Source: Bacillota bacterium (lineage in GTDB: Bacteria; Bacillota; JADQBR01). From it: a DNA stretch of 32,233 nucleotides. The translations under genes were made by a program, and so were the position numbers. Within the stretch, counting starts at the first letter, position 1, and each line of letters starts with the position of its first letter. Of the stretch, positions 1 to 32,233 are shown one piece after another. The stretch lies in NCBI GenBank assembly GCA_016278515.1, contig JADQBR010000058.1:1-32233 (forward strand). Direction: 5' to 3'. The notes beneath the pieces are model-generated. The model was not told where the DNA came from, made no database searches, and was given only the letters and a program-made list of their open reading frames with translations.

Positions 1-1
1 G

Positions 2-55
2 GCAGGAAGTCAGTTGGATGAAGAACTTGTAACAGCTTTTTTAAAAATAATCTAG
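2..55 (+). CDS. 3' end of an HD-GYP-like protein (partial)
   Basis: The first 17 codons in frame 2 are open from the window edge to a TAG at 53-55 and read AGSQLDEELVTAFLKII. Endings of the form 'GxQFDPxxVxAFLKI' are typical of the C-terminal helix of HD-GYP cyclic-di-GMP phosphodiesterase domains. Only this tail is inside the window, so the assignment rests on one short motif and is tentative. Confidence 0.4.
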   Translation, partial: AGSQLDEELVTAFLKII

Positions 56-121
56 TGTAATTTACTTATCAAGAAGCCACTGGGACGTTTTGTTTGCCAT
101 GTGCTTTAAACCTAGACATAC

Positions 122-157
122 AAAGAAAACACTCTTAATTTCGAGAGTGTTTTCTTT
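122..157 (-). terminator. Perfect 14-bp hairpin, intrinsic-terminator-like
   Basis: AAAGAAAACACTCT (122-135) pairs perfectly with AGAGTGTTTTCTTT (144-157) around an 8-nt loop. On the minus strand it lies directly after a sequence ending CCGGTCCTCGGCACCA, which looks like a tRNA 3' end, so it resembles the terminator of a former tRNA gene. The same arrangement recurs near 24.35, 30.43 and 31.35 kb. Confidence 0.55.
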
Positions 158-194
158 TGGTGCCGAGGACCGGGATTGGTCTGAAATGTATGTT
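158..194 (-). repeat. 37-bp tRNA-3'-end-like dispersed repeat, copy 1
   Basis: This segment is repeated almost exactly at 30460-30496. Read on the minus strand it ends CCGGTCCTCGGCACCA, which looks like a T-stem, acceptor strand and CCA. The T loop is collapsed (AATCCC between GACC and GGTC), so it cannot be a working tRNA. It is followed by a hairpin terminator at both sites. Confidence 0.5.
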
Positions 195-221
195 GGTATC
201 TCGACCTAAATAGTTTTCCTG

Positions 222-415
222 CAACTATGGTGGCTAAGGGGACAATTAATACTTTTGTTTCATTAGGAATATCAATTCCCACTCTATCCGCTAGACTTTA
301 GGTTCTTTACCTACTAATGCGGGATTTACCCCGCCTTTGGGATTCATGACCACCCTGCTGACCTTCTCTGTTTCTTCTTTATTAAGAAAATAGCTCCTTC
401 ATGATTGTGCACCAT
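222..415 (-). pseudogene. Remnant of an acylating aldehyde dehydrogenase (EutE/AdhE-like)
   Basis: Minus-strand frames pieced together read HNHEGAIFL, then EETEKVSRVVMNPKG and VNPALVGKEPKV, then LADRVGIDIPNETKVLIV. This order and spacing resemble the segment of CoA-acylating acetaldehyde dehydrogenases (EutE, AdhE N-terminal domain) with a 'LNPxIVGKSAxxIAxxAGxxVPxxTKVLI' pattern. At least two frameshifts, near 300 and 385, separate the pieces and no start or end survives. It is a decayed internal fragment. The family call is from memory of the motif and moderately uncertain. Confidence 0.45.
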
Positions 416-427
416 AAAGGAGAAACC

Positions 428-502
428 GACTGGAATAATCCTGTTAACTTCTGTGTGAATTCAGCTTAGCAGGATTAACATGAAAAAAGGTTTATGCCAG
501 TC
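428..502. repeat. 75-bp nested inverted repeat
   Basis: GACTGGAATAATCC (428-441) matches the reverse complement of GGTTTATGCCAGTC (489-502) at 12 of 14 positions. Inside it, AATCCTG (437-443) pairs with CAGGATT (470-476). The arms could fold one long imperfect hairpin. It sits between the aldehyde dehydrogenase remnant and the toxin gene. It may be a small mobile-element end or a weak terminator; there is no run of T. Confidence 0.4.
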
Positions 503-545
503 TTTTACAAAACCACATAATAAAGTATCTTAAATACTATCCAAG

Positions 546-926
546 CTATTTATCCATTTCTTCAATAAATGCTGATAACCTTTTTGCTGCCATTTCATAG
601 ACTTTATCTTTATTCCTAGGTCCTATTGCTATAATTTCCATTCGAACAATACTTTCTATTTCACGAGGTCTGTAAATGATACGCATACTTAAAGCTTTAG
701 GCTTAATTTTAGCAAAACCTGCTAATTTATTGTACAAAGGTTCTCCATGACCCTCAGGCTTTAATAATGGATTTTTCTTAGTTCCTTGTTTTAAAATTAA
801 TGCAACTATTAGTTTCCTTGTGCCCTCAGGATAGCTTTTGTAATCTGATAACGAATTCTTAGAAAATTTAACTTTAACATTATATTTCCCAAGTTCTTCA
901 TTTAAATCATCCTGTATCCCCATCAA
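546..926 (-). CDS. RelE/ParE-type toxin
   Basis: A 126-aa protein with the make-up of a RelE-superfamily mRNA interferase: an early lysine-rich segment, a central beta segment ALSMRIIYRPRE resembling the 'xxRixYrv' core strand of the family, and a C-terminal strand with IIAIGPRNKDKVYE, where the tail carrying basic and Tyr residues normally acts on RNA. Its start codon overlaps the stop of the upstream antitoxin gene by 4 bases, the usual translational coupling of type II toxin-antitoxin pairs. RelE toxins cut mRNA at the ribosome during stress and are neutralised by the cognate antitoxin. The length is slightly above the usual 85-100 aa. The exact subfamily cannot be assigned by eye. Confidence 0.6.
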   Translation of the reverse strand: MMGIQDDLNEELGKYNVKVKFSKNSLSDYKSYPEGTRKLIVALILKQGTKKNPLLKPEGHGEPLYNKLAGFAKIKPKALSMRIIYRPREIESIVRMEIIAIGPRNKDKVYEMAAKRLSAFIEEMDK

Positions 927-1324
927 TCTTCAACCTCAATTTTCTCAGCTAAATCTAAAATTTCATTTAAATCAAATTTTTCACCCTCCAATACTTGTGC
1001 CAAAGGTATATCTACAACATCATCTTTCCGTTCTAAAGCAATTTGATACATGTACTCATCAATAGACTCTTCTACTGCTTCTTTATATTTTAATAGGGAC
1101 TTAAAATACTCTAAATCTGCTATAACAGCTTTAGAAGGCTTATTTTTGTTTTGAACTACATAAACATGAGACGAAACCTTTCCAGAGAAGCTATCAAGAA
1201 TCTCTGATAGTTTTTTGCTTCGTGTCAGATCTGTTACACCTAAAATAGCTTCCTCTACAAACTCAAGCATATCAGAGGTTACAACAGGACGTTTTTTGCC
1301 CTTTTCAACCATGAGTATATCCAT
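923..1324 (-). CDS. Phd/YefM-like antitoxin
   Basis: A 133-aa protein first in the two-gene unit. Residues about 31-80 (VTDLTRSKKLSEIL, then VYVVQNKNKPSKAVIADLEYF) carry the Phd/YefM signature: a short helix, a strand with 'xNKPxAV', then 'xxYxxL'. The N-terminal ~30 residues extend beyond the usual domain, and the acidic C-terminus (AEKIEVED) suits toxin binding. A ribosome site (GAGGTG, then AAGGAG) precedes the first ATG; a second ATG 12 bases downstream is also possible. Antitoxins of this type bind their own promoter as a complex with the toxin, and a good sigma-A promoter lies at 1379-1407. Confidence 0.6.
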   Translation of the reverse strand: MDILMVEKGKKRPVVTSDMLEFVEEAILGVTDLTRSKKLSEILDSFSGKVSSHVYVVQNKNKPSKAVIADLEYFKSLLKYKEAVEESIDEYMYQIALERKDDVVDIPLAQVLEGEKFDLNEILDLAEKIEVED

Positions 1325-1378
1325 CTCCTTAACACCTCTCTTCTAATAATATATGCAAATTTTTTATTTTGTATACTT

Positions 1379-1407
1379 ATTTTATCATTTAAATGTGCTG
1401 TTTTCAA
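1379..1407 (-). promoter_or_regulatory. Sigma-A promoter of the toxin-antitoxin unit
   Basis: On the minus strand TTGAAA (1407-1402) and TAAAAT (1384-1379) are separated by exactly 17 bases, 55 bases before the antitoxin start. Just upstream of the -35, ATATG and CATAT form a short inverted repeat (1414-1425) that could be an autoregulatory operator. The promoter is supported by spacing and consensus, the operator only by symmetry. Confidence 0.55.
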
Positions 1408-1599
1408 CACATTATATGCACATATCGATAACAAATTCCATCTTTACGGGTTAAAAGTCATAAAGCCTGGCTGGCAATTTTTTAGCTGACTACTGAGATA
1501 TTTTTTTTCTGAGTTTCTTAAAATTATCTATTTTTAAAAGACTCAACTATATAATTGGGAAATGATATTTAGCTTTTCCATTACAAGTAAAATCTTTAT

Positions 1600-1734
1600 T
1601 TACCCGGTGGAAGACGTAGTCCGTATTCGGACTGGGGAACGGGGAGGAAACGGCAATATGGGGATTGCAAAGCTGTAATCTTGGTTGAGGGCAAGGGCGT
1701 TCTCAAGAGTGTGTGTACTCTTGAACGCTTTTTT
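1600..1734 (+). promoter_or_regulatory. Structured amt leader, candidate attenuator
   Basis: The leader holds hairpin AGTCCG-TATT-CGGACT (1618-1633), hairpin GCAAT-ATGGGG-ATTGC (1653-1668), an alternative stem between 1663-1669 and 1674-1680, and then a terminator. TTGAG (1685-1689) can pair with CTCAA (1702-1706), which would break the terminator stem, so an antiterminator is possible. The six-base loop ATGGGG has A at 1 and G at 4, the pattern known for RNA targets of ANTAR antiterminator proteins, which control nitrogen genes in some Firmicutes. It does not match any metabolite riboswitch consensus I recognise. ANTAR control is inference. Confidence 0.4.
1697..1734 (+). terminator. Intrinsic terminator in the amt leader
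   Basis: GCGTT plus AAGAGT on the left arm pairs with ACTCTTGAACGC on the right arm, with a small bulge and loop GTGTGT, followed by TTTTTT. It ends 33 bases before the amt start codon and lies inside the 5' leader, so it is best read as a regulated attenuator. Confidence 0.75.
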
Positions 1735-1766
1735 GCGTTCTAAACCATCTTAAGGAGGATTTGAAC

Positions 1767-3053
1767 ATGGATGTTTCTTTGCAGTCTTTAGCAAATGGGC
1801 TGGATACCATATGGGTGCTATTATGTGCTGCATTGGTATTTTTTATGGAAGCGGGGTTTGCAGCTTTAGAGGCAGGATTTGTCAGAAGCAAAAGCTCAAT
1901 TAATATAATTATGAAGGTTATTATGGATTGTACCGTAGGAATGCTTGGTTATTGGATAATAGGTTTTGCCATAATGTACGGCATTGATAAATTCGGGTTG
2001 ATTGGAACTAACGGTATAGCTGTACGAGGCACCTTGGATCATTTGGGTCTGAACATTCCTGTGGATGCTTTCTGGATTTTCCAGGCTGCCTTTGCCATAG
2101 CAGTGGCAACAATTGTCTCCGGCGCAGTAGCAGAACGAATGAAGTTCGGTCCATATATTATTTTTAGTTTCTTGGCAACAGCCCTTATTTACCCTGTAGC
2201 AGGGCACTGGATTTGGGGTGGAGGCTGGTTGGGCCAGTTAGGAATGAAAGATTTTGCCGGCTCCGCAGCGGTTCATGCAGTAGGAGGTTGGGCCTCCCTT
2301 GCCGCAGTTATGGTGCTGGAGCCGCGTCTTGGAAAATATGAAAAGGACGGTTCGGCGAATGTACTGCTGGCACACAATTTACCATTAGCTGCCTTAGGCG
2401 CATTTATACTTTGGTTCGGATGGTTTGGTTTTAACCCCGGAAGCTCCTTATCCGGCTTGGATTTAAATATAGCAAGAATAGCCGTTACTACTAATTTGGC
2501 GGCCGCCGCAGGGGGAACAGTAGGAACTTTATATACATTATGGAAATGGGGCAAGCCCGACCCCAGCATGACAATTAATGGGGCCTTGGCAGGACTAGTA
2601 GCAGTAACCGGCGGTACCGCATATGTGAGCCATGCCAGTGCAATTATTATCGGCTCCATTGCCGGAATACTGGTCGTCTGGGCCGTGGGCTTATTCGATA
2701 AAAAAGGGATTGATGACCCTGTGGGGGCCATTGCAGTGCACGGGGTGAACGGTACATTCGGCGCCGTTGCCGTTGGGCTTTTTGCCCAAGATGGCGGCCT
2801 CTTTACCGGTGGCGGCACCCATCTGTTATTGGTACAAATAATAGGAGTTCTGTCCGTATCCTTATGGGCATTTGGCAGCACCTATGTTATTTTTAAGCTG
2901 TTAAAAGCAGCAGTTGGCATTAGAGTTACTGCAGAGGAAGAAATTGAAGGGATGGATGTAGTAGAACACGGTATAGCAGCCTATAATAACCCTAGGCCCA
3001 CCCAAGATGGTGTTGGCCAGGCATATATCAAATCCGACCTGGTAGCAGAATAG
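1767..3053 (+). CDS. amt: Ammonium transporter (Amt/Rh family)
   Basis: About 428 aa with the 11-helix Amt layout. Recognisable family segments include LCAALVFFMEAGFAALEAGF in helix 1 with a conserved Glu-Ala-Gly pattern, the twin-His region with SAAVHAVGGWASL (first pore His), GALAGLVAVT, and the second conserved AVHGVNGTFGAVAVGLFA. AAGGAGG at 1752-1758 is 8 bases before the ATG at 1767; an upstream in-frame TTG at 1761 is too close to it. Amt conducts ammonium/ammonia across the plasma membrane, usually under nitrogen control with a GlnK partner, but no glnK gene follows here. The 5' attenuator and a 3' terminator make it a single-gene transcription unit. Confidence 0.95.
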   Translation: MDVSLQSLANGLDTIWVLLCAALVFFMEAGFAALEAGFVRSKSSINIIMKVIMDCTVGMLGYWIIGFAIMYGIDKFGLIGTNGIAVRGTLDHLGLNIPVDAFWIFQAAFAIAVATIVSGAVAERMKFGPYIIFSFLATALIYPVAGHWIWGGGWLGQLGMKDFAGSAAVHAVGGWASLAAVMVLEPRLGKYEKDGSANVLLAHNLPLAALGAFILWFGWFGFNPGSSLSGLDLNIARIAVTTNLAAAAGGTVGTLYTLWKWGKPDPSMTINGALAGLVAVTGGTAYVSHASAIIIGSIAGILVVWAVGLFDKKGIDDPVGAIAVHGVNGTFGAVAVGLFAQDGGLFTGGGTHLLLVQIIGVLSVSLWAFGSTYVIFKLLKAAVGIRVTAEEEIEGMDVVEHGIAAYNNPRPTQDGVGQAYIKSDLVAE

Positions 3054-3088
3054 CCCTTGATATAGCACAAGATCACAGGATAACGTTA

Positions 3089-3123
3089 AGAAGCGCTCTC
3101 TGAATAACGTAAAGAGTGCTTCT
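3089..3123 (+). terminator. Terminator downstream of amt
   Basis: AGAAGCGCTCT (3089-3099) pairs with AGAGTGCTTCT (3113-3123), with one G-U pair, followed by CTTTG. The poor T run makes it a modest terminator, but its place 36 bases after the amt stop fits. Confidence 0.55.
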
Positions 3124-3415
3124 CTTTGTGCGCCATATTACTAAAACAAAACCCTTTCTCTTTATTTTAACAAGAACGGGCGCTCTTTTGCCGAAGACTG
3201 GGATAATCTATTTGGATGAATTTCCCTTATACTTAAAATTAACTTATATACACGATATCACTAGCGTTGCATAAACAAAAACCAAATTTGTCAACCTTAA
3301 CAACAGCAGAAAAACTGCAGAAGACCACCGAAAAAGCCTGATTTAATAAGAAAAAACCCTTATAATAGAGATATAGGGTAGTCCTTGTCCGAATCTCTAA
3401 ATAAGGGAGATAATT
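3124..3415. other. Intergenic stretch, no gene seen
   Basis: AT-rich sequence between the amt terminator and the transposase remnant. I see no reading frame with family resemblance. Around 3178-3205 there is a faint match (gctcttttgccgaagactgg) to the terminator/tRNA-like repeat at 145-175, too weak to call a copy. Confidence 0.3.
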
Positions 3416-3703
3416 ATGCAAGGCAAGGATACCAAAATATCCACATTCTATCAACTGTTCAAACCCATCTTAAATGGGCAGTTTTTCAAGCAAATAAAAG
3501 ATTTAGGGGTTGATAAGTACGTAAAAAAGCTTTTTGCGTCACAATTGATCATTTTTATGATTTATGCACAACTTGAACAACTGAAAAGTTTTCGGGCTAT
3601 CATTAATAGTCTTAATAACCAAGATTTCAGCCAAGCTAAGTATAACGATGGATATTTACCGTATTCGTCTATTATACGAACGAATTATCTTCATTTACAT
3701 TAG
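3416..3703 (+). pseudogene. IS4-family transposase, N-terminal fragment
   Basis: The 95-aa reading frame begins with TFYQLFKPILNGQFFKQIKD, continues DKYVKKLFASQLIIFMIYAQLEQLKSFRAIINSLNN and then ends. This is the layout of the DUF4372 domain at the N-terminus of many IS4-type transposases (about 400 aa in full), in which a conserved 'xxSLRxI' follows a hydrophobic helix. The DDE catalytic domain is entirely missing and the reading frame turns into unrelated sequence after about residue 75, so this is a dead remnant. A ribosome-site-like AAGGGAG precedes the ATG. Confidence 0.6.
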
Positions 3704-3733
3704 TCTGACGTTCCCGCGTCTCAGAAATAGAAT

Positions 3734-3765
3734 AAACCCCCTCTGCACATTTTCCGAGGGGGTTT
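3734..3765 (-). terminator. Terminator of the liv-hut operon
   Basis: AAACCCCCTC (3734-3743) and GAGGGGGTTT (3756-3765) form a perfect 10-bp stem with a 12-nt loop, 17 bases beyond the fchA stop codon. It is the only strong terminator downstream of the eleven-gene minus-strand operon. Confidence 0.75.
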
Positions 3766-3782
3766 AAGGACAGACGTCTAAA

Positions 3783-4409
3783 TTAACCGATTTTTTCATT
3801 AACCTTGTTCAGCAGCCTTTTTTCCAGGTGGCTCAAACGATCCATCATTTCTTGTAATTCAGTATTTAACTTCTTTTTCTGTTCTTCATCCTTTATAGAA
3901 CCTAAGTTTATCCTGACATTCATAGCGGCACCCCTCGCACCGGCAGCCGCCATTAACACTGATACACCTGCATCACTCACTGCATTGGGATTGCCCCAAT
4001 CAATTATAACCTCACTGGTCTGCATTATCCGGAGGCAATTATTGACCACCTGCAAAGGTAGTTGCGCGGCACCAATAAATGCCTGTTGAATAGCTGAAGA
4101 CCGCTTCTGTCTCTCCATTTCTGTCTCTTTGGGTAGCTTAAATGCTACCATTACTTTATTAAAAGCTTCAGTATCCTCATCCACTAGTTCAAGTAATTTC
4201 TCCCTCAATCCTTCTGCATCCTCCAAGGCCTTTTGCACCTCGGCTTCGTACTGGCGAAACTTCTCTTTACCTACAGTTAGGTTGCCTACCATAGCCACCA
4301 ACGCTGCTGCTAATGAACCAGCCAGGGCGGACACGCTACCGCCGCCCGGCGCCGGTGAATCGGAGGCTAGTTCCATTGAAAAATTCTCAACGGTTTTCTT
4401 TATTAACAT
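3783..4409 (-). CDS. fchA: Formiminotetrahydrofolate cyclodeaminase / methenyl-THF cyclohydrolase
   Basis: 208 aa, the usual length of stand-alone FchA proteins and equal to the cyclodeaminase half of mammalian FTCD. The signature SDSPAPGGGSVSALAGSL (residues about 17-34) is the conserved glycine-rich folate site. It should take 5-formimino-THF, made by the product of ftcD two genes upstream, to 5,10-methenyl-THF plus ammonia, and may also hydrolyse methenyl-THF. It is the last gene of the hut operon, 30 bases after the long urocanase. GGAGGGG lies 6 bases before the ATG. Its presence means the one-carbon unit of histidine/urocanate is kept in the folate pool. Confidence 0.9.
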   Translation of the reverse strand: MLIKKTVENFSMELASDSPAPGGGSVSALAGSLAAALVAMVGNLTVGKEKFRQYEAEVQKALEDAEGLREKLLELVDEDTEAFNKVMVAFKLPKETEMERQKRSSAIQQAFIGAAQLPLQVVNNCLRIMQTSEVIIDWGNPNAVSDAGVSVLMAAAGARGAAMNVRINLGSIKDEEQKKKLNTELQEMMDRLSHLEKRLLNKVNEKIG

Positions 4410-4439
4410 TTTTATCCCCTCCGTTTTCCTGTCATCACT

Positions 4440-6470
4440 TTATTTTATATTCATCGCTTTTTTGACGGTATCTTTAATCATATCTTCTTTAGGAATGAAA
4501 GGGATAGTAATATGGTCGTTTCCCTGGTTCATCCGGTTGTATTCTATACACGTGGAAACAGAGTTATCATTTCTGGCCCAAGCCCGTCTAGCCACCCCTC
4601 CCATAACATCCCAGGGTATGGCTGACTTGATTACAGTATCTATCCTCTGGCTGCCATCCAGGACCAAACCAAAACCGCCGTTAATTGCCTTGCCAATGCC
4701 CACGCCCCCACCGTTATGTAGGGCAATTAGGCTCATACCCCTGGCGGCGTTACCTGCAAAACACTGGGTAGCCATGTCAGCAGTAATATTGCTGCCATCT
4801 TTAATGTTAGCTGTTTCCCTAAAAGGCGAATCAGTACCGCCAGTATCGTGGTGGTCACGACCAATCATAACCGGACCGATTTCGCCTTTTCTAATCATTT
4901 CGTTAAACTTCAGAGCAATGTCTCTCCTTCCTAAGGCATCCTGGTATAGAATACGGGCCTGGGTACCAACAACCAATCGGTTCATTTGGGCATCTCTTAA
5001 CCAAATGTAATTATCCCTGTCCTGGTACCTTCTATTAGGATCAATACATTCCATGGCTAGACGGTCAGTCTTTATAAGGTCTTCTTCCTTGCCGCTTAAG
5101 CATACCCAGCGGAACGGGCCATAACCAAAGTCAAACAATTCCGGGCCCATTATATCTTCTACGTAAGATGGGAAGACAAAACCGTCCGTATCGTCGCTTC
5201 CATTTTTGGCAATTTCCTTAACCCCGGCGTCAAACACTGCTTTGAGAAAAGAATTGCCATAATCAAAGAAGTAGGTTCCCCGTTCCACCAGTTGCTTGAT
5301 CAGTTCGTAATGATGACTTATTGTCTGGTCAACCAATTCTTTATATTTCTTCCTATCCTTAACCAGCAGTTCCGTCCTCTCTTCAAAGGTCATACCCTGA
5401 GGGCAGTAGCCACCGTCATAGACAGCATGGCAGGAAGTCTGGTCTGACAGCAGATCCACCTTAACGTTGTTCTCCACCAAATACTCCAACAGATCAACTA
5501 CGTTTCCATGGTATGCAATGGAAATGGGTTCCTTTTTGTGTTGATACTTCTGAGCAATTTTAACTGCCTCTCCTAGATCTACGGCAACTTTACTTACCCA
5601 TCCCTGGTCATACCTAGTCTTAATACGAGATTCATCAACTTCGGCAATAATTCCAACTCCGCCGGTAATTTCAACAGCTTTTGACTGAGCACCACTCATC
5701 CCGCCTAAACCGGATGATACAAACAGCCGACCTCTCAAATCCTCGTCTTGATCAATTCCTAACTTTGACCGGCCTGCAATTAATAGGGTATTATAAGTTC
5801 CGTGGACAATACCCTGGGGCCCAATATACATCCAACCTCCAGCAGTCATCTGGCCGTAATTTGACACTCCCATTTGCATAGCACGATGCCAATCTTCCTG
5901 GTTGTCATAGAGACCCACCAGCAATCCATTAGTGATTATTACTCTTGGGGCTTCTGGACGGGATTTAAATAAACCCAATGGGTGTCCTGATTCTATTACC
6001 AGTGTCTGGTCTTGAGTCATTACCTCCAGATATTTCTTAATAAGACGATACTGCATCCAATTTTGGCAGACCTGCCCAGTTTCCCCGTAGGTTACCAATT
6101 CATACGGGTAAAGAGCTACGTCAAAGTCCAGATTGTTATCAATCATTACCTGAAATGCCTTGGCTTCAATGCAGTTTCCCTTGTAGTGGTCAATAGGCTT
6201 ACCGTAAATGCGTTCATTTGGCCGGAAACGATAGCCGTAAATCCTACCCCTTGTTACCAATTCCTCCATAAATTCCGGTGCTAACTGTTCGTGTAATTGT
6301 TCAGGCACATAACGCAATGCGTTTTTAAGAGCTATTTCCGCCTGTTCTTGGGTCAAGGTAAAGCCCCGGCCGAGAGCCCTGCGGATCCCAGGGACGAACT
6401 TGGGATATTCCGGCAGTTCACTGTCGAGTTTTATAATCATTGCATCCGCTATAACATTGTTGTTTACCAC
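4440..6470 (-). CDS. hutU: Urocanate hydratase, long (eukaryote-like) form
   Basis: About 676 aa, some 120 longer than classical bacterial urocanase and the same size class as the animal enzyme (UROC1). It holds the urocanase core: SNYGQMTAGGWMYIGPQGI, the NAD-site stretch SSGLGGMSGAQSKA near residue 255, FDYGNSF, YGPFRWVCLSG, RDHHDTGGTDSPFRET and HNGGGVGIGKAINGG near residue 595. Where classical urocanase has ARVCWL (the Pseudomonas Cys410 region), this protein has ARILYQ, so that Cys is Leu. Extra sequence is mainly N-terminal and C-terminal. It should hydrate urocanate to imidazolone propionate using tightly bound NAD+. The GTG at 6470 has AGAGGAG 8 bases upstream; the GTG at 6479 is too close. 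It lies between ftcD and fchA. Confidence 0.9.
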   Translation of the reverse strand: MVNNNVIADAMIIKLDSELPEYPKFVPGIRRALGRGFTLTQEQAEIALKNALRYVPEQLHEQLAPEFMEELVTRGRIYGYRFRPNERIYGKPIDHYKGNCIEAKAFQVMIDNNLDFDVALYPYELVTYGETGQVCQNWMQYRLIKKYLEVMTQDQTLVIESGHPLGLFKSRPEAPRVIITNGLLVGLYDNQEDWHRAMQMGVSNYGQMTAGGWMYIGPQGIVHGTYNTLLIAGRSKLGIDQDEDLRGRLFVSSGLGGMSGAQSKAVEITGGVGIIAEVDESRIKTRYDQGWVSKVAVDLGEAVKIAQKYQHKKEPISIAYHGNVVDLLEYLVENNVKVDLLSDQTSCHAVYDGGYCPQGMTFEERTELLVKDRKKYKELVDQTISHHYELIKQLVERGTYFFDYGNSFLKAVFDAGVKEIAKNGSDDTDGFVFPSYVEDIMGPELFDFGYGPFRWVCLSGKEEDLIKTDRLAMECIDPNRRYQDRDNYIWLRDAQMNRLVVGTQARILYQDALGRRDIALKFNEMIRKGEIGPVMIGRDHHDTGGTDSPFRETANIKDGSNITADMATQCFAGNAARGMSLIALHNGGGVGIGKAINGGFGLVLDGSQRIDTVIKSAIPWDVMGGVARRAWARNDNSVSTCIEYNRMNQGNDHITIPFIPKEDMIKDTVKKAMNIK

Positions 6471-6502
6471 GCTTATCACTCCTCTGTCCCTTTCTAGTTA
6501 TC

Positions 6503-7393
6503 CTATAGCCTTTTTTCCAGCACTTGATTTTTATTAAAATTCTCTAAGCGCAGGTAATACTCAGCAACATCTATTAATGCATCCACCGGGGTAAGTCCCA
6601 CTATCTCACTTCCGATAATATTCACACCATAACGGGCGGCCTCAGCTTTAACCACTTCGAACACCCTGTAAAGGGGCGCTGTCTTATAATTGCACATATT
6701 TATAGTTACCTGGGCAATGTCCCTATCCTTAATGATAATCCCCAAGGCTTTCACCTCACGGAAACCGCCGCTGCTGCCTCTGATACCTTTAGCTATATTT
6801 TTGGCGATTTCCAGATTGGCTGTATCCAGATTAATATTGTAGGCAATTAAAGGAGGCCTTGCACCCACGGCTGTAATACCTGCTGTAGAATGTAGTTCTG
6901 CCCTGCCATAATCAGGCTGACGTTCCTCTTTCTTGATTTCTTTTTTCAAACCTTCGTATTGGCCCTTTCTGACGCTGGCTAGATTTTTTCGCTCCGGCCG
7001 GGTAGCCGCTTCTTCATAAAGGTAAACAGGAATGCCCAGTCCTTCGTATAGCTCTTGTCCAAGTTCTTTTGCCAAATCCACGCATTCTTCCATGGCAACC
7101 TCGGCAATGGGTATAAAAGGAATAACATCAGTAGCGCCCATACGAGGGTGTTCTCCCTGATGCTCTTCCATATTAATAAGTTTAGCCGCCGTCTCAGCTG
7201 CTTTAAAAGCTGCTTTTTTTGCCGCCTGAGGTTCACCAACGAAAGTTACCACTGAGCGGTTATGACTTCTATCACTCTGACAATCTAAAAATATTACCCC
7301 TGGTACTGATTTAACAGCCTCCACTATTTCATCTATTACAGCCTGTCTTCTTCCTTCACTAAAATTCGGTACGCACTGCACCAGTTTTGGCAT
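6503..7393 (-). CDS. ftcD: Glutamate formimidoyltransferase
   Basis: 296 aa from the ATG at 7393, which has GGGGGGAAG upstream; an upstream in-frame ATG at 7414 lies inside hutI without a site. The N-terminal MPKLVQCVPNFSEGRR is the family hallmark, and EHPRMGATDVIPFIPI carries the conserved substrate-site region. This is the single-function formiminotransferase (about 300 aa) without a fused cyclodeaminase; that activity is supplied by fchA. It moves the formimino group of N-formimino-L-glutamate to tetrahydrofolate, freeing glutamate. Its start overlaps the hutI 3' end by 35 bases, implying coupled translation. Confidence 0.93.
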   Translation of the reverse strand: MPKLVQCVPNFSEGRRQAVIDEIVEAVKSVPGVIFLDCQSDRSHNRSVVTFVGEPQAAKKAAFKAAETAAKLINMEEHQGEHPRMGATDVIPFIPIAEVAMEECVDLAKELGQELYEGLGIPVYLYEEAATRPERKNLASVRKGQYEGLKKEIKKEERQPDYGRAELHSTAGITAVGARPPLIAYNINLDTANLEIAKNIAKGIRGSSGGFREVKALGIIIKDRDIAQVTINMCNYKTAPLYRVFEVVKAEAARYGVNIIGSEIVGLTPVDALIDVAEYYLRLENFNKNQVLEKRL

Positions 7394-8666
7394 TATTCTT
7401 CCCCCCGACAACAATTTTCCCTTTCTTAATTACCTTCTCTACAAGATTAGTACCGAACCTATACGGCAGGTACCTATAGTTAGGAGCATCAAATATAACC
7501 ATGTCGGCCTGTTTGCCTACCTCAATGCTTCCCACAATACTTGCACGGTCTATGGCATGAGCAGCATTGATAGTAACAGAGTTTATTACCTCCGCAGGGG
7601 TCATACCCAAATAAAGGCTGGCAATAGTCATAATCAACTGCAGGTTATTAGTGGGACAACTGCCTGGATTAAAATCTGTTGCCAAAGCCACAGGCACCCC
7701 TGCCCCTATCATTCTCCTAGCGGGAGCATAATGGTCCTCCCGCAGATTAAAGGTAGTACCTGGCAGTACAATGGCTACTACCTGCTGTTCCGCCATCATG
7801 CTGATTGCCTCGTCAGGAATAACCAGCAGGTGGTCAGCTGAAGTCGCACCCAACTCTGCTGCCAACTGCGAACCGCCCAGCGCAACAATTTCATCAGCAT
7901 GAATCTTCAACTTAAAACCCAAATTTTTTGCCGCTTCAAGAACTCGCCGGGATTGCTCTAAGGTAAAAACCTTGTCCTCACAAAAAATATCACAGAATTC
8001 AGCCAACCCACGTGCCTTCACCTCCGGCAGCATCTCAGTTACCACTAATTCCACATATTTATCGGGCTGTTCCTTGTAGTCTTCGGGAATAGCATGGGCC
8101 CCGAGAAAAGTGGGCACCAATTCTAAAGGCTGATTATCGCCTATTTCCTTGATAGCTTCCAATTGTTTAAGTTCATCCTCAATAGTTAGGCCGTACCCGC
8201 TTTTAGCCTCGGCCGTGGTAGTACCCTGCATAAGCATCTGCCAGGCGTATTTAACCCCACTTTCCACTAGTTCCTCTTTTGAAGCCTTCCGGGTGGCCCG
8301 TACCGTATTCAAAATACCACCACCACCAGCGAGTATGTCCAGGTAGGGAACCCCTTTGAGCTTTAACTCCAGTTCATGCTCCCTCGAACCGCCAAAAACA
8401 AGGTGAGTGTGTGGATCCACCAAACCGGGGAGCACTGTCTTGCCTGACGCATCTACTACTACCGTATCAGAGGTCACTTCCACCTGATTTAAGATATTAT
8501 TGGTAGTATCGGCAGCAATAATCTTGTCGCCCGCCACAGCAACAGCACCGTCTTCAATGAGGCCAATATCCTGCATGTACTCTGCCAATTTAGGCTGTTG
8601 ACTGTTTCCAGCGCATGTAACCATCTGTCCAACATTTCTAATCAACAAATCAGCTCGCTTTTTCAA
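7359..8666 (-). CDS. hutI: Imidazolonepropionase
   Basis: About 435 aa of the amidohydrolase superfamily. Metal and substrate motifs are in order: DPHTHLVFGGSREHE (HxH metal ligands), HADEIVALGG, SADHLL and ATDFNPGS (the metal-binding Asp). It opens the ring of 4-imidazolone-5-propionate to N-formimino-L-glutamate in the cytosol. The reading frame opens at a GTG (8681), but GGAGGTG lies inside that extension and sits 6-8 bases before a TTG at 8666, which is the better start and gives MKKRADLLIRNVG, a normal family N-terminus. It is followed at once by the overlapping ftcD, the next enzyme in the pathway. Confidence 0.93.
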   Translation of the reverse strand: MKKRADLLIRNVGQMVTCAGNSQQPKLAEYMQDIGLIEDGAVAVAGDKIIAADTTNNILNQVEVTSDTVVVDASGKTVLPGLVDPHTHLVFGGSREHELELKLKGVPYLDILAGGGGILNTVRATRKASKEELVESGVKYAWQMLMQGTTTAEAKSGYGLTIEDELKQLEAIKEIGDNQPLELVPTFLGAHAIPEDYKEQPDKYVELVVTEMLPEVKARGLAEFCDIFCEDKVFTLEQSRRVLEAAKNLGFKLKIHADEIVALGGSQLAAELGATSADHLLVIPDEAISMMAEQQVVAIVLPGTTFNLREDHYAPARRMIGAGVPVALATDFNPGSCPTNNLQLIMTIASLYLGMTPAEVINSVTINAAHAIDRASIVGSIEVGKQADMVIFDAPNYRYLPYRFGTNLVEKVIKKGKIVVGGKNNAKTGAVRTEF

Positions 8667-8778
8667 TCCCTTCACCTCCACTACAGTTGTTATTCTCTAT
8701 AATCCCTTCTTGCTTCCCACAAGAGAAACCTGTAGATTAACTTGCGAATAAGTAAAAATTCTTGCTACCATAAGGCTG

Positions 8779-10350
8779 CTAGCTAAACTTTGACGGAGGA
8801 ACGCCCACCAAGTTCTTAAATACCCGGCTGAAGTATTTAGGATCTTGATAACCTACCCGGCGGGAAATCTCAGAGACATTAAATTCAGAATCGGAAAGTA
8901 ATCTCTTCGCCTGTTCGATTCTAACATCAGTAAGGAATTCGATAAAAGTTTTGCCCGTTTCTTTTTTAAAGATATGGCTAAAATAATAACTACTCAAGCC
9001 GGCGCTGCGTGCCACTTCTTCCAAACTTAGATCATAATGATAATGCCCATTGATGTATTCAACCGCTTTCTGAACCATTTTCAAGTTGCGCTGATTGCGA
9101 CTGCCGCTAACTTCATCCGTTAACTTCTCCACCAAACGGTGCATATACCCTCTTAAACGTTGGACGGTACTTATATCAAACAATAACTTTGCGTAACGCG
9201 AGCTGAACCCGCCAATTTTAGCCGGGTCCATACCGCCCTCTGCAGCAGCCCGCAACAAGTTTACCACTAATTCCAAACAGCGGGCCTGCACTATGGGTGG
9301 GCTAAGGTTCGCGTCCTGCAGTGCCCCGCTAAACATTTCATCCACAATATCCTCTGCACCTTCCCGATCACCGAAACGCACCTTGGACAAAAGTTCCTCC
9401 TTAACGATGGGCGAAAAAAGTGTAACTCCCTCGTTAAACGGTTCAACCTCACTTACGTGTATTATCTGCCCACCGCCTTTAAAAAAGCGATGTTCGAGAG
9501 CTCCGCACGCCTGCTGATAGGATAGGTTGAGGTTCCTGATATCCCGGTAGCGCTTACCGATGCCAATAGAAACTGATGTAAAAGATAATTGTTCCACCAG
9601 TTCCTTTACCTTCCCGGCTAGACCAGCTGAGTCTTTGACAGCCTGTTCCTGATCCAGATATTCCAAGTGAAACACAACTGCAAAGCTGTCATCAGATACA
9701 GTACACACCAATCCGGTTTCCAACTGTCGGACAGCTTCTTCCACAGTTTTTAATACCTTCAGCCTTAACTCGGTCTTACGCATTTGACTCTGATTTGCAG
9801 TAATGGCGGCAAAATTGTCAATGCTGACTACCATGGCGCAATTAGGCAGTTTATCTATTTTCAGGAAATCAGTCATCTCCAAGATTTCTTTCATACTAGT
9901 CTCGTTACCATAAACCAAATCATAGGCAAACTTTGTGTAAATATGACTTTTTACTTTTACCAGTTGGGCCATATCGTTCCAATTATTGGGTTGCCCTTGG
10001 GCAAAACGCTCAAGCATCAATTCAACCAAGGATTTCAGGTCCTCCCTGTTAACCGGTTGCAGCAATACCCCATCCAGTCCAGCGTTGACATAGTCTTTTA
10101 TAGAAGAGACATCTTCATCTCCCAATAAGGCTATAACCACATTGCCATATGACTTTAACCGAGTAATGGCCGTTACATCTTCCAGTACGGCATCCCCGGC
10201 AATAACGATAAGAGCCTCACCCGCGAGGTAGCTGTCTTTCAGACTAATGCTGCCCACACAAGTGAGGTTGTCTAAGAGGTTACTGCAGTTTAACAGGTAC
10301 CGCGCTGCTTCTTTTAATTTTTCATCACCGCCAACCAACAGCAGTTTCAT
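8779..10350 (-). CDS. YesN-like AraC-family regulator with degenerate receiver
   Basis: 523 aa in three parts. Residues 1-115 resemble a response-regulator receiver, but the acidic pocket reads GGDE rather than DDE, the phospho-acceptor region is AGDA, and the conserved Lys (usually KP) is Gln in LLQPVN, so ordinary phosphorylation is doubtful. The middle (about 150-300) resembles the degenerate GGDEF-like region of PucR/YesN proteins (FTSVSIGIGKRY, then QQACGALEHRFF). The last 100 residues are a double HTH of AraC type (LSLEEVARSAGLSSYYFSHIFKKETGKTF, shown here only as its family). It starts 3 bases after the short hutU and is co-transcribed with the enzymes, so it probably senses an operon metabolite and controls its own operon. 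Confidence 0.8.
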   Translation of the reverse strand: MKLLLVGGDEKLKEAARYLLNCSNLLDNLTCVGSISLKDSYLAGEALIVIAGDAVLEDVTAITRLKSYGNVVIALLGDEDVSSIKDYVNAGLDGVLLQPVNREDLKSLVELMLERFAQGQPNNWNDMAQLVKVKSHIYTKFAYDLVYGNETSMKEILEMTDFLKIDKLPNCAMVVSIDNFAAITANQSQMRKTELRLKVLKTVEEAVRQLETGLVCTVSDDSFAVVFHLEYLDQEQAVKDSAGLAGKVKELVEQLSFTSVSIGIGKRYRDIRNLNLSYQQACGALEHRFFKGGGQIIHVSEVEPFNEGVTLFSPIVKEELLSKVRFGDREGAEDIVDEMFSGALQDANLSPPIVQARCLELVVNLLRAAAEGGMDPAKIGGFSSRYAKLLFDISTVQRLRGYMHRLVEKLTDEVSGSRNQRNLKMVQKAVEYINGHYHYDLSLEEVARSAGLSSYYFSHIFKKETGKTFIEFLTDVRIEQAKRLLSDSEFNVSEISRRVGYQDPKYFSRVFKNLVGVPPSKFS

Positions 10351-10353
10351 AGC

Positions 10354-12006
10354 TTATTCCCCTTCGTCTAAAGTTACACGTGGGTAAAATTGGGATGCTT
10401 CCTTGCGCGCCTTCTCGCATCCCGCGTCGGCATGGCGCACCACTCCCAGCCCCGGGTCATTAGTTAACACCCGGTCCAGTTTGTCGGCAGCCGTATCAGT
10501 ACCATCAGCTATTACAGTCATCCCGGAATGGATGGAATAACCAATACCAACTCCACCGCCGTGATATAAACCTGCCATGGTTGCGCCAGAAGAACAATTT
10601 AATAAGGCATTTAATACAGGCCAGTCAGCTATAGCGTCACTGCCATCAGGCATTGCTTCCGTTTCCCTGTTGGGCGAAGCTACAGAACCTGAATCCAGGT
10701 GATCCCTGGTAATTGCAATAGGAGCTGCCAACTCGCCAGTCCGAACCATCTCGTTAATTATTTTTCCAAAATGCGCCCTTTCTTTATAATTTAGCCAACA
10801 GACCCGTGCCGGAAGCCCTTGGAAGTTGACATGCTTTTGCACTTTTAAAATCCAATTGGTAAGTCTTTCTTGGTGTGCAAACTCCCTGAGAACGACTTCA
10901 TCGGTCTTAAAAATATCTGTCGGGTCTCCGGAAAGAGCAACCCATCGGAAAGGGCCGCGTCCCTCACAAAATAGGTCCCGTAACGCTGCTGGCACAAACC
11001 CCTGAATATCAAAAGCATTTGAAACACCCGCTTTAGTACCCTGTTCCCTAATATTATTGCCATAATCGAAAACTATTGACCCCTGGGCCTTAAATTCAAG
11101 CATTGCTGCTACATGTCTCTGGATAGATTTTAGTGACAACTCCTGATATTTTCCAGGTTCCGTTTTACGCTTCCGTTGCGCTTGCTCCACCGACAGACCC
11201 TCAGGGATGTAACCGCTAAGCAGATCATGGGCCGGAGTCTGATCAGTAACAATGTCAGGTATGACCCCTTTGGCTAACAGTTTGGGGTACACTTGGGCCG
11301 CATTCCCCTGCAACGCTATGGATAAAGGCCACTCTCTTTCAATACTCTCCCGAGCTAAATCCAACGCCTCATTCAAATTACGAGCCATCACATCGCAGTA
11401 GGAGTTTTCCAGGCTACGTTTTATGGTAGCACGATCCACATCGATAACAATAGTAACTCCACCGTTCATGGTAACAGCCAATGGCTGTGCCCCACCCATG
11501 CTTCCCAAACCAGAAGTTAGCACCAATTTTCCCCGTAGATCAGAACGGAAATACTGTCTGGCGACCTGAGCAAACGTTTCATAAGTCCCCTGTAAAATTC
11601 CCTGAGTACCGATAAAAGCCCAAGCGCCTGCAGTTGATTGTCCGTACGATGTCAACCCCTTGGCCTCCAGTTCCCGAAAGGTTTCCCATTGAGCCCACTT
11701 AGGAACCAACATGGCCCAAGATGTGATTACTCGCGGAGCACCCGGGAAGGTTCGAAAGACGCCAACGGGCTTACCTGAGGCAATAAGTAAAGTCTCATCA
11801 TGTTTAAGGTCCTTTAACGTTTCAATAGTAGCGTGCAATGATTGCCAATCCTTTGCAGCCTTGCCGCTGCCTCCGTAAACAATCAGTTCTTTGGGATTGC
11901 TGGCAACATCGGGGTCGATGCAGTTGAGTAGCAACCGCAGCAGTCCCTCCTGCTGCCATCCTCTACAATTTAGTTGTTTCCCCATAGGTGTTTTTATTTC
12001 CGGCAA
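10354..12006 (-). CDS. hutU: Urocanate hydratase, classical bacterial form
   Basis: About 550 aa, the standard urocanase length. It carries SYGQSTAGAWAFIGTQGI, the NAD-site stretch TSGLGSMGGAQPLA, YCDVMARNL, FDYGNN, the Cys motif LPARVCWL (Cys near residue 403, matching Cys410 of the Pseudomonas enzyme), RDHLDSGSVASPNRET and YHGGGVGIGYSIHSG. It converts urocanate to imidazolone propionate with bound NAD+. GTG (12015) and TTG (12006) are both possible starts; GGGGTGAT precedes the TTG and favours it. It is the first enzyme gene after the transporter genes and ends 3 bases before the regulator. A second urocanase of another subfamily lies 4 kb downstream in the same operon. Confidence 0.93.
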   Translation of the reverse strand: MPEIKTPMGKQLNCRGWQQEGLLRLLLNCIDPDVASNPKELIVYGGSGKAAKDWQSLHATIETLKDLKHDETLLIASGKPVGVFRTFPGAPRVITSWAMLVPKWAQWETFRELEAKGLTSYGQSTAGAWAFIGTQGILQGTYETFAQVARQYFRSDLRGKLVLTSGLGSMGGAQPLAVTMNGGVTIVIDVDRATIKRSLENSYCDVMARNLNEALDLARESIEREWPLSIALQGNAAQVYPKLLAKGVIPDIVTDQTPAHDLLSGYIPEGLSVEQAQRKRKTEPGKYQELSLKSIQRHVAAMLEFKAQGSIVFDYGNNIREQGTKAGVSNAFDIQGFVPAALRDLFCEGRGPFRWVALSGDPTDIFKTDEVVLREFAHQERLTNWILKVQKHVNFQGLPARVCWLNYKERAHFGKIINEMVRTGELAAPIAITRDHLDSGSVASPNRETEAMPDGSDAIADWPVLNALLNCSSGATMAGLYHGGGVGIGYSIHSGMTVIADGTDTAADKLDRVLTNDPGLGVVRHADAGCEKARKEASQFYPRVTLDEGE

Positions 12007-12052
12007 TATTATCACCCCAATAATTTGCTATACTGTTGTTCCAGTAACTACG

Positions 12053-12766
12053 TTATCCTCCCAGATAGGCTTTCCGAATACTATCGTTATCTTGAAGGTT
12101 TTCTGCCAAGTCCTGATGCACAATCTGTCCCATTTCTAAGACGCAACCCCGATCCGCTACTGCCAAGGCCTTTTTGGCATTCTGCTCCACCATCAGGATG
12201 GTTATTCCCTGGTTATTCATCTCTTTAATGACACTAAAAGCTTTATTGACTAACAGCGGCATTAACCCCATGGATATTTCGTCTATCAGTAGGAGTTTAG
12301 GTTTAGTCATCAATGCCCGGCCGATAGCTAACATTTGCTGCTCGCCACCACTCATAGTCTTAGCCAGTTGGTTTTTTCGCTCTCCAAGACGGGTAAACAC
12401 ATCATAGACTTCTTTCATTGTCTTGGCTATTTCAACATTGTTTTTACTATGGTAGGCTCCCATCAGTAGGTTATCTTCTACACTGAGATCTGGAAACACC
12501 CGGCGCCCCTCAGGGATATAACCGATACGCATTCCCGCACGATCCCAAGATGGGCGTTTGATAATATCCTTTCCCTCAAAGAAAATCCTACCCTGTGCAG
12601 GCTTGATTAAACCCATCACCGTTTTCATAATGGTCGTCTTACCGGCACCATTTGCCCCGATAATACTGACAAACTCCCCCTGTTCCACCTGAAGTGAAAC
12701 ATCGTAAAGAGCTTGTGACTGGTCATAAAATACGTTGATGCCGTCCAATTTAAGCAATTTCATCAT
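12053..12766 (-). CDS. livF: LIV-type ABC transporter ATP-binding protein LivF
   Basis: About 237 aa. Walker A GANGAGKTT (residues about 37-45), signature MSGGEQQMLAIGRAL, Walker B LLLIDEIS and a switch His region appear in the usual order. The strong similarity to LivF (second ATPase of branched-chain amino acid importers) includes the PEGRRVFPDLSVEDNLLMGAY stretch. Its start lies inside the last codons of livG; GGGAGG precedes tandem ATGs at 12766 and 12763. Together with LivG it powers the LivH/LivM channel. Because it is followed directly by hutU, the substrate is more likely an imidazole compound or amino acid feeding the hut pathway than a branched-chain amino acid. Confidence 0.9.
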   Translation of the reverse strand: MMKLLKLDGINVFYDQSQALYDVSLQVEQGEFVSIIGANGAGKTTIMKTVMGLIKPAQGRIFFEGKDIIKRPSWDRAGMRIGYIPEGRRVFPDLSVEDNLLMGAYHSKNNVEIAKTMKEVYDVFTRLGERKNQLAKTMSGGEQQMLAIGRALMTKPKLLLIDEISMGLMPLLVNKAFSVIKEMNNQGITILMVEQNAKKALAVADRGCVLEMGQIVHQDLAENLQDNDSIRKAYLGG

Positions 12767-13520
12767 CCTCCCTGCCCAGGTAAGCCTCAATTACCTGCGG
12801 GTCACTCTGCACTTCCGCCGGAGTCCCTTCTGCAATCTTCTCGCCATAACTTAGTACTACCATCCTATCACAAAGCCGGTTAGCAACTGCTAGATGATGC
12901 TCCACCATCACTATCGTTATCCCTTTCTTTCGTAGCTGCATAATAAGCTGAATAAAATCCTCAGCGGCTTCAGCACCCATCCCGGCCACAGGTTCATCCA
13001 GCATCAATATAGACGGGTTCAAAGCCAATGCCCTGGCCACTTCCAAGTGTCTCATGTAACCTAAGCTCAACTCTTCTGCGGGTACGTCCTGCTGCGAAGA
13101 AAGATTTACTCGTTCTAAAATGCGTTGCGCTTTAACAATGTTTTCCTTGGTTTTACTACGTTTAAAAATTGACAATAGACCACCGTAATCCTTCAGTCCC
13201 AAAGCGGCAATAACATTATCCATCACTGTCATATCTTTAAATATACGGGTAATTTGAAACGTCCTGGCTACTCCTAAGTTTGCAACCTTATGCGGTGAAA
13301 GTCCCTGAATTTCCTGTCCCTTTAACAAAATTCTACCGGCGGTAGGAGCGTAAACTCCGCAGACCGCGTTAAACATGGTGGTCTTGCCGGCGCCGTTAGG
13401 TCCGATAATGCCCACTATTTCCTGCTCACGCACTGTCATATCCACACCATTGACAGCCTTTAAACCGCCAAAGTACTTTTTTAAACCCTTTATTTCCAAA
13501 ATGGCCTGTGCCATACCCAT
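12750..13520 (-). CDS. livG: LIV-type ABC transporter ATP-binding protein LivG
   Basis: About 256 aa. Walker A GPNGAGKTT (about 40-48), the LivG-specific VARTFQITRIFKDMTVMDNV, a signature variant LSLGYMRHLEVARAL in place of LSGGQ, Walker B ILMLDEP and the switch His in VEHHLAVA. It is the first ATPase of the importer. The ATG at 13520 follows GTG 13523, and the gene starts 6 bases after the livM stop; exact start choice among GTG 13523, ATG 13520 and ATG 13514 is not decided by the weak ribosome site. It overlaps livF at its 3' end. Confidence 0.9.
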   Translation of the reverse strand: MGMAQAILEIKGLKKYFGGLKAVNGVDMTVREQEIVGIIGPNGAGKTTMFNAVCGVYAPTAGRILLKGQEIQGLSPHKVANLGVARTFQITRIFKDMTVMDNVIAALGLKDYGGLLSIFKRSKTKENIVKAQRILERVNLSSQQDVPAEELSLGYMRHLEVARALALNPSILMLDEPVAGMGAEAAEDFIQLIMQLRKKGITIVMVEHHLAVANRLCDRMVVLSYGEKIAEGTPAEVQSDPQVIEAYLGREDDEIA

Positions 13521-13526
13521 CACATC

Positions 13527-14414
13527 CTAACCCTTTGTACTGGCAGAAAACCAAGATTTCTTGCGTGTTATCATGTTCCACAGATAACTATCATCGCCCA
13601 CAAGTCCCTGAGATTGGAAGCGCATCATTAACACTAACAGACCGCCATAGACTAGCATCCGATAGTCAGATACAAAACGAAATACCTCAGGTGCTAGTCC
13701 CAACAACAGCGCACCAAAAATCGGTCCCCGAATAGTACCCAATCCACCAATTACAGCCATGGACAAAATAGTAACCGAAGTCAAAAAGGCAAAATCAGTG
13801 GACATGATAAAGCCCATAAAATGGGCGTAAACGCTGCCGGCCAGCCCAGCTAAAAAAGTACCAAGAATAAAGGCAATAATCTTGAATTTGTTAACATCTA
13901 TACCTAATGCTGCCGCAGCCATCTCATTATTGCGGATGCCCCCCAAGGCCATGCCCAACCACGAATTTTCCAACCGACGGTTCACGAAATAGGTGAACAA
14001 TATCAAGCCTACAACCAGCACCAAAAAGTGCACGTTTCCAAAATCTTGACCAAAGAAGGTCGGCCTAGGGACACTCAATCCCAAAGAAGCACCAAATAAA
14101 GGTACATATTGGAAAATAGCTACTACAACAAAATTAATTCCAATGGTGGTAATAGCCAGAAAATCTTCCTGTACACGGAGACTGGCCAAGCCCAGTAGCA
14201 TGCCAACAAGTCCGGCAATAATACCAGCAAGCGGAAAGCTAACCCAGAAAGACAGACCAAATGTACTGGATAATACCGCTGAAGTGTAGGCACCAATACC
14301 AAAGAAGGCAGCATGTCCCAGGGTAGGCTGTCCAGCATAACCGGTGATAATGTTTATGCTCATGGCCAGTACCACAAAGATACCCACGTTTATCGCAACA
14401 ACAATCTCATACAT
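13527..14414 (-). CDS. livM: LIV-type ABC transporter permease LivM
   Basis: 295 aa, strongly hydrophobic with 8-9 predicted membrane spans. It has the LivM features GYAGQPTLGHAAFFGIGAYT near residue 26 and the cytoplasmic-loop motif LGMALGGIRNNEMAAAALGIDVNKFK (EAA-like loop that contacts the ATPase), then IGGLGTIRGPIFGA. GGGGG lies 9 bases before the ATG. It pairs with LivH to form the membrane channel. Gene order livK-H-M-G-F is the standard one for this family. Confidence 0.92.
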   Translation of the reverse strand: MYEIVVAINVGIFVVLAMSINIITGYAGQPTLGHAAFFGIGAYTSAVLSSTFGLSFWVSFPLAGIIAGLVGMLLGLASLRVQEDFLAITTIGINFVVVAIFQYVPLFGASLGLSVPRPTFFGQDFGNVHFLVLVVGLILFTYFVNRRLENSWLGMALGGIRNNEMAAAALGIDVNKFKIIAFILGTFLAGLAGSVYAHFMGFIMSTDFAFLTSVTILSMAVIGGLGTIRGPIFGALLLGLAPEVFRFVSDYRMLVYGGLLVLMMRFQSQGLVGDDSYLWNMITRKKSWFSASTKG

Positions 14415-14426
14415 GCATTCCCCCCC

Positions 14427-15284
14427 TTAGTTCTTGCTTATTAGACCCCGGGGCCTAAATAAGAGAATAATAATCAATACTACAAATGCAATGGCATCGC
14501 GGGGTAGGAAAAATCCGATATACCCGCCAATTAACGTTTCCGCCAAACCTATAACCATGGCGGCAATTACCGTACCCACCGGACTTCCCAACCCACCAAG
14601 GACAATAATGGCAAGCATTTTGTACGCAGGAACATCCCCCATGGTTGGAAATACCGAACTATAAAGAATACCTACCATAATGCCCGCAGCAGCCGCAAAA
14701 CCATAACCCAATAGATAGTTAAGAGCCACCATCATATTAACATTTACCCCCATCGCTTTTGCAGTTTCCAAATCCTGAGCCGTAGCCTTCCAAGCTAACC
14801 CAATCTTGGTCTTATTAAGTAAAAACCATAGAACTGCCAATAGCAAAAAAGTAGTGACAATAATCAATATCCAAGCTCCATTAATATTTAAGCTGTCGGT
14901 ATAAATACTGGAAAAAGGTACTTCCGCGTGAAAACCCTTGATGCTTGGGCCAGCCACCATGCGAATTAGATCTGACAAAAAAATAAAGAGACCAATACTG
15001 GCAATCAAGGAAACATTAGGCGATTTATCCAGCATAGGAACGTATAACAACTTTTGCACCAGAACGCCATATAGCCCGGTTAGCAGCATACCTACTATAA
15101 AGGTAAGCAACAGGCTGCCGGTAGTATTGTAGGTCAGCAAACCCACATACGCGCCAAGAGCATAGGCACCGGCATTATTAATATCAAGTATCCGCATAAT
15201 TCCATAAACTAAGGTGGCACCCATGGCAGTCAAAGCATAGACGCTGCCAATCACTATACCATTGATTAATTGCTGCAAAAACAT
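14427..15284 (-). CDS. livH: LIV-type ABC transporter permease LivH
   Basis: 285 aa with 8 or so membrane spans. N-terminal QQLINGIVIGSVYALTAMG and C-terminal ILGGLGSPVGTVIAA are hallmark LivH segments; the EAA-like loop TKIGLAWKATAQDLETAKAMGVN is where the ATPase docks. AAAGGAG precedes the ATG by 7 bases. It follows livK after a stable intercistronic hairpin and is 12 bases from livM. Confidence 0.92.
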   Translation of the reverse strand: MFLQQLINGIVIGSVYALTAMGATLVYGIMRILDINNAGAYALGAYVGLLTYNTTGSLLLTFIVGMLLTGLYGVLVQKLLYVPMLDKSPNVSLIASIGLFIFLSDLIRMVAGPSIKGFHAEVPFSSIYTDSLNINGAWILIIVTTFLLLAVLWFLLNKTKIGLAWKATAQDLETAKAMGVNVNMMVALNYLLGYGFAAAAGIMVGILYSSVFPTMGDVPAYKMLAIIVLGGLGSPVGTVIAAMVIGLAETLIGGYIGFFLPRDAIAFVVLIIILLFRPRGLISKN

Positions 15285-15318
15285 AATAATTCTCCTTTAC
15301 AAGGTTTATTGAATGTTA

Positions 15319-15346
15319 GAGGACATCCGCGAAAGCGGGTGTCCTC
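15319..15346 (-). promoter_or_regulatory. Intercistronic hairpin between livK and livH
   Basis: GAGGACATCCGC (15319-15330) pairs with GCGGGTGTCCTC (15335-15346) through 12 bp, including one wobble pair, around a four-base loop. No T run follows on the minus strand, so it is not a full terminator. Such hairpins after the binding-protein gene are known in ABC operons to protect the upstream message and keep binding protein in excess over permease; that role is inferred here. Confidence 0.6.
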
Positions 15347-15360
15347 CATTACATCAACTA

Positions 15361-16578
15361 TTACTTGTTAGGCGGAGTAATGATCTCAGGATCATCAATC
15401 TGGCCGTAGCTATGGAATTCACCATTTTTAACCTCTTGCACCTGTACTGCCTTTGTTACTTCTCCTAGATCGTTGTAACCATGAAGAACTCCGGTAACAG
15501 CCTCAAAATTCTTAACTTTGCTAAGACCTTCCAGAATTTGTGCCGGCTCAGTACCGTATTCTTTCATCACGCTGGCCAATACCATGAAAGCGTCATAAGT
15601 TGACGCAGCTACCATGTCCGGTGCATGTCCAGTAAAGTCTGTGTAATCGGTTAGAAACTTCTGTACCACTTCCCGGTCAGAATCTCGGTTCAAGTTTGTG
15701 GTAATAACTAATCCATCAGCGGTATCTGCGGCAACCTCTAGGAACTGAGTAGTAGAATCAACGCCTTCGGTTCCCAGTAGTTGCGCTTCTAAACCTAAGT
15801 CCTTAGCCTGGCGAACAATTTGTGCACCTTCTCCTGCATAGGCAGGCATATAAACCAGGTCAGCACCTTCTTCTTTAATTTTAGTCAACACAGGGGTAAA
15901 TTCTTTTTCCCCGAAAGAGAAAGAGTCTATAGAAACTATTTCTGCACCGTTAGCTTCAGCATATGCCTTAAAAGATTCCGTCAACGTGCTACCAAAATCA
16001 TTATCAATGTGAAGGATGGCTATTTTCTTGGCGCCTAGCATTTCTATCGCGACATAAGCACCTGCTTTACCCTGAACAGTACCAACAAAAGATTGACGGA
16101 AAATAAAGTCACCAGCTTTGGTAATTTCGGGATGAAGACCGTATGCGGAAATCATCGGAATTTGTGCACGCTGGAAAATCGGTGCAACAGCTCGAGTGGG
16201 GCCGCTGTAAGAACCTGAAACTGTCGCCACAACATTATCCTTATTAGTCAGTTTCTGGGCAATGTTTACTGCCTGCTTGGAATCTAAACCATCATCATAA
16301 TCTACCAATTCAACCAGTTGGCCATTGATGCCGCCAGCATCGTTGATTTGTTCGACAGCCAGTTCCGCAGCGTTCTGAACGCTTTCCCCATCAGCGGCAG
16401 CGGGACCGGTCAGCGGTGCAAAGAAACCAATCTTAACCGGTTCTTTACTTTGTTGCTGTTCACCCGTTTGAGACTGCTGTTCGCCGCCATTGTCCGCGGG
16501 TTGCTGATTAGAACCGCAGCCAAATACTGCAAAAGCAAATACCAGAATTAGCAAACCAACAAATATAATCTTTTTCAT
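15361..16578 (-). CDS. livK: LIV-type substrate-binding lipoprotein
   Basis: 405 aa. The N-terminus has a lysine pair, a hydrophobic stretch and the lipobox FAVFGC with lipid-anchored Cys21, followed by a Gln/Glu-rich linker. The mature part starts EPVKIGFFAPLTGPAAADG, the family opening of type I periplasmic binding proteins (branched-chain amino acid, amide and urea binding), and includes DDGLDSKQAVNIAQKL and VVATVSGSYSGPTRAVAPI. It should capture substrate outside the membrane and hand it to LivHM. GGGAG sits 8 bases before the ATG. As first gene of a liv-hut operon, its ligand is plausibly urocanate, histidine or a related imidazole; sequence alone cannot settle this. Confidence 0.92.
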   Translation of the reverse strand: MKKIIFVGLLILVFAFAVFGCGSNQQPADNGGEQQSQTGEQQQSKEPVKIGFFAPLTGPAAADGESVQNAAELAVEQINDAGGINGQLVELVDYDDGLDSKQAVNIAQKLTNKDNVVATVSGSYSGPTRAVAPIFQRAQIPMISAYGLHPEITKAGDFIFRQSFVGTVQGKAGAYVAIEMLGAKKIAILHIDNDFGSTLTESFKAYAEANGAEIVSIDSFSFGEKEFTPVLTKIKEEGADLVYMPAYAGEGAQIVRQAKDLGLEAQLLGTEGVDSTTQFLEVAADTADGLVITTNLNRDSDREVVQKFLTDYTDFTGHAPDMVAASTYDAFMVLASVMKEYGTEPAQILEGLSKVKNFEAVTGVLHGYNDLGEVTKAVQVQEVKNGEFHSYGQIDDPEIITPPNK

Positions 16579-16687
16579 AACTTCAACTCCCTTTGTAATT
16601 ATTTATATACTTTTAAATTTGCAGAGAAATTTGCTTTCTTTCTCCCCTCCTTGCCGAAGAATTATTTTAGAAAGTGTAAGATCTTAT

Positions 16688-16716
16688 ATTATAATTCAAG
16701 AACTTCATTTAAAGTC
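16688..16716 (-). promoter_or_regulatory. Candidate liv-hut promoter
   Basis: A perfect -10, TATAAT (16693-16688), lies about 110 bases before the livK start. The -35 region 17 bases upstream (GACTTT) is poor, which would suit a promoter needing an activator such as the AraC-type protein of this operon. No other convincing promoter is visible in the 180 bases before livK. Confidence 0.3.
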
Positions 16717-16764
16717 CTAGGGGATTATTTTTGGACTGAGTGGAAATATTTGCTCTCTTCTGAT

Positions 16765-16926
16765 TTAAAAAATACAGGTCCATGTAACATGGACCTTACC
16801 CCAGCATATGCGGGAATTATACGCCTTTCCAAGTAAAACTTTCTTCATTTTGTTCGGAGTCATAATAGCCACCCGGTGGCCTGGCTTCAACCCCCTTGCT
16901 GCAAACCATTCGCTAAGACCCAACAT
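16765..16926 (-). pseudogene. Possible AMP-binding (acyl-CoA synthetase) N-terminal remnant
   Basis: A 53-codon minus-strand frame reads MLGLSEWFAARGLKPGHRVAIMTPN and then loses any family likeness, ending in a sequence that contains the palindrome at 16777-16795. 'WLxARGLKPGDRVAIMxPN' is the typical N-terminal region of acyl-CoA synthetases and related adenylating enzymes. Neither the ATP-binding motif nor anything else of the enzyme (about 500 aa) is present, so it is at best a fragment. (Residues are quoted in part only.). Confidence 0.35.
16777..16795. repeat. Perfect 9-1-9 palindrome, possible operator
   Basis: GGTCCATGT and ACATGGACC flank a single A. It lies 182 bases upstream of livK, about 60 bases upstream of the candidate -35. 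A perfect 19-bp symmetric site is either a regulator-binding site or a small hairpin; no T run follows. AraC-type proteins normally bind direct repeats, so it may belong to another regulator. Confidence 0.4.
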
Positions 16927-17011
16927 TCTTTGTAAGTAAGCTGTTTCTGATAGAAAGTATATAGGACGTATTAATTATAAAAACTGTTTACAAACCTCTA
17001 GGCCAAGGGAC

Positions 17012-17060
17012 AAAAAAATATTGCCTCCTATGACCAACCGGAAAAGAGGCAATATTTTTT
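17012..17060 (-). terminator. Terminator of the trk unit (bidirectional)
   Basis: AAAAAATATTGCCTC (17013-17027) and GAGGCAATATTTTTT (17046-17060) make a 15-bp stem with A and T runs on the two sides, so it can work in either direction. It lies 19 bases beyond the trkH stop codon. Confidence 0.8.
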
Positions 17061-17078
17061 AGGTGCAGAAAACCACGC

Positions 17079-18560
17079 TCAAGTTTTTGGCGAGTATAAA
17101 AAATCCTTAAACAATTTACTTATCGCTACTATGATAGCGGTAAATTCCAGCCTACCCAACCACATGCCAAGTATCTCGGCTACTTTTGCCGCTGCCGGCA
17201 TATCCGGTCCGGTGATGCCCACAGAAAGTCCAACGGTACCCAAGGCGGAAGCAAATTCAAATAAGGAATCCTTTAGGCCATAGCCGCTAAACATGAATAC
17301 CAGCACACCAACCAGGTAAGTCATGAAATATATGAAGATATAAAAGGCAACCTCCAGCAGGTGTTCCTGAGTGATAATCACTTCATCACCCTGCCTGTTG
17401 ACAGTGTGACGTATTATGGCAGTTCTGGGGAATAGTTTGGTTTTTATTGACCAGTAAATGGTCTTAAAAGCAAGGGAGACCCGGTAGAGCTTTAGACCGC
17501 CTGCAGTTGCCCCTGTTCCCCCGCCGATAATCATTAAAATAATAATTAACAGCACCGCTGTCTCGGTCCAGTGGGTAAAGGGGACAGTTTGAAATCCCGT
17601 TGTGGAGAGGGCTGAGAACGCTTGAAACAAAGCAATCCGAAATGTATGCCCTACGCCCTGATAGACATTACTTATCAATGCATAAAGGATCAAGGGTACA
17701 GTAATGCCCATGAGTATAAAGAATGCCTTTACTTCATTATCCATCAGCGCCCTTATACGTCTTTGTGATAACAAAACATAGTGGGTGGAAAAGTTGGTGG
17801 TACCTAGGATCATTAACACTAAAGTTACCGCCTCTACAGAAATACTGTTCCAATAGCCGATGCTTTCTCCTCGGGTGGAAAATCCCCCTGTGGATAAAAC
17901 AGCCATGGAATGATTGACGGCATCGAACCAGGTCATTCCTGATAGCATATATAAGACAGTACCTACTCCAAAGTAAGTCAGATAAAGTTTTATCAATATC
18001 CGACTGGTATCAATAACGTTGGGCACAAATCTATCGTTGCGCGCCTCTGCCTCATAAAGGCCGTTGGCTTCGGGGCCGATTACCGCAGAAAGCGCCAGCA
18101 CGGCAATACCAGCCCCGCCGACAAACTGCATTAAACTGCGCCAAAATAAAAACACCGGAGAGGCTTTGGACACGTCAACCATAGATAAACCGGTTGTTGT
18201 CCAGCCACTCATGGCCTCAAAAATAGCATCCAGCCATGTCAATTGGCCGGCGACTACAAAAGGCACCGCTCCCAAGATGACGGCAATGACCCAGGTAAAG
18301 CTTACCACCACCGCCCCGGATTTCATGGAAAAAGCACTCACCATGTTTTTAGTATACCTTACTATTCCATAACCCCCCATAATAGCCAGGGCTGCCGGCG
18401 CAAAAAAACTTATTAAATCTATGAAGGTACTTGTCTGGAACAGCAGTAAAGGAATGGGCAGTAGCTGCACCACGCCGATGCCCATAAGTAATTTCCCAAA
18501 ATAATATGCAATTGTTCGATATTCTTTTAGAAGTTTTTCTCTGTTAGTCAACAAAATCAC
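17079..18560 (-). CDS. trkH: Trk/Ktr potassium transporter membrane subunit
   Basis: 493 aa with four membrane-pore-membrane repeats. The four filter loops can be read in order: TTTGLSMVD (about 121), LSTGGFSTRG (about 222), LSTTGFQTVPF (about 318) and LGTVGLSVGIT (about 440), each with the conserved filter Gly, plus the GGGTGATAGGLKLYR segment near 347-360 typical of TrkH/KtrB. It conducts K+ across the plasma membrane, gated by the cytoplasmic RCK subunits encoded just upstream. The frame opens at a GTG at 18560 very close to AAGGA; TTG codons at 18554 and 18551 are better spaced alternatives. It is the last gene of the unit and follows trkA by 13 bases. Confidence 0.93.
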   Translation of the reverse strand: MILLTNREKLLKEYRTIAYYFGKLLMGIGVVQLLPIPLLLFQTSTFIDLISFFAPAALAIMGGYGIVRYTKNMVSAFSMKSGAVVVSFTWVIAVILGAVPFVVAGQLTWLDAIFEAMSGWTTTGLSMVDVSKASPVFLFWRSLMQFVGGAGIAVLALSAVIGPEANGLYEAEARNDRFVPNVIDTSRILIKLYLTYFGVGTVLYMLSGMTWFDAVNHSMAVLSTGGFSTRGESIGYWNSISVEAVTLVLMILGTTNFSTHYVLLSQRRIRALMDNEVKAFFILMGITVPLILYALISNVYQGVGHTFRIALFQAFSALSTTGFQTVPFTHWTETAVLLIIILMIIGGGTGATAGGLKLYRVSLAFKTIYWSIKTKLFPRTAIIRHTVNRQGDEVIITQEHLLEVAFYIFIYFMTYLVGVLVFMFSGYGLKDSLFEFASALGTVGLSVGITGPDMPAAAKVAEILGMWLGRLEFTAIIVAISKLFKDFLYSPKT

Positions 18561-18573
18561 ATCCTTCTTTTCC

Positions 18574-19236
18574 CTATCCCATTAGGACGGTTTCCAGGGC
18601 CTCTTGATTATCTAAGGTAGTTACCGCTATTAAGGCATCTCCGTTATGCAGTACGGTGTCTCCACGGGGGAATATCACTTGATGCTCTCGCAAAACTGTG
18701 ACCAAGACGCAGTTCTGCGGCAGTTTTGAGGATATCTGCATCACGCTTTTATTAACTACGGGGGAATCTGCTCTAATAAGTACCTCAACTATGGTCATAG
18801 AGCCCCGTTCAAAGGTCAGCAGGGTCTTAATTTCATCGGTTACCGCTTCTTTTTCAATTAGCCTGGCGATTGTGCCGGTGCTGCTCACAGTGGTCTCAAT
18901 ACCCAAACGGCGGAAAACTTCCTCGTTCTTGGGATTATTAACCCTCGCAATAGCCCGGGGAATGGAAAAGTTCTCCCTGGCCACCTGTACAGCAATCAAA
19001 TTATCTTCATCTTTACCGGTAACCACTACCAAAACCATAGCTAAATCAACTTCCGCTTCCTTCAGGGTACTTAAATTGGAGCCATCCCCCTTTATCACTA
19101 AAACCCCCAGTTCATCGGCAATTTTTTGCCCCCGGTCCGGGTCCTTTTCTATCAGAGTCACTTTATGCTTATGATCCAGCAGCGTTTTTACCAGGTAATA
19201 ACCGACCTTGCCGCCGCCGATAACGGTAATTCTCAT
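18574..19236 (-). CDS. trkA: Trk potassium uptake regulatory subunit (RCK, TrkA)
   Basis: 220 aa, one RCK unit. An N-terminal Rossmann fold (ITVIGGGKVGYYLVKTL, acidic Glu30 at the end of strand 2, GDGSN) binds NAD(H) or a nucleotide; a TrkA_C domain occupies about residues 135-220, the domain known in other RCK proteins to bind c-di-AMP. It forms the gating ring under TrkH. Its ATG overlaps the stop of the preceding small RCK gene by 4 bases. Confidence 0.92.
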   Translation of the reverse strand: MRITVIGGGKVGYYLVKTLLDHKHKVTLIEKDPDRGQKIADELGVLVIKGDGSNLSTLKEAEVDLAMVLVVVTGKDEDNLIAVQVARENFSIPRAIARVNNPKNEEVFRRLGIETTVSSTGTIARLIEKEAVTDEIKTLLTFERGSMTIVEVLIRADSPVVNKSVMQISSKLPQNCVLVTVLREHQVIFPRGDTVLHNGDALIAVTTLDNQEALETVLMG

Positions 19237-19628
19237 GATATTACCTCCATTATCTTTTGTATTTGCAGTGTCACGGGAAAGATTATTTCAATATCATGCC
19301 GAGCTAATATCAATTGGGCATGCTCGCCGCTGGCGCGGGCTATTACCAGTTCAACCGAAAAAATCTTTTTGGCTATTTGGGCGGCCATTAAATTGGCATT
19401 ATCATTTTGGGTAACTGCAATAAAGACGTCGGCTTTTGCCATGGCGGCTTTCTTTTGCACGTCCACGTCAATGGTATTGCCGTGGACCGTCCGGCCGTTA
19501 AAGCCCGGTTCCAACTGTTCAAAAGACTTATTATCCTCGTCAATAACTACGATATTATGCATGGCCTTAGCCAGAGTATTGGCCAGTTGTGACCCAACTG
19601 CACCGCAGCCGGCAATGATCACATACAC
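19233..19628 (-). CDS. Small single-domain TrkA-N (RCK_N) protein
   Basis: 131 aa, only a Rossmann RCK_N domain: YVIIAGCGAVGSQLANTL with the glycine motif, then VVIDED with acidic residues for the ribose, HGNTID and ADVFIAVTQNDNANL. There is no TrkA_C domain, unlike the next gene. The start is a GTG with AAGGAG 9 bases upstream. Two-RCK arrangements (split from the two-domain TrkA of E. coli) suggest that this protein and the longer TrkA assemble together, but as it lacks the C domain it may have a regulatory rather than gating role. It overlaps the transglutaminase-like gene by 62 bases. Confidence 0.85.
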   Translation of the reverse strand: MYVIIAGCGAVGSQLANTLAKAMHNIVVIDEDNKSFEQLEPGFNGRTVHGNTIDVDVQKKAAMAKADVFIAVTQNDNANLMAAQIAKKIFSVELVIARASGEHAQLILARHDIEIIFPVTLQIQKIMEVIS

Positions 19629-20226
19629 AAGAAATCACTCCTTTTTCAAATTCAGGTTTATGGTTATGGCTGATGAAGCAATATGGTACGTCAGAGAAAG
19701 CTGGACTAGTTTCACCGATTTCGTAATTTTTAGCTCCTTGCCAGTCTTTGGCGGGTAAAATGGCATCATTTGTCCCGTCAAAACTGGGAGCAAAGAATTT
19801 TCGCCCTAGGGCAAAGTGCCTGTCTAAAGAAGGATCTAATGTTAACCACTTATCTGTCATCAATACACGGGTGATGGCATGCCATTTTTCAGTTGCTTGT
19901 TTTGAATTAGTTAATACTTTGTGGTCTTTAATCAATTGAAAGGCAATTCCAGCGGGAACGCCCTTGGCCCTGCATAATGCGGCAAACAGGCAGGCTTTGC
20001 CCAGCGCATTGCCTCTGCCAAACACCAGAACCGCCGAAGCCCTTAGGAGACGCTGTTCCTCAGTCGGGTCATAGAGTATCTGGTCCCTGACAAAGTAGAA
20101 GAATCTTCTGACGGTACCGGGAAGGTCAGTTTCGGTTTTGGCCAGCATTTTTGCTTTCTCAGCGATTCTGGCATCAAGAGAGTTAATGTATTCGCTTGGC
20201 TCCAAAAATTTTTTTAAAGTTTGCAT
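19567..20226 (-). CDS. Transglutaminase-like protein lacking the catalytic Cys
   Basis: 219 aa from the ATG at 20226 (GAAAGG upstream). The fold is recognisable from VRDQILYD, RGNALGKACLFAALCRAKGVPAGI, KWHAITRVL and KWLTLDPSLD, which hold the His and Asp of the transglutaminase-like Cys-His-Asp triad. Counting back 15 residues from the Gly of GVPA, the catalytic Cys position is Ala (about residue 74); the nearest Cys is 5 residues on, out of register. It is therefore probably not a protease or transglutaminase but a binding or structural protein. Its 3' end overlaps the small RCK gene and it lies in the c-di-AMP-controlled unit; c-di-AMP riboswitches are known to control both K+ transport and wall-remodelling genes. 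Confidence 0.7.
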   Translation of the reverse strand: MQTLKKFLEPSEYINSLDARIAEKAKMLAKTETDLPGTVRRFFYFVRDQILYDPTEEQRLLRASAVLVFGRGNALGKACLFAALCRAKGVPAGIAFQLIKDHKVLTNSKQATEKWHAITRVLMTDKWLTLDPSLDRHFALGRKFFAPSFDGTNDAILPAKDWQGAKNYEIGETSPAFSDVPYCFISHNHKPEFEKGVISCVCDHCRLRCSWVTTGQYSG

Positions 20227-20249
20227 AAAGGTCATCCTTTCATCTGTTA

Positions 20250-20296
20250 GTAAAAAAACAAAGACCAGCCGTTTCCTTTCGGACAACAGCTGGTCT
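20250..20296 (-). terminator. Terminator after the MpsC-like gene
   Basis: AGACCAGC (20262-20269) and GCTGGTCT (20289-20296) form the stem; on the minus strand it is followed by TTTGTTTTTTT. It lies between the MpsC-like gene and the transglutaminase-like gene, so downstream trk genes need read-through or a promoter of their own. Confidence 0.75.
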
Positions 20297-20351
20297 ATCA
20301 CCGGCAAAACCATGACGTGGCCCTGCGGTCATTTCCCAGAAACTTATTCAG

Positions 20352-20723
20352 TTATTCTTTTTCATTTAATTTCTCTTCCAGGTTCTCCGCCAGTATAAAT
20401 ACTTCCAGTCTTTCACCAGTTTTAGTACTGATATCTCCATAAATGCTAATTACCTTAACACCAGTGATATCGTAAATTATTTTTTCCATCTTCGGTCTAG
20501 TCATACGCTCAAGATGATAGCGCAGATCTTTTACTAATCTACGCCCCTCATTATCATGTGCTAAGTTACTTTCCGCCGGGGTCAGCACCCCTCCCAAGCG
20601 AACGGCAATCATATCCTTAATTATATAACTTCTACCTATATTGGCACCCCTTCCGGTTTGTTCTTTCTGAATTTTAATCATAGCATTGGTTATTTTCTCT
20701 TCCATGACACCTTTGACGCTCAT
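20352..20723 (-). CDS. DUF2294 / MpsC-like protein
   Basis: 123 aa. The whole length fits the DUF2294 family (listed in Pfam as Na+-translocating membrane-potential-generating system protein MpsC): MEEKITNAMIKIQKEQTGRG at the start, GRSYIIKDMIAVRLGGVLTPAE in the middle and DITGVKVISIYGDISTKTGERLEVFIL at the end. The biochemical role is not firmly known. The ATG at 20723 follows AAAGGA by 9 bases. It is the first gene after the c-di-AMP riboswitch and terminator, so it is the most direct target of that switch. Confidence 0.8.
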   Translation of the reverse strand: MSVKGVMEEKITNAMIKIQKEQTGRGANIGRSYIIKDMIAVRLGGVLTPAESNLAHDNEGRRLVKDLRYHLERMTRPKMEKIIYDITGVKVISIYGDISTKTGERLEVFILAENLEEKLNEKE

Positions 20724-20830
20724 ATCCAACCATCCTTTGAAGAAGTATTTGCGGCGCAGCATTCTTCATGGTCGGTATTTGGCTGATTATTACACCATCC
20801 GAAATACATCCCCATAACATAATGAGAAAA

Positions 20831-20860
20831 ACAAAAAAATCATGGAGAAAAGCCATGATT
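20831..20860 (-). terminator. Riboswitch expression-platform terminator
   Basis: AATCATGG (20838-20845) and CCATGATT (20853-20860) pair around AGAAAAGC; on the minus strand the stem runs into TTTTTTTGTTTTT. It begins about 15 bases after the riboswitch aptamer and 108 bases before the next start codon. Confidence 0.8.
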
Positions 20861-20875
20861 CATAAGATATCATCT

Positions 20876-21005
20876 CCTCTCCCTACGCCTACGAGGTTAG
20901 CTGTCGGGTTCGGGTCGGAAAAGTAACCCTACCTCTGCAAAGCAGAAGATTCACCCCAAAAAATTGGGTCCCCCGTTCCAAAAAAGGATTAGGCGATAAG
21001 CTTAT
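20876..21005 (-). ncRNA. c-di-AMP riboswitch (ydaO/yuaA type)
   Basis: On the minus strand the RNA contains, in order, a segment CGCCTAATCC, GGGGGACCCA, TTTTTTGGGGTGAATC, GAGGTAGGG, GACCCGAACCCGACAGC and TAACCTCGTAGGCGTAG. This order and wording match the ydaO/yuaA aptamer consensus very closely. Members bind c-di-AMP and normally shut off expression through a downstream terminator, which is present here. Known targets are K+ importers and wall-lytic enzymes, in line with the trk genes and transglutaminase-like gene that follow. Confidence 0.93.
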
Positions 21006-21030
21006 TTTAAAATTTTGTTTCTTTCCTCTT

Positions 21031-21058
21031 ATTTTACGCCTCTTAAATGTGAAGTCAA
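21031..21058 (-). promoter_or_regulatory. Sigma-A promoter of the riboswitch transcript
   Basis: On the minus strand TTGACT (21058-21053) and TAAAAT (21036-21031) are 16 bases apart and end about 30 bases before the aptamer. It is the natural promoter for the c-di-AMP-controlled unit. Confidence 0.65.
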
Positions 21059-21252
21059 ATAAAAATTTCATAAAATTTTGTTCTGTAAGCCCCAAAAATA
21101 CGGTTAAACCAATATAGCTATAAAAAAAGGTACTATTTCACTGCAGGACAAGCTATTTTGGATAGCATGCTTGGTTTTCCAATTTAATAATAAAGCAAAG
21201 GTGGGTTGTTATCATTATCGCGAATAGATTAATTTAGACAACAAACATATCG

Positions 21253-21405
21253 ATGCTGCATTACCTAGAGTTTGGTCGATGGAATAGCATTTTTTTCGAT
21301 GAAAGACTGACTACCGCCATTATTGACCGTTTAATTCACCACAGCCATTTGCTTACCTTTCCCGGTCCCAGTTGGCGGCTGAAACACTCTTACATTAATT
21401 GCTAG
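21253..21405 (+). pseudogene. IstB (IS21-type helper ATPase) C-terminal fragment
   Basis: Plus-strand frame MLHYLEFGRWNSIFFDERL, then TTAIIDRLIHHSHLLTF and PGPSWRLKHSYIN to a TAG at 21403. 'DRLxHHSxxxxxxGxSxRLK' is the conserved C-terminal end of IstB, the ATPase that helps IS21-family transposases. The nucleotide-binding part (about 200 aa) is absent. It abuts the truncated galU remnant, so an IS21-type element probably broke that gene. Confidence 0.6.
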
Positions 21406-21412
21406 ATATGGT

Positions 21413-21838
21413 AACACGGTGCTGGGAAAAAATCTTGCGTTTTTCGGGAATTTTATCTTGCAGAAAACAATCGTCGCCCAAAGCACGGCAAACGGCTCAT
21501 TGCCTACAAACGTCTTTGCACAATAAATGGCATGATTCAGTCCTTTTGGATCTTTTTGCCTTATGTAATGAATATCCACCATCTCAGATACATTTCTAAT
21601 AATGTCATCGAGCAATTCCTGTTTATTTTTCTTTTCAAGTTCATTCTCAAGCTCAGTCGGCCGGTCAAAATGATCCTCGATGGTCCTTTTACTCTTCCCG
21701 GCTATAATCAAATTACTTCAATCCCTGAAGCGATGGCTCCCTCGATGATATATTGAATCGTAGGCTTGTCCACAATAGACAACATTTCTATAGGCATCGC
21801 TTTCTTACAACCGCAAGAACCGTACCCCTGGTTTTAGG
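21413..21838 (-). pseudogene. galU: UTP-glucose-1-phosphate uridylyltransferase remnant
   Basis: Minus-strand pieces in two frames read KAMPIEMLSIVDKPTIQYII, EGAIASGIE, then (after a frameshift near 21715) IIAGKSKRTIEDHFDRPTEL, IHYIRQKDPKGLNHAIYCAK and FVGNEPFAVL. These are successive blocks of GalU/GtaB, which makes UDP-glucose. The first block follows a damaged VRFL (for the usual TRFLPATKAMP). The 3' half is missing and the frame continues antisense through the istB fragment. A broken N-terminal half of a normally ~290-aa enzyme. Confidence 0.75.
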
Positions 21839-21962
21839 TTTACGTTCTATATGGTTTTATGGTTTGCCAACTCAGCTGGGGGCGTATAGGCTTATTTTTA
21901 CTTTTGGCGGATTTTTACATTAGATGCGAACAAGTTAGACCGGTTAGGATTGAAAGCTCTTT

Positions 21963-22089
21963 AGAATTAACAACTATAGGCGGAATTATTAAGGCTCTTA
22001 ACACTGGTCGCCTAAAAGGACAAAAGATTTGCCGTGAATGGCAGATCCCTGCTGGGGAAGCATTAGAATTTATCACAAGAATTATATAA
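21963..22089 (+). pseudogene. Excisionase-like HTH fragment
   Basis: The last 41 residues of a plus-strand frame, ELTTIGGIIKALNTGRLKG then QKICREWQIPAGEALEFI, have the shape of HTH_17/excisionase domains: helix, 'xxxGRLKGxKxGRxWxIPxxxLExFI'. The usual start ('LTxxEAAxxLG') is damaged. It ends just before a hairpin followed by TTTTTT (about 22092-22127). Likely the remnant of a mobile-element excisionase or a small DNA-binding protein. Confidence 0.4.
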
Positions 22090-22175
22090 GAAAACCCCAC
22101 TAAGCATAGCATGTTGGGCTTTTTTACTACATGGCACTAATAGAAGAAATTGGGTTACTATAAAAAAACTCATGT

Positions 22176-22212
22176 GCAAAAAAATAAGCGACCATTACCC
22201 GGTCGCTTATTT
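22176..22212 (-). terminator. Terminator of the hepT/mntA remnant
   Basis: AAATAAGCGACC (22182-22193) and GGTCGCTTATTT (22201-22212) form a perfect 12-bp stem followed on the minus strand by a T run. It begins inside the last codons of the restored hepT frame. Confidence 0.75.
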
Positions 22213-22552
22213 AGTATTATCCTCCAAAATATTTACGACCTGTTCCTTTAAGCCAGATAGATCTTCTTGGCAGGTTTCCCAAAGTGATTTCCATATCTAC
22301 GCCAAAATATTCGTGCGTCAGTTTATCTCTCATTCCAGCCATTTCTTTCCATGGAACCTCGGGATATTTTTGCCTTGTAGTCTGCGATATAACTTTAGTT
22401 GCTTCTCCAATTATTTCTAAACGCCGGCTGATAGCATCTTGGAGTTTTCTATCATTAAAATAGTTAGCTTTGCTAATATGAGCCAAGTATTCCTCTATAA
22501 GCTCTATGCTTTCAAGAATATGCCGAAGTCTAGCCTTATCCTTCCCTAACAT
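22207..22552 (-). pseudogene. hepT: HepT-like RNase toxin with C-terminal frameshift
   Basis: The frame from ATG 22552 gives 111 aa: KARLRHILESIELIEEYL, then ISRRLEIIGEATKVIS and MAGMRDKLTHEYFGVDMEI, which holds the Rx4H catalytic motif of HepT. After EI the frame turns to LGNLPRRSIWLKGTG, unlike the family. Shifting by one base near 22284 restores LWETCQEDLSGLKEQVVNIL and ends with TAA at 22207, exactly the expected C-terminus. A one-base insertion has therefore changed the last ~25 residues; the active-site motif is upstream and intact, so residual activity is possible. HepT cleaves RNA (tRNA 3' ends) until AMPylated by MntA. Confidence 0.8.
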
Positions 22553-22834
22553 AAATATCCCTCTTTTCTTTTAAAACTCTATTTTTAATAAAGGGGGATA
22601 ACCCATTTTCGGTCACTAAGTCAACTTTTCGACCAAGAGTTTTGCTTAGTTCTTCTTCTAGCTGAAGATGAACAAAAAAGGATTTTTTAGCGTTAGGTAT
22701 ATATGAAATCAATAAATCTATATCGCTTTTTCAGTATCCTTACTGGTTGCAACTGAACCAAATACTGCAGCCTGTTTTACATCATATTTTTTAAATATAG
22801 GCGCGACTTTATGTCGGATTGTAATCAGTTCCAT
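22536..22834 (-). pseudogene. mntA: MntA-like nucleotidyltransferase antitoxin, frameshifted
   Basis: ATG at 22834 with GGAGG 8 bases upstream reads AAVFGSVATSKDTEKAI and stops. Putting back one base near 22727 restores the GSx10DxD nucleotidyltransferase motif (GS...KSDIDLLIS) and then VHLQLEEELSKTLGRKVDLV, ending TAA at 22536, just inside the hepT start. This is the normal size and layout of minimal nucleotidyltransferases that AMPylate HepT. The deletion cuts the protein before its catalytic Asp pair, so the antitoxin is dead. Confidence 0.8.
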
Positions 22835-22982
22835 AGGCGAAACCTCCAGTGCTTACATAAGCCTATTTTACTATATTTGTAAAAGTTTTTAAATTACCTG
22901 ATCATCTACTTTAAAATAGGTAATAAGTACTAAATTGTTATCAATTGTTTTAAACTATTCTAATGCTGTTTCATGGTATTGG

Positions 22983-23234
22983 TCATCTGTTAAAGAATGT
23001 GCAACAAAAAAGCCTGTTGTCGCTTATCTCAAAACGCACAACAGGCTCATTATTTCTTTTAAGAACAGCTACGACCCTTTTTACCGCCAGCAATACTTGT
23101 TCTTTGTCTATAGTGATTGAGGTTTTAATCTTATCATCGCCAGGTATCACTTTTCCGTAATCCGGGTATTTCCCATCAATCACCCGGCTCACATAAGTTG
23201 CCTTTGGACCTTCGAACGATAAATAACGTTCATC
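22983..23234 (-). pseudogene. dnaN: DNA polymerase III beta-clamp internal fragment
   Basis: The minus-strand frame, with no start of its own, reads DERYLSFEGPKATYVSR, VIDGKYPDYGKVIPGD, then TSITIDKEQVLLAVKRVVAVLK and VVRFEISDNRLF. 'xxYxxxRxIxGxYPdYxxVIP' followed by 'L..AvkRv' is the middle domain of the sliding clamp DnaN. Both ends are missing (about 80 of ~370 residues remain), so this is a stray fragment from a second or transferred dnaN, not the chromosomal clamp gene. Confidence 0.7.
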
Positions 23235-23415
23235 TTAAATCATTCGTGTACTCAGAAAGGTTTTCAAAGAGAACGCCATGCAGCTAATAGGTTACTTGGC
23301 TTAAGTTGCTGTTTAGTAAGCGCGCAGCGACTATACGTCATTTTAGTATTGTTGCTGACGGTTCGTTATGGTAGAGTAAATATGTCTGAAGCTAAGTATG
23401 CTAGGAGTAAGACAT

Positions 23416-24216
23416 TTGATCAGCTTCAATATATCTAAACATAACAATGTCCTTTGTGCAAAAGCTACTGTCCGCTTATTTGGCGCTGAAATGGATGTTT
23501 ACAGTTATTTCATAGATGGAATACTGGTCGATACCGGACCTAGGCGCTGCCTTAAGGAGTTTTCTGCTTTCTTTCAAGCAAATGATATCCATCAGGTAGT
23601 TTTAACCCATGCCCATGAAGATCACTGCGGCAATGCCAGCTATCTGAACAAGCGGGGGACTCCTATCTACATCCATCCTTCCGCTATTAAGTTTTGTAAT
23701 ACCATGCCAAAGCTACCTCTTTATCGACGGTTGTTTTGGAAAAAAAGGGAACCGTTTTCTGCTTCGGCTATAGACGAAGTGTTCAACTCTCAAAGTCTTT
23801 CATGGCAGGTAATAGAAGTTCCCGGGCATACCCAGGACTATATTGCGCTGTACAACCAGAAAGAGGGTGCCCTCTTTACCGGTGACCTGATTGTATCCCC
23901 GAAAACAAAATTAGGAATGCCAGGAGAGAATATGCACCAAATTATTAATTCATTAAAACGACTGCTTAGCTATGATTTTCAAACAATCTACTGCGGTCAT
24001 GCAGGAGTAATTGAAAAAGGGAGGGCGATACTAGAGAAAAAGCTGGCTAACCTGGAGAACCTTAGAGATGAAGTCATACAACTGTACCATCATCAATGCC
24101 TAAGCATCCTAGAAATTAATATCAAACTGTTTCCGAAAAATGACTTTTTACAGTACGTTTCCGGCAAAGAATGGGCTTCTGAGCACATAATTACTTCATT
24201 TATTTATGACCAATAG
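23416..24216 (+). CDS. Metallo-beta-lactamase-fold hydrolase
   Basis: About 266 aa with the complete metal set of the MBL fold: HAHEDHCG (HxHxDH, residues about 65-70), VPGHTQDYI (third His), FTGDLIV (bridging Asp) and YCGHAG (last His). It starts from a TTG at 23416 with AGGAG 8 bases upstream; the upstream ATG at 23398 has no ribosome site. The C-terminal ~60 residues (LENLRDEVIQLYHHQCLSILEI) are a helical tail like that of many MBL hydrolases of the glyoxalase II-like group. Substrate unknown. It is the only intact gene in 21.2-25.3 kb, and has its own terminator. Confidence 0.85.
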   Translation: MISFNISKHNNVLCAKATVRLFGAEMDVYSYFIDGILVDTGPRRCLKEFSAFFQANDIHQVVLTHAHEDHCGNASYLNKRGTPIYIHPSAIKFCNTMPKLPLYRRLFWKKREPFSASAIDEVFNSQSLSWQVIEVPGHTQDYIALYNQKEGALFTGDLIVSPKTKLGMPGENMHQIINSLKRLLSYDFQTIYCGHAGVIEKGRAILEKKLANLENLRDEVIQLYHHQCLSILEINIKLFPKNDFLQYVSGKEWASEHIITSFIYDQ

Positions 24217-24230
24217 CCCTTTTTTTTGAA

Positions 24231-24268
24231 AACAAGCCAGCATCTGACACTCTAGAGGCTGGCTTGTT
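24231..24268 (+). terminator. Terminator of the MBL-fold gene
   Basis: AACAAGCCAGC (24231-24241) pairs perfectly with GCTGGCTTGTT (24258-24268), followed by ATTATTAAT, 14 bases after the stop codon. Confidence 0.75.
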
Positions 24269-24296
24269 ATTATTAATCAAAAGTGGTTTTCAAAAC

Positions 24297-24755
24297 GGGC
24301 CACGGGGACGTTTTGTTTGCCATCTAATGAAAAACTCAACGATATGACGCAACCCAAAAAGCACTCCCTAATTTTGAGAATACTTTCTTTTTACTGCCAG
24401 GGACCGGAGAGAGGGTTTTTTAGGATTAAAGCCCCAAAAACGTTCTGATGTGGATAAACCGTTAAAGCAGTCGTTAAGATTAAAGCCCAAAGAAACGACC
24501 TACAACAAAAGTTAAAGGAAATCAAAAAACGCCAACCTCAAGAAATTGAGATTGACGCTAAACAAGCTTATGATTTGATTTCTAATTTTGGCGAACTATT
24601 TGAAACTGGGAGTAACGCGCAGAAACGTATGTTGCTTAGAACTTTCATTCGTCGAATTGAATTCTATCCTGATACTGAAAAACTTAACATTGTATTCTAC
24701 TCAAAAGGCCTGGAAGAATCAATGTAACGAGGCAATACACCTCGTTACATTTCAA
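24297..24755 (+). repeat. 458-bp dispersed repeat, copy 1
   Basis: This ~459-bp unit matches 31294-31751 almost base for base, with the same left end (GGGCCACGGGGACG) and the same right end (CCTCGTTACATTTCAA). It consists of a short REP-like piece, a hairpin plus tRNA-3'-end-like piece on the minus strand, and the C-terminal part of a large serine recombinase. The right end is a 12-bp hairpin (24721-24751). Here it directly abuts a tRNA-Leu 3' half. Shared ends at two unrelated sites suggest a mobile unit of fixed length. Confidence 0.8.
24485..24727 (+). pseudogene. Large serine recombinase C-terminal fragment, copy 1
   Basis: 80 codons ending TAA at 24725-24727: LQQKLKEIKKRQPQEIEI, AYDLISNFGELFETGSNAQK and RMLLRTFIRRIEFYPDTEKL. 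Such a coiled basic helix followed by 'xLFExxxxxxKrxLLrxxIxxIei' is the C-terminal end of large serine recombinases (phage/ICE integrases of 450-550 aa). The catalytic resolvase domain and zinc domain are missing. The reading frame is intact here but lacks a start. Confidence 0.65.
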
Positions 24756-24758
24756 GTA

Positions 24759-24813
24759 GTGCCGAGGACCGGAATCGAACCGGTACGGTCTTTGAGGACC
24801 GCAGGATTTTAAG
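24759..24813 (-). pseudogene. tRNA-Leu(UAA) 3' half, likely att remnant
   Basis: On the minus strand the segment runs from the anticodon loop (CTTAAAATC, anticodon TAA) through CTGC, a variable arm (GGTC-CTCAAA-GACC), a T arm (CCGG-TTCGATT-CCGG) and the acceptor strand CCTCGGCA. The 5' half (acceptor, D arm, anticodon 5' stem) is absent, so it cannot be a tRNA. Integrative elements recombine within tRNA 3' halves, so this is probably an attachment-site copy left by an integrated element. It lies 4 bases from the recombinase fragment. Confidence 0.75.
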
Positions 24814-24885
24814 TTCTAGAAGGTTCTTTTTATCTAAATCTATTTGATGTTACGACGTGTCTTAAAGCAGTCTTCAATAACACCT

Positions 24886-24905
24886 GGGACAAGCTACCTT
24901 GTCCC
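24886..24905. repeat. REP-like hairpin at the 3' end of the thiE remnant
   Basis: GGGACAAG-CTAC-CTTGTCCC, an 8-bp perfect stem. Its form is like the 'gggac...gtccc' palindromes associated with RAYT transposases, of which a remnant lies at 26541-26648. The thiE fragment stops at it. Confidence 0.45.
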
Positions 24906-24908
24906 CTT

Positions 24909-25330
24909 GGCCCTTGTAAAACTAGGCCCCTTAGGCTGGGTGCCCGGCTTAGATTGGGTCTCATATATTGGGCTGGTCAGCAGGTAATCCGCCCCCCATT
25001 TCTCAGCGTTAACAGCTTCTTCCACCGTATGTACTGAAATACCCTGCATGCCATCGCTGTATTCTCGGGCCTGGTTAGTAACACCAAATCCCGTATGGTA
25101 TCCATCTGCCGAAACAGCACGAGTACAGTCAAGTTTCCGTTTACAATAAAGCGTACTTTCGTGCCCTTCAGCACTTTGTTAACTCCCAGCGCCAAAGTAT
25201 ACAGCCGTGAGGCGGAAAGGTCTTTTTCTCTTAGGATTACTGCATCCAATCCACCGCGCACGGCATTATCAATTACAGTCAATAGGCTACCGCTTTTAAT
25301 CAACTGCCTATTGGTAACCAAGTAAAGCAT
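24909..25330 (-). pseudogene. thiE: Thiamine-phosphate synthase remnant
   Basis: From ATG 25330 the frame reads MLYLVTNRQLIKSG, then VIDNAVRGGLDAVILREKDL and VRFIVNGNL. After a shift near 25135 a second frame continues AVSADGYHTGFG, GISVHTVEEAVNAEKWGADY and SPIYETQSKPGTQPKG. These are consecutive ThiE/TenI blocks (phosphate-loop and HxG positions altered). ThiE joins the thiazole and pyrimidine parts of thiamine. It ends early, near a REP-like hairpin, having lost the last ~40 residues. Confidence 0.8.
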
Positions 25331-25408
25331 CAGTCGTCGTCTCTCAAAATGTTAATATCTTTACCCTGCATTACCTAGTAAGTTCGCTCAAAGCAGCTCT
25401 TGTAACAG

Positions 25409-25434
25409 GAAAGGAAACGTCCCAGTTTCCTTTC
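25409..25434 (-). terminator. Hairpin downstream of the lipoprotein gene
   Basis: GAAAGGAAAC (25409-25418) and GTTTCCTTTC (25425-25434) pair perfectly around GTCCCA. It sits 70 bases beyond the stop of the minus-strand lipoprotein gene. No T run follows, so it may be a terminator remnant or part of a small repeat. Confidence 0.4.
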
Positions 25435-25502
25435 ACATTACCGATTCTTCACTATTGGTTATATATACAAGATTATTATCATCCCAAAATAACTCTAAAT
25501 CT

Positions 25503-26354
25503 TCAATCTGCCTTTCCGTAGTATTCCTTGCCATCCGAGAGAATAAGTGCTACCGCCCCAGCCCAGTTAATTGTTTCTCTTTGCCGAGAAAGTTCCAGCA
25601 GCCAGAGTTCCTCACTGCCGCTTTGGGTGGATACAAAGGCCAGTTTTTCCCCGTTGGGCGACCAGGAAGGGTATAGTTCATGGCCCGGGTGACTGGTGAG
25701 CTGTTTGATTGTATCTTTTTCTCGAAGGTAGAGGTTCCAATTCCCGTCTTTATTCGCTGTAAAGGCTATATGTTCTCCTGCTGGAGAAACTGCCGGATGT
25801 TTTTGGTAACCGCTGTTCAAGCCGAAAGAACCCAAAAATTTCTGCTGCACACCATATAACAAAAGCCCTGTCCCCTCGGACCAACGGGGTTTGGCAATCC
25901 GCCAGTCGCCCCTAAACTCCGTCCGGTAAGCAAACCGGAGTGTTTCTGGTTTACCGGTAGATGTATTGTGCACGTCCTTAATACGTAAAATATAGCTGGT
26001 ATCCGGTTGAAGCTTTTCCTGAGGGTCGAGGTATATCTCCCCTGGTCCGTAGCCCTCACTTCGTACTGCAAAATCCAACTCAGGCTCGAAAGAAATGGCC
26101 TGTTCATCAACAGACGGGTCAACAGCCCCCGTAAAGATCAAACGAAAACCTACATTTTCCAGAGGTAAGAATAAGTACTGATCATTAGGGAGTACCTGCT
26201 CCAGGGAAGGAAGCATCGCTTTTTCCTCCAGCCCATCTTGTTCGCTATTTCCCTCGCCGACTGAACATCCCCCCATAAAAAATACTATCAGGAGAATGAT
26301 TATCACCAAAAAATAAGGGTAGTTATTATTTGGTTTTCTAATCATAACTTTCAT
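25503..26354 (-). CDS. TolB-like beta-propeller lipoprotein
   Basis: 283 aa. Signal peptide with KPNNN charged head, a hydrophobic core and lipobox FFMGGC (Cys about residue 30), so lipid-anchored outside the membrane. Residues about 50-140 look like a Big_5/Ig-like domain (FTGAVDPSVDEQAISFEPEL, DTSYILRIKDV). The rest has PD40/TolB-type beta-propeller blades: HPAVSPAGEHIAFTANKDGN, then LYPSWSPNGEKLAFVSTQSG. Only two or three blades are present, fewer than a full propeller. Role unknown; such proteins often sense or bind sugars or proteins at the surface. A CTAACTAGGAG-like site precedes ATG 26354. Confidence 0.7.
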   Translation of the reverse strand: MKVMIRKPNNNYPYFLVIIILLIVFFMGGCSVGEGNSEQDGLEEKAMLPSLEQVLPNDQYLFLPLENVGFRLIFTGAVDPSVDEQAISFEPELDFAVRSEGYGPGEIYLDPQEKLQPDTSYILRIKDVHNTSTGKPETLRFAYRTEFRGDWRIAKPRWSEGTGLLLYGVQQKFLGSFGLNSGYQKHPAVSPAGEHIAFTANKDGNWNLYLREKDTIKQLTSHPGHELYPSWSPNGEKLAFVSTQSGSEELWLLELSRQRETINWAGAVALILSDGKEYYGKAD

Positions 26355-26540
26355 CTCCTAGTTAGTAATATAATCGTCTGTGTTCACGGTGCTACCTGTA
26401 TGCCCTCTCATGATACTTATTACACTTATAATTAATCTTGCTCCTATAAATTAGTACCAACAAGGTGAGTTTCGTTACACTAAAAAAGAAAAAACCGCCT
26501 TTAACTTAACTCCTTGGCGATTTCGGTTCAAATATTAGGT

Positions 26541-26648
26541 TTAACCCCAGTTAAACATGACATATTCATCGAGAAAACTTTTGTCAATTCCCCTTAACAT
26601 AGCATGATAGGCCCCAATTATACTTCTTTTTCTTGCTTGTCTTGCCAT
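26541..26648 (-). pseudogene. RAYT (Y1 transposase) N-terminal remnant
   Basis: ATG 26648 opens MARQARKRSIIGAYHAMLRG then IDKSFLDEYVMFNWG and a stop. 'MxRxARxxSxxGxYHVMxRG' is the start of IS200-like REP-associated tyrosine transposases (RAYTs). The HUH and catalytic Tyr parts are missing, so it is only 35 residues of a ~200-aa protein. Its presence links the REP-like hairpins in the window to a former RAYT. Confidence 0.6.
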
Positions 26649-26746
26649 CTATATCACCCTACTTTAGAATAACAGAAGTTACCAAGAAAGATAACTGAAA
26701 AGTCCCCATGTCTTCCTAAAGCATTGAATCTTTATAACGAAGGTAT

Positions 26747-27430
26747 TTAATTTAAAACATCCCTAAATTCTTCTACTATATTCTTACCTGTTTTTTTATC
26801 TTGTGGGATTGGAATATCAAATTCACCTTCCTCATCACTATCAATACCTCCGTATTTTTCCCACACAGCGTATAAAGTTCTGTAATCCCCATTCATAAGT
26901 TGCTGACGTACTTGAGCAAGTAAATTAAGCAGTTGATCTTCAGCAACAAAGCCTGTGTCTTCTTCCCCATCATCTTCCTCATTTTCGTCACCGTAATGAT
27001 CTTCATATTCATCAAATGAACCATCAATATAAGAGATATCAACCCTGCAATATATGGCAATCACCACCCGATTGTCAATGCTCTCTACGGTAATTCCCAA
27101 TTCATCCTGTCCACTGAATTCATATTTGTATAAATCCTCCAACTGTTCTTGTGTAGTGTTAAACGCCAGTGCAAAAGTCCACCAGTCATAATCTTCCCCA
27201 TACATGACGTCATAATATTTCACCATAAGTTCCTCCCACCCACCAGGTATGTCGTACCCGTCAACATGGTAGGTAAAACTAACCCTTCTTGATGTAGGGT
27301 AAGCCCTTCTGGAAAGAGAAGTCACCTCTGCTTTCTCTTTCTTTCCAAGCGCCTTATCTACGGCTAAGAATTCATATGATGTAGAACTATGGTCTGAAGT
27401 AAAGCCTTTTCTAATGCTTATTACTCTCAT
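26747..27430 (-). CDS. Conserved acidic protein of unknown function, partner of radical SAM gene
   Basis: 227 aa, no signal peptide. I cannot assign a family. The N-terminus MRVISIRKGFTSDHSSTSYE is rich in Ser/Thr and His; the middle has many aromatic residues (YHVDGYDIPGGWEEL, YYDVMYGEDYDWWTFAL); a very acidic stretch (DEYEDHYGDENEEDDGEED, about residues 138-156) precedes a C-terminal helix region. It starts 27 bases after the radical SAM gene with GGAGG 8 bases before the ATG, so the two are one unit. Being the only product in the operon without enzyme motifs, it could be the substrate or a recognition partner of the radical SAM enzyme; this is inference. Confidence 0.7.
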   Translation of the reverse strand: MRVISIRKGFTSDHSSTSYEFLAVDKALGKKEKAEVTSLSRRAYPTSRRVSFTYHVDGYDIPGGWEELMVKYYDVMYGEDYDWWTFALAFNTTQEQLEDLYKYEFSGQDELGITVESIDNRVVIAIYCRVDISYIDGSFDEYEDHYGDENEEDDGEEDTGFVAEDQLLNLLAQVRQQLMNGDYRTLYAVWEKYGGIDSDEEGEFDIPIPQDKKTGKNIVEEFRDVLN

Positions 27431-27456
27431 TTCAGTTACCTCCAGTCAGTTCATAT

Positions 27457-28983
27457 TTATCCATTATTAATCCATGACGGATAATCCTTGTTAGTACCCT
27501 CTTCAAGCCATTTCTCAATTTCGTCACGGGTCGCATATGGAAATCCCCCATCAGTATAACCTATAGTATCCTGTATATCAGCTATAACATCATATTCATC
27601 ATCAATAAAGTTACTCCCACATACTGGTCCAGGACATCCCAGATCAAAACCGATTGCATCCTCTGCAAAGACTCTGCATCCGCCACAAAAGAGTTTTGCC
27701 TGACATTTTCCACAGCTGCTATTCTTAAAACACTTTTTTTCTCTAAAGTTCCTGTATTTTTTAAGTACGTTGCTCCTATACCATATACATTTATAATCCT
27801 CATTCAGTAAGTTACCTGCCTTAAAAATATCCCTAACAAGCTGTGAACACGGATAAACAGAACCATCAGGCGTAATAGATATTATCCGTTCTCCTGCAAC
27901 ACATCCCCTTATCCCCGAATATAAGGCCGTTTGCGGATTCAATCTCCGTTCCAGAAAAGAAAGAGCACAATCAATCCGGAAAGATATATCTGTATGCATC
28001 TCCTGCATCACCATCAATCTTTCCTCTAATAACTCCAGATCCTGTTGATTCGGCTTTTCTTGAAGCCAACGTTTCACATTATTAGGAGGCTTGTATCTAA
28101 GTAAGGTATACCGTTTAAAACCGCTGCTTACAAGCATTTCAATTATTCTATCAAAATTATGTATGGAGGACCTTGTCATAATTAAATTTGCACCGGTAAT
28201 TATACTGCGTTCATTCAACTGGGTCACCAATGCTCTAAGCTTTTCTCCGGTACTGATATTTCCATTTATAAGCTCATCGGTTCTTATTCCGATTTGAATA
28301 GTTTTAATGTATTTTGCCAGTACATCAAGTCGTTGGCTTTCAATTTCATATTTTCCTGTAGTAATATGAACTACCAAACCTTTTTCCGATGCTCTCTGTA
28401 CAATGTCCTCCAAATCACTTCTCATCAAGGGCTCTCCGCCTCCGATAGCAAGCTGAAAAACACCGCTATCTGCTATTTTACTTATCAAATTAAATGCAGC
28501 CTGAGTATCAAGCTCTTTGGTAAATAAGCTTTTATGACGCTCAATGTAGCAATCAGGACATGCTTCCCCACATTTGTAGGTCACTGCCCAATGAACTGTC
28601 TCAGGAGCACTCAAGTGTTCATGTGCAGGCCACTTAATTTTTATCAGATTTTTATCTTGAAATGGCTTTCTATAATGTTTAGACAGGATTCCATTTGGCA
28701 TTACATCAATAATTCCCATATCGGCAAGCCTAAATATTACACCTTTTATATTTCCGCTATTTATCCTTTTTCCCTTATAGGTTATAGGCATATCCAATAA
28801 AGCATCCATATTAACTAATTCGTTATGCTTTATTATTGAAAGAACTGTAAAAGCTTCCCGATCAACGTCAATAATGTCTCCGGTGTCCATATTAAAAAGA
28901 ACCCCGCCAAAATATTCTTTTCTTATTTTAACTCTATCGGAAAGTTTAATAAATTTAGATTTCACCGGCTCTCCCATCATCAT
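27457..28983 (-). CDS. Radical SAM/SPASM maturase with N-terminal PqqD-like (RRE) domain
   Basis: About 508 aa. Residues ~10-90 ([33 protein letters not shown]) have the PqqD-like winged-helix pattern of RiPP recognition elements. The radical SAM core starts at CGEACPDC (CxxxCxxC for the 4Fe-4S cluster) near residue 138, followed by GGGEPLMR for SAM binding. A SPASM C-terminal domain is seen: [20 protein letters not shown], then [20 protein letters not shown] and CPGPVC, giving ligands for auxiliary clusters. This architecture modifies ribosomal peptides or protein side chains. The ATG at 28983 overlaps the stop of the YkgJ gene (ATGA); a GTG at 28965 with GGGAG before it is an alternative. 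Substrate unknown. Confidence 0.88.
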
Positions 28984-29630
28984 TTTCCACAGCACTTTTT
29001 ATACTTAATTCCACTGCCGCATGGGCAGGGATCATTTCTACCAAATTTAACGTTACTTACAATATTTTTACTACTCATACCATTATTTGCAGCCATATTA
29101 TTATTTCCCCATAGTTCCTGATATTCAATTTTATAATCCGCAAACTCGTCCTTGTAGTGTTTCTTTAGCTTGTCAAATATTTCAAACACTACAGGACATA
29201 TTTCACAGTTTCCAACAAGGTTAATAAGCCTTGTTCCGATTTCCGCCTTGTCGGTGAAGGGGTATTCCCGGCAATTAGCCGGTCTACAATCATAGATTGA
29301 ACATCCATCTGCCGTTAAAAACGGACACGGTTTATTATTAATTACAAATCCTTCATTTGTTATGGTAAGATATTGGCTTTTGAATTCAGCAGCAGTTAGT
29401 TCTAATTTTGTTGAAATTACCTCTATTTCATCATCCTCCACTAATGGTACAATAGTCGCGCAGCAATTGGAACAGGCGATACAATTAAAATCCTCAAACA
29501 GTTCATTATGTAATCTATGCACGATACTATCTACATCTTCCGGGTCCTGACCTTTTAAGAATGAACGGAGTATCCAGTTTTCATCTTCAACCTTTTTAAA
29601 TGCATTTTTCAGTTTGTCTGCTGATAACAT
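28980..29630 (-). CDS. YkgJ-type cysteine-cluster protein with SEC-C tail
   Basis: 216 aa. Start ATG 29630 with GGAGGG 6 bases upstream. Residues ~50-165 have the YkgJ pattern: [14 protein letters not shown], then [24 protein letters not shown] and [10 protein letters not shown], a set of about ten Cys expected to bind an Fe-S cluster or zinc. The C-terminal 20 residues, [20 protein letters not shown], are a SEC-C zinc motif (CxCx8CC). YkgJ proteins occur beside radical SAM maturases; a role in cluster assembly or electron supply is plausible but unproven. It is the first gene of the three-gene unit, coupled to the radical SAM gene by a 4-base overlap. Confidence 0.85.
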
Positions 29631-29940
29631 AATAATCCCTCCAGTTATTTCCACAAACGCTTACTTAATTAGTTTTTGTGGTGTAAAAAGTAGTTTCCCA
29701 TATAATAAGTACGTCCCTCCATTTTTGCTTATATTAAATCATACCATGATTTTAAAAAATTTAGACAAAAACTAGGATTTTATCTTATGAAGAATCGCTT
29801 CTATCAATACCACGGTTTTAACCTGCCTTTGAGCCCATGAATAAAGCTTCTAATCAAACTACTTCGGTCGGCGAAAATCGGTTAAAAGAAAACGCATTGT
29901 TGTTAAGCACATGTTCTGACATATTGTCGTTTGGCAACTG
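29631..29940. other. Intergenic stretch upstream of the radical SAM unit
   Basis: AT-rich. On the minus strand a 17-codon frame MEGRTYYMGNYFLHHKN begins near 29721 and ends about 40 bases before the YkgJ start, but it lacks a well-placed ribosome site, so I do not call it. I see no clear sigma-A promoter pair and no hairpin with a T run. Confidence 0.3.
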
Positions 29941-30165
29941 CTATTTATAATTTAAATGAAGTATATCCTTAACCACATATTGCATGCCTATTAAAGGATT
30001 AGGTATCTCAACACCTATGGCTTGCAGTATAGTCATTGTAAACGCCAACAGTAAGAACAGTGAAAAAGCAATAAGTTCACGCCAGTATCTTTTCCTGATA
30101 AGACCTGGGACTTCAAATAATACTATACCAATAAAAACCATAATTAACAAAAACATCATCTGCAT
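29941..30165 (-). CDS. Small membrane protein of unknown function
   Basis: About 74 aa. GGGGAGGAG precedes tandem starts at 30165 and 30159; the upstream reading frame to 30324 has no ribosome site. Two membrane helices are visible: MFLLIMVFIGIVLFEVPGL and ELIAFSLFLLLAFTMTILQA, linked by a basic loop (IRKRYWR), then a short tail IPNPLIGMQYVVKDIL. I do not recognise a named family; similar short two-helix proteins occur in spore-forming Clostridia. Single gene with no clear neighbour link. Confidence 0.6.
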   Translation of the reverse strand: MQMMFLLIMVFIGIVLFEVPGLIRKRYWRELIAFSLFLLLAFTMTILQAIGVEIPNPLIGMQYVVKDILHLNYK

Positions 30166-30420
30166 TCTCCTCCCCTTTATTTTGGATGGGATAGCATCCT
30201 CTGGTATATCTTGAAGGTGGAGAATATATTGAATATCATAAACTATATGAAGTCTAAAGGGTGAAGGGCCGCCGCCAAGAGGAGCGAAGAATAAGTACGG
30301 ATTCAAGCGTACCGCAGGGAACATCTCTCTATAGGATTATTATTCCCATAATAAAATGCGGCTTCTAATATGACCAAAATGGGCCCATTTGATGACTCCC
30401 AAGTTTGCAACAAAATAAAT
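30166..30420. other. Intergenic stretch, no gene seen
   Basis: Sequence between the small membrane protein and the tRNA-like repeat. The part at 30260-30330 is GC-richer than its surroundings (gggccgccgccaagagg), but I find no coding frame with family resemblance on either strand. Confidence 0.3.
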
Positions 30421-30496
30421 GATACCAAAAGGCTAGAGCCCTTTGTATCACTGTGTTTATGGTGCCGGGGACCGGGATTGGTCTGAAATGTATGTT
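30421..30496 (-). repeat. Hairpin plus 37-bp tRNA-3'-end-like repeat, copy 2
   Basis: The 37-bp unit at 30460-30496 is the same as 158-194 apart from one or two bases. On the minus strand it ends CCGGTCCCCGGCACCA and is followed by a hairpin, GATAC..AAAGGCT / AGCC..TTTGTATC (30421-30449). The hairpin sequence differs from that of copy 1, so only the tRNA-like module is shared. Confidence 0.5.
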
Positions 30497-30622
30497 TGGC
30501 TTAACCTATAAATAGGTTTATTTTATATAAAAAATAAAAGACCCCAAACATGAGGCCTAACTTATCAGTTTATCCAAAGTAGCAAAAACTCGTCGGTAAT
30601 CACCGCGGTCCAATCTACCTAT

Positions 30623-30883
30623 TCAATCCCCAATCTGCTCTTCATCCATAACAACAAACTTTGCAACCCTAGCAGTAGAGGGTTGTGTTAGCCCAGCATA
30701 CTCATGATTACGTAATTTAACGTCGAAGTCATCATCAGTCCTGGGTATATTTTTAGTAACTTTTATCACCATTACATTCGGTAAACATACATCCGCAATA
30801 ATTGCAGGTCTAGTAATAAATTCAGTTGCATCTTCTTCTAATGGAAACTCAACCCACCATACCTCTCCCTTTGAATAAGCCAT
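30623..30883 (-). CDS. PemK/MazF-like toxin, shortened by an in-frame TGA
   Basis: 86 aa as read. KGEVWWVEFPLEEDATEFIT then RPAIIADV, MVIKVTKN and AGLTQPSTARVAKFV follow the PemK/MazF layout (start 'kGdvwwv.fp', 'RPaii', 'T', 'aGL..pSxar'). The stop at 30623-30625 is followed, in the same frame, by IGRLDRGDYRRVFATLDKLIS and TAG at 30557, which is the kind of ending these proteins have (typical length ~105-115 aa). So a nonsense change removed the last ~21 residues. MazF-type toxins cut mRNA at short sequences. Whether the product is still active is open. AAGGCGG precedes the ATG; the antitoxin gene lies 13 bases upstream. Confidence 0.7.
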   Translation of the reverse strand: MAYSKGEVWWVEFPLEEDATEFITRPAIIADVCLPNVMVIKVTKNIPRTDDDFDVKLRNHEYAGLTQPSTARVAKFVVMDEEQIGD

Positions 30884-30896
30884 AAAAAACCGCCTT

Positions 30897-31058
30897 CTAG
30901 TCCTTCTTCTTAACTGTTTCTCTCCAATTTTCTTCTTCTCTATAAGGGCTATCTTTAGTAAGAACAGTTAATCCATCCTTGTTTCGTTTAGTATTTTTTT
31001 CAGCAAGTTCCCAGAGTAGTTCTCTTTTAGTTTTTAATTCTTTTCCCTGAACACTCAT
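30897..31058 (-). CDS. Antitoxin partner of the PemK-like toxin
   Basis: 53 aa from the ATG at 31058, preceded by AGGAGGGCAAGGG; an upstream in-frame ATG at 31085 lies ahead of this site and is unlikely. The protein is highly charged and helical (KTKRELLWELAEKN, then REEENWRETVKKKD). No DNA-binding motif is obvious, but small charged proteins directly upstream of PemK-like genes are the usual antitoxins. Its place, size and 13-base gap to the toxin support the pairing; the family is not recognised. Confidence 0.55.
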   Translation of the reverse strand: MSVQGKELKTKRELLWELAEKNTKRNKDGLTVLTKDSPYREEENWRETVKKKD

Positions 31059-31208
31059 ACCCTTGCCCTCCTGATCCTTTCTCATAGAAACACCTTCCTA
31101 ACATTCACTATCTTTAGAAACAGTGTACTCAATGAGACTAAATTTGATACCTGTATTTCTTATATATAATTTAATGATAACATATTATCCCCGAAAACAA
31201 AAGATATA

Positions 31209-31237
31209 GTTTCCTCTTGAGTTTCCTCTTGAGTTTC
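31209..31237. repeat. Short tandem repeat
   Basis: GTTTCCTCTTGA is repeated in tandem, 2.5 copies (12-bp unit). It lies in the gap between the antitoxin gene and the 458-bp repeat, outside any gene. Confidence 0.6.
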
Positions 31238-31293
31238 CGCAAAATGCAAAAAGCTAAAGAAAAACAAGGCAACACGTAAGATATAGTTATTCA

Positions 31294-31751
31294 GGGCCAC
31301 GGGGACGTTTTGTTTGCCATCTAATGAAAAACCCAACAATATGACGCAACCCAAAAAGCACTCCCTAATTTTGAGAGTACTTTCTTTTTACTGCCGGGGA
31401 TCGGAGGGAGGTTTTTTAGGATTAAAGCCCCAAAAACGTTCTGATGTGGACAAACCGTTAAAGCAGCCTTTAAGATTAGAGCCCAAAGAAACGACCTGCA
31501 ACAAAAGTTAAAGGAAATCAAAAAACGCCAACCTCAAGAAATTGAGATGACGCTGAACAAGCTTATGATTTGATTTCAAATTTCCGCGAACTGTTTGAAA
31601 CTGGGAGTAACGAACAAAAACATATGTTGCTTAGAACTTTCATTCGCCGAATTGAATTCTATCCTGATACTGAAAAACTTAACATTGTATTCTACTCAAA
31701 AGGCCAGGAAGAATCAATGTAACGAGGCATTACACCTCGTTACATTTCAAT
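31294..31751 (+). repeat. 458-bp dispersed repeat, copy 2
   Basis: Near-identical to 24297-24755 (same ends, a small number of substitutions and single-base gaps). It carries the REP-like piece, the minus-strand hairpin with tRNA-like end, the recombinase tail and the final hairpin AATGTAACGAGG / CCTCGTTACATT (31716-31746). Its right end replaces the second half of a DNA glycosylase gene, so it inserted there or arrived by recombination. Confidence 0.8.
31481..31722 (+). pseudogene. Large serine recombinase C-terminal fragment, copy 2
   Basis: The same tail as 24485-24727 but one base short (GAGATGACG near 31547 in place of GAGATTGACG), so the frame is broken. After the break, LLRTFIRRIEFYPDTEKL is again readable to TAA at 31720. 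This copy cannot make even the fragment, showing that neither copy is kept for the protein. Confidence 0.65.
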
Positions 31752-32051
31752 TGCATACTTAATTTTTTGCCTGGATAATCCAATTGACCTTAGTTTCTCA
31801 TCAGGTATAACTAGAACATGTTCCGGCGAAACTTCACCCAATTCCCTTTCAAGTCGCCCCCAGATAGTTCTGGCAGCTTTAAATGATAGCTGTTGACCAA
31901 TAATAGTTCGAATTAAAGACCTATAAAAATCTGTTCTTAAACTTAGAGTGTAATCACCAATTAAGTCTATGAGTTTCCCCATCTTGGGGTCTGAATTTCT
32001 TAGATGTTTTAATTCTTTAGCAGTATCTAGAAAAATTAACTGGCCGGTCAT
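31740..32051 (-). pseudogene. AlkA-like DNA glycosylase truncated by the repeat
   Basis: The first ~100 residues of a 3-methyladenine DNA glycosylase II (HhH-GPD superfamily): DPKMGKLIDLIGDYTL, then SLIRTIIGQQLSFKAARTIW and LRSIGLSRQKIKYA. The next expected part, with the helix-hairpin-helix and catalytic Asp, is missing; the frame enters the repeat at about 31751 and stops at a TAA in its hairpin. About half of a ~200-aa enzyme remains, without the active site, so base-excision activity is lost. AAAGAGGTG precedes ATG 32051. Confidence 0.75.
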
Positions 32052-32233
32052 AAATCACACCTCTTTAGTAGAAAAGCATACTCAAATTATACCTTTTATT
32101 TCAGATAACTAAAGAGGTAGTTATTACAATTCTCATTTGTAGTTAAATTGCCGACTCTACGTTATGGGTTTCAGTCACAGTCTATTTTATTTAGTGAAGG
32201 GGGAGCAGTTAAATTGCTTCTTAATGTTATAGA

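Follow-up and report, generated by a model that had tools for sequence, protein, structure and literature searches.

The ydaO/yuaA riboswitch (RF00379) controls kdpFABC in Bacillus thuringiensis (PMC6488665), and tandem Na+-I and c-di-AMP riboswitches are known to work as a logic gate (PMC9337991; survey in PMC9481103). In Staphylococcus aureus, mpsC follows mpsAB, and its deletion was without a phenotype (PMC6689103). Here, we analyzed a stretch of 32,233 nucleotides from a Bacillota bacterium (contig JADQBR010000058.1), referred to as the window, in which a c-di-AMP riboswitch, mpsC, and genes for a Trk system stand in one row. As in the B. thuringiensis kdpFABC leader, the RF00379 aptamer is followed by a terminator and then by K+ importer genes, but the importer of the window is Trk, mpsC comes first, and a second, conserved putative attenuator precedes the importer genes. 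Like the tandem Na+-I/c-di-AMP gate, the window has a c-di-AMP riboswitch and a second presumed RNA control in one transcript, with their own terminators and a tie to osmotic balance; unlike in that gate, the second RNA lies downstream and has no Rfam match, and in the window a gene stands between it and the aptamer. The MpsC proteins of S. aureus and the window belong to the same Pfam family (PF10057), but the window mpsC has no adjoining mpsAB and belongs to a K+-linked subfamily. Neither mpsA nor mpsB was found among the open reading frames of the cluster, which is thus not of the S. aureus MpsABC type, and therefore, the family name MpsC is a poor guide there. Finally, the window shares TrkH and two RCK (TrkA) proteins with the Trk/Ktr K+ uptake systems, but its Trk genes are preceded by one for a transglutaminase-like protein that lacks the catalytic Cys.

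We regard the locus, with reasonable but far from full confidence, as a K+ uptake operon with two transcription checkpoints and MpsC as a regulator. If this is true, two signals instead of one would gate the K+ importer genes of many Bacillota-like genomes, and MpsC/DUF2294, whose current name derives from an operon in which its loss has no effect, would gain a specific place in c-di-AMP-controlled K+ balance.

Organization of the operon

All parts of the operon lie on the minus strand, in the order promoter-like site, aptamer, terminator 1, mpsC, terminator 2, transglutaminase-like gene, trkA, trkA, and trkH. A first-pass annotation had already proposed this layout, and matches to RF00379 and Pfam bore it out, with gene starts corrected. 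The promoter-like site (TTGACT-N16-TAAAAT, positions 21031 to 21058) is a consensus match only, with agreement at 10 of 12 positions, and such matches are about equally common in shuffled sequence; the sister genus G002 keeps the -10 TAAAAT and the TTGA. The aptamer (20872 to 21005) matched RF00379 over its full length (model positions 1 to 134) with 120 bits, compared to a cutoff of 38 (E = 2e-28). It is the single copy in the genome, which also encodes two proteins with a c-di-AMP cyclase (DAC) domain. The riboswitch has an intrinsic terminator (checkpoint 1, 20837 to 20861), the hairpin of which is conserved in G002. Judged from its sequence, the aptamer should be a c-di-AMP-responsive switch controlling termination, and the established behavior of this riboswitch class suggests that high c-di-AMP would turn it off.

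The first gene, mpsC (20352 to 20723, likely start at 20723), encodes a protein of 123 amino acids that matched PF10057 (DUF2294) with 111 bits (cutoff, 23; E = 3e-32). It is followed by the gene for the transglutaminase-like protein of 219 amino acids (19567 to 20226), for which 20226 is the likely start, the start at 20313 in the earlier list of open reading frames being unconserved. The next two genes encode a TrkA-N (RCK) protein of 131 amino acids (19233 to 19628; match to the TrkA_N profile) and a TrkA protein of 220 amino acids with RCK-N and RCK-C domains (18574 to 19236; matches to TrkA_N and TrkA_C). The last gene, trkH (17079 to 18560), encodes the pore subunit of a K+ transporter with 493 amino acids (TrkH, E = 1e-57; TrkH structure PDB 3pjz, E = 2e-41). 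The window thus contains both the TrkH pore and the TrkA RCK proteins by which a Trk K+ uptake system is recognized. A consensus scan, which cannot exclude such a promoter, revealed no strong separate promoter for the trk genes. The same gene order, the aptamer, and both terminators are kept in a different genus (locus L067 of G002), and therefore, the arrangement is not due to chance.

The terminator behind mpsC and its RNA element

The terminator that the annotation had placed at 20250 to 20296 (checkpoint 2) is real. Its hairpin spans 20296 to 20262 with -23.2 kcal/mol and is followed by a T run that reaches about 20250, and the region folded better than 200 of 200 shuffled sequences (z = -4.3). 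Immediately before it, and overlapping it, lies an RNA element of 59 nt (20285 to 20343) that is 95% identical in the window and G002, with the adjacent coding sequence at 81 to 83%; few other stretches of the locus are as well conserved as this element. To form its closing helix (CUGG/CCAG), the element draws on the 5' arm of terminator 2, with which it hence competes. As long as terminator 2 has not been transcribed in full, the fold with the closing helix is optimal; from then on, the terminator fold is favored by about 10 kcal/mol.

With a two-genus model, the element was found among 398 genomes only in G000 and G002, and in these two sister genera it shows no covariation of its own. It does not appear to be widespread, since scanning 85,000 species with a pattern gave 15 matches, about the number expected by chance, and none of them was convincing. 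A relation to the Na+-I/DUF1646 class was suspected, but no match was obtained. Also, no known riboswitch was matched in Rfam at gathering or permissive thresholds, and the only hits were miRNA-like hairpin noise.

A covarying RNA motif in related genomes

Where the window has its element, relatives have a structured RNA (model R3) that likewise has no match in Rfam but shows strong covariation. Among 42 distinct sequences, 10 of the 13 base pairs had changes on both sides, and 84 cells with such both-sided changes were counted, compared to 27 in shuffled alignments (reached in 0 of 500). The covarying helices enclose conserved internal-loop letters, and the motif overlaps a terminator in the relatives. 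It was also found 77 to 245 nt downstream of c-di-AMP riboswitches in kdp and opuA leaders, it precedes opuA-like osmolyte transport genes as well, and it was found directly after mpsC genes outside the K+-linked subfamily (families f73 and f84). Of 30 matches that had not been used for training, 27 had a c-di-AMP riboswitch on the same strand no more than 400 nt upstream, where chance would give 2%. The motif was not found in the vicinity of 28 c-di-AMP riboswitches from other genomes. From these alignments, we propose it as a candidate regulatory RNA, missing from Rfam 15, that stands in tandem with c-di-AMP riboswitches. One copy lies at positions 5410 to 5465 of locus L236.

The element of the window scored 6.6 bits with model R3, which is below a significant match, and was not filed as a member. 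It does have an R3-like architecture: immediately behind mpsC, the 3' strand of the closing helix doubles as the 5' arm of an intrinsic terminator. Since place and switching architecture are the same, the element may well work like the R3 motif. Terminator 2, being conserved, preceded by a nearly invariant element, and matched in position by a covarying RNA in relatives, would accordingly not be just a nuisance.

The K+-linked MpsC subfamily

The link of DUF2294/MpsC with c-di-AMP and K+ that the annotation had drawn from the window holds far beyond it, for one subfamily of MpsC comprising 44 genes in 16 families. A K+ importer (Trk, KtrB, Kdp, or KimA) lies within 5 kb of mpsC in 40 of these, compared to none of 82 other MpsC genes. 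The suggested search for DUF2294 beside ydaO riboswitches in other genomes was strongly positive for this subfamily, with a c-di-AMP riboswitch adjoining mpsC in 36 of the 44 genes and in none of the other 82. Profile A6 was applied with a threshold of 172 bits. The window MpsC, which has a riboswitch and a K+ importer nearby, scored 185 bits but is itself one of the 11 training rows of this profile, and independent weight comes from the 33 nontraining genes; for those found after the subfamily had been defined, a K+ importer was present in 31 of 33 cases and the riboswitch in 27 of 33. In a tree of the first sample, all K+-linked mpsC genes fell within one part. The identity of neighbors was confirmed for KimA (PDB 6s3k, E = 2e-118) and for KdpA, KdpC, KdpD, and TrkH. 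Despite flanks that could be read, three loci (L155, L158, and L235) had no K+ importer nearby, and L241 was cut by a contig end.

In 23 cases, the riboswitch immediately precedes mpsC on the same strand; in about a quarter (12 of 44), the two are divergent, so that mpsC is not under the riboswitch. The gene is also often divergent from the importer genes and is cotranscribed with them in many loci; in several families, a terminator follows right behind it. In the comparison of hundreds of genomes, this branch of MpsC regularly accompanies K+ importers of four unrelated kinds, often with a structured RNA that Rfam lacks next to it. Despite a name that was given for another reason, the protein probably has its role in K+ balance. 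No relative of MpsC was found in the PDB, and a single-sequence AlphaFold model was weak (pLDDT 69) and gave no significant match in fold searches. MpsC was not found in viral contigs, and only three distant ones were on plasmids.

Proposed mechanism and alternatives

We infer the following course, including the trigger of checkpoint 2 and the action of MpsC. At high c-di-AMP, when K+ is replete, the aptamer would favor terminator 1, and the whole unit would be off; a drop in c-di-AMP would allow mpsC to be transcribed. The 59-nt element and terminator 2 would then form a second attenuator that gates the transglutaminase-like gene, both trkA genes, and trkH. The element would fold first as the RNA emerges, and if something held it in this fold, terminator 2 would be blocked and the importer genes would be made. 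In the mechanism we favor, MpsC acts on the RNA elements or jointly with them. More specifically, MpsC might bind RNA and work in trans as an antiterminator, its target being the structured element after mpsC and in leaders of K+ and osmolyte importers. This proposal is speculative, and we hold it to be rather doubtful; if true, it would give a widespread family its first function and add a new protein-RNA regulatory pair.

A somewhat better case, though still a tentative one, can be made for the element and the related motif as a new riboswitch for a small ligand or ion (K+ or Na+), with MpsC merely coregulated. Conserved internal-loop letters within covarying helices are a riboswitch-like trait, as is the competition of a closing helix with a terminator; the position before opuA-like genes would fit, and the tandem Na+ and c-di-AMP gate is a precedent. 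However, the motif also immediately follows mpsC genes that are not of the K+ subfamily, which points to a tie to MpsC itself, and the 28 c-di-AMP riboswitches without the motif also speak against this explanation. It is unlikely that the locus is an ordinary c-di-AMP riboswitch operon in which MpsC is a passenger without a role in K+ uptake and a leaky terminator 2 merely lowers the trk level. Such riboswitches before K+ importers are indeed known from kdpFABC, an intergenic terminator that cuts distal expression requires no regulator, and the S. aureus mpsC deletion had no growth phenotype. However, a passenger would hardly track four unrelated importers across many families, nor does this reading agree with the high conservation before terminator 2 and the covarying RNA at the same place in relatives.

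MpsC could also be a subunit or direct modulator of K+ transporters, RCK- or PII-like, since it is small and soluble and cotranscribed with the importer in many loci. We consider this improbable: TrkAH, KtrB, KdpABC, and KimA are for the most part without structural relationship, mpsC and their genes are often in divergent orientation, and the PDB holds no solved relative. As MpsC of this subfamily is found with four unrelated importers, it is in all likelihood no transporter subunit but a small cytosolic regulator of the c-di-AMP/K+ regulon.

The transglutaminase-like protein

The protein encoded between terminator 2 and the trk genes has a match to the Transglut_core fold (PF01841, E = 1e-14), but the alignment shows that the Cys-His-Asp triad of this superfamily is incomplete: His116 and Asp131 are kept, and the column of the catalytic Cys holds Ala74. 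Therefore, the protein is predicted to be inactive. Back-translated patterns revealed no relatives. A profile search detected a related protein encoded 3' of trkH in G140, and both this protein and that of G002 also have Ala at the catalytic Cys column.

Anatomy and conservation of the trk operon

The window is a single contig of a 4.27-Mb draft genome. On its minus strand, a sequence resembling a promoter (21058-21031), a predicted c-di-AMP aptamer (21005-20872; 120 bits) and the riboswitch terminator (terminator 1, 20861-20837) precede a gene of the MpsC/DUF2294 family (mpsC, PF10057; 20723-20352). Then follow a conserved 59-nt element (20343-20285), an intrinsic terminator that it overlaps (terminator 2, 20296-20250), a transglutaminase-like gene (tgase, 20226-19567), two trkA genes and trkH. 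The aptamer is the sole copy in the genome, which encodes a c-di-AMP cyclase domain in two proteins elsewhere. Directly past trkH, positions 17013-17060 form an extended inverted repeat containing A/T runs, terminator-like by eye and unlisted by the terminator scan. The minus strand also carries two urocanate hydratase-like genes (4440-6479 and 10354-12015) in surroundings that resemble a histidine-utilisation cluster; the first encodes a long, divergent protein of 679 aa.

Comparison within the class covered two other genomes, G001 and G002. No such riboswitch was found in G001. In G002, from a sister genus, the order riboswitch-mpsC-tgase-trkA-trkA-trkH is the same, and conservation extends to the aptamer, the two terminators and the 59-nt element. 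Across the two genera the element shows 95% identity, a level reached in just 26 of 1498 same-size windows, mostly inside the aptamer; coding DNA is 83% (mpsC) and 81% (tgase) identical and the stretch 5' of the aptamer 47%. Past the trk operon of G002 (locus L067), a second c-di-AMP riboswitch (4842-4712, minus strand) stands ahead of nhaA, a Na+/H+ antiporter gene (4579-3401, minus strand); neither is seen in the window.

A K+-linked MpsC subfamily

PF10057 genes were drawn from 398 genomes of the phylum, and their flanking DNA was searched with our c-di-AMP riboswitch model, R2. A riboswitch lies immediately 5' of mpsC in seven genomes of five families (G000, the window's own, and G002, G283, G230, G278, G368 and G036) and back to back with it in G267 and G356. 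The genes that follow are trk (G000, G002), kimA (G230, G278) or kdp (G368, G036). The mpsC of G283 is on its own. The G140 locus has no riboswitch; its order is mpsC-trkA-trkA-trkH, and its two trkA are fused. A tree of 103 MpsC proteins places every one of these genes within one set of 18 rows (95/79), whose main part comprises 14 rows (100/98).

Eleven such proteins were built into a profile, A6, which was run against two additional sets of 82 and 299 genomes. In the larger set the scores split in two, with 34 genes at 172 to 208 bits and the others at or below 129; genes scoring at least 172 bits, 44 in all sets pooled, make up the K+-linked subfamily. A K+ importer (Trk, KtrB, Kdp or KimA) lies within 5 kb of 40 of the 44 (within 1.5 kb of 35) versus 0 of 82 other MpsC genes, which often had shorter flanks of 1.5 to 3 kb (Fisher P = 1e-28), and a riboswitch is near 36 versus 0 of 82 (P = 4e-24), P values that take no account of kinship. 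Among the 33 genes outside the training set of A6, 31 have an importer and 27 a riboswitch. Sampling of families was uneven, one supplying 12 of the 44 genes; counted by family, importers occur in 14 of 16 and riboswitches in 13 of 16. The riboswitch is immediately upstream on the same strand of 23 subfamily genes and divergent from 12, mostly for a kdp operon.

At two loci, a c-di-AMP riboswitch 3' of mpsC (L218, 5652-5785; L220, 4590-4722) stands ahead of a gene read, by eye only, as glutamine synthetase-like, which suggests a c-di-AMP tie to nitrogen metabolism. A small protein family starting like M-N/K-H-T/Y-L-V-I/M-G-K-G, without a Pfam match, recurs between opuA/kdp genes and mpsC (L151, 8301-8786, minus strand; L224, 4488-4898, plus strand; and similar loci).

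A new RNA motif after mpsC and after riboswitches

Terminators stand immediately 3' of mpsC in other families too, and these stretches, when read, contain a recurring structure. In a MAFFT alignment of 14 examples, 94.9% of pair cells were paired, versus 21 to 37% in slid controls, and 20 cells had both sides changed, a count reached in 0 of 500 shuffles. RNAalifold returned the same fold unprompted. There was no Rfam family match. A covariance model of these examples (R3) found 30 additional sites near subfamily mpsC genes (E about 0.03 or better), 27 of them 77 to 245 nt 3' of a same-strand c-di-AMP riboswitch (chance expectation, 2%); sites downstream of riboswitches precede kdpA, opuA-like ABC genes or mpsC. 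In 42 distinct sequences, aligned by fitting to the model, 10 of 13 pairs had both-side changes, and in many copies the 3' strand of the closing helix is the 5' arm of a terminator. Strong copies (49 to 57 bits) lie about 230 nt past the riboswitch in L224 (1325-1381, plus strand), L225, L229, L231, L233 and L234. In L224, examined in detail, the copy is followed by an OpuA-like ABC ATPase that has CBS domains; the range of the motif is thus wider than K+ genes.

Among other MpsC genes, R3 matched immediately 3' of mpsC in families f73 and f84, and more weakly elsewhere in one locus. Immediately 3' of mpsC genes of f84 we also noted a regular ladder of short helices with symmetric internal loops, overlapped by a strong terminator (L080, 3135-3084, minus strand; L082, L076, L079, L098, L078). 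R3 matched none of 28 riboswitch loci from other genomes, and the motif was absent from a control locus in G116 (no mpsC found), in which ktrB has a riboswitch ahead of it; since almost all loci searched had been picked for carrying mpsC, absence of the motif elsewhere cannot be claimed.

The window element shares with the motif its place, a like closing helix (CUGG/CCAG versus CAGG/CCUG) and the terminator overlap, but scores only 6.6 bits with R3; thus, it works like the motif and is not classed as a member. The Trk-linked copy of G140 (21.4 bits) may be a bridge between the two.

Proposed regulation and the role of MpsC

c-di-AMP riboswitches ahead of K+ importers (PMC6488665) and Na+/c-di-AMP riboswitch tandems (PMC9337991, PMC9481103) have been described. 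In the open-access literature, supplements and subscription journals aside, we found no paper tying MpsC/DUF2294 to riboswitches or K+; a prior mention is possible.

Beyond the observed anatomy, association and covariation, we infer ligand binding and function as follows. At low c-di-AMP, transcription would pass terminator 1, the first checkpoint, and mpsC would be made; the importer genes would then be gated by a second attenuator at terminator 2. By folding energies, the 59-nt element is the best fold until terminator 2 is complete, after which the terminator fold is about 10 kcal/mol more stable, so termination would be the default unless the element is held. MpsC could be a transporter subunit or a regulator. 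Since it is found with unrelated importers, and since mpsC genes beyond the K+-linked subfamily are also followed by the motif, we favour a regulatory role, perhaps via the new motif. Deletion of mpsC in Staphylococcus aureus gave no phenotype (PMC6689103).

The tgase product matches PF01841 and retains His116 and Asp131, with Ala74 in the column of the catalytic cysteine. Because alanine is also found there in G002 and G140, and because the transglutaminase-like protein of G140 comes after trkH, it is a recurring neighbor of Trk and is probably not an active enzyme.
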